Source: Fidelibacterota bacterium (GTDB lineage: Bacteria; Fidelibacterota; UBA8477; JABMPR01). From it: 64,000 bases of DNA. The translations under genes and the position numbers were made by a program. Where the stretch lies: assembly GCA_016845065.1 (NCBI GenBank), contig JAERTG010000095.1, positions 1 through 64,000 on the forward strand. The letters run 5' to 3'. The notes below the pieces were generated by a model, which had not been told where the DNA came from, ran no database searches, and was given only the letters and a program-made list of their open reading frames with translations. Shown here piece after piece: positions 1 to 64,000 of the stretch; position 1 is the stretch's first letter; each line of letters opens with the position of its first letter.

Positions 1-10
1 TACGCCACAT
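1..10 (-). CDS. Possible 5' end of a gene cut by the window edge
   Basis: On the minus strand a good Shine-Dalgarno (GGAGGA, complement of positions 15-20) lies six to eight bases before an ATG at positions 10-8, followed by codons for W and R up to the window edge. Only three codons are visible, so no product can be named. The two palindromes just upstream (29-38 and 55-69) fit a promoter region for this gene, divergent from the ABC-F gene. The call rests only on the ribosome-binding-site and start-codon arrangement. Confidence 0.4.
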
Positions 11-398
11 ACTTCCTCCGTTATTTTGTTGCATGCAATAAATAAAACAATATCAGCACCTTAGGTGCTAATTCATTTCATTTTCTTCGTTTTGAACATA
101 ATATGGGGTGAGGGTACAGCATACAAGCACTAAAAGCATCATAATTATAACGTTTCGCGCTGACTTGATCTCCCTCACTATTCGAAATACTTATTATGCC
201 GCAATAATATTTTAGCAATGCCAATATAAATCTCTTACATATTTATGAAGTAGCTGCAATTCGCCATATTATTTTAATCACACTGGACATGCAATTTTCT
301 GTTAGGACAAATAGTATCTGCTGTCACCACTATTATATTGAGTCATGTGTTTGACTATAGCAATCCCCTCGAAACTGATTTAGAAAGTAGTGCCAGTG
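11..398. other. Intergenic region, AT-rich, with two short palindromes
   Basis: No convincing coding sequence is visible in this 388-bp AT-rich stretch. Two palindromes lie near its left end: a perfect 10-bp one (TTGCATGCAA, 29-38) and one with 7-bp arms around a single base (AGCACCT/AGGTGCT, 55-69). They sit where the control region of the leftward gene at the window edge should be and may be operator sites. I see no clear sigma-70 promoter for the rightward ABC-F gene. Confidence 0.5.
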
Positions 399-2204
399 AT
401 GCCTGCAACTCTCATATCCACCCAGAACATTGATAAGTCCTATAGCAATACACGCCTGTTCAAGAACCTGTCAGTCAACATCCATTCCGGTGAACGCATT
501 GGCCTCATCGGTCCGAATGGTGCAGGCAAATCAACTCTTCTTAAAATTTTAGCCAGTCTTGAACAGGTTGATGCTGGTGAGCTTTCATCCAGCTCTGGTA
601 TCCGCATTGCTTATCTCCCCCAGGTAGATGACCTGGAGGAAAACCTATCCATCAAGGAAATCATCACCCACCATTTTCCTGATCATCTTGCCGACTGGGA
701 ACAACAAAAGCAGCTCAATGATATTCAGCATCAAATGAAGTTTTCAGACCTCGACAAGATCTGCGCTACCCTCTCAGGTGGCTGGAAAAAAAGAGTCGCA
801 CTGGCTTGTATTCTTGCTCAGGATACTGACCTGGTCCTCCTTGATGAACCAACCAATCACCTCGATCTTCAAGGGATTATTTGGCTGGAATCCTTTCTAC
901 AACAGGCCAGGTTTGCCTTTGTTCTGATAAGTCATGATCGCTTTATATTGGAAAACACCTGCAACCGTATCATGGATCTTGATCGTCGCTATAAGCAAGG
1001 TTATCTGAAAGTCAGAGGTAACTATTCTCAATTTCTCCAAGATCAGCAAAAGTATCTAGATGAGCAACGTCTTGAAGAAACAGCTCTGTCGAATAAAGTG
1101 AGGAGGGAAATTGACTGGTTGCGGCAGGGACCCAAAGCTCGGACAACCAAAGCTCAGTATCGTGTAGATAAAGCTCATGCGATGATCGATGATCTCTCAG
1201 AATTGAAACAACGAAATAATCTTCAAACAGAAGCGGGCTTAAGATTTGAGTCAGGAGATCGTCGTTCAAAGAAGCTTATGCATGCAAGGGGAATTAGCAA
1301 AACCAGAGGGGGTCAATCTCTTTTTAAAGATTTGGAATTGCTTCTTTCCCCAGGTATGAAAATTGGAATCATGGGTGTCAATGGAAGTGGAAAGAGTAGC
1401 CTGATAGACACCCTCCGCGGACGGCTGGAACCTGATACAGGTGAGGTTGAAATTACTCAGGGTGTTAATGTTGTCACTCTTGATCAATCACGCCATCTTC
1501 CGAACGAGAAGTTGTCGCTCAAACGTGCGCTCGCGCCAGATGGGGATACAGTGTTGTTTCATGGCACCCCGATGCATGTCAGTGCCTGGGCCAAGAAGTT
1601 TCTCTTTCAGAAAGAGCAGCTAGAACTACCTGTCACCCAACTTTCTGGTGGAGAAAGGGCGCGCGTTCTATTAGCCAATATTATGTTGGAGAAGGCTGAA
1701 ATTCTCATACTGGATGAACCAACCAATGATTTGGATATCCCTACCCTTGAGGTACTGGAAGAGAGCTTGCTTGAATTTACTGGTGCCCTTCTCCTCATCA
1801 CCCATGATCGGTATTTAATGGATCGAGTTTGCGATGAAATCATCTATCTCACTGGGAATGGAACCGTTAAGGTTTTTGCTGATACCTTTCAATTATCCAA
1901 CTACCAAAAATCCTTAGTTGTTGTGAATAAACCAACAGAAGTGCGCATTCCCGGTAGCAACAAACTAAGACACCAGGAACTTAAAACTTTACGTAAAGCA
2001 TTTAGTAAAATTGAGCGAGATATTGATAAAGCTGAATTAAACAAACAGTCCCTGGAGAATGAGCTTCATGATCCTGATAATGCGACTGACCCCACCAAAC
2101 TTGAAGACCTATCACAAGCTATCCATAAATTAAACATTGAAATTGAATTGCTTGTGGAGACTTGGGAATCCCAGGGTAGTAAAATTGCAGAATTGGAGAA
2201 ATAG
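399..2204 (+). CDS. uup: ABC-F family ATPase, Uup-like
   Basis: This soluble protein of about 600 residues has two ABC ATPase domains and no membrane segments, as in the ABC-F family of ribosome- or DNA-associated ATPases. Domain 1 shows Walker A GPNGAGKST, the signature LSGGWKKR and Walker B LLDEPTNHLD. Domain 2 shows GVNGSGKSS, LSGGERAR and LILDEPTNDLD. Between them is the charged linker with a WLRQGPKARTTKAQ stretch typical of Uup. The last roughly 80 residues are a charged helical segment like the Uup C-terminal coiled coil. Uup homologues are linked to ribosome function and to suppression of precise transposon excision; the exact role here is inferred. I chose ATG 399; an in-frame GTG at 390 is possible. 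It is monocistronic and convergent with the next gene. Confidence 0.9.
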   Translation: MPATLISTQNIDKSYSNTRLFKNLSVNIHSGERIGLIGPNGAGKSTLLKILASLEQVDAGELSSSSGIRIAYLPQVDDLEENLSIKEIITHHFPDHLADWEQQKQLNDIQHQMKFSDLDKICATLSGGWKKRVALACILAQDTDLVLLDEPTNHLDLQGIIWLESFLQQARFAFVLISHDRFILENTCNRIMDLDRRYKQGYLKVRGNYSQFLQDQQKYLDEQRLEETALSNKVRREIDWLRQGPKARTTKAQYRVDKAHAMIDDLSELKQRNNLQTEAGLRFESGDRRSKKLMHARGISKTRGGQSLFKDLELLLSPGMKIGIMGVNGSGKSSLIDTLRGRLEPDTGEVEITQGVNVVTLDQSRHLPNEKLSLKRALAPDGDTVLFHGTPMHVSAWAKKFLFQKEQLELPVTQLSGGERARVLLANIMLEKAEILILDEPTNDLDIPTLEVLEESLLEFTGALLLITHDRYLMDRVCDEIIYLTGNGTVKVFADTFQLSNYQKSLVVVNKPTEVRIPGSNKLRHQELKTLRKAFSKIERDIDKAELNKQSLENELHDPDNATDPTKLEDLSQAIHKLNIEIELLVETWESQGSKIAELEK

Positions 2205-2259
2205 GTTGGTACCGAGGCACTCATCATCCTCAGGTTTTCACCGTTTTTTTTCGCAAGGA

Positions 2260-5200
2260 TTATCTCGGGAAGGAAGTCTTTCTGCATATTCTATCATAAG
2301 GACAATAACGGCAAGCCTGCCGCTCATCTCTATCCGTCAGTGGGAAATGGTTATCAGCCAGAAACCGTGCATAGGTTAGCGTCTCTGCTTTAATTCGTTC
2401 AACCGTCCAGTCAGCCTGACCACCGATGGGCTGGGTTACCTTGGATCGAGAGGATACTGTGTCCATCACGGGGTGGTCCGCATCCACATCTCCGATGTAT
2501 CCCTTTATTCCAATTGCGTTGTCCCTGAATCCCTTGATCTGTTCATAGGTTAATACTATATCACTTTCAGGATATTGTGATTTAAGAACCAGATAATAAA
2601 AAAGCATCTGACTTGTCCAGAGCTCTTTACTCTCTTTCATATCAACCTTGCCAGTTTTATAGTCAGTAGCCCAGACATGTTTCCCCGATACCATTACTCG
2701 ATCTATTTTACCAAGGAGTGAGAGTTTTATGGAGCTTCCCTCTATTTTATAGGCTGGCCAGGATTGGGCATCCTCTGTATCCCCAAATGCCTGCTCATGC
2801 AGACCTCTTTCAGGAAACGCTCGTAACACATCAAGTTCTATCTTTAGCATAGCAGCAATGAGGTTCTGCTCAACATCCTGGAAATTCTTAAAATATAACT
2901 CACCCCATTTATTGTGAAGCAGGTCTGCATCTAGATCAATTCCCTTTTCATCCAGTAGAGAATTCGAAATCCCTTCTAGTTTAATCAAGGCAGCAGAGAA
3001 ATTATCAGTGGCCAACTCAAAGCCACCATCCTCACCAAAACGCTCAAGGACTTTATGAACCAGGTTCCCCACCTCAATTTCCTCACGCTCAGCAATATCC
3101 GTTTCAGCGGCTTCCAACCGAAGTTTACGACTATACCAATATCTTTGCGGACATTTGATCAGGTCATCAAAGGCAGAAGCCGAGATATGATCGAATTCAC
3201 TGATATCATGACTATAGAGTTTACCCTGCCATTCGCCCTTGGCAGTGGGTTGTATCAGCTGATTGTGTCGAGCCTGCCGAGGAGTTTTTGGGTTGCTAAA
3301 ACGCTTTCCAGCTGATTGACCGTATTGTTGGTCCTGCGTGAGGGTTGTTAGTTTAGGATAGTCTAATTTATCTAAATACTGACAGAAAGTACTTTCCTGT
3401 AGCACTGCCCCATCGGCGTTCCGAGTTGGTGCTGAGAGGTGTAGGCGACCACTGGGAAAACTCAACCACTGTTTAAATAAATACAAATTGAGAAACCAGG
3501 GGTTAAGTGAAGGTGGTTTTAAATATGGGTTCGTGTTTATTGTTAATGGAAACTGTCCCTCAGTTAGACCCATAACAAATAGATGCCCATCCTTTAAATT
3601 CAATGTGTCTAGAAGTGAGATGACATCAATCCCAAAACCCTGACTGGCTGAAGCAACTTCAACTCCACGCAAACGCTCCCTCAATTCTCGATTCAGGTCA
3701 GCAAAACTCCCCTTGCGATTTAAATATTGCTTCCAATCTTTGCTTAAACCAAGAGTGGCGTTCTTCAATGATGTATACGATTTTGACGCTACACTCCCTG
3801 GTTCCAGACGGTGGGCGAACTGAAAGTTCTTCAGTACTTCAATCAACCAATCAGCTGCTTCTACCAAACCAAGAGGTTGACCAGTTTGCCAGGAATCTGA
3901 AAGAAAGTGCAGTAGGTCATTGGCAGATTCCTTAAGTTTGGGATGATCGGTTAACTCCGGAAGCGTTTCATCAATATGAGTGACACCAAGTTTTCGCATT
4001 TCAATGTCAAGCTTTAATCTTGCATAACCCTCCTCCCCGCTAGGAATTACCAACGGATGGAGCCAAACAGACATGGCCAGATCCCAGGATAGTTGCTGTC
4101 GTAGACGACCCTGAATAAGTGCAAAGGCCAGATGTGTAATCGGTCGCTCCATCACGGGTTCACGTTTACTAAGCCGAACCGATATCCCCTGTTGGTCAAA
4201 GACCCTTTTAATGGCTGGGACATATCGCTCCATGGAGGAGACAGCAATCCGGATTCCTGCAGGAGCAACACCCCCCATGATTAATTGTCTTATTTGGTCT
4301 CCTACCAGCACCGCCTCCTCTTGAATGGAGAAACAGGGTGTATAACTATGCAGTTTCTCCTTCGAAGGCATTTCTTCTTGCAGAAGCCAGGCTTCAATCG
4401 ACATATCAAAGCCTGACACTGCCCGACCACTTTTAAGGGGATCAAAAAATATGAGGTCACGTTCTTTCGAAAGCGATTTTAAGAACTCATAGTCTGAAGG
4501 AGATGTGGAGTGAATTGAATTCACAATGATCTTCATTGAATCAGGAAGAAGTTTCAAATCAGTATTTTGCCCTGGAGTCTGTATAGATAGTTTCTCGCAC
4601 CACCCCAAAAAATCTGCATAAAGTTCCTGTTTCCCATCAACAACCTCATCACCACCCCCAGCCTTAAAGAACGCCTCAGCCAGACGATTGATTACCCCCC
4701 ACTGCAATCGTTTCCCCGAAAGTTGTGCTATGCCTAAACGTGTCAGGTAGGGTGTAAGTCGGCGACCTTCTGGCTCAGTCATTCTTCTGACTTCTCCAAG
4801 AGTCCGTATCTGCAACCTCGGATGATTGAGTCCAGCCTTCGCCAGAGATTGAGCCAACAATTCTCCACTATTTTTTGTGGGCTCTATGATGAGAATTTCT
4901 GACAGATCATCCTGTCGTTTAATAATCTCGCTCAATTGCGGGTTTAGATTCTGCGCACCAGGCAGTACGGGTTTTAATCCAATCCCATACTTATATGTGG
5001 CCAGGCTTTTGAAATACAGTTCTTCTTCAAAGGCGATAGGAATAAGTGTGTCGTATCGATTGAAGTAAAGCTCTCCGCGCGCCTCTATTCCATACATATG
5101 TTTAAGCATCCATAGGTAAGTCTGAATTTGATACCAATATGCATGCTGCTTTAACTGAGACTTATTGGGAACTTCCCTATCTGTTTTATAGTCAAGAACA

Positions 5201-8200
5201 ACCCAGTCGTCTCCTGACTGATATAGTAGATCAATAATACCTGAAATTTTAAACATGTGAGTCGTGTTTTGGAGAAATCCAAAGACAGGTAATTCAGGTA
5301 ACTTCTTGCTCTGTTCTAGTATAGAAATTTTGTGTGCTAACTGGCTTCCTCGGTATATCGCTAGACAATCGGTAAGATCCTCGATGTATTGATTTTGTAT
5401 TTCCAGGTCAGGGACGTTTCCTTCTTCAAGAAACAATCTGATTTGGTCTAAATGATTTTCCGGACTAAACCACTCCATTTCCATGGCTCGGTGTAAAAGT
5501 AAACCAAAGGTTTTTGGAGCCGTAGCAAGATCAAGATCGTCACCCAACTGACTTTCATCAGATCCCGAATAATCCTTCTTGTCCATCCACTTCATAATGG
5601 TATGGGGTGATATTTCACGATACACAAGGTGTTGCATAACTGGATCAATGCTGGAAATTTCAGCTACCGACGAGATGCCACGAGAGGTTTCTGCCTGTAA
5701 GATGTCTGACCCTGGGGTCAGTTCGTATTTAACCGCAGGAGTTGACCTGTTCTTCCACTCCCTCTGCAAAGCTTGAGGATCGCCGAGGGCTAGTTCTTTA
5801 TCCAGATCCAAGTCGAGCACAGGCTGTAAGTACCTGCTCCACCGTGAACTTATCGGCGCTTTGATGTCAGGTTTTATTTTAGCAATAAAACCAACACCGA
5901 ACTTGGCTCGAGTCACAGCAACATAGAAAAGCCTTTTATCTTCAGCCTCTTCCTCTGCCTTCGTTTGTATCTTTATCTGCTCATGCATCCACGTTTTGTG
6001 ACTGGTATTTTTCGAGTCAATAGTAATACCGGCCTGCCAGTCACCCTCATGACGACCAAGGAAAATACCACTCCTGTCAGCAGGTATTGGAGATTGCATG
6101 CCAGGTAAAAGAACTACAGGATATTCAAGTCCCTTTGCCTTATGTATTGTTAAAATCTGAACTTTTGCTGCTCCTGGCAGTTCGGCCTGTGAAGCATCTC
6201 CATGTTGAATCTGAAATTTGAAGTATTCATGAATTTCTCGTATTCCAAGACCATCTAGAGATAGCTGATGAACGGTGAGAATAATCCGATCCAGATTTGC
6301 CAGCCGTAGCCTTCCCCCAGTCTCGGATATCCAGGCCAATCGTCTCTCATCTTCAGAAACAATCATCTCAATGAGGCGATCCAAAGGTTCCCTGGCACTT
6401 GCCCGTTGCCAGTCCCTCAGTGTATCACAAATTTCAGGATGCAATTGCCTGAGACCATTCCATACCCAACCTGAACTGATATGAACTTGAGCGGCCTCCT
6501 TTAGCTGCTGAATGTCCTGGTCCTTCATCACAAAAAATGGACTTCGCAGAACTCCAACTAGAGCTTGGTCGTCCAGTGGATTAATAAGCACGCTGAGTAA
6601 GTGATAAATATCATAAATCTCTTGCTGCTCAAACAATCCCTTGCTTGATAAAACTTCAAACTCGATACCCTTGTTTGTGAAAATGCGAATGTAATCAAGG
6701 ATTGAAGTGAATGACCTTAACAGGATTCCAACCGATGGTCCACTCTCCGGTTCGAGATGATTACTCTTTACCCAATCCAACCACTCCAATGTCAGATCGG
6801 CAGTCTTAATGATATCAACAGCTGACCCTCTGGATGCGACATCATCGAGAACAACACTAACAGTACACCTCGATAATCCCATATTATTATCAGCATAAGA
6901 TGTGCTTATAGCTGCTTTAGCATGTCTAAATACCGTTTCGTACAATTCAATATTGTCAAGGTCGTCGTTACCAGGGAAGGCTGCACTTATCAGAGGATTG
7001 ATAACTTCTGAAACATATCTGGGGGATGAACGGTAGGTCTCATCTGCAGTGAGAACCCACCCATCATCGTTTTTTATAATATCCCTTACCCGATTCATCA
7101 CCTGAACATCAGCTTGATTAAAACGATATATGGACTGTTTTGTGTCCCCTACTATAAAAAGTCCCTGACTTCGAAGGACTCCCTCACCACCTTCCGCAAT
7201 GAGCCTGACAATATCCCATCGTACATCATTGGTATCCTGAAACTCATCGAAGAGGATATGCTGATACCGTTGCTCATATAAAGCGGCTATCTCCCCATCC
7301 AGAAGAAGTTCTCTGGTTTTGAGCATGACTTCGTTAAAGCTCAGGATGCCTTCTCGCTTCAGACGTTGGTTCAATGCTAGCCAGTACCCGTTAAAGAATT
7401 TTGCTAAATGGTGGTTAACCAGGCATGCTTCAATATCCCATATACTGGGAATCTCATGCATCAGAGTATCATAGGGAAGGAGCTGCTCTACCATTTCCTT
7501 AAAGCTCCTGAGCCGAACCCTGATCTCGTCCTTAAAATCCTCGGGCCAGACATTTGAAGGAACGGATGGTCGTTTTAGGTAATTTTTACGATCCTTCGTC
7601 AGAGCAATTCGACGAACAAACTCGATGAGTTCCTGGCCATATCGATAGTCGTCTTCAATTGGATTCCTCAGAAGATCCATCAAATCATGTAATGTCTTGT
7701 ACTGTGGGTGCGTGCTATCCAACATAGCAGCTTCTGATGGGAAGTCATCCAACAGGTGAATCAAGGCGGGTTCAATCTTTGATAACACTTGTGGCAGCGG
7801 ATGCTTTGCTTTGAATTCAGATCGTAGTTCATCTGGTGCTTTATTGCGATGATGTTCAAGCCATCCCACCATCAGTTGCGCCTGGGCCTGGAACTTTTTC
7901 ACATATTCGCTGATATGACGAATAGACAGGTGATCCAAAAGAACCTTCAAATCTGCATTGTTGTTACGACTGGAATCCCGTAAGTACTTTTCCCAGGTTT
8001 CCAGCTCCATGCGTTGTGTATCAGCCTCATCCTGAATTCTGAATTCTGGATCAATTTCCAGACGCTCCGCTTGTTCTCTCAAGATTTGAGCACAGAACGA
8101 ATCAATAGTCGAAATAGCATTTTTAGGGAAGGTTGAACGCAAATGCATTTTAGTAGTCTTGGAGGCGGATCTGAGCGAGGAACCAAAACCAGGTTCAACA

Positions 8201-8463
8201 TTCTCGAGTGCTTCGTCATTAAGTAGTTTATTCAAGTCGTCATAAATACGCCCGGCCATTTCCGCAGCCGCTTTACGAGTGAAGGTGATGACCAAAATAT
8301 TTGAAGCATCTTTTTTGGAGAGTTGCGCCTCATGTTGCCTGGCGAATTCGTTCATGATGGCTGAGTAGCGTTTTGAGAGCAGCCAGGTCTTTCCAGCACC
8401 TGCACAAGCCTCAATAAATACGTTTTTATTGAGATCAAATACTTTGCTTAGATCCATGTTCAT
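2260..8463 (-). CDS. addAB: AddA-AddB fusion: UvrD-type helicase-nuclease joined to AddB-type Fe-S nuclease
   Basis: This single 2067-residue frame carries both subunits of an AddAB-type recombination helicase-nuclease, which resects double-strand breaks for RecA. The N-terminal part is AddA/RecB-like: Walker A ACAGAGKT (19-26), motif Ia ITFTRKAAAEM (about 59-69), Walker B LFDEFQDTN (about 405), VGDTKQSIYRF (about 440), HKAKGLEYPVVLLP (about 775) and FYVAVTRAK (about 845). It ends in a PD-(D/E)XK nuclease with VLDYKTD (about 1090). A second, AddB-like part begins near residue 1180 (LIIEPTKNSGELL). It includes VMGLTEGQFP (about 1630), a lone Cys in LIKCPQRYWYS (about 1769), a second nuclease motif ATDYKTG (about 1930) and the C-terminal Cys2051, Cys2054, Cys2060 set that normally completes a [4Fe-4S] cluster. 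Both nuclease sites look intact. AddA and AddB are usually two separate proteins. The frame is continuous, with no stop or alternative gene at the junction (about position 4900). Confidence 0.9.
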   Translation of the reverse strand: MNMDLSKVFDLNKNVFIEACAGAGKTWLLSKRYSAIMNEFARQHEAQLSKKDASNILVITFTRKAAAEMAGRIYDDLNKLLNDEALENVEPGFGSSLRSASKTTKMHLRSTFPKNAISTIDSFCAQILREQAERLEIDPEFRIQDEADTQRMELETWEKYLRDSSRNNNADLKVLLDHLSIRHISEYVKKFQAQAQLMVGWLEHHRNKAPDELRSEFKAKHPLPQVLSKIEPALIHLLDDFPSEAAMLDSTHPQYKTLHDLMDLLRNPIEDDYRYGQELIEFVRRIALTKDRKNYLKRPSVPSNVWPEDFKDEIRVRLRSFKEMVEQLLPYDTLMHEIPSIWDIEACLVNHHLAKFFNGYWLALNQRLKREGILSFNEVMLKTRELLLDGEIAALYEQRYQHILFDEFQDTNDVRWDIVRLIAEGGEGVLRSQGLFIVGDTKQSIYRFNQADVQVMNRVRDIIKNDDGWVLTADETYRSSPRYVSEVINPLISAAFPGNDDLDNIELYETVFRHAKAAISTSYADNNMGLSRCTVSVVLDDVASRGSAVDIIKTADLTLEWLDWVKSNHLEPESGPSVGILLRSFTSILDYIRIFTNKGIEFEVLSSKGLFEQQEIYDIYHLLSVLINPLDDQALVGVLRSPFFVMKDQDIQQLKEAAQVHISSGWVWNGLRQLHPEICDTLRDWQRASAREPLDRLIEMIVSEDERRLAWISETGGRLRLANLDRIILTVHQLSLDGLGIREIHEYFKFQIQHGDASQAELPGAAKVQILTIHKAKGLEYPVVLLPGMQSPIPADRSGIFLGRHEGDWQAGITIDSKNTSHKTWMHEQIKIQTKAEEEAEDKRLFYVAVTRAKFGVGFIAKIKPDIKAPISSRWSRYLQPVLDLDLDKELALGDPQALQREWKNRSTPAVKYELTPGSDILQAETSRGISSVAEISSIDPVMQHLVYREISPHTIMKWMDKKDYSGSDESQLGDDLDLATAPKTFGLLLHRAMEMEWFSPENHLDQIRLFLEEGNVPDLEIQNQYIEDLTDCLAIYRGSQLAHKISILEQSKKLPELPVFGFLQNTTHMFKISGIIDLLYQSGDDWVVLDYKTDREVPNKSQLKQHAYWYQIQTYLWMLKHMYGIEARGELYFNRYDTLIPIAFEEELYFKSLATYKYGIGLKPVLPGAQNLNPQLSEIIKRQDDLSEILIIEPTKNSGELLAQSLAKAGLNHPRLQIRTLGEVRRMTEPEGRRLTPYLTRLGIAQLSGKRLQWGVINRLAEAFFKAGGGDEVVDGKQELYADFLGWCEKLSIQTPGQNTDLKLLPDSMKIIVNSIHSTSPSDYEFLKSLSKERDLIFFDPLKSGRAVSGFDMSIEAWLLQEEMPSKEKLHSYTPCFSIQEEAVLVGDQIRQLIMGGVAPAGIRIAVSSMERYVPAIKRVFDQQGISVRLSKREPVMERPITHLAFALIQGRLRQQLSWDLAMSVWLHPLVIPSGEEGYARLKLDIEMRKLGVTHIDETLPELTDHPKLKESANDLLHFLSDSWQTGQPLGLVEAADWLIEVLKNFQFAHRLEPGSVASKSYTSLKNATLGLSKDWKQYLNRKGSFADLNRELRERLRGVEVASASQGFGIDVISLLDTLNLKDGHLFVMGLTEGQFPLTINTNPYLKPPSLNPWFLNLYLFKQWLSFPSGRLHLSAPTRNADGAVLQESTFCQYLDKLDYPKLTTLTQDQQYGQSAGKRFSNPKTPRQARHNQLIQPTAKGEWQGKLYSHDISEFDHISASAFDDLIKCPQRYWYSRKLRLEAAETDIAEREEIEVGNLVHKVLERFGEDGGFELATDNFSAALIKLEGISNSLLDEKGIDLDADLLHNKWGELYFKNFQDVEQNLIAAMLKIELDVLRAFPERGLHEQAFGDTEDAQSWPAYKIEGSSIKLSLLGKIDRVMVSGKHVWATDYKTGKVDMKESKELWTSQMLFYYLVLKSQYPESDIVLTYEQIKGFRDNAIGIKGYIGDVDADHPVMDTVSSRSKVTQPIGGQADWTVERIKAETLTYARFLADNHFPLTDRDERQACRYCPYDRICRKTSFPR

Positions 8464-8552
8464 GTATTTCTTTTTTTTGAAGGAAAGTTAAAAGTATTAA
8501 TGTTTTACTATATGTACTCCATTGCCTGGAGTATAAAACAGTGAGGATGATA

Positions 8553-8975
8553 CTATTGCTTATCAATAATACTGAGTAGTCTCTGCGAAAAATCAGGTTT
8601 TAAGTCAGCCATATATTTTTCCACACCTGGCATGGCAACTATCCTGTGAACAGCTTCTTCCAGAGCAAGAATTTCACTTTCATCAAGTGCTCCGGCATCG
8701 GCCTGCTCACATTGAGCTTCAAACCCCTGGAACGCAGCATTCACCATGAGGGTCATACTAAGCTCCTCATCAGGACCGCTGGCTTCAAGGCCTTTTGATA
8801 GCTTCGCCCACAACACAGGTTGATCCATAAAATCATGCATCATATCATCTGCTTTACCACTTCCAGACTTTTCCTTCGTGCCCCGCATCTGTTTAGTATT
8901 ATTATAAATTTTAAATGCCAAAATAATGAATAACACAATTGTGATAGCTGCGGCAAATATATCTAGTGAGCTCAT
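8553..8975 (-). CDS. Small membrane-anchored protein of unknown function
   Basis: This 140-residue protein has one N-terminal hydrophobic helix (about residues 7-24) followed by a short basic stretch (KIYNNTKQMRGTKEK) and a soluble acidic, helix-rich tail. That predicts an inner-membrane anchor with a cytoplasmic tail. I do not recognise the family. It lies just upstream of the AddAB fusion on the same strand, with about 90 bp between them, and may share its transcript; nothing else ties the two functionally. Confidence 0.65.
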   Translation of the reverse strand: MSSLDIFAAAITIVLFIILAFKIYNNTKQMRGTKEKSGSGKADDMMHDFMDQPVLWAKLSKGLEASGPDEELSMTLMVNAAFQGFEAQCEQADAGALDESEILALEEAVHRIVAMPGVEKYMADLKPDFSQRLLSIIDKQ

Positions 8976-9053
8976 GCGTCCCTCTCAAGAAAAAAGAGTT
9001 TAAAAATACAAGCTTTAAGTTATTTCAATAAAACCTGACTTAAAACTTAAAGA

Positions 9054-9266
9054 TTAACTCGTAAACAAGTCCAGTATATTCCCAAGTGCACTGGTCTCAG
9101 ATTTATATATTTCTGTATACCTGCAATTCATACAGGTAACTGTCGTAAATTTTTTGTTCTGAACGTCAAAGATTTTTGACAATCCACCACCAGTAGCTGC
9201 AAACTGACCGGTTTCATATTCGTTATTTTTACATTTTGGACAATGCCAATTGCTATGTTGCATCAA
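9054..9266 (-). CDS. Zinc-ribbon protein, DUF2082-like
   Basis: This 70-residue protein has two CxxC knuckles (CPKC near residue 9 and CMNC near residue 46) that would bind one zinc ion, followed by YTEIYKSE. The layout matches the small Zn-ribbon nucleic-acid-binding family annotated as DUF2082. The family function is not established, and the nucleic-acid role is only inferred from the fold. It is a stand-alone gene between the EamA transporter and the small membrane protein, all on the minus strand. Confidence 0.75.
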   Translation of the reverse strand: MMQHSNWHCPKCKNNEYETGQFAATGGGLSKIFDVQNKKFTTVTCMNCRYTEIYKSETSALGNILDLFTS

Positions 9267-9408
9267 GGTATCCCTATTACTCTTCTCATTAAGGAATGTT
9301 TATTTTTCAAAAAAACACGTGTTCTGATTCAATAGATAAGTGGATGAATGTAGTTAATAGAACTGTAATCCACAATACTCATGCTTCTGCACCAATGTGA
9401 TGGAATTT

Positions 9409-10305
9409 CTAACTCTTGCTCCGTCTCAATTGAACCAAAGTTGCTCCTAAAGCTGCAATCCCCATTCCTATTCCCTCCTGAGTCGTAATTTTCTCATCAA
9501 GAAAGAACCAGGCTAAAACAGCGATTTGGATCAGCATGGTACCATTGATAATACTGGATTCAATTGCAGAGATAGAACGTAGAGTATGATTCCATAGTGT
9601 GAATGCAAAGGCTGTGTTCACCACGGCCAACCAAATCAGGTAAAACCAGTTTTCAACACCAATTTGCGGAATTCCAGTGTACAAGAATCCCGAAAATAGT
9701 AATATGATTGAACCGATACCCATGCTGATGAAGGTGATGACAACTGGGCTGATATTTCTTTTACGATTGATATCCCTTCCCAGGATACCAGCTCCTGAAT
9801 TAGCCAGGACTCCAAAAGTCATTATCATCAAACCCACCCCCTGATTCCCTTGAAGTGATATTGGAAAGAAGTAGAAAATGATTCCGATAATAAAGGTAAA
9901 CGCCCCAACCCATTGTAAGCGGCTGGGATATTCGTTGATAAACACCACACCCATGATGGCAACCACAATGGGCGTGAAATTTAGCATGAGACTTACACTA
10001 ACTGCCGGTAACAGTGACAAGCCTAAAAACTGGGTACCCTGTGTTAGGGTGTAAAAAATGAATCCCAGAAGACCTAATTTGTACCACTGCCTCGGTGAGA
10101 GTTCTTTTATTTCATCAACATATTTCCTTTTCAATATGAAGGGCAGGAAGCACAAGGAAGCCAGAAAATATCTTAACCCTGCAAAGGTGATGGGCGGTAT
10201 TTCTGCAAGACCCCATTTGATAATGATAAATGATGTGGACCAGAGAAAGGTAACCAGTAGGGCCTGGAGAACTGAAAAGATATGGTGAACACGGTGCTCG
10301 CTCAT
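9409..10305 (-). CDS. EamA/DMT-family transporter
   Basis: This 298-residue integral membrane protein has about ten hydrophobic helices arranged as two EamA repeats. The first begins with LLVTFLWSTSFIIIKWGL and the second follows the mid-protein loop around GRDINRKRNISPVV. It fits the drug/metabolite transporter superfamily, which exports or exchanges small metabolites; the substrate cannot be read from the sequence. Its start overlaps the stop of the upstream membrane gene by 4 bp (ATGA type), so the two are translationally coupled. It is the last gene of a likely operon that starts with the histidine kinase. Confidence 0.88.
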   Translation of the reverse strand: MSEHRVHHIFSVLQALLVTFLWSTSFIIIKWGLAEIPPITFAGLRYFLASLCFLPFILKRKYVDEIKELSPRQWYKLGLLGFIFYTLTQGTQFLGLSLLPAVSVSLMLNFTPIVVAIMGVVFINEYPSRLQWVGAFTFIIGIIFYFFPISLQGNQGVGLMIMTFGVLANSGAGILGRDINRKRNISPVVITFISMGIGSIILLFSGFLYTGIPQIGVENWFYLIWLAVVNTAFAFTLWNHTLRSISAIESSIINGTMLIQIAVLAWFFLDEKITTQEGIGMGIAALGATLVQLRRSKS

Positions 10306-10724
10306 GATTCCACAAATCTAGACGCGTCTCGCCCAGATACTTGCCAAAAACTTAAATATCTGGCAAAGATCTTCACATCCACCAACGCAGCTAATCCAGC
10401 TCCAATTCCATACGCCAATATGTCATAAGGATCGAAAGTGACACCAAATAATTCTACGTTAAAAAACTGTGCTATTTCTGAAGTGGTCATAACCAAAAAT
10501 ACAATACCACATTTCACAAACCATGGCCTAAGAAAATGATATGATTCCTCATTTATGGACAAAAGAAAATAGGCCGCAAAAGGAATTTGGACATCTCCAA
10601 AATAGCCATAGTAGAGTGAGTACAAATTGCCGCTAAATATTTGACCAAACCTGAATATGCTGATACAAGCCAGACCTAGTTCCAACAGTACTATTACCAG
10701 GGTTTTGCGAGTTAGATTCGACAT
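10302..10724 (-). CDS. Small integral membrane protein, VanZ/DUF2809-like
   Basis: This 140-residue protein has about four membrane helices. The C-terminal stretch SEIAQFF...FDPYDILAYGIGAGLAALVD resembles the EI-Q...D-DIL-N-GA pattern of VanZ-like and DUF2809 membrane proteins. The resemblance is weak and no activity can be assigned. It overlaps the EamA gene by 4 bp and lies 34 bp downstream of the exported protein gene, so it is probably cotranscribed with both. Confidence 0.65.
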   Translation of the reverse strand: MSNLTRKTLVIVLLELGLACISIFRFGQIFSGNLYSLYYGYFGDVQIPFAAYFLLSINEESYHFLRPWFVKCGIVFLVMTTSEIAQFFNVELFGVTFDPYDILAYGIGAGLAALVDVKIFARYLSFWQVSGRDASRFVES

Positions 10725-10758
10725 TCAGTTTATAAGCAGCGGGAAAGAAACAAGGACT

Positions 10759-11262
10759 TCATTTTGAAAGCCAGACCTGCTGAAATGACTGTTCACCTGC
10801 ATCCCAGAAAAAAACTGAAGCAGGTCCCTCATCCGTGAAAAGATTGATGGCATCTGTCATAAGGTAAAATCTGGACTTAGTAGGACTTTGGGGGGTTTTA
10901 AAGAATGATATTTCCATTGGTTTGATGACCTGAATACCTACTCTATCAATTGATTCCATTGGAAAGCTGCTCAACTCAATCCAGCGAAAAGATTGGCCAT
11001 CAGATTTCTGCAAAAAAACCAGTAAGACGATCTGATTGGTAGCATGTTTGACTACGAGCTGAGCTCCATCATACCGGGAGTCTCCGTTAAAATCACCGCC
11101 ACTGAAAATGAATTGTCCAGGTTCCTCGTGCCGCCATTGGTGAAAAACTTCCTGTATATCAAGATATCTATATGCTTTGGGCAACTCAGGTTCGATAGCC
11201 TGCAGATATATTGTCGGGATAAGAAAAATGAGCGATAGTTTTAGCACGAGTAATAACCTCAA
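10759..11262 (-). CDS. Exported protein of unknown function
   Basis: This 167-residue protein begins with a clear signal peptide (MRLLLVLKLSLIFLIPTIYLQA) and has no other membrane segment. The mature part contains SGGDFNGDSRYDGAQLVV, which looks like one calcium-binding FG-GAP-type loop (DxNxDxRxD), so it may be a small beta-rich periplasmic or surface protein. Its start overlaps the end of the histidine kinase gene by 4 bp, which suggests coupled expression. I do not recognise a named family. Confidence 0.7.
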   Translation of the reverse strand: MRLLLVLKLSLIFLIPTIYLQAIEPELPKAYRYLDIQEVFHQWRHEEPGQFIFSGGDFNGDSRYDGAQLVVKHATNQIVLLVFLQKSDGQSFRWIELSSFPMESIDRVGIQVIKPMEISFFKTPQSPTKSRFYLMTDAINLFTDEGPASVFFWDAGEQSFQQVWLSK

Positions 11263-12380
11263 AGCGGAAGCGAGAGTGTGAAAACTGTCCCCTCACCTTG
11301 CTCGGAAATGAAACCTACCTTTCCACCCAATATTTTTTCACCAAACAGCTTCATTGAGAATGTGCCCAAACCTCGTCCAGAGCCCCCTTTAGTACTGAAA
11401 TTTCGTTGAAACACCCTTAGGCGAACATCATCAGGTATGATTTGGCTATTCTGGACACTAAAGCTTATTTGATCCGTCTCGAGCGAAATCGAGACTGTTA
11501 CTGTCTCGCCTGACTCTGATGCTTCCAGCGCATTCGTAATCATATTTACCAGTACCCGTTCCAGGAGAGATATATCCGTCAAGAGAATAAACTCCCCATA
11601 ATCTTGGGAGTAATTTAGAGTTTTGTTCAAGCTTGCTGGGTGTTTCAAAAACAGTGTTGTCAGATCTTCCCGGATTTGTTTTAGAGAAACATTTTGTTGA
11701 AGCAGCTCACCATAATCACTTTCACTCTCTAATAAAAATCGCTGAATTTCAACGGCTTTCTGTAAGCGTAAGCTGGAGCGACGAATGATATCAACCATTG
11801 GGGATGTTTTCACATCCCTGGCTAGTAATTCACTGGCACCAACCAGACCGGACAGCATATTATTTATATCATGAAAAAAGGTTCGTTCAAGGGCTGCTCT
11901 ACGCTGCTCTAGTGTAATATCCTGTAAAAAGAGCATGATAAATCGTGAATCATGAATTGTGATGGGGTGGGATCGTACTTTCAAAACCAGGTCTACATCT
12001 TGACCGTGATGGTTGGCTTTCAAAATGCAGGTGTCCTCAATGGGTTCGTTGGTATTCAAGCTACTCATGATTGCTTTTGCTGCCCCACAGGTTGAGCAAT
12101 ATATAGTAGTTCCACAGCCAGCTGGTGCACCGTGGGCATGAATACAGTCCAGAGCATTTCCAGGTCTCAAACCCAGAGCATCTATTGGATCCTTAACTCC
12201 CAACATCTTCAAGAAGGTATCATTGAGCGAAATGATTTGCCGTTGCTCATTGAGAACCGCCAAGAGACCGCTGACAGTTTCCAGCAGGCCTTCGACAACC
12301 ACACTGTGAGAAATTATTTCGTGTGCAGAATGGAGCTGCTCTGCAGTTGCTCGCTCGGCTGGTGCAAAATGTGTATCCAT
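11259..12380 (-). CDS. Soluble PAS-domain sensor histidine kinase with a cysteine cluster
   Basis: This 373-residue protein has no membrane segment, so it should sense a cytoplasmic signal. Residues about 30-160 form a PAS domain containing Cys79, Cys89, Cys95 and Cys98 (C-x9-C-x5-C-x2-C), an arrangement suited to a metal, Fe-S cluster or redox switch. The phospho-acceptor is His170 in FFHDINNML. The ATPase domain follows, with an N-box (NMITNALEAS) and G-box (GGSGRGLGTFSMKLFG). No response regulator gene is adjacent, so it is an orphan kinase here. A strong GGGGAGG ribosome-binding site precedes the ATG. It heads a run of overlapping genes (exported protein, membrane protein, EamA transporter). 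The kinase call is firm; the signal is unknown. Confidence 0.88.
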   Translation of the reverse strand: MDTHFAPAERATAEQLHSAHEIISHSVVVEGLLETVSGLLAVLNEQRQIISLNDTFLKMLGVKDPIDALGLRPGNALDCIHAHGAPAGCGTTIYCSTCGAAKAIMSSLNTNEPIEDTCILKANHHGQDVDLVLKVRSHPITIHDSRFIMLFLQDITLEQRRAALERTFFHDINNMLSGLVGASELLARDVKTSPMVDIIRRSSLRLQKAVEIQRFLLESESDYGELLQQNVSLKQIREDLTTLFLKHPASLNKTLNYSQDYGEFILLTDISLLERVLVNMITNALEASESGETVTVSISLETDQISFSVQNSQIIPDDVRLRVFQRNFSTKGGSGRGLGTFSMKLFGEKILGGKVGFISEQGEGTVFTLSLPL

Positions 12381-12475
12381 AAAGAAACCTCCCCGTAAGG
12401 TGTTTCTAATATACTACAATTTGAACGCTAGGATATTTAAAGTTGATAATGCTAACTATTTGTAAAGTCAGAATT

Positions 12476-13321
12476 TTATACTTGGTTACGCTTATTTTTC
12501 AGCGCTTCCAGAACTTCCTCAACTGATGGAACTGGCGCTGCTCCCTTAAACTTGGATATACGTGAATAGATATCGGCAGAGGCCAGGTGAAACCCTTGTG
12601 GTTGACCGGCATTTTTTAGAGTTAATGCGATCTCTTCCATTTCTCCTGAAAAACGCCAGGCTTTGGCTGAAACTCGTTGGAGTCGGTTATGTGTACGTTC
12701 AGCAAAATCAGAACCATTGCGTGACCACTGTTTTTCCAATTCCTGCCGTACACCCATTTCATCTGCTGTTGCCATGATAGCGCAAAGCAGAGCGGTGGAT
12801 CCCTTGGTATATGCAGCGAAGCACATCTTGATAGCTGAGGCTCTGCCTATTTCAGGACCCATAAGTTCCGTTTCCAGCAACCCACCCTGAAAGCAAGTCG
12901 CAACTTCTGCAGCTTTTTCACCAGCCAGATACAGCCAGGTATTGTTTGGTTCCCAGGCTGGTCCACCAATAATTCCACCATCCACAAACTCGATATCATT
13001 TGATGCCATCAACTTGTGTATAGATTTGGTTTTCTCAGGAGAAATGGCGTTGACATCTGCATAGATACCCCGAAATGAGTGCTGAAGGATTTGTCTGGCA
13101 ACCTCCATCGCTGCGTGAGGTGGACACACGGAAATAATTATATCACATGTTTTGCAAAAATCTGCCAGTGAGCTGGATTCAAGAAGTTTATGTGCAACTG
13201 CACGCTCTCTAGTCGCTTCACTCCGCCCCTCTGGTACCCAGAAAACTGGGTGTCCCGTTGTCTGGGCTGATACGGCCAGGGATATTCCCATGGCTCCAGG
13301 ATGTAAGAAACCAATGTTCAT
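12476..13321 (-). CDS. NAD(P)-dependent oxidoreductase of the 6PGDH-like family with DUF1932 domain
   Basis: This 281-residue protein begins with a Rossmann motif (IGFLHPGAMGISLA), continues through a dinucleotide-binding domain (IIISVCPPHAAMEVA; VDGGIIGGPAW) and ends in a helical domain like DUF1932 (IKMCFAAYTKGSTALLCAI). The family is related to beta-hydroxyacid dehydrogenases and 6-phosphogluconate dehydrogenase; the substrate is not predictable. It lies 22 bp downstream of the E2-like acyltransferase gene on the same strand, so it is probably the last gene of a three-gene operon with the NlpC/P60 lipoprotein. Confidence 0.85.
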   Translation of the reverse strand: MNIGFLHPGAMGISLAVSAQTTGHPVFWVPEGRSEATRERAVAHKLLESSSLADFCKTCDIIISVCPPHAAMEVARQILQHSFRGIYADVNAISPEKTKSIHKLMASNDIEFVDGGIIGGPAWEPNNTWLYLAGEKAAEVATCFQGGLLETELMGPEIGRASAIKMCFAAYTKGSTALLCAIMATADEMGVRQELEKQWSRNGSDFAERTHNRLQRVSAKAWRFSGEMEEIALTLKNAGQPQGFHLASADIYSRISKFKGAAPVPSVEEVLEALKNKRNQV

Positions 13322-13343
13322 CGTAAATCACTATCCAGGGGGA

Positions 13344-14216
13344 TCAAATTCCCAGTGTCTCTTCTGTTTTTGGTTTTGTCGGTTCCGGTTCTACTACCAT
13401 CTCAGGGTTCTCAACCAGATTTTTCAACAACTCCAGCGCTTTGATACTATAGAACCCATCATTAATCCTTTCATCAAAACTGTATTTAATGGTCATCATA
13501 TCTTTCACAGCTGGTCTACCTCGCTCATCTAGTGTCATGCGGGGTTCATTGGTACCCAAAGCCATGAAAATTGGTATATCTCCCCATTCATATAAGTGAT
13601 GATAAGCAGGTTGAAGACCGATACTGCCTAGATTCGCGATAAACAGACTGCCATACAATTCGTCTCCTTTGATCATGAACTTTGGCAGCAATCCAAAATG
13701 ATTGAGCGTCCGTAATAGCCAGGTAAAAAAGCTTACGACAAACATTGGAAACATGAATACTAGATCCATTTCCTTGTCCGAGACAGACCTAGCCCCTTCA
13801 CGTCCACTTTTGATGCCACCCTGAATGTGCTGTACCGTTTCCTCAAAAGACCATTCCGGATCAATTCTCTTTTTGACTACAACGATTGGGGCATCATCTT
13901 TCATCTCTTTTTTCATTGAAAAACTGATCCAAATCCCATCTCGCTGATATATGCGCCGTCCCGCTACAAATCTATTCAAGCCCGGACGTTCCTTAAAAAC
14001 CTGGGCAGCCCTCCAGATAATCAGATGCAAAATGCTGGCTTTTAAGCCCGTTTCTTTTTGAAAATTCTCAACAGACTTCCAGGCTTTTTCTACCTCAATG
14101 TGCTGTTCATAATAAACCGTTGACTCGGTTCTTCCATGCATGAGAAACGGCATAATTCTACGCGTATTGGGCAAATTCTTTACAAAGGTTCCATCAGGTC
14201 TCCAGCGAAAGGGCAT
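13344..14216 (-). CDS. Stand-alone 2-oxoacid dehydrogenase E2-like acyltransferase lacking the catalytic His
   Basis: This 290-residue protein matches the catalytic (chloramphenicol acetyltransferase-like) domain of E2 acyltransferases but has no lipoyl or subunit-binding domain. The region LYGSLFIANLGSIGLQPAYHHL corresponds to the conserved strand before the active site. At the usual DHRxxDG motif it reads DERINDG (residues 248-254), so the catalytic His is Glu249. Canonical acyl transfer from lipoamide is therefore unlikely; it may use another mechanism or have lost activity. A hydrophobic stretch (FMFPMFVVSFFTWLL, about 154-168) is unusual for E2. It sits between the NlpC/P60 lipoprotein gene (14 bp upstream) and the DUF1932 dehydrogenase gene. 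No other pyruvate-dehydrogenase genes are nearby. Confidence 0.8.
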   Translation of the reverse strand: MPFRWRPDGTFVKNLPNTRRIMPFLMHGRTESTVYYEQHIEVEKAWKSVENFQKETGLKASILHLIIWRAAQVFKERPGLNRFVAGRRIYQRDGIWISFSMKKEMKDDAPIVVVKKRIDPEWSFEETVQHIQGGIKSGREGARSVSDKEMDLVFMFPMFVVSFFTWLLRTLNHFGLLPKFMIKGDELYGSLFIANLGSIGLQPAYHHLYEWGDIPIFMALGTNEPRMTLDERGRPAVKDMMTIKYSFDERINDGFYSIKALELLKNLVENPEMVVEPEPTKPKTEETLGI

Positions 14217-14230
14217 AACTCAACTCCGAT

Positions 14231-15466
14231 CTAATATTCAAGAATATAACTAAACTGCATGGCGCGCTCCAACGATCGCTCCTTGGCACCTACATTTCTC
14301 CAGGTATAGGCAATACTTGAAGCATTACTCAAGGCAAATTGGAACCCCATATTCCACGTTAGCCCTACATCTTTTAAAAAGACATGATCAAATTCAATGG
14401 TTGTCATGAGTCGTCTTGTGATTTGTTGTTCGACACCCAGGAAGAAAAACGTGTCCTCATTTCCATCGTAGCGGGCTGAAGTATCATGGTATGCAAATAA
14501 ATCTGTCATGGCCATACCCCCATTTATCCGCCCTCGACCGAGATGTAATTTTTTAAACCGTTCATATTTATAGGAGGCAACAATATAGGCATTGCGTGGA
14601 GGGCTCCATCGATTCTCCACAATCTCAACTGAGTTCGAGTCTGTTGTCACCGTCCAATTCCGGCTGTTGCTCTCAGCACCAACAGCTAGCGATGGCAATA
14701 TTTTCCCTTTTTGTTCCCAAATGCGAAACTTGGTGCTGACGAAGGGTAGCTCGAATCCAAAATCATCCATATTATGCCCAAGAAATTGGTTTACCTGGAC
14801 CTCTGCCCCAAATTCCAGTCTATTCAAAATACTAACCGCCCCGGCAACTCTGAGATTACCCTGAGCATCATTTTGGATATCCAAACCAATGAATCGATTT
14901 TCAATCACGTCAGCAGTGGGAATATCGATCAACCTGCGAACTCTAATAGGATAGGCTTTGGGTAATAAATGGAACTCCCCACCAACTTCACCAGACCGGT
15001 AATCCGACCCTGTTAATCGTCTCGCACCGATGTAACGTTTCATCCAATAATCAGTATCCATCCGAACTTCTGTGACACCTACACTTGAGCTTGCATGAAT
15101 CATTTTATCGCTCTTGGTATATACACCAACATGACTCACGCCTTTACCTAGGGTATCAAAGAATAATAGATCGCCATATTGCAGCTCATCTCTACTTACT
15201 TCATCACCTACGGTGTATTGCATTCGGGAAGTCCTGGGAATGATGATCCCTTGATCACGATAAACACCAGAGGTGAATCCTGAACAGTCCACACCACGTC
15301 CTGGCTCAGTACCACCCCATTTATAGGGAGTACCTCTGTATTTAGCGAATGACTTATCCATTTTACTCTTATTCAAGTCATCATAAACGCCGACCTTTTG
15401 CGAACTACATGCATTCAGCAGAATAGCCAGGATGACCATAATTAGAGGCGAATATTTACGCTGCAT
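14231..15466 (-). CDS. NlpC/P60 lipoprotein with a C-terminal beta-rich domain
   Basis: This protein of about 411 residues is predicted to be lipid-anchored, with lipobox LLNAC ending at Cys20. An NlpC/P60 cysteine peptidase domain follows, with Cys61 (VDCSGF), His112 (VSHVGVY) and a third polar residue His124 (MIHASS). Such domains cut peptidoglycan stem peptides. After about residue 165 comes a roughly 245-residue domain with many alternating hydrophobic and aromatic strands, ending in an aromatic-rich segment (MQFSYILEY) like an outer-membrane barrel strand. Enzymes of this family are often much shorter, so the second domain is an added module. I chose ATG 15466, preceded by GGGAG, over an upstream TTG at 15490. 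The downstream E2-like gene begins 14 bp later. Confidence 0.85.
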   Translation of the reverse strand: MQRKYSPLIMVILAILLNACSSQKVGVYDDLNKSKMDKSFAKYRGTPYKWGGTEPGRGVDCSGFTSGVYRDQGIIIPRTSRMQYTVGDEVSRDELQYGDLLFFDTLGKGVSHVGVYTKSDKMIHASSSVGVTEVRMDTDYWMKRYIGARRLTGSDYRSGEVGGEFHLLPKAYPIRVRRLIDIPTADVIENRFIGLDIQNDAQGNLRVAGAVSILNRLEFGAEVQVNQFLGHNMDDFGFELPFVSTKFRIWEQKGKILPSLAVGAESNSRNWTVTTDSNSVEIVENRWSPPRNAYIVASYKYERFKKLHLGRGRINGGMAMTDLFAYHDTSARYDGNEDTFFFLGVEQQITRRLMTTIEFDHVFLKDVGLTWNMGFQFALSNASSIAYTWRNVGAKERSLERAMQFSYILEY

Positions 15467-15577
15467 CTCCGTGCTCCCATTTGTTCTCAAATTCTGAAAT
15501 GTACCAAAAATATAGTTGCTAATCAGATAGGCACAACCATGAGTTCTACACCCTTCTGAAAATTGATTCTAACCTCA

Positions 15578-16810
15578 TTAATAATCCCAGTCTGGATGCG
15601 GATTGGGTAGACAAAGAACTTCATCGAGATTGGATAGAAGGGATTCTGGCGCTCTCAGATTACCAGTAGCTGACAGGCCAGTAGCTGGTCGAACTCCCAA
15701 CCATAGTCGGGTAAATGTCCCTATATCGGAGACCAGGGTAGGTAAGGATTTATCAGTGCCTTCATTTGCCTTTGAGGATGAACCCAATTCAACTATATAT
15801 TTCCCTGCACATCCTCGCCAGGTCATTTCCGTCTCAACCAGTTTTTCTATTGGATCACTGAGATCCAGGTTAAAACGCAATGATCTTGAATTCAATTGGG
15901 TTGCTTCTAAACAGGCTTCCAGGTTACAAATTCTGGTTTGCCAGTATGCAGATGCCCTATTGATGTGTTCAAAATTGGATTTCTCGGTTACTATTCGAGA
16001 TCGAAATGGGTTTCGAATTAAATCTTGAATTTGTATTCCAGCAGGTTCCCGCATTTTGACAAGTCGAATTTGATCTCCAAGGGATTTAACTAATGCCATC
16101 AACTCTACAAACTGGTCAATTGATTGATATGCCATAAAATGAATAACAACAGGACCATGCTCACCCTTACTGGTTCCCCAGAAAAAATGAGTCAATTCGC
16201 CCTTTGACCCATCAGCATAACCAAGCCCAAATCCATTTTTTAACCAAACTAGCTCGGCTTCAACAAGACCCTTGGGGTATAAGGTGACAGCCCCGTGTCG
16301 CGTATGACGGTTCTGAAGCGCTTGATGGATTAGTTTAGTATCATCATTTTTCAACCGGAGGGGTGGTCGGATTTCACTGTCAATTGTTATGTCAGCTGGA
16401 TCAAAACTTACCCAATGCTCATAGGAGCCACTTCCGTATCCCAGTTGATCATAAAACCCCTGTTCAAAAATACCCAGAGTTGAAACGAGGGCACCAGCTT
16501 CAGCTTCCTCGGCAATAAGCTGGGCCGTCAGTTTCTTTGCATGGCCTTGTTTACGGGCGATGCGACTGGTCGTAACTGAGGTCACAACCGAGAGCGGCAG
16601 TTCTTCATTCAAATATTTTAATTTGCCAGGATTGGCAGTGACCAAACATTCAGCACTCCCGTTCAGGTCAGCAACCAGTGCTCTCCCCTCACCCAGAAAG
16701 GCATCCAGCAACTTCTCATCTGAGCTGTCCTCAAGCCATTGAACTTCCCGCCAGATTCTCCTTGAAGCCTCAATGTCTTTCTTATGATTGTATTTTCTGT
16801 ATGTATACAT
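15578..16810 (-). CDS. Eis-like GNAT acetyltransferase with C-terminal SCP2-like domain
   Basis: This 410-residue protein has the three-part build of the Eis family: an N-terminal GNAT domain, a second GNAT-like domain and a sterol-carrier-like C-terminus. The N-terminal domain shows VVTSVTTSRIARKQGHAKKLTAQL, the acetyl-CoA-binding R-x-x-G-x-A pattern, and then FYDQLGYGSGSYEHW, typical of Eis. The chain ends LPNPHPDWDY, consistent with the Eis habit of placing the C-terminal carboxylate in the active site. Eis enzymes acetylate amines on aminoglycosides and peptides; the substrate here is unknown. It is monocistronic, divergent from the PBP1A gene across 235 bp. Confidence 0.82.
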   Translation of the reverse strand: MYTYRKYNHKKDIEASRRIWREVQWLEDSSDEKLLDAFLGEGRALVADLNGSAECLVTANPGKLKYLNEELPLSVVTSVTTSRIARKQGHAKKLTAQLIAEEAEAGALVSTLGIFEQGFYDQLGYGSGSYEHWVSFDPADITIDSEIRPPLRLKNDDTKLIHQALQNRHTRHGAVTLYPKGLVEAELVWLKNGFGLGYADGSKGELTHFFWGTSKGEHGPVVIHFMAYQSIDQFVELMALVKSLGDQIRLVKMREPAGIQIQDLIRNPFRSRIVTEKSNFEHINRASAYWQTRICNLEACLEATQLNSRSLRFNLDLSDPIEKLVETEMTWRGCAGKYIVELGSSSKANEGTDKSLPTLVSDIGTFTRLWLGVRPATGLSATGNLRAPESLLSNLDEVLCLPNPHPDWDY

Positions 16811-17045
16811 GCGGGGATTTCCCTATAATATTATTCATTCATTGCTGAATCATTTACAGTAACAGCTATTCTAGCGGTGGAGCAAAAAATATAGTGCAGG
16901 AGTGGTGTTGTGCAAAACGCCGTTTTTGATTCGTAGTTGAACTGATCTTGTATGAATTCAGCATCTCAAATGATCCATTAAATATTACACGATTGATTCA
17001 AAAACGTGTGAACAAGACAGGTATATAAGTTTATAATTGTAAGAT

Positions 17046-19226
17046 ATGATGAAACAGTTCCAAGCCAGAGGTAGTCGACAAAAATTTAAACATAGGCTGT
17101 ACATTGCCTCAATCGTCTCGCTGGTCTTCGTGGTTGGACTGTTCACCTGGCTCTTTTTTCTATCAAAAGACCTACCATCTCTCGATGAATTGGAACGTTA
17201 TGATCCGGATCTGATCACCCGCATTGTGTCTTCTGATGATCAGGTTATTCAGGAACTTTTTACTACACAAAGGACCCTGGTTAAGTCCAATGAAATACCA
17301 CCACATGTAAAAAAAGCTCTCATCGTGACTGAGGATCAGCGCTTCTATAGTCACTGGGGCATGAACTTATTCCGAACAATTTACAACCTCGGTTTGAATG
17401 TGGTAACAGGTGAAATTCATGGTGGTTCTTCCTCACTGACTCAGCAATTAGCACGTAGTCTATATGCCCGAATAGGGTTTAAACAAACCTATCTACGCAA
17501 AATCCGTGAGCTGATTACTGCCGTGCAGATTGAACACACTTTTACCAAAGAAGAAATCCTGACCATGTATCTGAACACGGTCTATTTCGGACATGGGACA
17601 TACGGACTGCAGGCTGCGGCAACAAAATATTTTCACAAACGTGTTGAGAACCTCACGCTGGATGAGGGTGCCATTCTTGTCGGTATGTTACGGTCTCCAG
17701 CCTACTACTCGCCAATTACTCACCCTGATAGATCCAGACATATACGTAATGTGGTTATCAACAGTATGTTTCGCGAGAAAGCCATAAATGCTGTTGAGAG
17801 GAATTATTTCAAGTCACTTCCCATTGAAACCTGGGTTCCTGATAGTGTGGACGTTGGAAATGTTGCTCCCCATTTTGGAGAGTTTGTCCGACGTCAGCTT
17901 GAAAAAGAAGATGATGAATTGGGCGTAGATCTGTATCGTGATGGTCTCACAATTTATACCAGTCTGGATACCCGGTTGCAGACCATCGCAAATAAAGTTG
18001 TAGCCCATGAACTTGAGCGGGTTCAGGCTCTTTTTAACGCTCGAATGCTTGATGAAAATTCTAAGGCTTTGGCCAATATTCTGGAAAAACACAACATTGA
18101 TCTCACAGTCGATACTGTTCGCCTCATGATATCAGATTCAGTTGAAATGAACCACCAGATCGAAAACTTATTGACGGTACAAGCACAACTGATTTCCCTT
18201 GATGTGGAATCTGGTGAGATCAAAGCCATGGTTGGTGGCAAGGATTTCAATAAGTCGAAGTGGAACCGCTCCACGCAGATGAAACGTCAACCCGGGTCGT
18301 CTTTCAAAGCTTTTCTATATACTGCGGCCATTGATAATGGTTATCCAGTGACAACAACTCTATTGAATCAACCTGTTGTTATCAAGCTGGGAACCAATGA
18401 TTCAACAGATTGGCGACCGAAAAATTATGACTTAAGTATGGGCGGTGAAACCACTATGCGAGAAGGGATTCGGCGTTCACTCAACTTGATTGCTGTTAGA
18501 ACGATTCAGGAACTCATTGCGCCGGCAGCCGTCGTGGAAAAAGCCCGGGCCATGGGAATTACAACCAGACTATATCCCGGTGATGCATTGGCTCTGGGTG
18601 CCTCAGGCGTGTACCCTATAGAAATGGCAGCGGCCTATGCTGTTTATCCTCGTCTAGGAATCTGGATTCAACCGATGGGAATCCGCTCGGTGCAGGATAG
18701 ATTTGGTGGCGTTTTACGTAATTATAATCCAGATCATAAAGAGGTTTTAGGACGCGGGACGTCCTATGTCATGCTTTCTCTCCTTGAGACGGTAGCCAAT
18801 CGGGGAACCGGTGTTGGCGCTCGAACAAGATTTGGTTTCCATGAACCATCCGGTGGAAAAACTGGGACAACCACCGGCTTTACCGATGCCTGGTATGTTG
18901 GGTTCACAACTCGATTGTCCACAGCGGTCTGGGTTGGGATGGATTCTCCCTCCATCAGTCTGGGAAATGGCATGGCTGGATCAGCATTAGGAGTTCCGAT
19001 TTGGGCTCAATACATGAAGGCTGTCTACGATAGTCTGGATTGGGAGCGGGAAGAATTTGAAATTCCTGAAGAGTCAGTCGTCTTTGCAAATGTTTGCTCT
19101 GAAACCCACAAATTAGCCACTCAATATTGTACACCTGAACGTGAAGTGTTTTTACCTGGAACCGTTCCTACTCAACGTTGTGACGTCCATGGCAATCGAT
19201 CAAAACCAAAAGTTATCGACTTTTAA
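17046..19226 (+). CDS. Class A penicillin-binding protein (PBP1A-type)
   Basis: This 726-residue bifunctional peptidoglycan synthase is anchored by one N-terminal helix (about residues 18-39). The glycosyltransferase (GT51) domain holds EDQRFYSHWG with catalytic Glu96, then GGSSSLTQQLARSLY and the later RKIRE...EILTMYLNTVYFGHGTYG motifs. The transpeptidase domain has the SxxK nucleophile Ser418-Lys421 (PGSSFKAF), the SxN motif in RRSLNLIAV and KTGT at 605-608. It polymerises and crosslinks glycan strands at the periplasmic face. All catalytic motifs are present and the length is ordinary. The short tail has a pair of cysteines (CSETHKLATQYC) and one more near the end, common in some PBP1A proteins. 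The promoter is not clear; a TATAAT-like box lies just upstream at about 17032. Confidence 0.95.
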   Translation: MMKQFQARGSRQKFKHRLYIASIVSLVFVVGLFTWLFFLSKDLPSLDELERYDPDLITRIVSSDDQVIQELFTTQRTLVKSNEIPPHVKKALIVTEDQRFYSHWGMNLFRTIYNLGLNVVTGEIHGGSSSLTQQLARSLYARIGFKQTYLRKIRELITAVQIEHTFTKEEILTMYLNTVYFGHGTYGLQAAATKYFHKRVENLTLDEGAILVGMLRSPAYYSPITHPDRSRHIRNVVINSMFREKAINAVERNYFKSLPIETWVPDSVDVGNVAPHFGEFVRRQLEKEDDELGVDLYRDGLTIYTSLDTRLQTIANKVVAHELERVQALFNARMLDENSKALANILEKHNIDLTVDTVRLMISDSVEMNHQIENLLTVQAQLISLDVESGEIKAMVGGKDFNKSKWNRSTQMKRQPGSSFKAFLYTAAIDNGYPVTTTLLNQPVVIKLGTNDSTDWRPKNYDLSMGGETTMREGIRRSLNLIAVRTIQELIAPAAVVEKARAMGITTRLYPGDALALGASGVYPIEMAAAYAVYPRLGIWIQPMGIRSVQDRFGGVLRNYNPDHKEVLGRGTSYVMLSLLETVANRGTGVGARTRFGFHEPSGGKTGTTTGFTDAWYVGFTTRLSTAVWVGMDSPSISLGNGMAGSALGVPIWAQYMKAVYDSLDWEREEFEIPEESVVFANVCSETHKLATQYCTPEREVFLPGTVPTQRCDVHGNRSKPKVIDF

Positions 19227-19253
19227 AACGCTTTAAAAATCCTGTAAATCTAC

Positions 19254-20027
19254 TTAAAACGAAAAGTGCTTGATTGATTCGCCTTGATCAGCAATATGTG
19301 TCATGGCTTCAATCCCGATATCAAGATGTAAATCCACGTATTTTTTCGTGACACTCTGATCCAATGCTTCAGTTTTGACACCATCGGGTACCATGGGAAG
19401 ATCACTCACCAGCAGAAGAGCTCCTCGGGGAATATTGTTGGCCAGACCAGTGATAAAAATTGTTGCGGTTTCCATATCAATACCGATGGAGCGAGTCTCT
19501 TTCAGGTAATCTTTAAAACCTTCATCATGTTCCCAAACCCGGCGATTGGTGGTGTACACTACCCCGGTTCGGTAATCAAGATCCTTCTCAACCAATATTT
19601 GAGAGATGTATTTGTGTATCTTAAAGCTGGGCATAGCTGGTACTTCCGGTCGAAGGTAATCATTGCTCGTACCCTCACCTCGGATGGCAGCAATGGGCAA
19701 TATAAAATGGCCCAAATCTGTGGATTGTTTTAATCCCCCACACTTACCTAAAAAGAGAACACCATAGGGGTTGATCGCCGAAAGCAAATCCATGATGGTC
19801 GCTGCATTGGCAGAACCCATCCCAAAATTGATGATGCTCAACCCATCCTTGTTGGTAGCGACAATCATTGAGCGATCCTCCCCATACACAGGGACATCGA
19901 AGCGTTGGGCGAATTTCTCTACATAGTTTCTAAAATTTGTCAGTAATATTCTATCGCCAAAAGCTTCTGGTTCAACTCCTGTATACCGATAGATCCAGTT
20001 TTTTACAATTGCTTGTTTTGTATCCAT
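19254..20027 (-). CDS. amn: AMP nucleosidase
   Basis: This 257-residue protein of the nucleoside phosphorylase/nucleosidase fold should hydrolyse AMP to adenine and ribose 5-phosphate. It shows NFGMGSANAATIMDLL, FLGKCGGL, the purine-binding SIGIDMETATIF segment and LLVSDLPMVPDGVKT, which together match the short AMP nucleosidase form rather than the long E. coli type with an extra N-terminal domain. It acts in the cytoplasm in purine salvage. It is convergent with PBP1A, with only 27 bp between stops, and divergent from the lipoprotein that follows. Confidence 0.88.
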   Translation of the reverse strand: MDTKQAIVKNWIYRYTGVEPEAFGDRILLTNFRNYVEKFAQRFDVPVYGEDRSMIVATNKDGLSIINFGMGSANAATIMDLLSAINPYGVLFLGKCGGLKQSTDLGHFILPIAAIRGEGTSNDYLRPEVPAMPSFKIHKYISQILVEKDLDYRTGVVYTTNRRVWEHDEGFKDYLKETRSIGIDMETATIFITGLANNIPRGALLLVSDLPMVPDGVKTEALDQSVTKKYVDLHLDIGIEAMTHIADQGESIKHFSF

Positions 20028-20229
20028 GCCGATAATCTAACCAGCTTCGCCTTTGTCCAAAACAGTTTGCTTAAATTTGGGGCTGGCCCATCTCTACAGG
20101 ATTATTACTCATTACATAAAAAAGTTCCTGATTCGCATTTCGGAACACCTTGGATCCTCGATCTTGAGCATTGACATTTTGAGAACAAAAGCCTTGTCAT
20201 CAATGTCACCTGCGGGGAAATTCGAGGAC

Positions 20230-20880
20230 ATGTTCAAAAATCCGAAATATCACTTATTATATCTATTTCTCATCCTCTTCACGGTTTCCTGTACGTCACA
20301 CGCAGTTATTTCTCCAGAACCGCTAAAACCCGATGAAACTTATAAGGGTGTGGCACTTTCGGCGGAAAATATGATTCCGCAATTTGTCTATCGAAAGGGT
20401 CTAGGAGAGAAGATGGATGCTGGACTCCGAATTGGCATGTTGCCCATTCACGGAAGTGGTGTCGATGCGACTATCACCCTCAGAGATGAGGGATCCAGAT
20501 TACATACTATCAATTTTGCTGGTACTTACGCCGAGCAAAGTTCCTTTGGGGCGACCTACTACAACGTTTCCCGAAAGGATAGAACAAAAACGGTCAGAAG
20601 AGATGGTAAGGTATTCAAGCAAACTGAAACTGACGCATTTAACTATGGCTACATTGGCCTTCGATACAACTATATCCCCTCAGGCTTCTGGGGTGATAAT
20701 GTTCATCTCTTTGGATTGCTTTATGGCATGAATTTCAGAAAAACCTGGGGCTTTGAGTTTGGTTACTTTCATGATTTCTCAGGCCGTACACCTGAATCTG
20801 AACTCGGATTTAATCCCAAATATGCCCCCCTTTCTGGGATTTCCATGAGAGTTTGGTTTGGGCAATTAATCAAAATATGA
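20230..20880 (+). CDS. Lipoprotein, probably outer-membrane, unknown function
   Basis: From the ATG at 20230 this gives 216 residues beginning with a lipoprotein signal (YLFLILFTVSC, Cys21). An upstream in-frame start at 20053 would add 59 residues that bury the signal, so I prefer 20230, which has GAGGA just before it. The mature protein is rich in alternating aromatic and glycine residues (FGATYYNVSRKDR, WGFEFGYFHDFSGR) and ends with a strand-like MRVWFGQLIKI, suggesting a small beta-barrel or beta-sandwich at the outer membrane. The family is not recognised. Confidence 0.7.
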   Translation: MFKNPKYHLLYLFLILFTVSCTSHAVISPEPLKPDETYKGVALSAENMIPQFVYRKGLGEKMDAGLRIGMLPIHGSGVDATITLRDEGSRLHTINFAGTYAEQSSFGATYYNVSRKDRTKTVRRDGKVFKQTETDAFNYGYIGLRYNYIPSGFWGDNVHLFGLLYGMNFRKTWGFEFGYFHDFSGRTPESELGFNPKYAPLSGISMRVWFGQLIKI

Positions 20881-21097
20881 GAGCCCTATATATCTTTATC
20901 ACTAATATATCTCATTTTCATGTCATACAGAATGCTGCAGGCAATAGGCTTGAATTGGTTCTGGGCTAGCTCTATATTTGGTGTTTAACCAGAGAAATTG
21001 CACTTTGTTATTCGGTGCTGTTTTTTTTATGCAAAATTTTTTAACGGTAATAAGCCTAACTAAGGTCCATGATAAAATGAATACTAAGGAGTATACC

Positions 21098-24000
21098 ATG
21101 AAACGATTGTTCTCTAACGGATGGGTTGTTGTCCTCGTCATGCTACTGGCTACTGGAGCTTTCGCAGACCGGAAGGTCGCACCAACTGCAGCCTGTGATG
21201 TCTGCCTGAAGACATCAGTTGACGGAACGCTGGATGTAAATTGGAATGCTGAGACAATCCCCGGTTCTTCGCTTCGCGATGAAGAAGCAGTCTATCATGA
21301 CGGATCCTTTGAAGGCCAAATCGGGTGTGGAGGTGGTTGTGGTTTCAGTGTGCGTTTTACTGCTGACACCCCCATCTTTCTAACAGGTCTTACACTCTAT
21401 ACTCAGGGTGGTAATGCTACATCAGCCATCGTGAGCATATATACAGATGCTGCCTCTGCCATTGCCGGCCCTCCCAGTCTACCAATTGGACCTGGTGATG
21501 GAACTGCTCTGTGGGAATCAGACCCAATGGACCTAACAACAATAGACGATCCTACCTCACAATTTGATATTGTTCTGGACAACCTGGTTCTTGATGCTGG
21601 TGACTACTATGTGGTTGTCTGGGAAAACAACTCCGGATTCCTTGGAATTGCCAGTGACTTACAATCAAATTATTTAGATCGCAACTGGGCTTACTCCGCC
21701 AATGGTTGGGAAATGATTAATGATGCTGTTGGTGGTGATCCAACACTTGTTGGAAACTTCGCTATTTCTGCCCTGTATCTTCCTCAGGAAATTACTGGTT
21801 CATACATGACTGTTGATACACGTAATATCAATTTTGGTGTACTTCAGCTTGCTGATGGTGCCGTTACTACAGATGTTACCATTGGAAATATTGGTCTGGA
21901 TCCTTTTGATGTTACTGCTATCACTATCGATGGTCTGGATTTCTCGACATCTCTGGTAACACCCGTTACTGTTTTGGCCGATTCTTTTGTAGTCTTTGAT
22001 GTCACACTTACTCCCACTGTTGAGGGTGGAGCGAATGGTACCTACACGATTACTTCCAATGCTGACAACACTCAGGAGGTTGTAGTAAACGCAACAGCCA
22101 TGGTGTTTGATGGTTTCCCAGAGTATATGATCTGGAATCCAGCCAGCTCGATTAGTGGACCAGCATTTGTAACCGCTTTTGGTGAATTGGGATTAACAGC
22201 CATCGAAACACCTGATTTGTTCATATTTGGCAGCCCGCTTGAGGCTGAGTTTTCAGCAGTATTTATCACGCTTGGAATTTATTCAAACAATTATGTCCTC
22301 CAGGATAGTTCTGCCGAAGTTTTGGCACTGGTTGATTATGCAAATGCAGGCTATCCACTCTATATGGAAGGTGGCGACACCTGGGCTTTTGATCAACCAA
22401 CAGTTCTCCACCCCTATTTTGGTGTTGATGGTATTGCTGATGGAGGTGCCGACCTAGCAGCTGTAACCGGTCAGAACTTACTCGCTGGCTTTGACTACCC
22501 CTATGTTGGTGAAAATAGTTTTATGGATCACCTCGGACCACTCACCCCTGATGCACAGATAATTCATGTGAATCCTGCTGATGGTGAGGGCTGTGGAATT
22601 GCTAACCTCACTCCCACCATGACATCCATTGGTACTTCCTATGAATTTGGTGGATTGGTTGATAGTGCAGCGACAAAAACAGAACTATTATCTGAGTATC
22701 TGGATTTCTTTGCTACACCATATACGGACGTAAGACCACCTGTGGTTTCAGGTGTCACTCAATTCACATTTACTCTTGATACAGATGGTCCATACACAAT
22801 TGAAGCACACATCGCCGACAACGTCGAAATGGATTTTGCTGTCATCTTCTATAATTCCAATGGGGGTGCATTCTCAACTTCATCAATGAGCGAGATTGGC
22901 GATGGTATGTATTCTGGAGATATCCCAGGACATCCTGTCGGTAGCACGGTTGGCTATTATATTCAGGCTTTCGATTCCGAAGGAAATGAAGGATTTTCAC
23001 CTGAAGGCTCTCCAGATGAATTGTATTTCTTTGATGTTGTCTCCCACCTGCCACCCATGTTTGTAGAAGCTATTTCAGGTCTCGATGGTACCATTGAGTT
23101 ATCCTGGTTAGCACCTGGTACAGAAGCTCCCGCCCTGGTAGAATGTGCTGACTATCCAATTCCATCCCTGCCTTTTAACGCAACTGGTACAAATCTGGGA
23201 ATGGGCGATGATTTTGATGTCGCTGCCAGTGATGGTGAGGATGTGGCTTATCAACTGAACGTGATGGTACCCTCCACATATACAATTTCACTTCTTGGCG
23301 GTACAGACTTTGATTCCAAACTGGAAGTCTTTTATGATGATTGCGTTACCTCAACGGGTTACTACAATGATGATTCAGGTGGTCTACAATCTGAATTGAC
23401 AGATGTTTACCTGGATCCAGGTACCTACCTGGTTGTGGTTGATGGCTTTTTTGGAGCTACCGGTAATTACACAATTGATATCTGGGAGCAAACTGCCCGC
23501 GAGCAGTCACTGGTTGTTGCTGAAAACGATTTGAGGTATGAGATAGCTAAACTTCGTACAGCTGGTATCGAAATCACACCCGGTCTACTGAGCTCCAGCC
23601 CTTCTCGCTATTTACGCGAATTGCGTGAGCTGACCAATTTTGGTGTTTATCGTAGTGAAACTTCCCCTGTCCTCATCGAAGCTGGAAACCAGATTGCAGT
23701 CATTGATACACTCCCAATGGCTTACACAGACCATCCACTTGTGAATGGAACTACTTACTATTATCGCATTTCTGCCATCTATGATGATGGCGAGGCAGCC
23801 TCATCACAGGTTGAGGGTGTTCCAATGAATCACCCACCAATGATGCCTACTGGCCTTGTTGGGACAGTAAATAGTACCACCAACGATATTACTTTGGATT
23901 GGAACGCCAACACTGACTATGATCTCGCTGGCTACTATGTATATCGTGATGGTGAATATGTCGCCACAATTACACAGCCCACAGTAACCTACACGGAAAA

Positions 24001-26416
24001 CCTCATTGATGGTGCCTACCAATACGTCGTAACATCTTTTGATACGGGTGGCATGGAATCTGACAACTCTGAACGAATTCAAGTTCTGGTTGGAGAAGTA
24101 CCACCGAGTGAACTTCGTGCTGATGGTTTCTTTGACGATCATATCGAGTTAACCTGGAGGGTTCCTGGCAACCCAGCACCACCTCTCATGCCTTGTGCTG
24201 ATGAACTCATTCCCTCACTTCCCTTTGTAACAAACGGTAGTACCGTTGGAATGGTTGATGACTTTGATGTGAGCGGTACTGATAATGAAGATTATGCATA
24301 TCAGCTGTTCATGTTCGAAGATGGCACAATCGACATTACGCTTTGTGGACCAAACATTGATTATGATGCAAAGGTCGAGATTTTTAATGGTGATTGTGAT
24401 CTCATGCTGTCAACAGGATACTATGATGATGATGGTCCAGCTTGTGATGCCGCTCCTGGCCTCATTGGACCCTCTGAAATCCTGGGTGCATTTCTCACTG
24501 AAGGTGTTTATTTCATCGTCGTCGATGGATTCAGCGCAAATGCTGGAAACTATGATCTTACTGTAACTGAGGCTGAAACTCAAAGACAGTACACACCTGA
24601 GACAACCGCTGAAATGCTCAAGAAACTTGTGCTCAACAATGAGATGACACGCATGGAGGCTGATGCCATCCTTGACGCAGAAGCATCGGTTCCATTTGCT
24701 CCTGTCTTCATTGACAATGCATACGCACAAAGTGACTTGCGTGAAATTACCGATCTCACTCATTACAACATCTATCGTGATGGGAGCGTGATTGGTACCA
24801 CCACTGAGACCATTTACAATGATGCAGTTGAAGAGGATATGCCTTACTTCTATCAAGTAACAGCCACTTATGATAATGGCGAAGAATCCGCTCCAACCAA
24901 TCTGGTTGAAGCACGTGCCAATATGGCTCCCGGTCCTCCTACTAACTTGTTTATCGAGGATGTCGGCCATACCGTAACCATGACCTGGCAGGACCCACTG
25001 TTCAACATGGACGGATCTCCATGTTATGATCTTGAAGGTCTTGAAATCAGACGGAATGGTTCATTGATTTCGACTGTGGATGTATTTGAGTGGAGTTTTA
25101 TGGATTTCGCACTACCAGATGGACATTATGTCTATGAAATCTCTGGTTTTGACGAAGTTCCGAACCATGGTGCATCCGTTAGTATTGATGTCTGGGTAGG
25201 TCCTAAACCAGTTATCGTTCAGGTACTAACTGACAACTATCCCTATGAATCATCCTGGAACATTTATAACTCCAGCAGCGATATTGTTGCCAGCATTGCA
25301 GCAGGTGATCTAACCGAAGCTGGTGTGCTCTATGAGTGGGCTATTGGTCTGGAACCAGGAACCTATTTATTCGAAATGCTAGACACCTATGGTGACGGTA
25401 TCTTCGATCCTGGATATTATCAGGTCATGCACGGTACTAATATCCTGGTTGGCCCTGGTGGAGATTTCGATACACAGGAAATCACACCCTTCGTTGTTGA
25501 ATCAACCATCCTTCTAGGTGATCTAGATGGTGACGGATTCCTGAATATTCTGGATGTAACCCGTTTTATTGAAATCGTAACAGAAACTGGTGAAGCTCCA
25601 ACATTTGATGAACTAGCCCTTATGGATCTCAATGGTGACGGCAACCACAATATTTTGGATGTGGTCATACTCATTGAGGAAGTTCTCAACATGGGTGGTC
25701 TGGCCAAAGACAATCCCATCATTGAAGATATCACCGCTACTATAGCACCTCTCACATTGACCAACACACGTGAATGGCAGAATATCCCCGTCACCGTGGA
25801 TTGCTTTGAGATGGTATCTGGCTTCCAAGCCGACCTCGTATTTGATCCCAGTATTGTTGAACTAGGTATCCCTGTTCTCGCTGCTGGAAACGAATCAGTT
25901 GGCGTCTTTTCATCTCTGAATGGAAATACCATGCGTGTTCTGGGTATTGATCTTGCGGGAAATATGATTGACCTGGCCTCTGGTCTGCTCATGAATGTCC
26001 CTGTTCAAGTCATCGATGAAAATGCTGCTGGAGCCATGGATTTCGCCGTGGAAGATCTGATCATTTCAGGTCCTGGTGGTATTGAGATCGTTGCGGAATG
26101 TCTGGTTAGCATCATTGATATCGGTCTTCCAGCACCAACAGAGTTCAGCTTACAGCAGAACTATCCCAACCCCTTCAATCCAACAACAAATATCCGTTAT
26201 GATATCGCTGAAAGCGGCGATGCACATCTTGTGATTTATAACATGTTGGGTCAGGAAGTCCGGTCTCTGGTTAATGGCAATCAGGAAGTTGGACGCTATG
26301 AAGTATCCTGGAATGGTTTAGACAATGCTGGACAACCTGTAGCTACAGGTATCTACATCTATCACCTTCAGGCTGCTGGATATTCTAAAACAATCAAGAT
26401 GGCTTACATCAAATAG
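21098..26416 (+). CDS. Large secreted modular protein with PPC, FN3, dockerin, cohesin-like and sorting domains
   Basis: Starting at ATG 21098, preceded by AAGGAG six bases upstream, this is 1772 residues with a signal peptide ending near GAFA. Modules in order: a beta-rich N-terminal part (about 40-230); an Ig-like module with NINFGVLQLADGAVTTDVTIGNIG (about 240-335); a roughly 200-residue segment I cannot assign; a PPC-like module (about 680-800); FN3 modules (about 845-1000); a second PPC copy (about 1030-1160); more FN3; a dockerin type I pair of calcium loops (DLDGDGFLNILDV and DLNGDGNHNILDV, about 1473-1530); a cohesin-like domain (VSGFQADLVFDPSIVEL); and a C-terminal sorting domain (NYPNPFNPTTNIRYD...GIYIYHLQ, last 90 residues). 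No peptidase motif is visible. It is probably a type IX-type secreted surface adhesin or scaffold. A strong terminator follows. Confidence 0.85.
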   Translation: MKRLFSNGWVVVLVMLLATGAFADRKVAPTAACDVCLKTSVDGTLDVNWNAETIPGSSLRDEEAVYHDGSFEGQIGCGGGCGFSVRFTADTPIFLTGLTLYTQGGNATSAIVSIYTDAASAIAGPPSLPIGPGDGTALWESDPMDLTTIDDPTSQFDIVLDNLVLDAGDYYVVVWENNSGFLGIASDLQSNYLDRNWAYSANGWEMINDAVGGDPTLVGNFAISALYLPQEITGSYMTVDTRNINFGVLQLADGAVTTDVTIGNIGLDPFDVTAITIDGLDFSTSLVTPVTVLADSFVVFDVTLTPTVEGGANGTYTITSNADNTQEVVVNATAMVFDGFPEYMIWNPASSISGPAFVTAFGELGLTAIETPDLFIFGSPLEAEFSAVFITLGIYSNNYVLQDSSAEVLALVDYANAGYPLYMEGGDTWAFDQPTVLHPYFGVDGIADGGADLAAVTGQNLLAGFDYPYVGENSFMDHLGPLTPDAQIIHVNPADGEGCGIANLTPTMTSIGTSYEFGGLVDSAATKTELLSEYLDFFATPYTDVRPPVVSGVTQFTFTLDTDGPYTIEAHIADNVEMDFAVIFYNSNGGAFSTSSMSEIGDGMYSGDIPGHPVGSTVGYYIQAFDSEGNEGFSPEGSPDELYFFDVVSHLPPMFVEAISGLDGTIELSWLAPGTEAPALVECADYPIPSLPFNATGTNLGMGDDFDVAASDGEDVAYQLNVMVPSTYTISLLGGTDFDSKLEVFYDDCVTSTGYYNDDSGGLQSELTDVYLDPGTYLVVVDGFFGATGNYTIDIWEQTAREQSLVVAENDLRYEIAKLRTAGIEITPGLLSSSPSRYLRELRELTNFGVYRSETSPVLIEAGNQIAVIDTLPMAYTDHPLVNGTTYYYRISAIYDDGEAASSQVEGVPMNHPPMMPTGLVGTVNSTTNDITLDWNANTDYDLAGYYVYRDGEYVATITQPTVTYTENLIDGAYQYVVTSFDTGGMESDNSERIQVLVGEVPPSELRADGFFDDHIELTWRVPGNPAPPLMPCADELIPSLPFVTNGSTVGMVDDFDVSGTDNEDYAYQLFMFEDGTIDITLCGPNIDYDAKVEIFNGDCDLMLSTGYYDDDGPACDAAPGLIGPSEILGAFLTEGVYFIVVDGFSANAGNYDLTVTEAETQRQYTPETTAEMLKKLVLNNEMTRMEADAILDAEASVPFAPVFIDNAYAQSDLREITDLTHYNIYRDGSVIGTTTETIYNDAVEEDMPYFYQVTATYDNGEESAPTNLVEARANMAPGPPTNLFIEDVGHTVTMTWQDPLFNMDGSPCYDLEGLEIRRNGSLISTVDVFEWSFMDFALPDGHYVYEISGFDEVPNHGASVSIDVWVGPKPVIVQVLTDNYPYESSWNIYNSSSDIVASIAAGDLTEAGVLYEWAIGLEPGTYLFEMLDTYGDGIFDPGYYQVMHGTNILVGPGGDFDTQEITPFVVESTILLGDLDGDGFLNILDVTRFIEIVTETGEAPTFDELALMDLNGDGNHNILDVVILIEEVLNMGGLAKDNPIIEDITATIAPLTLTNTREWQNIPVTVDCFEMVSGFQADLVFDPSIVELGIPVLAAGNESVGVFSSLNGNTMRVLGIDLAGNMIDLASGLLMNVPVQVIDENAAGAMDFAVEDLIISGPGGIEIVAECLVSIIDIGLPAPTEFSLQQNYPNPFNPTTNIRYDIAESGDAHLVIYNMLGQEVRSLVNGNQEVGRYEVSWNGLDNAGQPVATGIYIYHLQAAGYSKTIKMAYIK

Positions 26417-26451
26417 GAAACATCTTGAAAGGGCTTGTCCCTCAATAAATC

Positions 26452-26483
26452 AAAAGGCGAGGAGTTTTTCCTCGCCTTTTTTT
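26452..26483 (+). terminator. Rho-independent terminator
   Basis: A perfect 12-bp stem (26452-26463 with 26469-26480; core GGCGAGGA/TCCTCGCC) with a 5-base loop runs into a T tract. It lies 36 bp after the stop of the large secreted protein. The A-rich left foot means it could also work leftward for the convergent pseudopilin gene. Confidence 0.92.
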
Positions 26484-26660
26484 ATCCCTGAAAACAATGA
26501 CAAAACCATGATCTTGAATGAAAGTCGCAAACACCACTATTATTGGTAGTACGTTGCTTAGGAAACTGAGGAGATTAGAACCAGAATCATCTTAAGGATT
26601 TTAATATAGTAGCGATGTGTTGCTTTTATTAGAGATGTACGGAGGTGATGTCAACCGAGG

Positions 26661-27080
26661 CTAATATGTCCAACCACGTTCCTCGGAAATACTAACACTG
26701 AGGCTGTCTTTAATATTATCCGGTTCATACCAGGCAAACATGACTGTTACTTTGAGGTAATCAGGGAGTGAGGTATCCATAGGGGCAACTCCATCAAAGG
26801 GGTCGTCTATTTCTCTTACGGTGGTAGTGCGATAGCCTTGAATTCCATCAAGCGTGATGGGGACAGAATATTCTGGCATACTGTCTTGAATGGTAAAATA
26901 GTTCATATCAACTGCAACAGCCATGCGGGTGGCCATGTTGGTCCACGCCAATTGATCCCGCTTCCCCTGGTCTGCTTCCCATCGGACCCGATCATAAATC
27001 TGGTATGATCCTACGGCCACTACCGAAAGCAATACGGCGGACAACACAACCTCAACGAGGCTATAGCCACTATTCTTCAT
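26661..27080 (-). CDS. Type IV pilin-like (pseudopilin) protein
   Basis: This 139-residue protein starts with a short prepilin leader and the class III signal G^YSLVEVVLSAVLLSVVAVG. Cleavage after Gly4 would leave Glu at position +5, the residue that pilins need for assembly. The rest is a soluble head with no cysteine pair. Pseudopilins act in type II secretion or type IV pilus systems, but no other pilus genes are in the window, so this copy is an orphan. It is convergent with the large secreted protein gene. Confidence 0.8.
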   Translation of the reverse strand: MKNSGYSLVEVVLSAVLLSVVAVGSYQIYDRVRWEADQGKRDQLAWTNMATRMAVAVDMNYFTIQDSMPEYSVPITLDGIQGYRTTTVREIDDPFDGVAPMDTSLPDYLKVTVMFAWYEPDNIKDSLSVSISEERGWTY

Positions 27081-27436
27081 TTACCCCTGTTGCTCAGCTA
27101 ATCCCATATAATTCCCACGTCATGAGTCCCCAGCTGGAGCATCAAAGAAATTGAGCGGTGTTCAGAAGCAGAAAAATGGAGCTTGAAACACAGTTGAGTA
27201 CAATGGCAAATCGCTTCGACCAGAAGCATTCTTGCAAGTCCACGGTAGCAAGTAATTGTTTTTTCAATACCTCGATGTCAATTCAAGATGATCCCACAAT
27301 CATGATCGTCGTCGAACTTATAAAAAATCACCTCTGTTTTCTATCTTTAAATTGAATGGTAATTATCCATTCTTCCTAACCATAATGAGGTATTAAAAAC
27401 CTGCAAACACGGTAATAGCAACACTTGAAAAAGTTC

Positions 27437-27466
27437 TTGCATATCTTGTTGTTTTGGTGTTATAGT
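27437..27466 (+). promoter_or_regulatory. Probable sigma-70 promoter of the GntR operon
   Basis: TTGCAT at 27437-27442 and TATAGT at 27461-27466 are separated by 18 bases, 30 bp before the start codon. The -10 box sits on the palindromic operator, as expected for a repressed promoter. The assignment is by consensus only. Confidence 0.6.
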
Positions 27467-27483
27467 ATTGTAGAACACCAAAA
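27452..27483. promoter_or_regulatory. Palindromic operator, probably bound by the adjacent GntR regulator
   Basis: There are perfect 10-bp inverted arms, TTTTGGTGTT at 27452-27461 and AACACCAAAA at 27474-27483, around a 12-base spacer. They overlap the -10 box and end 13 bp before the regulator's ATG. The size and placement fit a dimeric GntR/YtrA repressor that controls its own operon. Confidence 0.75.
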
Positions 27484-27496
27484 GAGGTGAAAGAAA

Positions 27497-27865
27497 ATGA
27501 ACTTTGATCAAAAAACACCGATCTACCAACAACTGGCTGAGTCTATTCGCCAGGACATACTTTCAGGAGCGCTACCTGCTGAAACAGCAATACCTTCTGT
27601 CAGACAGATTTCTGTTGAGTATGGACTGAATCCTCAGACCGTATTAAACGCAACTCAATTACTAATTCAGGAGGGTCTCTTGGAAAAAAGAAGAGGACTG
27701 GGCATGTTTGTCCAAAGCAATGCACGCAAACAGCTCAATAAGAGCGCTAGCGATCGCTTTAAAAATGAAACCATTCAATCGCTTGTCCAGGAAGCTCAAC
27801 TGCTATCCATCTCTCAAGCGGACCTGATTGAACTCATACAGAAAAGCTATGGGGAGGAAGTCTGA
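27497..27865 (+). CDS. GntR-family (YtrA subfamily) transcriptional regulator
   Basis: This 122-residue cytoplasmic DNA-binding protein has an N-terminal winged helix-turn-helix (about 10-75) with PIYQQLAESIRQDILSGAL, AIPSVRQISVEYGLNPQTV and the wing GLLEKRRGLGMFV. The short helical tail (about 45 residues) has no large ligand domain, typical of YtrA regulators, which usually repress a linked ABC transporter. A ribosome-binding site (GAGGTG) lies seven bases upstream. The stop overlaps the next start (TGATG), so it is coupled to the ABC ATPase. The palindrome at its promoter suggests autoregulation. Confidence 0.9.
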   Translation: MNFDQKTPIYQQLAESIRQDILSGALPAETAIPSVRQISVEYGLNPQTVLNATQLLIQEGLLEKRRGLGMFVQSNARKQLNKSASDRFKNETIQSLVQEAQLLSISQADLIELIQKSYGEEV

Positions 27866-28722
27866 TGTCTGCCCTCATTGAATTAAAAAACGTAAGTAAA
27901 TCCTATGGTGATCTCAAAGCACTGGATGCTGTAAATCTTGAAATCCCAGCTGGAAAAATAGTTGGTCTTGTTGGTCCCAATGGTGCAGGCAAAACAACCC
28001 TTTTGCGAGCACTCACAGGTGAATTGGATTACCAGGGAGAAGCCAAGGTTCTGGATTGCGAACCTCGAACACAACGGGCTGATCTTATGGGAAAAACAGG
28101 TGTCATCCACGACATTGCTGTACTGCCATCCTGGATGAAGGTTAATGAACTACTGGATTTTCTCAGTGGTATCCATTCTGGATTCCATCGGGAAAAAGCA
28201 GAGGCCTTTCTCAAAACAACCACAATTCCCATGGATAAAAAGATCAAGACCCTGAGTAAAGGTATGAAGACACAGCTGCATCTGGCGGTTACCCTTTCAG
28301 CAGACTCCCGACTGCTCATTCTGGATGAGCCTACTCATGGCTTGGATATTCTTTTCAGGAAACAACTATATACCAGTGTCCTTGAAGATTACTTCGATGA
28401 AGAGAAATCTATCCTGATTTCAACCCATCAGATTGAAGAAGTTGAGCATATCCTTAGCGATGTCATCTTCATCAATAAAGGGAAAATCCTGCTCTATGCC
28501 AGCATCGAGGAACTTGGCAAACGTTTTACACAATTAACCATACCAGCAGATCAGGCAGACACACTGAGAGAACAACTCAAACCCATGAGTGAGTATGGCA
28601 TTCTTGGACGTAGAGTCTTTTTATTAGAAAATACTGAGAGTAAAGCACTGATAGGTTTGGGCGAAATCCAAACCCCATCAGTCGCTGATATTTTTGTTGC
28701 TCTTATGGGAGGTGAGTCATGA
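27865..28722 (+). CDS. ABC transporter ATP-binding protein (YtrB/BcrA-like)
   Basis: This 285-residue ATPase has Walker A GPNGAGKTT (37-45), the signature LSKGMKTQL, Walker B LLILDEPTHGLD and the switch His in STHQIEE. The LSKGM signature is usual in the ABC-2 drug-resistance and YtrB-like group, and a C-terminal domain of about 80 residues follows. It powers the permease encoded next, with which it overlaps by 4 bp. The substrate is unknown; linked YtrA-type systems often respond to cell-wall stress or antibiotics, which is family knowledge, not shown here. Confidence 0.92.
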   Translation: MSALIELKNVSKSYGDLKALDAVNLEIPAGKIVGLVGPNGAGKTTLLRALTGELDYQGEAKVLDCEPRTQRADLMGKTGVIHDIAVLPSWMKVNELLDFLSGIHSGFHREKAEAFLKTTTIPMDKKIKTLSKGMKTQLHLAVTLSADSRLLILDEPTHGLDILFRKQLYTSVLEDYFDEEKSILISTHQIEEVEHILSDVIFINKGKILLYASIEELGKRFTQLTIPADQADTLREQLKPMSEYGILGRRVFLLENTESKALIGLGEIQTPSVADIFVALMGGES

Positions 28723-29720
28723 AACCAATGTTGATCCTGTTAAAACGTGAATGGCTGGAATGGCAGCGGGTGGTCATTGGCACCATCCTGGTCATTACTT
28801 TTCTAAATCTCCTTATGCTACTATCAGTGTCTCGTGGTTCAGATTTCTTCCACTCAGAACTGGAGAAGGAGGGTCATATCCTCATCGAAGATATTCAATT
28901 CAGTGATGAGGACGAAGAGTTTGATGTAGATGTCCGCATGAATGGAAACGATGTAGAGCTGAGCATTGATGGAGATGGATCTCCTCGAAGCGTTGAACAG
29001 ATGCTGCAGAAAGTTGCCCTGCCAGTCGCCTTTGGTCTTCGACTAGGGATGATGGGTACCTTCGGATTCATACTATTTCTCAGCCTCTTCTATTTTTCAG
29101 ATGCTATTTATAAGGAACGTGCCGACAACAGCACGCTTTTCTACCGCAGTTTACCCGTCAATGATCATATGCTGCTCGGCTCAAAAATAGCTGCTGGACT
29201 TATTGGTGTGATTGGGTTAACCCTCTTTCTTTCCATAGAATATCTGGCATTCCTCCGAACTGCAATCTGGATCATGGGTGAACCATTCACCTCCCTGGCA
29301 AGTCTCGTCTTGAATCAGATATCCTACCTGAGACTTATTTGGGACTGGTTTGGCTATTTGATTTTTGCTGCCCTCCATATGGCCCCTCTTGCCTTATTCC
29401 TGATGCTGGTTGGAACCTATGTAAAAGGTCGTCCACTCCTGATTGGAATTGGAGCCCCTATTCTTGTCTCCATCAGTTGGGCTATCATTTTCCAAAGTGC
29501 TGCTCTGCTTCGAACCATTGGAAAATTCTTTTGGGGTTTTAACCAGGTTATCATCGATCAATGGGAAATGATGGAAAAGGGACTTGATTCGGATATGAAC
29601 ATATATGGCAATTTCTGGGCATATATCTTCAACGCTGACACTGCTATTTCCATTTTGGTATCGGCCTTGCTTTATTATGGCATATGGCACACGTATCGAA
29701 AAAATATACCGACAGGCTAA
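28719..29720 (+). CDS. ABC-2 type transporter permease with acidic extracytoplasmic loop
   Basis: This 333-residue membrane protein has about six helices. The first (about 15-38) is followed by a strongly acidic loop (about 41-98) with DIQFSDEDEEFDVDVRMNGNDVELS, then a block of five more helices. It pairs with the ATPase encoded immediately upstream (4-bp overlap) to form an ABC-2-like exporter. The acidic loop is unusual and could bind a cationic ligand or metal, which is inference. The next gene, for an exported acidic protein, begins 32 bp later. Confidence 0.85.
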   Translation: MKPMLILLKREWLEWQRVVIGTILVITFLNLLMLLSVSRGSDFFHSELEKEGHILIEDIQFSDEDEEFDVDVRMNGNDVELSIDGDGSPRSVEQMLQKVALPVAFGLRLGMMGTFGFILFLSLFYFSDAIYKERADNSTLFYRSLPVNDHMLLGSKIAAGLIGVIGLTLFLSIEYLAFLRTAIWIMGEPFTSLASLVLNQISYLRLIWDWFGYLIFAALHMAPLALFLMLVGTYVKGRPLLIGIGAPILVSISWAIIFQSAALLRTIGKFFWGFNQVIIDQWEMMEKGLDSDMNIYGNFWAYIFNADTAISILVSALLYYGIWHTYRKNIPTG

Positions 29721-29752
29721 TACCTCGGAGCTTTGGAGAAAAGGAATTTAAC

Positions 29753-30574
29753 ATGAAAACAAGAACCGCATTAATTATAGCAATTATTCTTGGTGTTTTC
29801 ACCTATACCCTGCCCCTATATGCAGGCGACAAAGAACATCACATCAAGGAAAAAACAGTCCTTGAAATTCCTGTGGTAGGAAAGATTACAACCTCGACAT
29901 CAAGCTATCTCTCAGGCTGCAGGCTAAAAGAGGACACCTCAATCAAGATGCATAACACACTGATAAAAATAGTGAGTGAATCTGATGGTAAAAGTACTGA
30001 GGTGATTCTTTCCAACCTGTGCGAGGAAGTTCAGTGGCAATACAATGAAGATTCTGACACTTTTTCCCCTCACTCTTTCTCCGATCTGCGTGAAATGAAA
30101 GCCAATGAAAACAGTAACCACGAAACTCATATTGATATGGGGTCAGATCAAAATGATATAGATGAGCTCCCAAAAATGGTCCGTGAAATACTGGGTTATG
30201 AAAAAAATATAAATGGTTTCAAAGCCAGGAAAGTAGTCACTTCTGTTTATCCCGAAGATTCTGACACTCGCATCATCGTGGAAGAATTCTACACAACCAG
30301 ATCACAGGCTCTGACAAAAATATCAAAAGCACGAGAAGATTTGAACCAGAAACTCGGTTACGATGAAGATCATGTGGAAGGGGTTCCCTCTCTTGTGGAT
30401 GTCATTTACGAAAGCATTAAAAAGGATAAAGAGTGGGCACGTCCAGATGGTGAAATCGTCAGGTTTGTGATAAGGTTATTGGATGAAGATGATGACGATA
30501 TCTTCACGATGAAGTACGATGTAATAGAAGCTGAGACAACTCGATATCACGAGGATCATTTTGCACTTAAGTGA
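29753..30574 (+). CDS. Exported acidic protein of unknown function
   Basis: From ATG 29753 (AAGGA eight to ten bases upstream) this is 273 residues with a signal peptide ending LPLYAG. An upstream start at 29684 would overlap the permease and bury the signal. The mature protein is acidic, with clusters such as LLDEDDDDIF, and has two cysteines about 30 residues apart that could form a disulphide. No family is recognised. Its place directly after a GntR-controlled ABC exporter suggests a periplasmic or outer-membrane partner. Confidence 0.72.
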   Translation: MKTRTALIIAIILGVFTYTLPLYAGDKEHHIKEKTVLEIPVVGKITTSTSSYLSGCRLKEDTSIKMHNTLIKIVSESDGKSTEVILSNLCEEVQWQYNEDSDTFSPHSFSDLREMKANENSNHETHIDMGSDQNDIDELPKMVREILGYEKNINGFKARKVVTSVYPEDSDTRIIVEEFYTTRSQALTKISKAREDLNQKLGYDEDHVEGVPSLVDVIYESIKKDKEWARPDGEIVRFVIRLLDEDDDDIFTMKYDVIEAETTRYHEDHFALK

Positions 30575-30740
30575 GTTACTGAATCCTGCGAGATGATGTT
30601 TCAGAATTTATACTCATGACCTGAGCAAGTGGCATATTGATTGCCGAATAAAAGAAAGTTCGAAGTGAATTGGGTCGGTTCACATTGACTGGATAAAATG
30701 ACACCTATACCGACTCACAATTACTAAAGGGTTCAATCTC

Positions 30741-31544
30741 ATGGAAAACGCATCATTTATTCAACGGATTGTAAATTTATTTTTTACTCCAAGTAAAGCC
30801 TTTGATGATTTAGTTGATGGGGTTTCATATAAGGATTGGCTCTATCCCCTCCTCATCGTGGTAGCGGGACTTATTGTCCTGCCTCTTTTTTATAGAGATA
30901 TTAGCCTAGATGAAGGTGAGGATCGGCTAAATAAAATTATTCGTTCAATTGAGAATAATGCTGATATGCCTGAAGAGCAAAAATCTGCATACCTCGAGAA
31001 AATGTACGAAGGTTATGATAAAGTTGAGGATACTAGAGAGAACCCGCTTGCCCTCAGGAACTTGTGGGGCTATTTCTTACTACCTATCATGCTTTTCGTC
31101 ATGACAGCTTTTTTTGCTGCCATCCTATTGCTGGTCGGAAATTTTGGGATGGGGGGCAAAATCAAATTTTTCCAGATGTTCACCATGGTGATGATGACCT
31201 ACATGATAGGTGGCAATGGATTTTTTATGAATATGATTCCAGGAGTCGGAACACTGGAACTCATGGTCAAAACCCCCATGATTGTTATGAAGGAATCTAC
31301 AAACCTCGTATTGAGTCCTGCCCTCATGTTTGATCAGGTCGAAAGCTTTTTTCAATATTTTCTAAACCAACTCGATATATTCCGGATATGGGGTATGGTA
31401 GTTATGGGGTTCGGTTTTGCTAGACTCTATAACAAGCCAACGGCTACAGGTATCATGGCAGTAGGGTTTCCCTGGCTCATACTTGTCTCCATTGGTGCCG
31501 CCCTTATGAAAGCTAATTCTGTGGCCATGGGCTCACTCAACTAA
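30741..31544 (+). CDS. YIP1-family membrane protein
   Basis: This 267-residue protein begins with a soluble amphipathic stretch (FIQRIVNLFFTPSKAFDDL) that is the hallmark start of bacterial YIP1-domain proteins, followed by about five membrane helices. A charged soluble loop (about 50-105) lies between helices one and two. The role of the family in bacteria is not established. It begins 166 bp after the acidic exported protein; TTGACT and TATACC near 30745-30771 are only 15 bases apart, so a separate promoter is uncertain. It precedes the TolC-like gene by 32 bp and probably shares its operon. Confidence 0.8.
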   Translation: MENASFIQRIVNLFFTPSKAFDDLVDGVSYKDWLYPLLIVVAGLIVLPLFYRDISLDEGEDRLNKIIRSIENNADMPEEQKSAYLEKMYEGYDKVEDTRENPLALRNLWGYFLLPIMLFVMTAFFAAILLLVGNFGMGGKIKFFQMFTMVMMTYMIGGNGFFMNMIPGVGTLELMVKTPMIVMKESTNLVLSPALMFDQVESFFQYFLNQLDIFRIWGMVVMGFGFARLYNKPTATGIMAVGFPWLILVSIGAALMKANSVAMGSLN

Positions 31545-31576
31545 CCAATAATTAATATTTACGATAGGAAAATTCA

Positions 31577-32842
31577 ATGCGCTCAAAAATAATAGGGTCT
31601 CTATTCGTTATTCTGGTCTCCATGCCCGGATATAGCCAGGCAAACTCGCCCATCACTCTAGACGATTGCATTCGTATCGGGTTGGAGAATAATCAATCAC
31701 TGAAAATTAACCGCTATGAAACCGACCGGAGTGTATCACAGGCTAAGAGCAATATTGGCATGGTTCTGCCCGTGGTAAATTTTTCCGTTACCGGTGGAAG
31801 TACTGATATAGCTGGGTTGGGTTGGAATGATGGTTATTCCTCCTCTCTTACCCTATCGCAGAACATTTGGGATGGTGGTGCATGGTGGAACACATTGAAA
31901 TCTGCCAAGGTTGCACAGGATGCAGCATCCATCCAGTATGAGAGTTATGAAGTTAATACTGTATACAAAATCAAGGCTGCCTACTATAACTATCTCTCAA
32001 CCCAACAATTGCTGGATGTCTACCGTGAAAATCTCACAACAAGCGAGTATCAGCACCAACTCACATTGGAAAGGTTCAAACTTGGAGCTGCCTCACAGAA
32101 CGACACCCTCAGAACCAGAGTAAACATTGAGCGTTCCCGTCTTCAGATCGTCAATGGAGAGGTTGATCTGCAGTCAAGGTCTCGGAACCTTAACATCATA
32201 CTAGGTCGTGATGCAAATGACCCACTTTCACTGGTGAATCCTGCCTGGGAAGCCGTGGTAGTTCCTGGAGTAGATCAAATAATGGATGAAGTTCTGGCTT
32301 CAAATCATTCACTGAAATTATTGGAACAAAACAAAGAAATCATGGACTATAATGTCAAAATAGCCAGGTCAGGCTACATGCCCTCCCTGGGAATGTCTGC
32401 TTCTTATGGAAATAATGGAGCCACCGCATTGGGTGATGTTTTTGGTGAGAGCACTTCTTCAAAGTCAGCAGGTATTTCACTCAGTTGGAATTTGTTCAAC
32501 GGAACCCGGACCAGCCGTGGTGTTGAGCAGGGAAAGATTAATGCAAAACTTGCCGTGGAAAATTATGCTCTATCAGAAAGAAATCTCCGCAAGGAACTCA
32601 CTCAGACACTAGAGCAAATGGATGCTCTGAATGAATCAGTTACTATCTCTCAGCTTATTTTAACTGCCTCGGAACAGGATCTTCTCCTGGCTCAGGAACA
32701 GTACAAAATTGGGTCTCTTTCCATTCTGGATGTATTGAGAATTACAGCAAGCTACGAAGATGCAAAATCAAATTTAATTCGCACTCAACACAATCTGAAA
32801 GTTGCTGAAGCAGGACTGCTTCAATTGATGGGAAAGCGTTAA
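31577..32842 (+). CDS. TolC-family outer-membrane efflux protein
   Basis: This 421-residue protein has a signal peptide (MRSKIIGSLFVILVSMPGYSQA) followed by two OEP repeats. Each has the typical start (ITLDDCIRIGLENNQSLKI; second half near MDEVLASNHSLKLLEQNKEI) and long heptad-rich helices that form the periplasmic tunnel (LRKELTQTLEQMDALNES...LLLAQEQYKIGSLSILDVLR). It forms a trimeric channel across the outer membrane and should be the exit duct for the MacA/MacB-like pump encoded next. The length is normal. The next gene begins 9 bp later. Confidence 0.92.
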   Translation: MRSKIIGSLFVILVSMPGYSQANSPITLDDCIRIGLENNQSLKINRYETDRSVSQAKSNIGMVLPVVNFSVTGGSTDIAGLGWNDGYSSSLTLSQNIWDGGAWWNTLKSAKVAQDAASIQYESYEVNTVYKIKAAYYNYLSTQQLLDVYRENLTTSEYQHQLTLERFKLGAASQNDTLRTRVNIERSRLQIVNGEVDLQSRSRNLNIILGRDANDPLSLVNPAWEAVVVPGVDQIMDEVLASNHSLKLLEQNKEIMDYNVKIARSGYMPSLGMSASYGNNGATALGDVFGESTSSKSAGISLSWNLFNGTRTSRGVEQGKINAKLAVENYALSERNLRKELTQTLEQMDALNESVTISQLILTASEQDLLLAQEQYKIGSLSILDVLRITASYEDAKSNLIRTQHNLKVAEAGLLQLMGKR

Positions 32843-32851
32843 GGGGTTGAT

Positions 32852-34093
32852 ATGTCCAAAAAGAAAATCATAATAATTGTTCTGGTTGTCCTCGTTGTAG
32901 CTATAGGTGGATTTTTCGCTGTTAAAAAGGATCAGAGTAATACAAAGGAAGTTCAATCTGCAAAAGTTGAACGTGGTCAAGTCGTCCATAAGGTAGCTGC
33001 ATCAGGACGAATCCAACCAGTGGTTGAAGTAGATGTAAGTGCCGATGTAGCTGGCCGGGTAATACGTATGGCCGTCAAGGAAGGTGATTGGGTTGAGAAA
33101 GGTCAATTTCTGGCACAGCTGGATGCTACCCGCTACAAAGCGGATGTTGATCGTGCTGAACAGGTACTAGCTGCATCAGAAGCTTCCCTTTCGCTTGCTG
33201 AACTTGAGAAGAATCAGCAGTTTGAACTGTTTCAGAAAAAATTAGTAAGTGAACTCATCTACCAAGGAGCGCTTGTTCGCTTTCAGCAGAGCATGTCAGC
33301 TAAAAAACAGGCTGAAGCCGCATTGGCTCAATCCCAGGATAATTACAAAAAGACCATGATGTTTGCACCCATGTCGGGCACCGTTACCCTGGTCAATAAA
33401 GAAGTCGGAGAAATGGCATTGGGTTCTGCTTTTAGTAGGGACATCATCATGATCATTGCGGACCTGAATGAAATGGAAGTTCTGGTTGATGTGAACGAAA
33501 ATGATGTTGTAGATGTTTCTCTTGGCGATACAACTGAAATTGAGATTGATGCGCTACAGGACACCATGTTTCAAGGTATCGTAACTGAAATTGCCCACAG
33601 CGCCCAAAATACTGGTGGTGGTAGCCTGGATCAGGTTACAAATTTCAAGGTTCAAATTCGTCTTTTAGACCCTCCACCTGAAATTCGCCCTGGAATGTCT
33701 GCAGCAGTGGATATCCGGTCAGATGTTCAAAATGATGTTCTCTTTGTTCCCATTCAAAGCATCACTATGAGAAAACCCCTGCAACTCAATGAAAAACAGG
33801 ATAAAGAGCTTTCGCGAGCTGACAGCAGCATGAACATGGAAGATGATGATCTTGAGCCCGTTGAAGTCGTATTTGTCCTCGTCGATAGTGAAAAAGGCAA
33901 GGGCAAGGAAGTCATCCAACGGGAAGTTGTTACGGGGATTATTGGAGAGAGGGATTTTGAAATCTTGTCAGGGCTAGAGCTAGATGATGAAATTGTCACC
34001 GGCCCCTATAAGGAAATCAGTCGTGGTCTCAATGATGGCGACAAGGTAAAGATCACAAAACGCAAAAAGTTTAACGCTGAAGACAAGAAATAA
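32852..34093 (+). CDS. MacA-like periplasmic adaptor (membrane fusion protein)
   Basis: This 413-residue protein has one N-terminal membrane helix (about 5-22), a split lipoyl-like domain ([25 protein letters not shown] and [18 protein letters not shown]), a coiled-coil hairpin between them (about 105-160) and beta-barrel and membrane-proximal domains ([21 protein letters not shown]). This is the adaptor that links an inner-membrane ABC permease to a TolC channel. An extra charged insert ([25 protein letters not shown]) sits in the C-terminal half. It is flanked by tolC-like and macB-like genes on the same strand. Confidence 0.92.
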
Positions 34094-34137
34094 TCAACCA
34101 TAGTCAAGATTACGACAAATTAAAACACGGACAAACT

Positions 34138-34836
34138 ATGTCATTAATACAGGTCAAAGACCTTTATAAAATATACCAGATGGGTAATACAGAGGTGCGT
34201 GCCCTGGATGGGGTTTCAGTATCCATCGATCAAAATGAATATGTGTCCATCATGGGTCCATCTGGCTCTGGGAAATCTACGCTGATGAACCTCCTGGGAT
34301 GCCTGGATACACCTACATCAGGTGAATTCTTCATGGATGGAATAAATGTGGCTACCATGGGTGATGATGAATTGGCCCATATCCGAAACAAAAAAATCGG
34401 GTTCGTATTTCAGACCTTCAACCTGCTTCCGAAATCAACCAGTTTAAGAAATGTCGAATTACCACTTATCTACAATGGTGAAATCAAGGCTCATGAGCGT
34501 AGGGATATGGCCATTAAAGCCCTCACAAGGGTAAATCTAGGCGATCGAGTAAGTCATAAACCCAATGAGCTATCTGGTGGTCAGAGACAACGTGTCGCTG
34601 TAGCCAGGGCTCTGGTAAATAATCCAGCAATTATTCTAGCTGATGAACCGACTGGTAATTTGGATTCAAAAACTGGTGAAGAAATCATGTCTCTTTTCGA
34701 TGAACTTCACAAACAGGGTAACACCATTATCCTGGTTACACATGAAGAGCATATTGCTGCTCATGCTTCCCGAGTGGTTCGACTCCTTGATGGCAAAATC
34801 GCAGTAGACGAAGCCACTGAGAAGGGCAAAAAATAA
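34138..34836 (+). CDS. MacB/LolD-type ABC ATPase
   Basis: This 232-residue ATPase has Walker A GPSGSGKS (40-47), the Q-loop in [11 protein letters not shown], the signature LSGGQRQR, Walker [12 protein letters not shown] and the switch His in LVTHEEH. This is the FtsE/LolD/MacB group, which drives mechanotransmission rather than classic transmembrane transport. It is a separate polypeptide here, unlike E. coli MacB, where the ATPase and permease are fused. Two permease genes follow at 4- and 5-bp spacings, so the complex may contain one ATPase pair and two different permeases. Confidence 0.94.
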
Positions 34837-34840
34837 CCCA

Positions 34841-36061
34841 ATGAAAAGTTTCTTCTGGGAAAACTTACGTATCGCTCTCTCTGAATTGTGGGGGCACAAA
34901 ACACGGTCAATTCTTACTGGAACCGGGATCGTCATCGGAATCATCGCTGTCTCCCTCATGTCTACCTTGATAAATGGCGTGGACGGTCTGTTTGAGGAAA
35001 GTATGAAATTCCTGGGACGAGGAAATTTATATGTTGAGAAGTGGCCATGGTTTGGTGACGAAGATTGGTGGACTTTGAGAAATAGACCCCGCATTGAACT
35101 AGAAATGGCAGACGAGATAAAAGAGCGTTCGCAGTATGCAATGGTGGTTGCAGCAGAGCGAGGACGATCAGCCAATCTCAGCTACAAAGAATTGTCCGCA
35201 GAAAATATCTACATCCATGGTGTTACTGCCAACTATCCGGAAGTTTCAACAGTTGATGTGGAGTTTGGCAGGTTTTTTACTGAATCGGAAGATAGAACTG
35301 GAGCCCAGGTAGTCTTGCTCGGTTCCGAGGTAGCAAAAACTCTCTTCCCACAAGGAAATCCCATTGATAAAATGATCTTTGCTGGATCAAAACGTTTCAG
35401 GGTTATCGGCGTTCTGGCTGAAATGGGAAAATTCATGGGTGCATTTTCAAATGATACTCAGGTAATCATTCCCCTAGCCACATTTAACAAAATTTTTCAT
35501 GGTCCCTGGGGGCGCAGGAGTATCACAGTTAAGGTCCCGGAACATCTCGTAGAAGACGCCAAAGAAGAGCTACGAGGTGTTGTCCGGGTATTGCGTGGAC
35601 TCAAACCAGAGGAAAAGGATAATTTTGCCATCAATCAGCAAAATGCCTTTCGACAATCCTATCAGGGAATCAAACTGGCAATCGGTGGAACGGGAATGAT
35701 CATTACAGCACTCTCCCTCCTGGTAGGTGGAATTGGAATTGCCAATATCATGTTCGTATCTGTTAAGGAGCGTACACGAGAAATTGGAGTGCGGAAAGCA
35801 CTAGGTGCGACCCGTCGTCAAATCCAGGGACAATTTCTCATTGAAGCGATGGTCATCACTGCTTCTGGTGGATTGGTGGGATTGATCATCTCTACGATAA
35901 TAAGCATGGCAATCAGTGAATTTTTATTCCCTGCTAACATGTCGTTTGGTGTGGCTTTTATGGCAATTGCACTGAGTGCTGGAGTGGGGTTGTTTGCTGG
36001 TCTGGCTCCAGCTCGAAAAGGAGCAAAATTGGATCCCATCGAAGCCTTGAGATACGAGTAA
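34841..36061 (+). CDS. MacB/FtsX-type ABC permease, first copy
   Basis: This 406-residue permease has an N-terminal helix (about 20-42), a large periplasmic domain of the MacB core type (about 45-280), and three C-terminal helices of the FtsX domain, with the coupling motif ERTREIGVRKALGATRRQI between the first two. It works with the ATPase encoded just upstream and probably with the second permease encoded 5 bp downstream. The substrate is unknown; relatives move lipoproteins, peptides, siderophores or macrolides. Confidence 0.92.
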   Translation: MKSFFWENLRIALSELWGHKTRSILTGTGIVIGIIAVSLMSTLINGVDGLFEESMKFLGRGNLYVEKWPWFGDEDWWTLRNRPRIELEMADEIKERSQYAMVVAAERGRSANLSYKELSAENIYIHGVTANYPEVSTVDVEFGRFFTESEDRTGAQVVLLGSEVAKTLFPQGNPIDKMIFAGSKRFRVIGVLAEMGKFMGAFSNDTQVIIPLATFNKIFHGPWGRRSITVKVPEHLVEDAKEELRGVVRVLRGLKPEEKDNFAINQQNAFRQSYQGIKLAIGGTGMIITALSLLVGGIGIANIMFVSVKERTREIGVRKALGATRRQIQGQFLIEAMVITASGGLVGLIISTIISMAISEFLFPANMSFGVAFMAIALSAGVGLFAGLAPARKGAKLDPIEALRYE

Positions 36062-36066
36062 GTCTC

Positions 36067-37323
36067 ATGTACTTAAGAACTACAATCAAGACACTAAACG
36101 ACGCTTTCTTTATGGCTCTGGAAGCAATTCGGGATAACCTCCTCCGTTCCATACTTACTCTATTGGGCATAGTTATTGGAGTTTTCGCTATCATCGCCGT
36201 GATGACAGCCATCAGAACCCTGGAATCTTCCATCAACACAGGCTTAAATGTATTTGGTTCAGATGTTATTTTTATCCAGAAATCACCTGTCATTCAAATG
36301 GGAGACCACAACAGCCGTAGAAAATATTGGCGTCGACCAAACATTACCTACGATATGGCCTTGGAATTAAGGGATCGAATGTTGGGTGCTGAATTTGTCA
36401 GTGCTCAGGACGGAACCGGTGGGAAAACCATTCGATTTAAAAAAGAAACAACCAATCCCAACGTTGGTGTCCAGGGAGTGGATGAGTTTGGTTTGGAGGC
36501 GTTGAATCACAAGCTGGATTATGGCAGGAATTTCATCCCTGAGGATATTGAATATGGTCGTCGAGTTGTCATTCTTGGAACGGATGTTATCCAAAAGCTG
36601 TTTCCCTTTCAAGATCCTATTGATCAGACAATAAGTATTAACGGGATTGGATTCGATGTGATCGGAACCCTACAGCGCAAGGGAGAGATGTTTGGTCAAA
36701 GCCAGGACAATTTTGTCATCGTCCCTATCACTGCATACCTCCAGTATTACGGCAATCGCTGGACCTCGCTCGGAATTTCAATAAAAGCACCAGATGGTGA
36801 GAGCTTCGATTTAACGAAGGAAGAAGTTATCGATCAAATGAGAATAGTCCGGGGGTTGGGACCACTGGATGAGAACGATTTTGAAGTAACCTCAAATGAT
36901 GCGCTGATAGATACCTTTGGTTCTTTTACTGCAGGTATAAAGATGTTTGCCGGGGCAGTCAGTGTCATTGCCCTTGTAGTGGCTGGTATAGGTATCATGA
37001 ATATCATGCTGGTCTCAGTCAGCGAGCGCATCAAGGAAATCGGTATCCGCAAAGCTATTGGAGCAACCAGGAATAACATTCTCTTTCAATTCTTGCTGGA
37101 AGCTGTCTTCCTTTCTCTCATCGGTGGGGTCATTGGCGTGATGCTCGGTATTGGAGTTGGTAATATGGTTACGCTCGTGATGAAAAATGTGGCTCCAGTT
37201 ATCCCCATCGATTGGGTATTTATCGGCTTGGGCGTTTGTTCATTCATCGGGATTGTATTTGGTATCTACCCCGCATATAAAGCTGCAGGCCTGGATCCTA
37301 TCGAATCCTTACGCCACGAATAG
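36067..37323 (+). CDS. MacB/FtsX-type ABC permease, second copy
   Basis: This 418-residue paralogue of the preceding permease has the same build: N-terminal helix (about 28-50), periplasmic core (about 55-290) and three C-terminal helices with SERIKEIGIRKAIGATRNNI. The two permeases are clearly diverged in their periplasmic parts, which suggests a heterodimer rather than a recent duplication. The gene lies 5 bp after the first copy and 53 bp before the DUF4395 gene. Confidence 0.92.
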   Translation: MYLRTTIKTLNDAFFMALEAIRDNLLRSILTLLGIVIGVFAIIAVMTAIRTLESSINTGLNVFGSDVIFIQKSPVIQMGDHNSRRKYWRRPNITYDMALELRDRMLGAEFVSAQDGTGGKTIRFKKETTNPNVGVQGVDEFGLEALNHKLDYGRNFIPEDIEYGRRVVILGTDVIQKLFPFQDPIDQTISINGIGFDVIGTLQRKGEMFGQSQDNFVIVPITAYLQYYGNRWTSLGISIKAPDGESFDLTKEEVIDQMRIVRGLGPLDENDFEVTSNDALIDTFGSFTAGIKMFAGAVSVIALVVAGIGIMNIMLVSVSERIKEIGIRKAIGATRNNILFQFLLEAVFLSLIGGVIGVMLGIGVGNMVTLVMKNVAPVIPIDWVFIGLGVCSFIGIVFGIYPAYKAAGLDPIESLRHE

Positions 37324-37376
37324 CATAGCACGATTAATCCAGACAATCAAATGAGTTAAATTTTTTAAGGGGAAAT

Positions 37377-38036
37377 ATGAGTAGTATTGTAAAATTTGGA
37401 GAGGATGTAAAAGGGTATAACATCCCCGTGTTAAATGAGCGTGAAATCAGGGCCACAGCTGGAATACTCTTTCTCATCATGCTGTTTTCAATCCAGGCTG
37501 CTGCAGGTGAGGGGAATTTTACCCCCTTGAAATATGCAGTTACACTTTTCCTTACAGATATGTTGATCAGGGTTTTTATCAGTCCAAAGTATGCTCCTAC
37601 CCTCATTTTGGGACGATGGATTGTTAGAAAACAAACCCCAGAATATGTTGGTGCTCAGCAGAAGAAATTCGCCTGGTACATCGGGATTGCCATGGCCCTC
37701 GTCATGTTTGTTTTGATTGTCCTGGTTAACTCTTATAGTCCCATCACAGGTCTTATCTGCTTCATCTGCCTCATTTTCCTCTTTTTCGAATCCGCTTTTG
37801 GAATTTGTCTGGGATGCAAAGTTTATTCCTTGATTTACAAGGACAAGGCACAATACTGTCCGGGTGAAGTATGTGAATTAAAGGATAGGCAGGAAATCCA
37901 GAAGATATCAAAAGTACAATGGTTGATATTATTGGGTTTTGTAGTCTATGGCTTATTGATATTTGTAGGACTCAATGATTTTTATAGTAGTCCACCTTTT
38001 GATCTGTTGGGTCTAGAGGGAGCGATGCATAAATAG
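37377..38036 (+). CDS. DUF4395-family membrane protein
   Basis: This 219-residue protein has about five membrane helices and the marks of DUF4395: an N-terminal VLNEREIRATAGILFL, a central segment TDMLIRVFISPKYAPTLILGRWIV and the C-terminal FFESAFGICLGCKVYSLI with a CxxC pair. Two more cysteines follow (YCPGEVCELK). The conserved cysteines suggest redox or metal binding, which is inference. It is the last gene of the rightward envelope-transport run, and the strong terminator lies 14 bp after its stop. Confidence 0.85.
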   Translation: MSSIVKFGEDVKGYNIPVLNEREIRATAGILFLIMLFSIQAAAGEGNFTPLKYAVTLFLTDMLIRVFISPKYAPTLILGRWIVRKQTPEYVGAQQKKFAWYIGIAMALVMFVLIVLVNSYSPITGLICFICLIFLFFESAFGICLGCKVYSLIYKDKAQYCPGEVCELKDRQEIQKISKVQWLILLGFVVYGLLIFVGLNDFYSSPPFDLLGLEGAMHK

Positions 38037-38050
38037 CATGGATTGACCCT

Positions 38051-38094
38051 AAAAACAAAAAAGCCCCGCTATTTGGTGGGGCTTTTTTGTTTTT
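38051..38094. terminator. Bidirectional Rho-independent terminator
   Basis: A perfect 17-bp stem (38051-38067 with 38078-38094; core GCCCC/GGGGC flanked by A and T runs) closes a 10-base loop. It lies between the stops of the convergent DUF4395 and prolyl-tRNA synthetase genes and can serve both. Confidence 0.92.
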
Positions 38095-38198
38095 GGGATA
38101 TTGAGTATGTCGAAATGCTCAACATCCACCTGACTATCAATTTCCCTTAGGAAAATCAACTACGTTTACTTTATGCTCCAATGGTCAAGCTTGTTTGC

Positions 38199-39638
38199 CT
38201 AATATGCTTTTGCAAAAATGACTAGCTGGCTTGCTGGTTCACCTGTGTATACGCACCTGCCATTCTCAGAGGGTTGATCAAAAGGAATACACCGAATGGT
38301 AGCCTTGGTCTCGTTTTTGATCTTCTCTTCAACCTCAGCGGATCCATTCCAATAGGCCTTGATAAACCCACCTTTTGTTTCCAAAGTATCCTTGAAATCA
38401 CCCCAATTGTCCACCTCATGGGTATTCTCTTCACGGAAACTCAAGGCGCGTTGAAATAGGGCATCCTGTACAATATCTTGTTGATCTGACAGAAACTGTA
38501 CCAATTCAGATAACTGAATAAAATGTTTCTCCCCTGAATGGCGAATGACGACCACGGCGTGTCCCTTTTCGATATCCTTGGGACCAATCTCAACGCGCAT
38601 GGGTACACCACACATCTCCCATTCGTTGAATTTAAAGCCAGGTGAACTCTTCTCATCGTCATCCACATGGACACGAACTTCAGCCTGCTTCAAATCCGCT
38701 ACTATCTCATCCACCTTATCCATGACAAGATCCTTGGTATCTTTCCTGAATATTGGAATGAATACAACTTGATAGGGTGCAACTTTGGGAGGCAGGATTA
38801 ATCCCTTATCATCTCCATGGGACATGATCAATCCACCAACCAGACGGGTGCTGACACCCCAACTCGTCGCATAGACGAATTCTTCCTTGTTATCCTTGCT
38901 TTGAAAAGTGACCTCAAAAGCCTTGGCGAAATTCTGCCCAAGATTGTGACTGGTGCCGGCCTGCAATGCTTTTGTATCACGCATCATAGCTTCGATGGAG
39001 TAGGTGCTGACAGCTCCAGCAAACTTTTCAGATTCCGTTTTCTGTCCGGTAATTACGGGCATAGCCATGTAGTCTTCGGCAAAACGTCGATAGACTTCCA
39101 GCATTCTAAGGGTCTCTTCCTGGGATTCTTCAGGTGTGGCGTGAGCGGTATGGCCTTCCTGCCACAGAAACTCAGTTGTACGCAGGAATAGTCGTGTTCG
39201 CATTTCCCAGCGCACTACATTTGCCCATTGATTAATCAGAAGGGGCAGATCACGATATGATGATATCCACTTCTTATACATGTTCCAGATAATGGTTTCT
39301 GATGTAGGACGCACCACGAGAGGTTCTTCAAGTTTTTTACCACCACCATGGGTTACGACGGCGACCTCCGGGGCAAAACCCTCGACATGCTCAGCTTCTT
39401 TATGCATGAAATGCTCGGGAATAAACATGGGGAAGTAGGCATTTACATGGCCCGTGTCTTTAAACATTTGATTCAGGATGCCTTGAAAATTCTCCCAGAT
39501 TGCATAACCATACGGTCGAATAACCATAGTTCCTTTTACAGGACCATAATCAGCCAATTTGGCTTGCCTGACCACATCGGTATACCATTTTGAAAAATCT
39601 TCGCTCTGTTTTGTTACCCCTTTTGACACAACGGGCAT
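38199..39638 (-). CDS. proS: Prolyl-tRNA synthetase, short (archaeal/eukaryotic-type) form
   Basis: This 479-residue class II aminoacyl-tRNA synthetase charges tRNA-Pro. Visible motifs are [17 protein letters not shown] (motif 1 region), [24 protein letters not shown] (motif 2) and the motif 3 region around THNLGQ...[22 protein letters not shown], then the anticodon-binding domain and a C-terminal domain ending CIPFDQ...[10 protein letters not shown]. The protein is about 90 residues shorter than the E. coli type because the editing insertion is missing, as in the ProRS form shared with archaea and eukaryotes. It is monocistronic. Confidence 0.95.
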
Positions 39639-39875
39639 CCTTTCTTATTAAACTAAAACCGTTTATTCGGCACAGCGATGCAATCATAACATAAGTACCC
39701 CCATGACACAACGACGAATAGAGTATAAATAGAACTCAGATTACCCGCTCATAGACACATTTATCCAGGAGTGATCAAGCGCAAATTGGCGTCCAACCTT
39801 CCTCACCCTGGACAATCAAACCTTGTCTAAACACTGGAAAACACTAGAATACGTGCCATATAGCGGAGGCATTTT

Positions 39876-41288
39876 ATCTCAAATCGCTTTACAATAATTC
39901 TTCTCCTTGGAACCAGCATGATAGCCTGGGGTAATCCATATCCTGATACAACAAAATTTGATCGGTCAGTACATGGCCGACCCTTTGAGCTTGAGGAGAT
40001 CATCGGCACAACCGTAATAGATGATATCCTCACTCCACAGAATGGCACTCCCACGTGGGTCACAACAGGTGAACTCAGCTCAGATACACTCTATTATGGA
40101 ATAGGTTCATCAACAGAATCCCAGGATGCTGCAGACAACAACGCCCGATTAAGCTTTGCTCAACATGTCGAAGTGAGCGTCCAGAGCATAGCTACCCAGC
40201 AAATTGAGGAAAATAAGGATAGATTGGAAGAGAACTACAGCTACGAATCGCTGGTCTCTACCAACATGAATCTACGCAGTGTTAAAATTACTGCCCGACA
40301 TATCTCCCCAGATTCTTCCTATCATAGCTTGATTAGTTATGGAAAATCCACTTACCATCGCCTGGTCACTCAGGAAATTCAAATTTCCCTGGAAGCAAAT
40401 ATCCGGCAACAAGAATTGGCACATCAAGCTACGGAAGCACTGAGAGCTGACTCACTGAGACATAAGATTACGATGGATAGTCTGGCTCTGGGTCGGAAAC
40501 AGGCTGTCATTGATTCCCTGGATCATATCTTGAAGATGGAGGAGGCCAGAATCAGACAGGAACAGGACAGGGTGGAACTCATTAAGAGTCAGTCCGCTGC
40601 CTTTCTTAGAATTAAACCTCGCTATGAGCTCATTGATGTCCCTACGGCTTCTACCCCTAGAACCTGGATCTATGCCTCTGGTAGATGGAACCCTGATACT
40701 GAAGATATCCGGCAAATCAAAGCAGGAATCTCCATGTGGTTGATAAGTGCGGAGGCCAATATCTGGGCTACAGAATCGGTAATTGATCAAACAGACTTCC
40801 TACTCAAGCTTCAAGTACTACCCGAGCGTGGTGAAATTTATAAAGTCAGTTTGGCGTTTGGCTTAGTTGACTATCTCTCAGCATTCTCCATAGAAAATCG
40901 AACTCGATTGCAGGAAGAGGGTGGCTACAAAAAGCTCATCAGCATTGTAGAGGACGAGCTTAAAGATCCCTATGCACATAACTCTTCATTTTTTGTTACC
41001 GGAACTGTAGGACTTCCTCAGATGAACAATCATCTTTCAATGTATATAGACAAGCGTAAAATTTCGCTGGCCAATATCTGGTATCCTTTCCCCAGGAACA
41101 TGGGTGACGCCATCAGTATTATCAGCCAATTAGATTATATCAGTTCAGAGTACTATCGGAATCAATTTGGTGATGAAATTCAGTGGCAATTTGGGATTCG
41201 GCTAATAGCCAGCCCCGATCGGTTCGCCACGATGATCAGCTATGAAGACCATGAGGTCTGGATGCTGAATTTCGAATTTCAGTACTAA
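39876..41288 (+). CDS. Exported LPP20-like protein, possibly starting at AUC
   Basis: The first in-frame ATG (39918) gives MIAWGNPYPD and no signal peptide. The frame stays open upstream to a TAG at 39861 and encodes a typical signal (FTIILLLGTSMIAWG). The only strong ribosome-binding site, GGAGG at 39865-39869, lies six bases before an in-frame ATC at 39876, so an AUC start is the best fit; a sequence error is the alternative. The mature protein has an LPP20-like region (YYGIGSSTESQDAADNNARLSFA), a charged coiled coil (about 170-225 counted from the ATG) and a C-terminal domain of unknown type. Proteins with LPP20 domains are usually envelope lipoproteins; this one has no lipobox. Monocistronic. 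Confidence 0.7.
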   Translation: MSNRFTIILLLGTSMIAWGNPYPDTTKFDRSVHGRPFELEEIIGTTVIDDILTPQNGTPTWVTTGELSSDTLYYGIGSSTESQDAADNNARLSFAQHVEVSVQSIATQQIEENKDRLEENYSYESLVSTNMNLRSVKITARHISPDSSYHSLISYGKSTYHRLVTQEIQISLEANIRQQELAHQATEALRADSLRHKITMDSLALGRKQAVIDSLDHILKMEEARIRQEQDRVELIKSQSAAFLRIKPRYELIDVPTASTPRTWIYASGRWNPDTEDIRQIKAGISMWLISAEANIWATESVIDQTDFLLKLQVLPERGEIYKVSLAFGLVDYLSAFSIENRTRLQEEGGYKKLISIVEDELKDPYAHNSSFFVTGTVGLPQMNNHLSMYIDKRKISLANIWYPFPRNMGDAISIISQLDYISSEYYRNQFGDEIQWQFGIRLIASPDRFATMISYEDHEVWMLNFEFQY

Positions 41289-41293
41289 ACATT

Positions 41294-42919
41294 TTACCAG
41301 TCAATATTTGGATTTAACATTAACAATTCAGATGGCAGTGTCTGGTAAAGACCAAGACGTCTCCAACTATCTCTAAATGCAGCTTCAGTACTGGGTCTGC
41401 TGATTAAAGCTGCTTCATCCCCATCATAAAAAAGCACAAAATCCAGGTTGATAGAATCATATTCCTTATCAAACTGTTTGACCATAATATTCACTGGTGT
41501 CATCATTCTACCCGCAACTTTTTCCGTGTTGAAAGCGATACCACCAAAGGTCCCACTTGGTTCAAAGGCCTTGTAAACCAACTCGGAACAAACCAATGTG
41601 GAATCCGTGAGGAAATCAAAGTTATAATCATATCCGCTGCCATGATACCTGAACGCATTGTAAATCGATGTGGCAGTCTCCACTTTTGATATACGGGGTC
41701 TGACCGCCCCCAGTCCATCACATGTCAGTGAATGCGACAGGGTCTGAAAAATGACACCTCGGCCAACTGCTTCCAGAACATTTTGTACACCGATAGAATC
41801 GGGTTGCATTATGTGGCTGGCATAGGCTGTTGGATAGCTCTTTTGTAACAGCTCCTCGAAGGATCCGCTCTCAACCCCTTTACTCCTAACCCATGACTTG
41901 ACTCTGTTATCATCAAAAAGTTGGATTCTTTCATCCGGGCTCCCCACAAACAGAGCTGTATGTGTCCAATAACCTGGAATACCCGCATTGGTCAATTCCC
42001 ACTCTCTCCTTTGAAACATGATGTCGCCTGGTTCTAGCTGAGCGTGAATGTCAATAACATTCTGGGGTGAAATTAAGTGCCCCACCTCACGAGAAATCTT
42101 GGCGTGACCTGCCCATTTAGCGAAATCTTTTTGAATAGGAAACCACCAAGAGAAGGTTTCCTCCTCAATCATATCAAAGGCATGTTGAACACTTAACCTG
42201 ACACCATAATCGATGCCCAGACTGGTGTTGTATCCCTCAAGCATGGCTATTTTTGTATAAAAGGGATTCACCTCCGGTCGTCTGTCCCGATAGATGACCT
42301 GTAAAGCTCCGAATTCAGCTGCCTGCCTTGCATGAAGAAAATGTGTCTTGAATTGTGAATAGCTTTCAGCCTGAAGACCATAATCCAGATTGGCCTCATT
42401 GAGAACAGTCGGTAGAGCTTCGTTTCGTTCAAGGATATTGATTAAATGAACGGCGCGAGAACTTTGAACCAGAAAGGCCATATAATAGCTGACGAAACCA
42501 TTAAATTCTATTTCTCCCGCGATGTGTTTGTAAAATTGCTGATTATGATACCGTACAAGGTCTAGATGTGCCATGTAGTCGAGCACGCCTGCCCAGAGGG
42601 TGACAAGTTCTTCTCTCTCTTCAGGATTTGGTTTTTTAAAATGCTCTGTTTTATCTAATCCAAATTTAGAACCATGACTTTCCAGATACTCAAGCGTGGA
42701 GTCCAACCCTTTTTGAAGCTGCTCTATCTCAGCCTGATAATTTGAACTTGATAAGGAAATATTTGGCGGCGGTGAAATTGCACAGGACACCACTGTAAAG
42801 ATTGCAATCAGTATGGCTATGTTTCTTGAGGCTAGCGTAATATGTACTTTATTCGTGATTTCCTGTCCTTTTCTGATCTTTATATCTTCACGAATATTTT
42901 CTTGCTGTACAAATACCAC
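41294..42919 (-). CDS. Lipoprotein with permuted NlpC/P60 (peptidase C92, YiiX-like) domain
   Basis: This 541-residue protein has a lipobox TVVSC ending at Cys46. An N-terminal helical domain of about 240 residues precedes a permuted papain-like domain of the YiiX/YebB type, in which the catalytic His comes first (LEPGDIMFQ...GYWTHTALFVG, His320) and Cys later (LVCSELVYKAF, Cys444). Such enzymes act on amide or ester bonds in the envelope. The signal region is long: the ATG at 42919 overlaps the upstream acyltransferase gene by 40 bp, and a later start may be used. Same strand as the acyltransferase, so probably one operon. Confidence 0.82.
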   Translation of the reverse strand: MVFVQQENIREDIKIRKGQEITNKVHITLASRNIAILIAIFTVVSCAISPPPNISLSSSNYQAEIEQLQKGLDSTLEYLESHGSKFGLDKTEHFKKPNPEEREELVTLWAGVLDYMAHLDLVRYHNQQFYKHIAGEIEFNGFVSYYMAFLVQSSRAVHLINILERNEALPTVLNEANLDYGLQAESYSQFKTHFLHARQAAEFGALQVIYRDRRPEVNPFYTKIAMLEGYNTSLGIDYGVRLSVQHAFDMIEEETFSWWFPIQKDFAKWAGHAKISREVGHLISPQNVIDIHAQLEPGDIMFQRREWELTNAGIPGYWTHTALFVGSPDERIQLFDDNRVKSWVRSKGVESGSFEELLQKSYPTAYASHIMQPDSIGVQNVLEAVGRGVIFQTLSHSLTCDGLGAVRPRISKVETATSIYNAFRYHGSGYDYNFDFLTDSTLVCSELVYKAFEPSGTFGGIAFNTEKVAGRMMTPVNIMVKQFDKEYDSINLDFVLFYDGDEAALISRPSTEAAFRDSWRRLGLYQTLPSELLMLNPNIDW

Positions 42920-44052
42920 AGAATGGCTAACCAGAATGCGATATTCGTGAGGGCGTAGAGTAGAGAGCCATTGAGGTTTCCAGCAAGGGGTATATATATC
43001 CCTGTGTATAGAGCATGCTTAATAGAAACTATCTCACCCTCAGCATTCGTGGTTTTTACCATGTACATTAAACGTCCTATAATTCCTGATCCTACGAATA
43101 CCACCAGGGCATTACTTCCAAAAACTATGGCAGGTTTAATCCAGAAATCCATCTTTTTCACATCAATGAGATAAGAGCTGACAACAATCATCATAATTGC
43201 CAACCCATCCATAGTGATAACATAGGAGACGGTCCATAACTGCTTGTTGATGGGCTCAATCAGACTCAGGAGTGAGCCAGCAAAAAAAACCATGATACCA
43301 ATAACACTTAAATTACTGAGCTTTTCCTGATGATCGATTGGTTTGCGTAGATATTCTCCCAGCCAGAACCCACTCATTAAGGTTGCAACTGCAGGAAGCG
43401 TTGATAAGAAACCTTCTGGATCAAATGGAACCCCAGTACCACCATATAGATGCGCTTCACCAAAAAGCAGGATATCCATGTATCTGATAAAATTATCAGC
43501 GAGTTCAAAGCTGCCTGCTCCCCAATCATTCACAAGGGGTACGCGCATAAAAAACTCATAAATAATTATCAGCGTACCGACGGCAAATATTCTGGAAAAG
43601 GTTCTAGGGAAATATAGAATGATCAGTCCACCGATGAGATAACTCAGACCGATCCTCTGTAAAACACCCCAATAACGCAAGGTAAGAAATCGCCTGAAAA
43701 TATCCATGAATTCGAAATCCGCTGCCATTTGAGCGTTGAGGGGTATGTTAAAAGGGAAGCCATTCAAAAAGAGACCCAAGCCAATGATGATTGCGCCTCT
43801 GGACCAGACCTTTCTCTTGAGTGCTGCCACATCGGAGCCAGCCTCCAAACGTTTCCCAAAACTCAGAGCCATGGCCACACCAACGATGAAAAGGAAAAAT
43901 GGAAAGACCAGATCAGTGGGTGTCCACCCATGCCATTTGGCATGACGGAGGGGTCCATAGATATGTGACCAACTTCCAGGATTATTGACCAGTATCATCA
44001 AGCCGACGGTCAAACCGCGAAATACATCCAGAGAAATCATTCGATCTTTCAT
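42880..44052 (-). CDS. Membrane acyltransferase, HGSNAT/NagX (DUF5009) family
   Basis: This 390-residue integral membrane protein has about ten helices. The N-terminus MISLDVFRGLTVGLMILVNNPG and the HGWTPTDLVFPFFLFIVGVAM segment are the hallmark of the heparan-alpha-glucosaminide N-acetyltransferase/NagX family, which transfers acetyl groups across a membrane to amino sugars. The likely role here is acetylation of an envelope glycan or amino-sugar uptake, which is inference. The stop overlaps the C92 lipoprotein start by 40 bp, so the pair is probably coexpressed. Confidence 0.85.
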   Translation of the reverse strand: MKDRMISLDVFRGLTVGLMILVNNPGSWSHIYGPLRHAKWHGWTPTDLVFPFFLFIVGVAMALSFGKRLEAGSDVAALKRKVWSRGAIIIGLGLFLNGFPFNIPLNAQMAADFEFMDIFRRFLTLRYWGVLQRIGLSYLIGGLIILYFPRTFSRIFAVGTLIIIYEFFMRVPLVNDWGAGSFELADNFIRYMDILLFGEAHLYGGTGVPFDPEGFLSTLPAVATLMSGFWLGEYLRKPIDHQEKLSNLSVIGIMVFFAGSLLSLIEPINKQLWTVSYVITMDGLAIMMIVVSSYLIDVKKMDFWIKPAIVFGSNALVVFVGSGIIGRLMYMVKTTNAEGEIVSIKHALYTGIYIPLAGNLNGSLLYALTNIAFWLAILWYLYSKKIFVKI

Positions 44053-44243
44053 TCAGGCTCCTTTAATTGATGAGCATAACGATGATCACAAAATAGTAGG
44101 GGAAGGTTAATATGCACTTGAGATTTAATAAGAGATCCAAATACTTCAGACAATTGAATGCGAATGGTTTAATATTTGCTTTGAGCAATCATGACTAATC
44201 CACATCAATTCTAGAATGATAGAATGATGGGCATACTTCACAC

Positions 44244-44273
44244 TTGAAATTTGTTTTGGGGAGATGATATTTA
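44244..44273 (+). promoter_or_regulatory. Candidate promoter of frdCAB
   Basis: TTGAAA (44244-44249) and TATTTA (44268-44273) are 18 bases apart, about 70 bp before the frdC start. The -10 match is only moderate. No other promoter-like pair stands out in the 290-bp gap. Confidence 0.35.
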
Positions 44274-44342
44274 CCCTGTGCTAAACCAACAATCGAAACG
44301 GCAATTTACCCTAGCCTTTAAACATAGATCGGAGATGGTATC

Positions 44343-45131
44343 ATGACTGGTATTGATACTGAACTATACCCGAAAGCGGAAACTCGACATAGTAAAAAGA
44401 GCAGCGCTTTCAAAAATGCACAGAAAGCTTTACGAGATGAGCGTATCAGTGGTATTACTGGTGCTTTTTTGGCCATGTTCATCTGGGGACACCTCCTGGC
44501 AGAGTCTTCAATTATTTTTGGCAAAGAAACCTACAATATGGTTGCCAATTTCATGGAGCATACGGTTCCCATGGCTCAACCAGTTCTCCTTGTTGTGACC
44601 ATAGCCTTTTTTGTCCACTTCATTTGGGCCAGTCGGAAGATTCCAGGCAAACTCCGCGAAAGAAAACGAATGTTGGAATTAGGTCAGAAACTGCAGCAAT
44701 CCAATAAGGGGTGGCAACAAGATCCTAAATCAGATATCAAGCTGAGATCACACTTTGAAACCTCACTATGGATTACCCAGGTTCGCACCGGGATGATCGT
44801 TTTGGCTGCTGGATCCTTCCACCTGGTATTGGTCACCTGGAACCTGTTTTCAGATATGGGCTATGTTGGTCAGCCCCTTGGTTACACAGCTGATCTTACT
44901 GTATCACGAATGAGCAGTGGTCTTTGGATCCTCTACTCTGTACTCATGGCTTCTGTGGTAGCTCATATGGCCATCGGCGTCTATCGCCTCCTGGTTAAGT
45001 GGTTGGCTGACACCTGGTTTGTTCGAAACTACGCCAAAGCATTTTTCTATCTACTATTTACCTTTTATATCGTGCTGGGCACCATCACCATCATTAGCGC
45101 TTCCGGTGCCTGGGAAGGATTATTCTCATGA
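44343..45131 (+). CDS. frdC: Fumarate reductase/succinate dehydrogenase cytochrome b subunit
   Basis: This 262-residue membrane protein has five helices and histidines placed as in the dihaem cytochrome b of the Wolinella-type enzyme: GHLL in helix 1, MEHTVP in or near helix 2, GSFHLVLV in helix 4 and VAHMAIGVYRL in helix 5. It anchors the flavoprotein and iron-sulphur subunits and exchanges electrons with quinone. The single large anchor and the C-A-B gene order match the epsilonproteobacterial and Bacteroidetes form. A GGAG ribosome-binding site precedes the start. It overlaps frdA by 4 bp. Confidence 0.92.
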   Translation: MTGIDTELYPKAETRHSKKSSAFKNAQKALRDERISGITGAFLAMFIWGHLLAESSIIFGKETYNMVANFMEHTVPMAQPVLLVVTIAFFVHFIWASRKIPGKLRERKRMLELGQKLQQSNKGWQQDPKSDIKLRSHFETSLWITQVRTGMIVLAAGSFHLVLVTWNLFSDMGYVGQPLGYTADLTVSRMSSGLWILYSVLMASVVAHMAIGVYRLLVKWLADTWFVRNYAKAFFYLLFTFYIVLGTITIISASGAWEGLFS

Positions 45132-47077
45132 GAACTTTAATTAGTGATGTTCTGGTAATTGGTGCTGGGCTGGCTGGGGAGAGAGCTGCCATCGCCAGTG
45201 CACAAGCTGGTTTGGATGTTACCATGCTCTCTCTGGTTCCACCTCGCAGAAGTCATTCAGCTGCAGCACAGGGTGGTATGCAAGCCTCGCTAGGCAACTC
45301 TGCCAAAGGAAAGGGTGATAACCCGACTGTTCATTGGCTGGATACGGTTAAAGGCTCTGACTGGGGTGCTGATCAAGAAGTTGCCCGCATTTTTGCAGAT
45401 AATGCACCCATCGCCATGCGTGAAATGGCTCATTTTGGCGTCCCCTGGAATCGTGTTGAAGGTGGTCCTCGAGAAGTTTACATCAAGGGGAAGAAGACCA
45501 CAATTGTCGAGGATGAAGCCAACGAAGGCTTGATCACTGCACGTGATTTTGGTGGAACTGCCAAATGGAGAACATGCTATACAGCTGATGGAACAGGTCA
45601 TACCGTTCTTTATGCCATGGATAATCTGGCTGTTCAACTGGATATTACCATTCATGATCGCATGGAGGCACTTAGTCTCATCCACGAAGATGGTGCCTGT
45701 ATTGGCGCAGTAGTTCGTTCCCTCCGCGATGGTGAAATTCTAAACTATTTAGCAAAAGCCACAGTCATCGCCACAGGTGGGTATGGTCGACTTTACGGTG
45801 AATCTACAAATGCCATTATCAATGAAGGAACAGGTTCAGCTATAGCTCTTCAAACTGGGCTGGTACCCCTGGGTAACATGGAAGCTGTTCAGTTTCACCC
45901 AACAGGTATCGTACCTACAGATATTCTGGTAACGGAAGGGTGTCGTGGTGACGGTGGTCTTCTCTTAGATGTTGATGAATATCGTTTCATGCCCGAATAC
46001 GAACCTGAAAAACAAGAATTAGCCTCTCGCGATGTGGTCTCACGCAGAATGAAACAACATATTCTCAAGGGAAAGGGCGTGCAATCATCCTATGGTGAAC
46101 ATCTCTGGCTGGATCTCCGTCATCTCGGTGAAAAACACCTCACGACCAAGCTCCGGGAAGTATATGATATTTGTATGTACTTTATCGGTGTCAACCCTAT
46201 TAAGGAGCTGATTCCCGTACGACCCACACAACATTATTCCATGGGTGGTATTCGCGTAAACAAAGATGGAATGGCCTATGGTCTAAAGGGCTTATTTGCG
46301 CTTGGAGAAGTCGCCTGTTGGGATATGCATGGCTTCAACCGTTTAGGCGGTAACTCACTGGCTGAAACCGTCGTCGCAGGGATGGTTGTCGGGGAAAAGA
46401 TCGCTGACTATGCCAATTCAGCAGAACTGAATGCCAATATCTCCCTGGGCGAGAAATTTGCCAAGGAACAAACTGACCTCATTGAGCATCTCTTGACTAA
46501 TCCAGGAGAGGAGGATGTATACGCCCTTCGCGATGAAATTGCTGAATTACTTAAGGATCATGTTCACATCTTCCGAACTGGAGAAGGTCTCGAAAAAGCG
46601 GTTGCAGGTTTGAAGGAAATTTTGGGTCGTTTGAAGAATGTTAAAGTCAAGGCAACAGCTCCCGGAATGAATCCCGAACTATCTCAAGCGCTTCGCATCA
46701 AGGGCATGGCGCAACAAGCCTATATCATCGCCAAGGGTGCACTTCTAAGGACTGAATCCAGAGGCGCTCATACCCGTGAAGATTACCCGGCCAGAGACGA
46801 CAAAAACTGGTTAAACCGTACCCTGGCGAGTTGGCCATTGGGTGCTGACGAGCCTGAGTTCAACTATGAGCCAGTTGGACCTCTCGATCTGCCACCTGGT
46901 GATCGTGGATATGGGGGCGGACAGATGATCAACATGGATCTCAGCCTTGAAGAGTACAATGCCAAGGTAGACGCAGAACAAAAAGCGCTGGGAAAACAAG
47001 ATACGAGTGAACCAACTGGTGTTAGCCTTCCCAAAGAAGCCTGGCGTGAAGAATCACCCTATAAGGATGCAAAATAA
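45128..47077 (+). CDS. frdA: Fumarate reductase/succinate dehydrogenase flavoprotein subunit
   Basis: This 649-residue flavoprotein has the dinucleotide motif GAGLAGERAAIASAQAG, the flavin-linking His in RSHSAAAQGG, the substrate-site segments QFHPTGIVPTDIL and TEGCRGDGGLL, and RPTQHYSMGGI with a catalytic-region His. The C-terminal helical domain ends in a roughly 25-residue tail after the conserved region. It interconverts succinate and fumarate. Whether it runs as a dehydrogenase or a reductase cannot be read from the sequence. Overlaps frdC by 4 bp and frdB by 1 bp. Confidence 0.96.
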   Translation: MRTLISDVLVIGAGLAGERAAIASAQAGLDVTMLSLVPPRRSHSAAAQGGMQASLGNSAKGKGDNPTVHWLDTVKGSDWGADQEVARIFADNAPIAMREMAHFGVPWNRVEGGPREVYIKGKKTTIVEDEANEGLITARDFGGTAKWRTCYTADGTGHTVLYAMDNLAVQLDITIHDRMEALSLIHEDGACIGAVVRSLRDGEILNYLAKATVIATGGYGRLYGESTNAIINEGTGSAIALQTGLVPLGNMEAVQFHPTGIVPTDILVTEGCRGDGGLLLDVDEYRFMPEYEPEKQELASRDVVSRRMKQHILKGKGVQSSYGEHLWLDLRHLGEKHLTTKLREVYDICMYFIGVNPIKELIPVRPTQHYSMGGIRVNKDGMAYGLKGLFALGEVACWDMHGFNRLGGNSLAETVVAGMVVGEKIADYANSAELNANISLGEKFAKEQTDLIEHLLTNPGEEDVYALRDEIAELLKDHVHIFRTGEGLEKAVAGLKEILGRLKNVKVKATAPGMNPELSQALRIKGMAQQAYIIAKGALLRTESRGAHTREDYPARDDKNWLNRTLASWPLGADEPEFNYEPVGPLDLPPGDRGYGGGQMINMDLSLEEYNAKVDAEQKALGKQDTSEPTGVSLPKEAWREESPYKDAK

Positions 47078-47826
47078 TGGCACGTACACTGACATTTAAA
47101 ATATTCAGATATAATCCCACCAAGGACAATGATGAGCCACATATAGATACCTTTAAACTGGAAGAAACTCCTCGTTTAAATCTCTTTACCGCGCTTCATC
47201 GAATCAGAGAAAACCAGGCCCCAGATCTCATGTATGATTTTGTCTGTCGTGCAGGTATTTGTGGCTCGTGTGCCATGATGATCAATGGTCGACCCACTCT
47301 GGCTTGTCGTACACTCACAGCTGACCTGGCCGATACCATTGAATTATATCCATTGCCCTTCTTTAAACTTCTTGGCGATCTCTCCGTAGATACAGGAGTA
47401 TGGTTTCACGATATGGCCAAACGTCTGGAATCCTGGATTCATACTACCAAGGAATTTGATCCCACCGCTGAGGAAGAGCGTATGGACAATACCACTGCTA
47501 ATAAAATCTATGAATCTGAACGTTGTATTGAGTGCGGTTGCTGCGTGGCAGCTTGTGCTACTGCTCAGGTTTATCCAGATTTCCTAGGTGCAGCCGGATT
47601 AAATCGCGTTGGTCGATTTTTGTTTGATCCTCGCGATACCCGTGGCGAACAGGAATGGTTCGAACTGGTGTCAACTGATGCCGGTGTATTTGGTTGCATT
47701 GGTATGATGGCTTGTGACGATGTCTGTCCAAAAGACCTGCCACTTCTAGAGGTATTTTCTTATATCCGTCGGAAGATGAATGCAGGGGTAAAGGTTGCAG
47801 TAACAGAAATGGATCTTCCTGCCTAG
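47077..47826 (+). CDS. frdB: Fumarate reductase/succinate dehydrogenase iron-sulphur subunit
   Basis: This 249-residue protein carries three cluster motifs in the usual order: [2Fe-2S] CRAGICGSCAMMINGRPTLAC, [4Fe-4S] CIECGCCVAAC and the [3Fe-4S]-type CIGMMACDDVCP. It relays electrons between the flavin and the cytochrome b haems. It is the last gene of frdCAB; a terminator follows 21 bp after the stop. Confidence 0.96.
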   Translation: MARTLTFKIFRYNPTKDNDEPHIDTFKLEETPRLNLFTALHRIRENQAPDLMYDFVCRAGICGSCAMMINGRPTLACRTLTADLADTIELYPLPFFKLLGDLSVDTGVWFHDMAKRLESWIHTTKEFDPTAEEERMDNTTANKIYESERCIECGCCVAACATAQVYPDFLGAAGLNRVGRFLFDPRDTRGEQEWFELVSTDAGVFGCIGMMACDDVCPKDLPLLEVFSYIRRKMNAGVKVAVTEMDLPA

Positions 47827-47847
47827 AACAAGTGTAGTGTAAGAATC

Positions 47848-47883
47848 AAAGAGCCTCGTCACTATGTCGAGGCTCTTTTTTTT
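47848..47883 (+). terminator. Rho-independent terminator of frdCAB
   Basis: A perfect 11-bp stem (47848-47858 with 47868-47878; core GAGCCTCG/CGAGGCTC) and a 9-base loop lead into a T tract. It also lies directly at the end of the convergent FG-GAP protein gene. Confidence 0.92.
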
Positions 47884-49846
47884 ACTTCAGAAAGGTAATC
47901 TTTTGACTCTGACTTAGTCCACCTGCCTTGAGAACCACGATGTAAACACCTGCTCCAACCTGCGCCCCCGCCCCATTATGACCAGTCCATTTAAGTTCAT
48001 GAGAGCCTGGGGTCTGCTTCTCATCAATGAGCGTGATGATCCTTCTTCCTCTAAGATCAAATACATCGATGGTAATTGACATGGATTCAATGAGGTCATA
48101 ACGAATAGTTACTGAAGGGTTAAAAGGGTTGGGGAAAGCCGTCTGCAATCTGGTCGATTGGGGAACCATCATTTCTGATTCAACTTTTACAATATTCAGG
48201 TTTTCGATATGGTTAAAGGTACCATCATAATTCCCTACGGTGAGGTCCAGATCTCCATCGCCATTAAGATCAGCCAGGGCAGGAGTTGCATTCTGGCCAA
48301 AGGTGAATTCAGATAGGGAATCAGGGTATTCCACCCATGCGCCATTTTCATAGCTAAAATATTTTACATCTCGAAAACTCTTCCCCACCAGCAAATCCAG
48401 ATTCCCATCTGCATCAATGTCACCCAGTGTTGGTACTGCATTACTACCCACATCTAATCCACTAAAAAGACTCAAGTTTTCAGTCCAAACTGCATCCAGG
48501 AGGGTACCCGTGTTTTCAAAATACGAAATCTGCCCATCTTCCCGCCCAACACACAAATCCAAATCTTCATCCCCATCCATGTCGTACAGTTTGGGGCTGG
48601 ACCATCCTCCCACATTTATTCCTGTGAATTCTGATGTTACAAACCCAAATCCTGTCCCCAAGTTTACATGATAGTACAGGTTCCCACTGAGGTCACCTAC
48701 CACCAGGTCGTAATCACCATCTCCATCAAGGTCTCCAGCGGTAGCAGCTGAATAGATTGAATGGTCGATACTGCTGAAATATCCATGATTAGCAGCCCAG
48801 GCCGGACCTGATACATTTCCAGTATTCTCGTAATACTTGATATCACCACTTTGGCTTCCACTGATTAGGTCCAGGTCTCCATCGTGATCAAAATCGATAA
48901 ATACTGGGTTACTGGCCCCACCAACATCGATGACACCACCAAACAACGAAGTTACCTCTGACCAGGAGGCTGTCTCCAGGGAGCCTGTATTGCGGTAATA
49001 TTTTAGTGGTCCTGAAGCTGTCCCATGGACCAAGTCCTGTCTCCCATCACCGGTCAAATCAACCAGACAGGGTGAATTCCAGTATGTTGACCCACCAAGT
49101 CCTGAGAATTGTGAGCTTGATTGAGTCCACACCCAGGCCGCAGCCGAACCAACATTGTGATAGTAATAAAATCCATACCCATCGCGGCCCACCAAAAGAT
49201 CAGTATCACCATCTGCATCCATATCGGAAAACCAGGGATAAGCATATAATCCAACATCAAACCAGGTCTCCTGAGTGCCGTCAAGAAATATGGCTGTACC
49301 AGCGGTTCCGTGGTTTTGATAATAATGAATAGCTCCAGACTCACTGAGCCCAATCACCATATCAAAATCACCATCATTATCCATATCTGCAAAATGTGGC
49401 ACTGGATTCGGATTTAGATCCAGACCATCAAAAAAATCCTCTACCTTTTCAAACACCGCTGCAGTTGATGAACCAGTGTTTTCATATAACTGGAGCCCTG
49501 TATATCCTCCACTTATAAAATCCAGATCATCATCTGCATCGAGATCAATACAAACACCCATTTCACAATCCAACTCCTGAACTGAGGCAAATAGGTTATC
49601 ACCAGGTTGAAATTGTGGAGATGTCTGCGAACCTGTATTCTCAAAATATAGGGGTGGTCCGCTGATGTTACCCAGAATCATATCCATATCCTGATCATTG
49701 TCCAGATCAGCAAAGCGAGGTTGCGAGAATGGAAGAGAGGGAACTCCACTGGAATTAAATATAAGGTCATTTTGCCGCCACATTTGAGCCTGACAAAGGA
49801 CAACACTCAGTGCGAGTATTAATAATTTTAGCGAGTTTCTTTGCAT
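47882..49846 (-). CDS. Secreted FG-GAP/VCBS-repeat protein with C-terminal sorting domain
   Basis: From ATG 49846, preceded by GAGGGGA, this is 654 residues with a signal peptide ending VVLCQAQ. About ten tandem repeats of 45-55 residues follow (about 25-560). Each has a calcium-loop motif such as DMDNDGDFDMVIG or DLDGDGDYDLVVG and a YYENTGS-type strand. They should fold as beta-propeller blades. The C-terminus is a sorting domain (AFPNPFNPSVTIRYD...GVYIVVLKAGG) like that of the 1772-residue protein, so both are predicted clients of one export system. The function is probably surface adhesion or binding; no enzyme motif is seen. Monocistronic, convergent with frdB. Confidence 0.85.
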   Translation of the reverse strand: MQRNSLKLLILALSVVLCQAQMWRQNDLIFNSSGVPSLPFSQPRFADLDNDQDMDMILGNISGPPLYFENTGSQTSPQFQPGDNLFASVQELDCEMGVCIDLDADDDLDFISGGYTGLQLYENTGSSTAAVFEKVEDFFDGLDLNPNPVPHFADMDNDGDFDMVIGLSESGAIHYYQNHGTAGTAIFLDGTQETWFDVGLYAYPWFSDMDADGDTDLLVGRDGYGFYYYHNVGSAAAWVWTQSSSQFSGLGGSTYWNSPCLVDLTGDGRQDLVHGTASGPLKYYRNTGSLETASWSEVTSLFGGVIDVGGASNPVFIDFDHDGDLDLISGSQSGDIKYYENTGNVSGPAWAANHGYFSSIDHSIYSAATAGDLDGDGDYDLVVGDLSGNLYYHVNLGTGFGFVTSEFTGINVGGWSSPKLYDMDGDEDLDLCVGREDGQISYFENTGTLLDAVWTENLSLFSGLDVGSNAVPTLGDIDADGNLDLLVGKSFRDVKYFSYENGAWVEYPDSLSEFTFGQNATPALADLNGDGDLDLTVGNYDGTFNHIENLNIVKVESEMMVPQSTRLQTAFPNPFNPSVTIRYDLIESMSITIDVFDLRGRRIITLIDEKQTPGSHELKWTGHNGAGAQVGAGVYIVVLKAGGLSQSQKITFLK

Positions 49847-49924
49847 GAGATCCCCTCGATGGTTTAGGTGAAATCTACAGGAGCAATCCCACAAAACAAG
49901 TCACAAGGATTCTCTCCTGAATAA

Positions 49925-51103
49925 TTAGGTGAAGGTCGCGGCTTTCACCAATAGTTCTTCCCACTCCTCTTCCCATTTTGAATCAATAGTGATTCCACCA
50001 CCGGATCCCAAGGATATTTTTGACCCCTGTTGAACCAAAGTACGAATAGCAATATTGAAACTGAAGTCTCCATCGGGATGAAAATACCCCATGGAACCGG
50101 TGTAAATTCCCCTGGGGGCATCTTCCAGCTCGTCAATGATTTCCATTGCGTGCTTTTTGGGACAACCCGTAATAGACCCCCCTGGCAACATTGACAGGAG
50201 TGCATCCACAGGCTTGAGGTTCTGTCTGAGGCGTCCTGATATTCTTGAATAGGTGTGCCATACTTTTGGGAGCTTCCTCATATCTTTAACTGCTTCCAGA
50301 GCAATACTGCCAATCTCGCTAACTTTTCCCAGATCATTCCTGAGAAGGTCGGTGATCATAAATAATTCAGCCTGTTCCTTTTCGCTGCTCATCAATTCCT
50401 GACGACGTGAATCATCTTCCCTTTGACTCAGACCACGGGGACGAGTCCCCTTTATAGGTTCCGTAGTTAATACTCCCCCACTATGATGTAAAAATAGCTC
50501 TGGTGAAAGAGAGTTGATCTTTAACTCACCAACATCCATGGCCATAGCATATGCTGCAGGGTGGTTTTTAATGAGTGATGCATAAGAAATGGCATTTTTG
50601 GTATTCCCGGTTAATTGCTGTGTGTAATTGAGCTGATAGAAATCTCCCGCCTTGATGTATTCGTGGATACGAGCAATAGTTTTTTTATAGTTTGATTTGG
50701 AAATAGTGGAAACGAATTCTAAGGGTGCTGGCGTTTCAAACTCCGGTTCAATAGCCTGAGAATCTGGTTGAACGAATCCCACATAATGAGGTTGCCCATG
50801 TTTGTATTCAACCCAGTGATTATAACCATGTATTATGGCCAGGGGCACCTCACTTTGATGTCGGCTTGATACATCCTGTAATGCCATCCCCAGGTCATAG
50901 CTAAAATACCCACTGCACAGTCTATTCTGATTCACTTCAAGAAACTTCAACAGATTTGGGAGCTCATTAATATCATTCAGTGTGAAGCTTGAGATGGGAT
51001 TTACAGCCAGCAGATCCCGCCACATAGAACTACCATCACCATCTGTTCTAAAACGGATCCTATCAGCCTTAGAGTGTTGCGACCATAATTGCTCCTTGTT
51101 CAT
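49925..51103 (-). CDS. pabB: Aminodeoxychorismate synthase component I
   Basis: This 392-residue chorismate-binding enzyme has YIKAGDFYQLNYTQ, SPELFLHH, PIKGTRPRG, DLLRNDLGKV and PGGSITGCPKKHAMEIIDELE. The PIKG motif carries the Lys typical of PabB, where anthranilate synthases have PIAG, so it should make 4-amino-4-deoxychorismate for folate. It is shorter than E. coli PabB at the N-terminus. It lies one base after the pabA stop, so the two are coexpressed. No pabC is in the window. Confidence 0.9.
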   Translation of the reverse strand: MNKEQLWSQHSKADRIRFRTDGDGSSMWRDLLAVNPISSFTLNDINELPNLLKFLEVNQNRLCSGYFSYDLGMALQDVSSRHQSEVPLAIIHGYNHWVEYKHGQPHYVGFVQPDSQAIEPEFETPAPLEFVSTISKSNYKKTIARIHEYIKAGDFYQLNYTQQLTGNTKNAISYASLIKNHPAAYAMAMDVGELKINSLSPELFLHHSGGVLTTEPIKGTRPRGLSQREDDSRRQELMSSEKEQAELFMITDLLRNDLGKVSEIGSIALEAVKDMRKLPKVWHTYSRISGRLRQNLKPVDALLSMLPGGSITGCPKKHAMEIIDELEDAPRGIYTGSMGYFHPDGDFSFNIAIRTLVQQGSKISLGSGGGITIDSKWEEEWEELLVKAATFT

Positions 51104-51104
51104 C

Positions 51105-51665
51105 TCAAAGCTCCAGAAAATTTTCTATTATCCGGTTCCCCGTACTCATCATTAAAAAGGATTCGGGATGGAACTGTAAACCAAAGATGGGCAATCGCTC
51201 ATGTTCCATAGACATGATATCCCCGGTTGCATCATGGGATGTAGCCTGAAAGCCTGGTGGAACATCATCTATAACCAGGGAGTGATATCGAGCAACTTCA
51301 AAGGATGTATCTAGTCCAGCCATGATTCTGGAGCCATCAGTAGTAATCGTTGTCGTTTTCCCATAGACAAGACGATGGGCTTGAACCACCGATTTTCCAT
51401 TCGCCACAGCCAGACATTGGTGTCCTAGACAGATTCCCAGGATGGGGATACTGTCAGAAAACTCTTTAATAATCGGTATGCAGATACCTGAGTCAGCTGG
51501 TGTTCTTGGTCCAGGACCAAGAATAATCCTTTCTGGTTTGAGGGTGGCTATTGAATCGATTGTAAGAAAATCGTTTTTTTGGACAACAGCCTTCTGCCCA
51601 AACCTGGATACTTGTTGGTAGAGATTATAGGTAAAGGAATCGTAATTATCGATGAGCAGGATCAT
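51105..51665 (-). CDS. pabA: Glutamine amidotransferase subunit (PabA/TrpG)
   Basis: This 186-residue class I glutamine amidotransferase has ILLIDNYDSFTYNLYQ at the start, the nucleophile Cys in LGICLGHQCLA and the His-Glu pair in LQFHPES. It supplies ammonia to the chorismate-using partner encoded by the adjacent pabB. In many bacteria one such subunit serves both PABA and anthranilate synthesis; no trp genes are nearby. Confidence 0.92.
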   Translation of the reverse strand: MILLIDNYDSFTYNLYQQVSRFGQKAVVQKNDFLTIDSIATLKPERIILGPGPRTPADSGICIPIIKEFSDSIPILGICLGHQCLAVANGKSVVQAHRLVYGKTTTITTDGSRIMAGLDTSFEVARYHSLVIDDVPPGFQATSHDATGDIMSMEHERLPIFGLQFHPESFLMMSTGNRIIENFLEL

Positions 51666-51778
51666 GGGTTGAAACTATGATGCATTCGATTACATCAAAC
51701 CAAAGTCTGCACCGGTAGACAGCCATCGTGGTGATCTCATTCTGAAGATTGTCCCCCTCTCTCAATCAGGTAGGTTAA

Positions 51779-52744
51779 TCAGGGTGCGATAGATCCTAGC
51801 TCTTTTAATCTACTTAGTCGGTCCGCCTCATTTTTCTTGAGCCAAATATCCTGGGATAGAATTGTCCAGGCCTTCAAAAAATAGGGGGCGGCTTCCTGAG
51901 GTTTTTCCTGGAGAGTGAGACATTCAGCAATCTCCTCGAAAACATAACCATCTTCATTTTGTCCGGCTGCCTGCATCTCCTTCTCAAGGTCATATTGAAT
52001 TGCAAGCGCTTTGTCAACCTGACCCAGTGAGCGATGGGTCCTGGCCACACACCATTTAGCAATTTGAGTTTCTCTTACCTGTTCATGTGTTTCACGCCAT
52101 TCCAGGGCTTTGAGAAATATCCCCATAGCCTTCTCATATTCCTTCAGATCATGGTACGTCCAACCGATGTTGTTATAAAGGGAACCCAACCATCCCTGCG
52201 CTCTTTTATCAGGACTGTTTTCGGCCAATTCCATGGCCTTTTCATTCCAGATCAACTGCTGATCCTGTTGTGCAGCAATTCCCAACATATGGGCGGCATC
52301 AACAGCATAAAAGTCAGCTTTTTCTGTTAAACCCAACTCCCAGGCTTCCAAAAACAATGGGATTGATTCTTCTTTCATTCCCGATGAATTGAATGCTCTT
52401 CCACGCTCTAACAGATACCGGATCTTAGCCAATGGATATTCTGGTATCAACTCTGGTTCAACTTGATCTAACAATTTATGGGCATCCTCAAATTTTTGCT
52501 GCAGACCCAGGGTGCGGGCAATCTGAGTTTTTAATTCAAGTACATACTCAGCTTGCTCTTCGGCGTTTGTCTTTGCCAGTACAGCTCTGAATTTCTGCTC
52601 AGTCTCACCTGGTTCGTTGTAATTCCATAATTTATCGAAATCGTGCATTTGAGACTCCTCCTCGGTGACAACACTTGTTTTATCAGATGAACAGCTAGTA
52701 AATATAAATACAAAGCTTATTAACATTATTGTTCTTAAATACAT
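51779..52744 (-). CDS. TPR-repeat lipoprotein
   Basis: This 321-residue protein has a lipobox IFTSC ending at Cys18 and then a run of helical TPR repeats across most of the chain (for example LYNNIGWTYHDLKEYEKAMGIFLKALEW and AEYVLELKTQIARTLGLQQKFEDAHKLLDQ). TPRs mediate protein contacts, so it is probably a scaffold in the outer membrane or periplasm. No linked system is evident. It is separated from pabA by 113 bp and divergent from the next gene. Confidence 0.85.
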   Translation of the reverse strand: MYLRTIMLISFVFIFTSCSSDKTSVVTEEESQMHDFDKLWNYNEPGETEQKFRAVLAKTNAEEQAEYVLELKTQIARTLGLQQKFEDAHKLLDQVEPELIPEYPLAKIRYLLERGRAFNSSGMKEESIPLFLEAWELGLTEKADFYAVDAAHMLGIAAQQDQQLIWNEKAMELAENSPDKRAQGWLGSLYNNIGWTYHDLKEYEKAMGIFLKALEWRETHEQVRETQIAKWCVARTHRSLGQVDKALAIQYDLEKEMQAAGQNEDGYVFEEIAECLTLQEKPQEAAPYFLKAWTILSQDIWLKKNEADRLSRLKELGSIAP

Positions 52745-52884
52745 GATAGAACCTTACAGTAATGTTTTATGATAATTATCCTTTGCTAATATCAAATTAA
52801 GATTTATGCTAAGGGTGTAAAGCAGAAAAATGGGTCCCCCAGGGGAGCATATCCTGGCTTATGGACATGAAAGGGAGATACCTT

Positions 52885-53598
52885 ATGAAAACAACATCAA
52901 TCAATCGTTTTTCGCGTGGAGCCAGCTGGATTCTTATAATATACCTGTCATTTATGATGTCAGGGTGTAGCTACCGACCAACTGAACTCACACCAGAACA
53001 AGCACGAGTGCTTCAAACCCGGGACTTCAATGGGAGCCCTGAGGAAGTGGCTAAAGCGGTAAGTGTTGTCCTTCAGGAAATGCACTATACGCTTGAAAAT
53101 GTTGACATGGGTTTGGGAATTATGACTGCCAGCAGAACTTCAGAGCACCGCCTGGCACCTATTAGTCGTGAAACTGGCGCTGAGAATGATCTTGAAAGTG
53201 AACTTGGAACTTTTTGCCTCATTGCAGGGACCATGGCTGTGGTCGGCCTATTTATAGCCTGGATGTTTGATGCATTCGATGACGATGATGAAGATGAAGA
53301 GGAGGACAGAAATGATGATCGACATTCCTCTCGACACTCGCACAGATCCCGGTCACATCATCATGATTCAAGCTGGTCCTTTTTTGGTTCGAATGACTCT
53401 GGTCCTTCAAGTGCAGATTCGTATACATATATTATGACCATCAATCTCGAAGAACTTTCGCTTCAGCAAACCAGGGTTCGTCTGACAGTTCAGGGTGAAC
53501 ACTTTGAAGGTCCCAGCATGGTTGAAACCGGACCTGTACAGGATCAGCAATTCTTTATAGATTTCTTTACTCGATTGCAGACTACTTTAAACCGCTAA
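52885..53598 (+). CDS. Lipoprotein with a membrane helix and an acidic then His/Arg/Ser-rich segment
   Basis: From ATG 52885 (AAGGGAG eight to nine bases upstream) this is 237 residues with lipobox MSGC ending at Cys28. An N-terminal domain (about 30-105) contains EEVAKAVSVVLQEMHYTLENVDMGLGIMTASR. One hydrophobic helix (about 110-135) is followed by DDDDEDEEEDRNDDR, then HSSRHSHRSRSHHHD, and a final beta-rich domain. The acidic and His-rich runs could bind metal, which is inference. It may be cotranscribed with the YidD-like gene 41 bp downstream. Confidence 0.75.
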   Translation: MKTTSINRFSRGASWILIIYLSFMMSGCSYRPTELTPEQARVLQTRDFNGSPEEVAKAVSVVLQEMHYTLENVDMGLGIMTASRTSEHRLAPISRETGAENDLESELGTFCLIAGTMAVVGLFIAWMFDAFDDDDEDEEEDRNDDRHSSRHSHRSRSHHHDSSWSFFGSNDSGPSSADSYTYIMTINLEELSLQQTRVRLTVQGEHFEGPSMVETGPVQDQQFFIDFFTRLQTTLNR

Positions 53599-53639
53599 TG
53601 GAGATCCGTTTAAGTACATTTGAGGGTTAAATCAAAAGT

Positions 53640-54266
53640 TTGAAATCAGTTCTCATTTCCCTCATTCTTTTCTTGAGAATCATTTGCGCCCAGGAGATTA
53701 CTCCCCTGGATTCACTTTTTAGCCAGGATTCTCTCACCTTTGGACAACGAACACTATTTACACCCATTAAAACATGGCAGAGGTTCAGTTACGAGTCAAC
53801 TGCATTAAACTGCCAATTTGAAAAATCCTGCTCAAACTTTATGGTTTCAGCCATCCTTGAGAAAGGTACCCTGCCAGGATTAATCATCGGCACGGACAGA
53901 ATTGTCCGTTGCAACTCTGCCGCCAGACACTATCATCTACAACTTCCACATGCCAGAATTCAGTTTGACGGACGCCTGGTGGATCCTCTTGAATGGGTTG
54001 GAGAACCGATGCCAGGTAAATCTCCCCTTCTGGCGACTTCACTTTCCATCATACCTGGCCTAGGTCGTACCTATGCTGGACATCCGGTGGACGGCCTATT
54101 TAATTTCATACTAGTAGCAGGATTCGGCTACAATACCTACAATCATAACCAGGCTGGAAATCCAATTATGACTGGGATTAATGCCAGCTTCATGACTCTT
54201 TTCTGGTTAGCTGATTTTTATGGTGCCTATCGAACGGCAAAAATGGCTCCACCAAGAAATAGTTAG
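53640..54266 (+). CDS. Exported YidD-like protein with C-terminal DUF5683/TM2-like region
   Basis: This 208-residue protein starts at a TTG and opens with a signal-peptide-like helix (LISLILFLRIICAQ). Residues 50-95 follow the YidD pattern: a basic aromatic lead, Cys58, SCSNF with Cys64, AI-x4-G-x3-G, then RIVRC (Cys91). The C-terminal part (about 125-208) has LSIIPGLGRTYAGHPVDGLFNF and two or three helices, like the DUF5683/TM2 group. Ordinary YidD is a short cytoplasmic-face protein that aids YidC insertion and is encoded beside yidC and rnpA. Here it has an exported look and lies in an envelope gene cluster instead. The start context is weak. Confidence 0.7.
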   Translation: MKSVLISLILFLRIICAQEITPLDSLFSQDSLTFGQRTLFTPIKTWQRFSYESTALNCQFEKSCSNFMVSAILEKGTLPGLIIGTDRIVRCNSAARHYHLQLPHARIQFDGRLVDPLEWVGEPMPGKSPLLATSLSIIPGLGRTYAGHPVDGLFNFILVAGFGYNTYNHNQAGNPIMTGINASFMTLFWLADFYGAYRTAKMAPPRNS

Positions 54267-54419
54267 CCCTGATTTCACATCCATAACACACGCTTCATTG
54301 TCTAAGCTTCAGATATGCAGTATTGAATTGGTAACCTGTTTCAGATAGATTGTTCCTCTTATAAATGAATGGATAAAACGCGCCCAAATAGACTCATAGA
54401 ATTCTTGTAGAGGGAAAGC

Positions 54420-55682
54420 ATGAAAAGTCAAAAAGCTATACAGTATTTCACCACTATTTTATTGATTATGTTTGTAGCAAACGGATGCACGAGCAACCCC
54501 TATGTGAAGAAAATTCCAAAGGAACAATACGTTGTAATGCTTTCTCTGGATGGGTGTCGCTGGGATTACCCTCAAATGGCAAACATGCCAAATCTGGAAT
54601 CAATTGCACGCGAGGGTGTGAAACTTGAATCCCTCCAACCTGCCTTCCCCAGTAAGACTTTTCCAAATCATTATAGCATTGCAACAGGTCTTTATCCAGA
54701 TAACCACGGAATTGTTCAAAATACATTTTATGATCCCGATATGGATGCCTACTACAAAATCAGAGATCGGGAAGCCGTTGAAGATGGTGCCTTTTATGGT
54801 GGAGAGCCAATTTGGGTTACTGCCGAGAAACAGGGATTAAATACTGCATCGTTCTACTGGGTGGGAAGTGAAGCGCCTGTGAATGGTACCTATCCCTCTC
54901 GATGGAAGAAATATGATCACAATTTTCCCTATGAAGCACGCGTCGATAGTGTTATCAGCTGGCTTTCTCTCCCCAAAAAGGAACGACCACGTCTCATCAC
55001 CTGGTATTATCCAGAACCAGATGGAGTAGCCCATGAGAACAGTCCTGAAAGTGAAAAGACCCGGATTAAACTTGAATATCTTGATAGTCTGATTGGAGAT
55101 TTTAAATACAAACTGGCTCAACTTCCCATTGCGGATCAAGTCAACTTTATTGTCACAGCAGACCATGGTATGACGAGAATTTCAGGCGACAAGTGGATTT
55201 ACTTTGAAGATTACATCCAGCCAACCTGGTTGGACACCTCCCTGGGGAGTACACCGGTTTGGATGTTTGATGTGAAGGAAGGATTTGAAGATTCCGTCTA
55301 TTCCAATCTCAACAGGGCAGAGCACTTAAACGTCTGGAAAAAAGATAGCATCCCCGATACGCTTCACTATGGAAAGAATTCCCGTGTTATGGATATTGTC
55401 GTCACCCCTGATCTCCACTGGAGTATTGGATGGGGAGCAAAAAGATATCCAGATTATGCTGTGGGTGGTGCTCATGGATATGATCCTCGCCTAAAAGATA
55501 TGCATGCAATTTTCTATGCTTCTGGCCCTGCTTTTAAACATGGTTACGTCCACCCCACGGTTGAAAATGTTAATATCTATCCCCTCATCGCTAAAATCTT
55601 AAATATCAATCCAGCTGAGACCGATGGAAAATTGGAAAATGTAAGTCGTATGTTAAAACCTAAAATAATGTTAGACGATTAA
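54420..55682 (+). CDS. NPP-family phosphodiesterase/nucleotide pyrophosphatase lipoprotein
   Basis: This 420-residue alkaline-phosphatase-fold enzyme has a lipobox ANGC ending at Cys23. The nucleophile is Thr80 in PSKTFPNHYS, as in the nucleotide pyrophosphatase/phosphodiesterase family. The metal ligands are recognisable in LSLDG (Asp44), YPEPDGVAHE, TADHGM and GGAHGYDP. It should cut phosphodiester or pyrophosphate bonds outside the cytoplasm, possibly for nucleotide or phospholipid salvage. It is the first of a tight run: small membrane protein, large lipoprotein, beta-lactamase-like lipoprotein. Confidence 0.92.
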   Translation: MKSQKAIQYFTTILLIMFVANGCTSNPYVKKIPKEQYVVMLSLDGCRWDYPQMANMPNLESIAREGVKLESLQPAFPSKTFPNHYSIATGLYPDNHGIVQNTFYDPDMDAYYKIRDREAVEDGAFYGGEPIWVTAEKQGLNTASFYWVGSEAPVNGTYPSRWKKYDHNFPYEARVDSVISWLSLPKKERPRLITWYYPEPDGVAHENSPESEKTRIKLEYLDSLIGDFKYKLAQLPIADQVNFIVTADHGMTRISGDKWIYFEDYIQPTWLDTSLGSTPVWMFDVKEGFEDSVYSNLNRAEHLNVWKKDSIPDTLHYGKNSRVMDIVVTPDLHWSIGWGAKRYPDYAVGGAHGYDPRLKDMHAIFYASGPAFKHGYVHPTVENVNIYPLIAKILNINPAETDGKLENVSRMLKPKIMLDD

Positions 55683-55684
55683 TT

Positions 55685-55783
55685 ATGATGGATCTGGTTT
55701 TCCCAGGTGGCCTGTACATTTTTGCAGGAATTGTCGTCCTGCTCCTAACCTTTTATAGATGGATTAACAGGTCAGATCGTTGA
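55685..55783 (+). CDS. Putative 32-residue single-helix membrane peptide
   Basis: A short frame begins at ATG 55685, two bases after the phosphodiesterase stop, and ends at TGA 55781-55783, overlapping the next start by four bases. It encodes one hydrophobic helix (LYIFAGIVVLLLTFY) and a basic tail (RWINRSDR), giving an N-out, C-in membrane topology. There is no strong ribosome-binding site, but tight packing between two genes implies translational coupling. It resembles small regulatory or assembly peptides only in general form. Confidence 0.5.
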   Translation: MMDLVFPGGLYIFAGIVVLLLTFYRWINRSDR

Positions 55784-57987
55784 TTTGGTCACCCAAAAGA
55801 GTATCTCAGTTTATTCTACTTTGTGTGTTTTTAGCCGGAGGTCTTAATTCCTGTTTTCTCACTGATTTACATCTAAGAGAGTATTTACGTCCAGTTCGTA
55901 AGTTTTTAAATAAGGAACGGACCTATTGGACAGACAAGATTGAATACAAGGGCGAAGCAGGTACCGAAATTGTGTACTACAAAAATGGAAGACCAGCACT
56001 TGAAAGGTTTTTTAATGAGAGTGGGCTTCTGACAGGTATCAACTATTTAGGTAGAAATGGACTTCCATTACGTACTGATTCTCTGGTTTATGCTGAAGAT
56101 GAATTGATCGGGGGGTATTACTATTCGGAGCCCGGACATAAACTCCAGCTACGATTCCTAAGTTATAAACAGCAGGGTCAGCTAAGTCAACGTTCCTGGT
56201 ATGGTACAATGGATGAATTACTGAGCCGTGAATTCTTCCTCTTCGATCGACATGGCCATCGCCGGATGCGGATGATATTTGATGGCAATGACTCACTTCT
56301 GTACACAGAGTCTTTTAGGCGGGGGTCCGATGAATTAGAATTACAGAATACCTACTCCGTGTTAGGGCACCTTGTCAATCAGACAATTTATGAAGCGGGC
56401 AAACCACCCTATAGGTATGATTTTGATCTAAGCGGTACGGTTACACGAATTTCTGAACTTTATCCTGGTGGCAACCCAGTCTGGTCAAGCGACCTACACT
56501 ACAATTCCAAGGGAGTAATTGAACGTAGTAACTTTAGTGTAGATGGAAGATACTTGTTTACCCATTTGGGTGATATTGAGCTCTTCCAGCAAAAACATCG
56601 ATCCTGGAAACATCCTGCCTCCCCCAATCAGATACAGCACATATTCAAATTCAACCACCAGAGTCCCTTTGTTGAGGAGATTGCAGACGATGCTTCTAAC
56701 TACAGGATAATTGAATACAGCTTGCCTCGCAGTGGCGCAGTTTTTAAGCGATCTCTGGTTGATAGTGATAATAGACTAATCCAGGACAGCATATACTCGA
56801 GCCAGGAGGGGTTCCACCCCATATCTGTAAGAATGTTTGACGATGAGGGTTTTATTATTGACGAAACAATTTCCGATATGTCTGGTAAACCAAAGTGGCT
56901 TCATAAATGGTTTAGGGATGATAAACAGCGAGTAATCAGGGAAGAAATTTCAGCCCTACCGGACACCTTCACTGCAGCAGTAAGCCGGTTCTATGATAGT
57001 TTTAGTTCACCAGCCTTCTCAGAACGATTTACATCCCCTGACTCCTTTGATGGTACCTGGGTGTTCTATCATGGGGGTGGTATCAACAAGACACTATTCT
57101 ATGATAATCAGTTTGATTTAAGTGAATCCTGGCTCCTGCGACCAGGTGGCGACACGACACGTCATTCCACCTTTGAAACTATCGATTATATCAGGGTAGA
57201 ATCTAAGTTTGGACTCCAGGATACCCTTTTATCCCAACTTAGATTTACAGAGGATGGTTTATTAAACTGGGAATTGTTTTTTGACGCTGAAAAGCGTCTC
57301 CAGAAGGAAATACATCGAAAAAAAGATGGATCGATTTACCGTGATGTCGCATATGATCATGCGAATCAGAACATCACCAGCACAACATATGCCCCTGTTG
57401 ATGTGGCAGTTTCCGAACCCGGACAAGCCAGAGGTGACCTGACTTCTCGTATGGTTTCAAAGCTGAATGAACAAGGCAAGAATATTCAGGTTATATCATA
57501 TAATTCCAGTGGTGAGACTGACTGGGAGAAGCGCAATGCCTATAGAGGCGGGAAGCTTTTAAAATCGGCTCAACTGGACCCTCAAGGAAAACCCGTGTTC
57601 ATCTCCAGCTACACTCATAACGATAAGGGTCAGGTACTTACCGAAACGGCACTTGATAAAAATGGGGACCTGGTTCACACAATTGAAAACCAGTACAATG
57701 AGGATCACCAGGTTATGTGGAGAACATTCTCATCCACATTGTCAGGAGTATCACGAGCAAATAGACTCTATTATGATGAAATGGGGCGCTTGCAACGAGA
57801 TGAGATTATCGAGGAAAAAAGGTTTATTGAGGCCGTAGAATATGAATATTTTCTAGAATTTCTATTGAGAATGGCGACACATTATACCCCTGAAGGAGAA
57901 ATCATCCGTAAGGAAGTAGAGAATTATTTTGGTGATGGTGTTTTTGCTGATAGCATCAGTGAAGGCAATAAAGGAAATGAAAAATGA
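55780..57987 (+). CDS. Large lipoprotein with repeated YwqK/MORN-like strands
   Basis: This 735-residue protein starts at a TTG and has a lipobox LNSC ending at Cys25. The rest is a string of beta-strand repeats with patterns like GTEIVYYKNGRPALERFFNES and DGSIYRDVAYDHANQN, which resemble YwqK/MORN or YD-type repeats used as binding surfaces. No catalytic motif is seen and the family is not recognised with certainty. It is coupled to the small peptide upstream and overlaps the beta-lactamase-like gene by 4 bp. Confidence 0.75.
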   Translation: MIWSPKRVSQFILLCVFLAGGLNSCFLTDLHLREYLRPVRKFLNKERTYWTDKIEYKGEAGTEIVYYKNGRPALERFFNESGLLTGINYLGRNGLPLRTDSLVYAEDELIGGYYYSEPGHKLQLRFLSYKQQGQLSQRSWYGTMDELLSREFFLFDRHGHRRMRMIFDGNDSLLYTESFRRGSDELELQNTYSVLGHLVNQTIYEAGKPPYRYDFDLSGTVTRISELYPGGNPVWSSDLHYNSKGVIERSNFSVDGRYLFTHLGDIELFQQKHRSWKHPASPNQIQHIFKFNHQSPFVEEIADDASNYRIIEYSLPRSGAVFKRSLVDSDNRLIQDSIYSSQEGFHPISVRMFDDEGFIIDETISDMSGKPKWLHKWFRDDKQRVIREEISALPDTFTAAVSRFYDSFSSPAFSERFTSPDSFDGTWVFYHGGGINKTLFYDNQFDLSESWLLRPGGDTTRHSTFETIDYIRVESKFGLQDTLLSQLRFTEDGLLNWELFFDAEKRLQKEIHRKKDGSIYRDVAYDHANQNITSTTYAPVDVAVSEPGQARGDLTSRMVSKLNEQGKNIQVISYNSSGETDWEKRNAYRGGKLLKSAQLDPQGKPVFISSYTHNDKGQVLTETALDKNGDLVHTIENQYNEDHQVMWRTFSSTLSGVSRANRLYYDEMGRLQRDEIIEEKRFIEAVEYEYFLEFLLRMATHYTPEGEIIRKEVENYFGDGVFADSISEGNKGNEK

Positions 57988-58895
57988 AAAATGTCAGGCT
58001 CTATTTAATTCACATGGTATTTGTTCTGCTGCTTGTCTCATGCGCAGGAATACAAAAATCTGATGAGGAAGTAACCCCGCACGAAGTTGGGATTGCCTAC
58101 ATGAATCTAGAGACCGGAGAAATACTCGCCTATAATGCACACGAGCTTTTCCATGCGGCCAGTACGATGAAAACCCCTGTCATGTTTCAGTTATTTAAAA
58201 TGAGAGACAAAGGTATCATCGATTTGGAAAGTGAAATACCTGTTAAGAATCAATTCACGAGTATTGTAGATGCCTCTCTTTTCAGTCTGCCGATTACATC
58301 AGAAGAAGATGAAATTCTGTACCCCCATCTGGATAAAAATCTCAGTTTTTACGAAATCATGGAAAAGATGATCACTCACAGCAGTAATCTGGCTACAAAT
58401 ATTTTAATTGAATACACGGGTGCGGATTCAATTGGTGCTACCCTACGAGAGATCAAAGCAGATGGTGTTTTGGTCATGCGGGGTGTTGAAGATCTCAAAG
58501 CATACAATCTGGGGCTAAATAATGTCACATCTGCCTATGGAATGATGAAGGTCATGGAAGCGGTCTACAGATCAGATCTGGTTGCAGATTCATCTCGACA
58601 GGAAATGCAGGAAATTCTCAAGCGTCAGCACTACAATACGATGATTCCAGCGGGGCTACCTGAAAATATCGATGTGGCTCATAAAACTGGATCTATCACG
58701 CGCATAGCACATGATGCTGCTCTGGTTTTTCCACCTGATTCACCTGCCTATGTTCTGGTTGTTCTTACTCGGGGTTGGGATGATCACGCCTCAGCACAAA
58801 AAGTGGGAGCTCGAATAAGCTCCAAGGTATATGATTATCATCGCGGATTATTAAAACGAACTGACATCGCCATTCCTGATCTGCTGAAGGACTAG
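57984..58895 (+). CDS. Class A beta-lactamase-like serine hydrolase lipoprotein
   Basis: This 303-residue lipoprotein (LLVSC, Cys20) has the penicillin-recognising fold signatures: Ser60-x-x-Lys63 (STMK), an SxN motif at Ser133-Asn135 (HSSNLATN) and KTG at 234-236 (HKTGS). Between them, GVEDLKAYNLG matches the omega-loop region with an acidic pair near Glu169-Asp170. It could be a beta-lactamase, a DD-carboxypeptidase or a related esterase; lipid anchoring and linkage to envelope genes make resistance only one option. Overlaps the upstream gene by 4 bp and is the last gene of this run. Confidence 0.85.
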   Translation: MKNVRLYLIHMVFVLLLVSCAGIQKSDEEVTPHEVGIAYMNLETGEILAYNAHELFHAASTMKTPVMFQLFKMRDKGIIDLESEIPVKNQFTSIVDASLFSLPITSEEDEILYPHLDKNLSFYEIMEKMITHSSNLATNILIEYTGADSIGATLREIKADGVLVMRGVEDLKAYNLGLNNVTSAYGMMKVMEAVYRSDLVADSSRQEMQEILKRQHYNTMIPAGLPENIDVAHKTGSITRIAHDAALVFPPDSPAYVLVVLTRGWDDHASAQKVGARISSKVYDYHRGLLKRTDIAIPDLLKD

Positions 58896-58993
58896 CAAGC
58901 CCATATTGTTCCAGAGTTCATCATTGGAATACCTGAAGAAGAACCGCGAAATACACGCTGGCAACAAGGGGTGCAAAATGTTATGATACGCCC

Positions 58994-59782
58994 ATGATAA
59001 ATCTCCACGCCCTTGCCACTGATGCAGCCAAACAAGCAGGCAAGATTCTCAAAAAATATTACAAAAACGCTTACGAGATTCACGACAAGGGCTACCACAA
59101 CCCTGTTACAACAGCCGATCATGAGGCAGATGCCTTTCTTAAGAAATTTCTTCTGGAGGCTACTCCTGATTTTGGATGGTTGTCTGAGGAGACAGTAGAT
59201 TCACCCCAGCGTCTTGAGAAGGAATTTGTCTGGATTGTGGATCCTCTTGATGGCACCAAGGAATTTATAGAAGGTGTGCCTCACTTTGTGACATCAATTG
59301 GTCTGGTTCAAAATGGAATTCCCATACTGGGCGTACTCTACAATCCCGTGACTGAAGAGCTCATCAGAACAGACGAGGTGGGTAATGTCTGGTATCAAGA
59401 TCAGCCAGCAAAGATATGTCAGGAAAAAGCATTAAAAGACGTAGGTTGTCTAAACAGTAGATCTGAAACCAGACGTGGGTTATGGAAAAGCTGGGCCAAC
59501 GAATTTAAAGAGTTAATCCCTATAGGGAGCGTCGCTTATAAGCTTGGTCTCGTTGCAGGGGGGCAACAGGATTTCTTTGTTACCTTGCGACCCAAAAACG
59601 AGTGGGATGTGTGTGCAGGACATGCACTTCTACTAGCTTTAGGTGGGGAGTTGAAGACAACCACAGGAGATGAAATAACATATAATCAACCAGATACCAT
59701 CATCAAGCCAGGAATGACGGGTGGGAATAAACATCTGGTAGAAGCATTCATTAGTAGATTTACTGCGCGGAAAGGGAAATAA
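58994..59782 (+). CDS. Inositol monophosphatase family protein, CysQ-like
   Basis: This 262-residue Mg2+-dependent phosphatase has the metal-binding Glu pair in WLSEETV (about 65-66), the DPLDGTKEFIEG motif (Asp83, Asp86) and the C-terminal EWDVCAGHALLLALGG motif. The KEFIEG continuation is usual in CysQ, which removes the 3'-phosphate from PAP, but histidinol-phosphatase and inositol phosphatase relatives are similar. It is followed by thyX after one base, so the two are probably cotranscribed. Confidence 0.88.
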   Translation: MINLHALATDAAKQAGKILKKYYKNAYEIHDKGYHNPVTTADHEADAFLKKFLLEATPDFGWLSEETVDSPQRLEKEFVWIVDPLDGTKEFIEGVPHFVTSIGLVQNGIPILGVLYNPVTEELIRTDEVGNVWYQDQPAKICQEKALKDVGCLNSRSETRRGLWKSWANEFKELIPIGSVAYKLGLVAGGQQDFFVTLRPKNEWDVCAGHALLLALGGELKTTTGDEITYNQPDTIIKPGMTGGNKHLVEAFISRFTARKGK

Positions 59783-59783
59783 A

Positions 59784-60485
59784 ATGAGTAATGATTCAAA
59801 TCAATTCGAAGCATTTGATGTTCTGGGAGATGGGATCAGTTTTGTACGTCTCATCAACACCATGGGATCTGATGTAGAAATTGTTAATGGAGCGAGAGTA
59901 TCATTTGGAAAACGTCGGGAAGAGTTGGATGAGAAGGATAAAGTTCTTATTCAATATTTAGCTGATGAGAGACATACCTCCCCTTTTGAACACGTTGCCT
60001 TTACCTTTCATATAAAATGCCCGCTATTTGTGACCAGACAGTGGCATCGTCACCGCACCTGGTCATATAATGAGATCAGTCGTCGTTACACATCCATGAA
60101 TCTTGAATTTTATGTCCCCAAGGCATATCGTCAACAGGCTGAAACAAATCGTCAGGCCAGTACAGATGATCTGCTAGCCCAAACAAAAGATGGCAAGAAT
60201 ATTCACGATCTGGTGGCAAAGCATACTTCTGGTGCCTTTGAGTTTTATGAGCATTTGATCAAACAGGGCGTCGCACGTGAACAAGCCAGAATGGTTTTGC
60301 CACAAAATATGTATACCGAGATGTATGCTACTGTCAATCTCCACAATTTGATTCATTTTGTTGAACTGCGGATTCATGCTGGAGCTCAGTGGGAAATTCA
60401 GCAATATGCGCTCAAACTTCTGGACCTCGCTGAAGAAGCAGCTCCCTATGCAATTAAAGCCATCCGCAAAGCACGCAACTGGTAG
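59784..60485 (+). CDS. thyX: FAD-dependent thymidylate synthase
   Basis: This 233-residue ThyX-family enzyme carries the signature RHRTWSYNEISRRYT (Arg89 to Thr103), matching RHRxxSxNExSxRY. It makes dTMP using FAD and methylenetetrahydrofolate and returns tetrahydrofolate rather than dihydrofolate. Other conserved segments are DERHTSPFEHV and the C-terminal arginine-containing LRIHAGAQWEIQ. It is encoded directly after the IMPase-family gene and before the 47-residue membrane protein. No thyA is visible in the window. Confidence 0.95.
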   Translation: MSNDSNQFEAFDVLGDGISFVRLINTMGSDVEIVNGARVSFGKRREELDEKDKVLIQYLADERHTSPFEHVAFTFHIKCPLFVTRQWHRHRTWSYNEISRRYTSMNLEFYVPKAYRQQAETNRQASTDDLLAQTKDGKNIHDLVAKHTSGAFEFYEHLIKQGVAREQARMVLPQNMYTEMYATVNLHNLIHFVELRIHAGAQWEIQQYALKLLDLAEEAAPYAIKAIRKARNW

Positions 60486-60494
60486 GAGTATATT

Positions 60495-60638
60495 ATGGAA
60501 ACCATTGGTTTTATTTTTGGGTTAACAGGATTCGCTTTTGCAATGATTGCCAATTCCCGACTCAATAAATTGGAAGATAAACTTAAAGAGCTGAACGTCC
60601 TGGATAAGGATTTTAAGTCAGGTGAAAGAATTTCTTAA
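60495..60638 (+). CDS. Small membrane protein, 47 residues
   Basis: This frame begins at ATG 60495 with AGGAG six bases upstream and lies 9 bp after thyX. It has one hydrophobic N-terminal helix (IGFIFGLTGFAFAMIA) and an amphipathic charged tail (RLNKLEDKLKELNVLDKDF) with heptad spacing, suggesting a membrane-anchored coiled coil. The strong ribosome-binding site makes it a likely real gene. Function unknown. Confidence 0.72.
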   Translation: METIGFIFGLTGFAFAMIANSRLNKLEDKLKELNVLDKDFKSGERIS

Positions 60639-60676
60639 GAACAATTACTCAGAATAATGAACGGAGAAAATTAAAA

Positions 60677-61921
60677 ATGGCAAAAGCGAATGCCGTATAC
60701 GCACAATCAGGTGGGGTAACCAGTGTCATAAACGGGTCCGCCTATGGTGTAATTAAGGCGGCTCAGGAATCGGGAATCATTGACAACATCTACGGCGGTC
60801 TTTATGGAATCAATGGTGTTCTCGAAGAGAATCTGGTTGATATCAGCCAGGAGAATCCCGCCGATATCGATCGTCTACCCTTTACCCCATCCGCAGCTTT
60901 TGGCTCATGCCGTAAGAAGTTGCCATCTCTGGAGAAAAATCGTGCGGATTTCGAGAAAATTATTGAAGTCTTCAAGGCTCATGATGTCCGATACTTCTTT
61001 TATAATGGCGGCAATGACTCTATGGACACTGCTCACAAGATTTCTCAACTTTCCCATGATATGGGTTATGATGTGACCTGTATTGGGGTACCTAAAACTG
61101 TAGATAATGATCTACCTGTCACAGATAACAGTCCTGGTTTCGGTTCTGTTGCCAAATATAATGCTGTATCTCTGCGAGAAGCTTCCTTTGATGTAGCTTC
61201 CATGCACCATGACAGTACCAAGGCATTCGTTGCAGAGACCATGGGACGTCACGCTGGCTGGATTGCTGCTTCAACAGCAATGGCTGGTAACAATGAAAAT
61301 GAAGGTCCTCATATCATTCTTCTTCCAGAAATCGCATTTCGGGAAGAAGCATTCCTCGCAGAGGTTGAACGTATTCGTGCAAAAGTGGGTTATTGTGTAA
61401 TTGCGGTTTCAGAGGGACTTCAGAATGAAGCAGGAAAGTTTGTCGCCGATGCTGGAACTGTGGATATGTTTGGTCATACTCAATTGGGTGGAGCGGGTGA
61501 TTATATTTCCAACCTCATCAAGAATAAATTGGATATTAAAGTGCACAATGCCTTGCCAGATTACTTCCAACGCTCGGGTCGCCATATCGCATCCAAAACT
61601 GATGTTGAACAGGCTATAGCAGTGGGAAAAGAAGCTGTACGGCTGGCGGCAGAAGGTCTCAACGGGCAGATGGTAACCATTGTGAGGGATTCGGAGACAC
61701 CATACTCCTGGTCTGTTGGACACACTGATATCGTCAACATAGCCAACAAGGAAAAAGTGCTCCCCGCCGAGTATATCCGCGAGGATGGCTTTCATGTTAC
61801 TGAGGCATTCCGGACATATTGTAGACCTCTGATAGAAGGAGAGTTGTGGCCCGATTATTCAGGTGGGATCCCTGTCTACAGCCAACTCGTACGGAATCTC
61901 GTACCAAAAAAATTAGGGTAA
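60677..61921 (+). CDS. pfp: Pyrophosphate-dependent 6-phosphofructokinase
   Basis: This 414-residue enzyme of the PfkA family has GGNDSMDTAH (111-120) where ATP-using enzymes usually have GGDGS, and PKTVDND (139-145) where ATP enzymes have PGTIDND. These residues define pyrophosphate as the phosphoryl donor, so it should act reversibly in glycolysis and gluconeogenesis. Further segments MGRHAGWIAA and PDYFQRSGRHIAS are typical. It follows the small membrane gene by 38 bp and precedes the tRNA genes. Confidence 0.92.
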   Translation: MAKANAVYAQSGGVTSVINGSAYGVIKAAQESGIIDNIYGGLYGINGVLEENLVDISQENPADIDRLPFTPSAAFGSCRKKLPSLEKNRADFEKIIEVFKAHDVRYFFYNGGNDSMDTAHKISQLSHDMGYDVTCIGVPKTVDNDLPVTDNSPGFGSVAKYNAVSLREASFDVASMHHDSTKAFVAETMGRHAGWIAASTAMAGNNENEGPHIILLPEIAFREEAFLAEVERIRAKVGYCVIAVSEGLQNEAGKFVADAGTVDMFGHTQLGGAGDYISNLIKNKLDIKVHNALPDYFQRSGRHIASKTDVEQAIAVGKEAVRLAAEGLNGQMVTIVRDSETPYSWSVGHTDIVNIANKEKVLPAEYIREDGFHVTEAFRTYCRPLIEGELWPDYSGGIPVYSQLVRNLVPKKLG

Positions 61922-61992
61922 TTTGCCCTACTAAAAGCGTTTGGAGGAACATTTCCAACCGTATATATTGACCCGCTTTTTAAAGTATGCAT

Positions 61993-62069
61993 GGTGGGCG
62001 TAGCTCAGTTGGTAGAGCGCGCGGTTGTGGTCCGCGTGGTCGTCGGTTCAAGCCCGACCGTTCACCCCA
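61993..62069 (+). tRNA. tRNA-His (anticodon GTG)
   Basis: The 77-base cloverleaf has an extra 5' G (G-1) pairing with the discriminator C, the mark of tRNA-His, an anticodon arm reading CGCGG-TTGTGGT-CCGCG with GTG at the anticodon, and a T-loop GGTTCAAGCCC. CCA is encoded. Two acceptor pairs are G-T. Confidence 0.96.
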
Positions 62070-62071
62070 TG

Positions 62072-62128
62072 AAAGCTAGAAAAAAATATTTGTGTTTTTA
62101 TTAATCATAAATATTTTTTTCTAGCTTT
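62072..62128. repeat. Perfect 20-bp inverted repeat between two tRNA genes
   Basis: The arms 62072-62091 and 62109-62128 are exact complements, each starting or ending in the AAAGCTAG core and carrying a seven-base A or T run, around a 17-base loop. The repeat lies three bases after tRNA-His CCA and seven bases before tRNA-Glu. The A/T-rich stem could form an RNA hairpin that ends tRNA-His transcription or marks a processing site. Confidence 0.85.
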
Positions 62129-62135
62129 GACATTT

Positions 62136-62207
62136 GGTCCCTTCGTCTAGTGGTTAGGACTCGAGATTTTCATTCTCGCAACAGGAGTTCAATTCTCCTA
62201 GGGATCA
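62136..62207 (+). tRNA. tRNA-Glu (anticodon TTC)
   Basis: The 72-base cloverleaf starts GGTCCCT and ends AGGGATC plus discriminator A; the anticodon loop is TTTTCAT with TTC. The 3' CCA is not encoded (ACA follows), unlike the tRNA-His next to it, so it must be added by the nucleotidyltransferase. Confidence 0.95.
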
Positions 62208-62208
62208 C

Positions 62209-62239
62209 AAAAAACCCGATCGAAAGATCGGGTTTTTTT
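62209..62239. terminator. Bidirectional Rho-independent terminator
   Basis: A perfect 13-bp stem (62209-62221 with 62226-62238; core CCCGATC/GATCGGG) with a GAAA tetraloop runs into T residues. It ends tRNA-Glu transcription and, on the other strand, could serve the convergent lipoprotein gene. Confidence 0.92.
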
Positions 62240-62269
62240 GTTTCTAATCAATTAATGTTTACCTGATTG

Positions 62270-63895
62270 TCAACTCTCCAAAGCTTTATTTGCGGCAACC
62301 CATTTATCCAAAGCAGTGGCATATGCTATCATGACTGATTCTACTTTGAATGCCTTCAACAGTTCTTCATAGGTTGTGTCTTTGGAAATAGTAATCTTTT
62401 CAGAGACATACGTAGCTGTCGCAGGTGGGATACCCATTGGCATAACCACGGGACCGTTATACGATCTATAGGAAATCCCGACAGTCACATCAAAAATAAA
62501 ATCATCATAAGCTCCATCTTCTGGTTCCTGACGATTTGCAGTGATGTTGACTTCTGCCAGCGCATCGGCCCCGGAGGTTTGCATCATATCAAAGTACCAG
62601 GAGTCTGTACCGCCGACTCGGACTTTAATATTTTTCCAGGAGCTAAAATCAGCCAGATCTCTTGCTTTGACCACGAATGTATTTACATCTGACTTAGGCT
62701 TTAGATCTGCCATTCTTTGATAAGGTGGTGTATTTACAAAAGCATCACGTGGTGTCTCTTCCGCTCCAAATCCAACCGTCATTGCCGCCATGATTCCATC
62801 AGCCATGAAATCAGCCATTTGAGTGAGTACTGGTACACCAAAATCTCTACCCCAGCTTTTTGTTGTGGTGATCACATAGTTACCCTGGGTTTCTTTTTTC
62901 TCCCAGGATCCACCTGTAACACCTTTGAATACAAAAGAGCTTAATCCAACATGCTCAATTTTATCTATATCTGCCACTGCACCAACCATGGGATTGTATT
63001 TGTAAAGTGTTTCGGCAATGTTCACTGTTACATCACCTTCAGTAACATTGATTGCAGGAATAGCAGGTCCATCCCGTTTGGCAGGTGTGCCAGAAACATT
63101 TACTTCGATAGCATCAATATCAGTGTAACTAACAATGGCATCTCCATTGAAAAGGTATCGTATTTCATCCTTTTGACGCTCTAATTGGAGAATGTTTGCT
63201 CCAAGCTTGAACTTGGTAGCCGGCTGGAGACTTTCAGCAAGCATCTCTGGCGTGATGACAGCATGACCAACATCATTAAATATCCCAATGGGCAGTACAT
63301 TCTCTAAGCCAATCTGTGTTACCATCATAGACAGTTTTACAACTTTACTCGTATCAGCTCCAGGTGTCCACTCCACCTCAAAGCCCTTTGACAGATCAAT
63401 CTCTGAATCGGGTGCGGGTGATGTGAGCGTGATCTTATCGCCAATATAGGTCTCAGTAAAATTAACAGCCTCCTCTGCAGATCCTTTCACCATGAAAGAA
63501 ATCTCACTACCACTGACAAGATCAAGGGGCAGCATATAGACACCACTACCGAAGTAGGTCATTTCATCACCATTCGCCGTGACACTTCCGTCCACCTGAA
63601 GTAGCTTCATCCCTCTTGAGAAAAGAATCGTAGCATTGCTTGGGTTTTCAGGAGCGGAGATACCAGCTTTGGCCATATACTCAGCTTCCAGCGCTGTATA
63701 CGGCCTTGCTCTATTTACATTATTGAGTTTGATAAATGGGGTAACATCCGAAACTGTTGTTGTCGTGCCTTCCATGGCTTTTGCAACAGCTCCTCCAACT
63801 GCTAATAGTGCTTTTCCACTATATTGTTCAACCGTAGCACAACCCATAAAAAGGGTTAAACATAATAGTACACTAACGATAAATTTTAATCGCAT
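62270..63895 (-). CDS. Lipoprotein of unknown function
   Basis: This 541-residue protein has a lipobox LFMGC ending at Cys19 and a GGAGG ribosome-binding site shortly before its ATG. The mature chain is beta-rich, with DEMTYFGSGVYMLPLDL, an Ig-like segment around ITLTSPAPDSEIDLSKGFEVEWTPGAD (about 155-185) and an acidic mix throughout. I do not recognise a family. It is monocistronic, convergent with the tRNAs. Confidence 0.75.
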   Translation of the reverse strand: MRLKFIVSVLLCLTLFMGCATVEQYSGKALLAVGGAVAKAMEGTTTTVSDVTPFIKLNNVNRARPYTALEAEYMAKAGISAPENPSNATILFSRGMKLLQVDGSVTANGDEMTYFGSGVYMLPLDLVSGSEISFMVKGSAEEAVNFTETYIGDKITLTSPAPDSEIDLSKGFEVEWTPGADTSKVVKLSMMVTQIGLENVLPIGIFNDVGHAVITPEMLAESLQPATKFKLGANILQLERQKDEIRYLFNGDAIVSYTDIDAIEVNVSGTPAKRDGPAIPAINVTEGDVTVNIAETLYKYNPMVGAVADIDKIEHVGLSSFVFKGVTGGSWEKKETQGNYVITTTKSWGRDFGVPVLTQMADFMADGIMAAMTVGFGAEETPRDAFVNTPPYQRMADLKPKSDVNTFVVKARDLADFSSWKNIKVRVGGTDSWYFDMMQTSGADALAEVNITANRQEPEDGAYDDFIFDVTVGISYRSYNGPVVMPMGIPPATATYVSEKITISKDTTYEELLKAFKVESVMIAYATALDKWVAANKALES

Positions 63896-64000
63896 CTCGC
63901 CTCCCAGTTAGAAATTTTGCATAGAAGTTCAGTGGACTGAAAACACTCATCCACCCCCACTCATCTCTACTATAAGTGATGGAATAAATTATTATTGTAT

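Follow-up and report, generated by a model that had tools for sequence, protein, structure and literature searches.

AddAB and RecBCD are textbook examples of machines built from several subunits. In AdnAB, both subunits keep ATPase motifs, and the RecC subunit of RecBCD is without an active nuclease. For AddAB, the available text of one study calls the E129-R629 ionic latch, a salt bridge, absolutely conserved (PMC4824097), and the available part of another describes UvrD-Cas4 fusions, in which an SF1 helicase is fused to a Cas4-like nuclease (PMC5704561). No AddA-AddB fusion is named in the titles and abstract openings of the literature searched, a coverage outside which the main 2009 survey falls, and no paper in that literature names Marinimicrobia together with AddAB. 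Here we analyzed a stretch of 64,000 nucleotides, hereafter the window, in which a single frame joins AddA to an AddB-like half, confirming the fusion that the initial annotation had reported. The features of the locus are as follows:

2260 to 8463, minus strand: addA-addB fusion gene of 2067 codons plus stop, ATG start
5869 to 8463, minus strand: AddA SF1A helicase part, residues ~1 to 865; Pfam UvrD-helicase and UvrD_C, NCBIfam AddA
8386 to 8409, minus strand: AddA Walker A, ACAGAGKT, residues 19 to 26; GKT in 31/31 copies
7231 to 7248, minus strand: AddA Walker B (motif II), DEFQDT, residues 406 to 411; DE in 31/31 copies
5056 to 5511, minus strand: AddA PD-(D/E)XK nuclease core, residues ~985 to 1136; Cas_Cas4 match at 1074 to 1148
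5305 to 5346, minus strand: place homologous to the cut in genus g19, residues ~1040 to 1053, inside the AddA nuclease domain
4861 to 5058, minus strand: connector between the AddA nuclease and AddB, residues ~1136 to 1201; predicted ordered
3199 to 4869, minus strand: AddB helicase-like part, residues ~1199 to 1755; begins with the strand that follows Walker A and has no P-loop
2278 to 3189, minus strand: AddB PD-(D/E)XK nuclease including the Fe-S cysteines, residues 1759 to 2062; Pfam PDDEXK_1
8553 to 8975, minus strand: upstream neighbor of 140 aa, without Pfam matches at 1e-5; not assigned to the system
390 to 2204, plus strand: downstream convergent neighbor, ABC-type ATPase carrying two ABC_tran stretches; outside the system

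The frame, annotated initially as one uninterrupted stretch of 2067 residues but with no strand given, runs on the minus strand from 8463 to 2260 and has zero internal stops. The helicase motifs and the two nuclease motifs were found where they had been placed (VLDYKTD of the AddA nuclease at residues 1089 to 1095 and ATDYKTG of the AddB nuclease at residues 1932 to 1938), while the Fe-S cysteine put at about 1769 is in fact C1771. A stop or frameshift near position 4900 was looked for and is absent, the frame being open across the junction in 31/31 copies. On the 2067-aa protein, Pfam matched UvrD-helicase, UvrD_C, Cas_Cas4 (1074 to 1148), and PDDEXK_1 (two stretches, the best at 1759 to 2061). 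In NCBIfam, the chain matched AddA (TIGR02785, 3e-74, score 250.6 versus a cut-off of 707.65; the AddA models gave 3e-74 and 2e-72) and, weakly, AddB (TIGR02773, 1.9e-6, 25.8 versus a cut-off of 903.7; TIGR02786, 4.9e-6), with every score well short of its curated threshold. Eight separately encoded AddA and AddB proteins from the phylum likewise fall below the NCBIfam cut-offs, and that of TIGR02785 was passed in 2 of 14 control genomes. Among solved structures, the AddA chain 3u44_A was found as a homologue (E 1.8e-31), and the AddA nuclease residues H991, D1078, D1091, K1093, Q1112, and Y1116 are identical in 31/31 copies.

AddB features had been predicted after residue 1180, and they are present. 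A model of residues 1168 to 2067 (pLDDT 87) had B. subtilis AddB chains as its five best PDB matches, with an E-value of 2.2e-26 against 3u44_B and TM scores of 0.69 to 0.71 by query, the E-value of the best non-AddB chain being about eight orders of magnitude worse. This bears on the reading in which the C-terminal half is another RecB-family partner, of the TIGR03623, AdnA, or RecC type, and the protein a novel helicase-nuclease chimera. TIGR03623, "probable DNA repair protein," is indeed the top NCBIfam match of the AddB half alone (2.6e-11) and matches 27/29 members, compared to the 24, 21, and 17 that the AddB/RexB models match, and the profile of this half searched against PDB sequences returned AdnA, RecC, UvrD, and others but no AddB chain at an E-value of ≤1. 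However, the fold comparison ranks AddB first, with RecC reaching a TM score of at most 0.50 and AdnA at most 0.49, and in profile comparison the AddB halves aligned over most of their length to nine AddBs encoded separately in the phylum (probability 100, E 1.3e-44), and five of these are scored as AddB by TIGR02773 (1e-30 to 8e-55). Fold and profile comparison together make a non-AddB identity unlikely, and we give the chimera little credence.

The part that starts near residue 1180 is AddB-like, as annotated, but what is joined to AddA is less than a whole AddB, since the first segment, carrying Walker A, is missing. No P-loop pattern was found in any of the 29 fused or re-split AddB halves, while the separate AddBs of the phylum have one in 4/9, with one of these nine truncated ahead of that position. 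The fused AddB begins after the Walker A segment, which is new here. At the place of latch residue R629, Arg occurs in 0/29 fused or re-split halves (two have Lys) and in 8/9 separate AddBs; at that of E129, Glu occurs in 3/29 halves by hhalign, or in 9/29 at a neighboring column set by eye, and in 6/9 separate AddBs, all these placements being provisional at an alignment identity of 16%. Provisionally, then, the latch Arg seems to be missing from the fused AddB though kept in the phylum's separate AddBs, a second new observation. The Chi-contact Phe of B. subtilis AddB, F210, likewise appears to be missing, and this too is new, Phe being found at its place in 0/29 fused or re-split halves versus 9/9 separate AddBs. 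F68 was dropped as a second lost Chi-contact Phe, as the separate AddB compared has Leu there too.

The nuclease of the AddB half keeps its catalytic residues H1803, D1921, D1934, K1936, Q1952, and Y1956 in 31/31 copies. The predicted Fe-S cysteines, C1771, C2051, C2054, and C2060, are all present in the window and in 27/31 copies overall, and all four are replaced together in the other 4 copies (families f4, f27, and f28); one clade has lost the four jointly, again a new observation. Profiles, conserved residues, and predicted fold thus support the initial proposal of two nucleases and a four-cysteine Fe-S set in one AddA-AddB chain.

The connector is near-constant in length (57 to 66 residues in 31 copies) and predicted to be ordered, with a block pLDDT of 84 to 93 in a structure model examined for the junction alone. 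Both properties argue against the fused chain being a precursor that is cut, or a message that is internally initiated, with an ordinary heterodimer as the working enzyme. An in-frame ATG, GTG, or TTG does lie inside the connector in 30/31 copies, following a Shine-Dalgarno-like match in 7/31, but these positions vary between families, and the connector of the window holds a single TTG, without such a match. In favor of separate working subunits, the pieces are apart in genus g19, so that covalent linkage is not essential. Overall, we consider a precursor improbable and retain a single-chain enzyme as the reading of the fused gene.

Of the 245 genomes examined from the phylum (Neomarinimicrobiota), 30 carry the intact fused gene, and their 31 copies span seven families at 24 to 83% identity to the window protein; one copy sits in a single-contig 2.8-Mb genome (G036). 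Nine further genomes hold pieces of the gene alone, 162/245 gave no match at 1e-20, and other families of the phylum keep addA and addB apart. At this cut-off, no match came from one of the 19 genomes in the genus to which the window belongs (G006) or from 2/3 of genus g3 (G020 and G022); in these cases the enzyme may be dispensable, may have been replaced, or may lie outside the assembled sequence. Outside the phylum, none of the 11 genomes matching at 1e-40 had a fused frame (frames of 884 to 1298 aa), in a scan of 392 genomes, ~147 of them outside the phylum (G245 to G391), that scored two candidates per genome and may have missed some. Sets of 84 and 8 genomes contained no close relatives of the fusion at 1e-90, a cut-off that the seed genomes themselves miss, and a contig-wide scan sensitive to close relatives alone gave seven loci, all Neomarinimicrobiota. 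A single locus spanning 80% of the query was found in 0/72,556 plasmid records (294 partial matches) and in 0/50,697 phage records (63 partial matches).

The downstream ABC-ATPase, probably of the ABC-F type, adjoins the fused gene in 14/19 genomes of the window's genus, and this synteny indicates that the fused gene is a settled chromosomal gene. In the window genome, the protein itself and the AddA, AddB, and RecC families, used as queries, matched only the fused gene and one 742-aa helicase frame, presumably UvrD, and no RecC-type gene scored over the cut-off; this genome, a 182-contig draft, is 93% complete, so that a further recombination nuclease may have escaped assembly. We also considered a Gabija- or UvrD-Cas4-like defense enzyme instead of a housekeeping recombination enzyme, given that the PADLOC models GajB (2.8e-30) and Cas4 (4.7e-18) were among the 54 families matched. 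These matches are to generic UvrD and Cas4-like domains over part of the protein, with no full-length match to Gabija or UvrD-Cas4, and none of the three neighbors tested is a defense gene. The ordinary chromosomal neighbors kept across the genus, the lack of any other AddAB or RecC candidate found in the window genome, and the single clade formed across seven families likewise point away from defense, which we rejected as very improbable. An assembly or annotation artifact joining two adjacent genes through a sequencing error, conceivable from the draft state of the genome and the nine genomes with pieces alone, is refuted by conservation through the junction across the 31 intact copies, including the single-contig one, with every inspected break lying at a contig end except that of g19, and almost certainly does not apply.

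Fused and re-split genes form one clade in the AddA tree and one in the AddB tree, with a support of 100 each, and a single fusion is thus the simplest account. The AddA trees exclude near-identical copies (five in one and seven in the other, which also lacked 5/15 separate AddAs), as does the AddB alignment (3/31). The fusion event would have placed AddA in front and been accompanied by loss of the Walker A segment from AddB; the separate-gene relatives examined have the opposite order, addB in front of addA. In g19, the pieces lie on different contigs, and the cut falls, in the structure model, in a helix-loop region that immediately precedes the first strand of the core. This genus appears to have re-split the fused gene at a point other than the original AddA/AddB boundary, which is new here. 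That a fusion fixes the subunit ratio, as first suggested, is a fair inference, yet within the same clade g19 again carries the pieces separately. In place of the two separate polypeptides typical of AddAB there is one frame, the pieces being separate in g19, and we take the two-chain state as architecture rather than as a defining catalytic feature of AddAB.

We conclude that the gene very probably encodes a single-chain AddAB, predicted to serve the cell as its enzyme for resecting the ends of double-strand breaks. Its AddA half would be the sole ATP-driven motor, and the AddB half, tied to it by the ordered ~60-residue connector, would act as an ATP-dead helicase-like scaffold guiding the strands. 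By analogy with Bacillus AddAB, the AddA nuclease would cut the 3'-ended strand and the Fe-S-supported AddB nuclease the 5'-ended strand, and the resected product would be handed over to RecA. A more tentative possibility, to which we would not commit, is that this single-chain class, having lost the P-loop segment, the latch, and the Chi contact, is gated unlike the studied AddAB and RecBCD, being Chi-less or responding to another signal, and that in g19 the AddA nuclease is split in trans and reassembled in the complex. As part of this joint reading, the g19 helix with the His motif would lie on the motor protein and the D/D-x-K core on the AddB protein.

The uncultivated marine bacteria that carry the fused gene belong to the SAR406/Marinimicrobia, an abundant group of the ocean. 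A one-chain version held across seven families, together with a genus that re-cut it, amounts to an evolutionary test of which contacts and stoichiometry are needed, and as one chain the enzyme may prove simpler to produce and investigate than a heterodimer. Since one clade has jointly lost the Fe-S cysteines and the latch seems to be gone, the roles of both can be tested by comparison.

Compared with known systems, the UvrD-Cas4 fusions differ in having, in the available part of the source, one helicase-nuclease unit only and no AddB half (PMC5704561). RecBCD resembles the fusion in that RecC is also an ATP-dead helicase-like scaffold (TM 0.48 to 0.50). AdnAB of Mycobacterium (6ppj and 7sjr) likewise has two nuclease-bearing subunits of helicase fold, but these are two chains, AdnA is a weaker fold match (TM by query 0.37 to 0.49), and ATPase motifs in both halves are not seen in the fusion, the fold of whose second half is nearer AddB. 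The separate AddA and AddB of Marinimicrobia families f3, f5, and f9 are homologous to the two halves and belong to the same phylum, but they are encoded by two genes; in 7/7 loci containing the pair, addB (1045 to 1065 codons where complete) lies upstream of addA with an opposite-strand open reading frame between them, DUF92 in both cases tested. Relative to B. subtilis AddAB (3u44 and 4cei), the fusion is one chain in the order A then B, without the AddB Walker A segment, without Arg at R629 or Phe at F210 (29 rows), and with a variable E129 position; it shares with that enzyme an AddA helicase and nuclease with one motor, and an AddB with a helicase-like fold, a nuclease, and four cysteines, to which the predicted fold matches.

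The AddA-AddB fusion proposed in the initial annotation does occupy, as described there, a single uninterrupted frame, and the encoded protein has a calculated mass of 236 kDa. Its features are as follows.

Window 8463 to 2260, minus strand: fused addA-addB gene, one open frame of 2067 codons, ATG to stop
Residues 9-460 of the window protein: UvrD-helicase (Pfam)
First half of the window protein: UvrD_C (Pfam)
Residues 1074-1148: Cas_Cas4 (Pfam)
Residues 1759-2061 (best stretch): PDDEXK_1 (Pfam)

Every NCBIfam match of this protein lies far under the curated cut-off: the first half matched AddA (TIGR02785, 3e-74; TIGR02784, 2e-72) and RecB (7e-60), and the second half matched the AddB models weakly (TIGR02773, 1.9e-6; TIGR02786, 4.9e-6) and TIGR03623, "probable DNA repair protein," at 1.2e-10. 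The motifs were annotated earlier at positions no more than a few residues from those found here; for the first Fe-S cysteine, put at about residue 1769, the position is C1771. When the window genome (4.05 Mb, 182 contigs, 93% complete; named relatives are metagenome-assembled Candidatus Neomarinimicrobiota) was compared with the whole protein and the AddA, AddB, and RecC families, the matches were to the fused gene and to a single helicase frame, 742 aa long, on contig C121, taken as UvrD. Directly upstream of the fusion lies a 140-aa frame (window 8553-8975, minus strand) with a hydrophobic N terminus and no Pfam match, which adjoins the fusion in nine genomes of the genus, the window's included (50 to 91% identity). 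A 1812-aa frame with a TTG start occupies window 20978-26416 on the plus strand.

That TIGR03623 is the best NCBIfam match of the AddB half alone counts against its identity as AddB, and its sequence profile found no AddB among PDB sequences at E values up to 1. An AlphaFold2 model of residues 1168-2067 (29 aligned rows; mean pLDDT 87, pTM 0.67) was compared with the PDB by Foldseek, and the top matches were the five AddB chains of Bacillus subtilis AddAB (3u44_B, E 2.2e-26), with TM-scores by query of 0.69 to 0.71 for AddB, 0.48 to 0.50 for RecC, and 0.37 to 0.49 for AdnA. Profile-profile comparison with nine separate AddBs, from two-gene relatives in other families of the phylum, gave a probability of 100 and an E value of 1.3e-44; against the AddB model, five separate AddBs of the phylum score from 1e-30 to 8e-55. 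Judged by predicted fold and profile-profile comparison, the second half is AddB, as had been proposed for the part behind AddA.

An alignment of 19 copies was searched against 245 genomes of the phylum at a cut-off of 1e-20, and 83 genomes matched, the weakest matches being short (about 70 to 79 bits) and falling in helicase frames other than the fusion. There are 31 intact fused frames, 1930 to 2145 aa long, in 30 genomes (13 in family f1, 11 in f6, 2 in f28, and 1 each in f2, f4, f12, and f27). Among the genomes without a match at 1e-20 were G006, of the window's genus, G020 and G022 (genus g3), and G041 and G047 (f6). An assembly artefact was rejected, since the intact copies share only 24 to 83% identity with the window protein and a search for a stop or frameshift at the junction found the frame open in all 31. 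The metagenome-assembled genome G007 holds two intact copies, L006 (C20) and L045 (C37), with 75 and 73% identity to the window's, representing either a paralogue or a mixed bin. Pieces alone were found in nine more genomes (G008, G010, G011, G012, G015, G017, G043, G044, and G045). Where a piece was read as a locus, it ran past the end of its contig; the G017 piece on C145, starting at base 4, and the G015 piece on C253 fall outside that set. In G010 and G012, both of the SI053 sample series, the gene is broken at the same place (L013/L027 and L014/L028 overlap at residues 1377-1422), probably an assembly effect. No fused frame occurred among the matches in a small sample of about 147 bacterial genomes outside the phylum or in plasmid or phage records, and a literature search of bounded scope found no description of an AddA-AddB fusion in print, an earlier mention being possible.

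The two nucleases of the initial annotation were confirmed, both sets of His, Asp, Asp, Lys, Gln, and Tyr being identical in 31/31 copies; GKT and DE in the AddA motor are equally invariant. The four Fe-S cysteines hold in the window copy and in 27 of the 31; all four are replaced, with the catalytic residues kept, in L029 (f4), L049 and L050 (f28), and L051 (f27). Since these copies form one clade (support of 99 in both the AddA and AddB trees), the cysteines were most simply lost once, in a coordinated fashion. Just ahead of the AddB nuclease is an R-H-N motif (R1732-H1733-N1734; window 3262-3270), kept in 26/29 fused or re-split AddB halves, its R in all 29.

In the AddA tree (47 rows, haloarchaeal outgroup, quick search; long branches L081 and L057), the fused genes and the pieces from genus g19 form one clade with a support of 100, and separate AddAs of f3, f5, f8, f9, and f31 fall outside it. 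The AddB tree (40 rows, quick search; long branches L057 and L021) agrees, again with a support of 100, so that the simplest interpretation is a fusion that happened once within the phylum. In the separate-gene families (L033-L042), all seven loci read that hold both genes place addB ahead of addA in the same orientation, and an opposite-strand frame of 276 to 590 codons lies between them; the two such frames tested encode DUF92 membrane proteins. Two haloarchaeal plasmids likewise put B first: there, a PD-(D/E)XK gene interpreted as addB overlaps the addA start. Because the separate genes run B first, the fused order, A first, needed a rearrangement and not mere loss of a stop codon.

In genus g19 the fused gene is cut in two.

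L061 and L062: pieces in genome G054
L063 and L064: pieces in genome G056
L065: piece in genome G055

The G054 motor piece (1038 aa, C45) ends at model position 1042 and adjoins ftsK; the second (1013-codon frame, C3) matches from position 1054 and adjoins a TPR-protein gene, both lying inside their contigs (42.7 and 25.1 kb). The same motor piece occurs in G056 (1044 aa), with a 791-aa frame once more at its side; the second piece, present there as its start, likewise lies on a different contig. Each piece gave one match in these two genomes, other matches being weak and to helicase frames of 732 to 736 aa. In G055 only the start of the second piece was present; a search of that genome found no motor piece. 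With the His motif (H991) on one side of the cut and the first catalytic Asp (D1078) on the other, the AddA nuclease domain is divided between two proteins, and in the window model the cut lies in a helix-loop stretch ahead of the first core strand. For each half, a tree constrained to keep g19 out of the fused clade failed the AU test (P = 0.003 and 0.001), which places fusion first and fission second; within the clade, g19 may join f6 (support of 32).

The connector between the AddA nuclease and the AddB half (R1136-P1201) spans 57 to 66 residues in 31/31 copies. In a model of residues 868-2067 (pLDDT 83.9) this block, at pLDDT 84 to 93, comprises two helices with a short strand between them, and is predicted to be ordered, bridging the halves instead of tethering them loosely. 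Its one possible start codon in the window is a TTG without a Shine-Dalgarno-like match, so initiation of AddB on its own is unlikely there.

The fused AddB departs from its separate relatives at several places. Its first strand, ILIIEPT, was aligned by hhalign to the post-P-loop strand of the separate AddBs, about 25 residues behind the P-loop as counted by eye on the alignment of separate AddB with 3u44_B. The P-loop pattern occurs in 0/29 fused or re-split halves and in 4/9 separate AddBs, among which one sequence is truncated ahead of the P-loop position; the Walker A segment thus seems to have been removed, not mutated. The places of the B. subtilis latch residues R629 and E129 and the Chi-contact residue F210, counted along the same alignment and carried over by hhalign profile comparison, are provisional, the alignment identity being 16%. 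Arg stands at the R629 place in 8/9 separate AddBs against 0/29 fused or re-split halves (15 of which have Asn-Pro-Trp next to the lost Arg), Phe at the F210 place in 9/9 against 0/29, and Glu at the E129 place in 6/9 against 3/29 in the hhalign column. Glu is found in 9/29 halves in the neighboring column, our first choice by eye, and in 14/29 anywhere in the five-residue span. The other Chi-contact place, F68, does not tell fused from separate AddBs. These provisional placements suggest that the gate of the fused enzyme differs, without proving Chi independence. Covalent linkage would enforce 1:1 assembly; that g19 has the pieces apart suggests that it is not indispensable. We infer that the known AddAB-type mechanism carries over to the fused protein.
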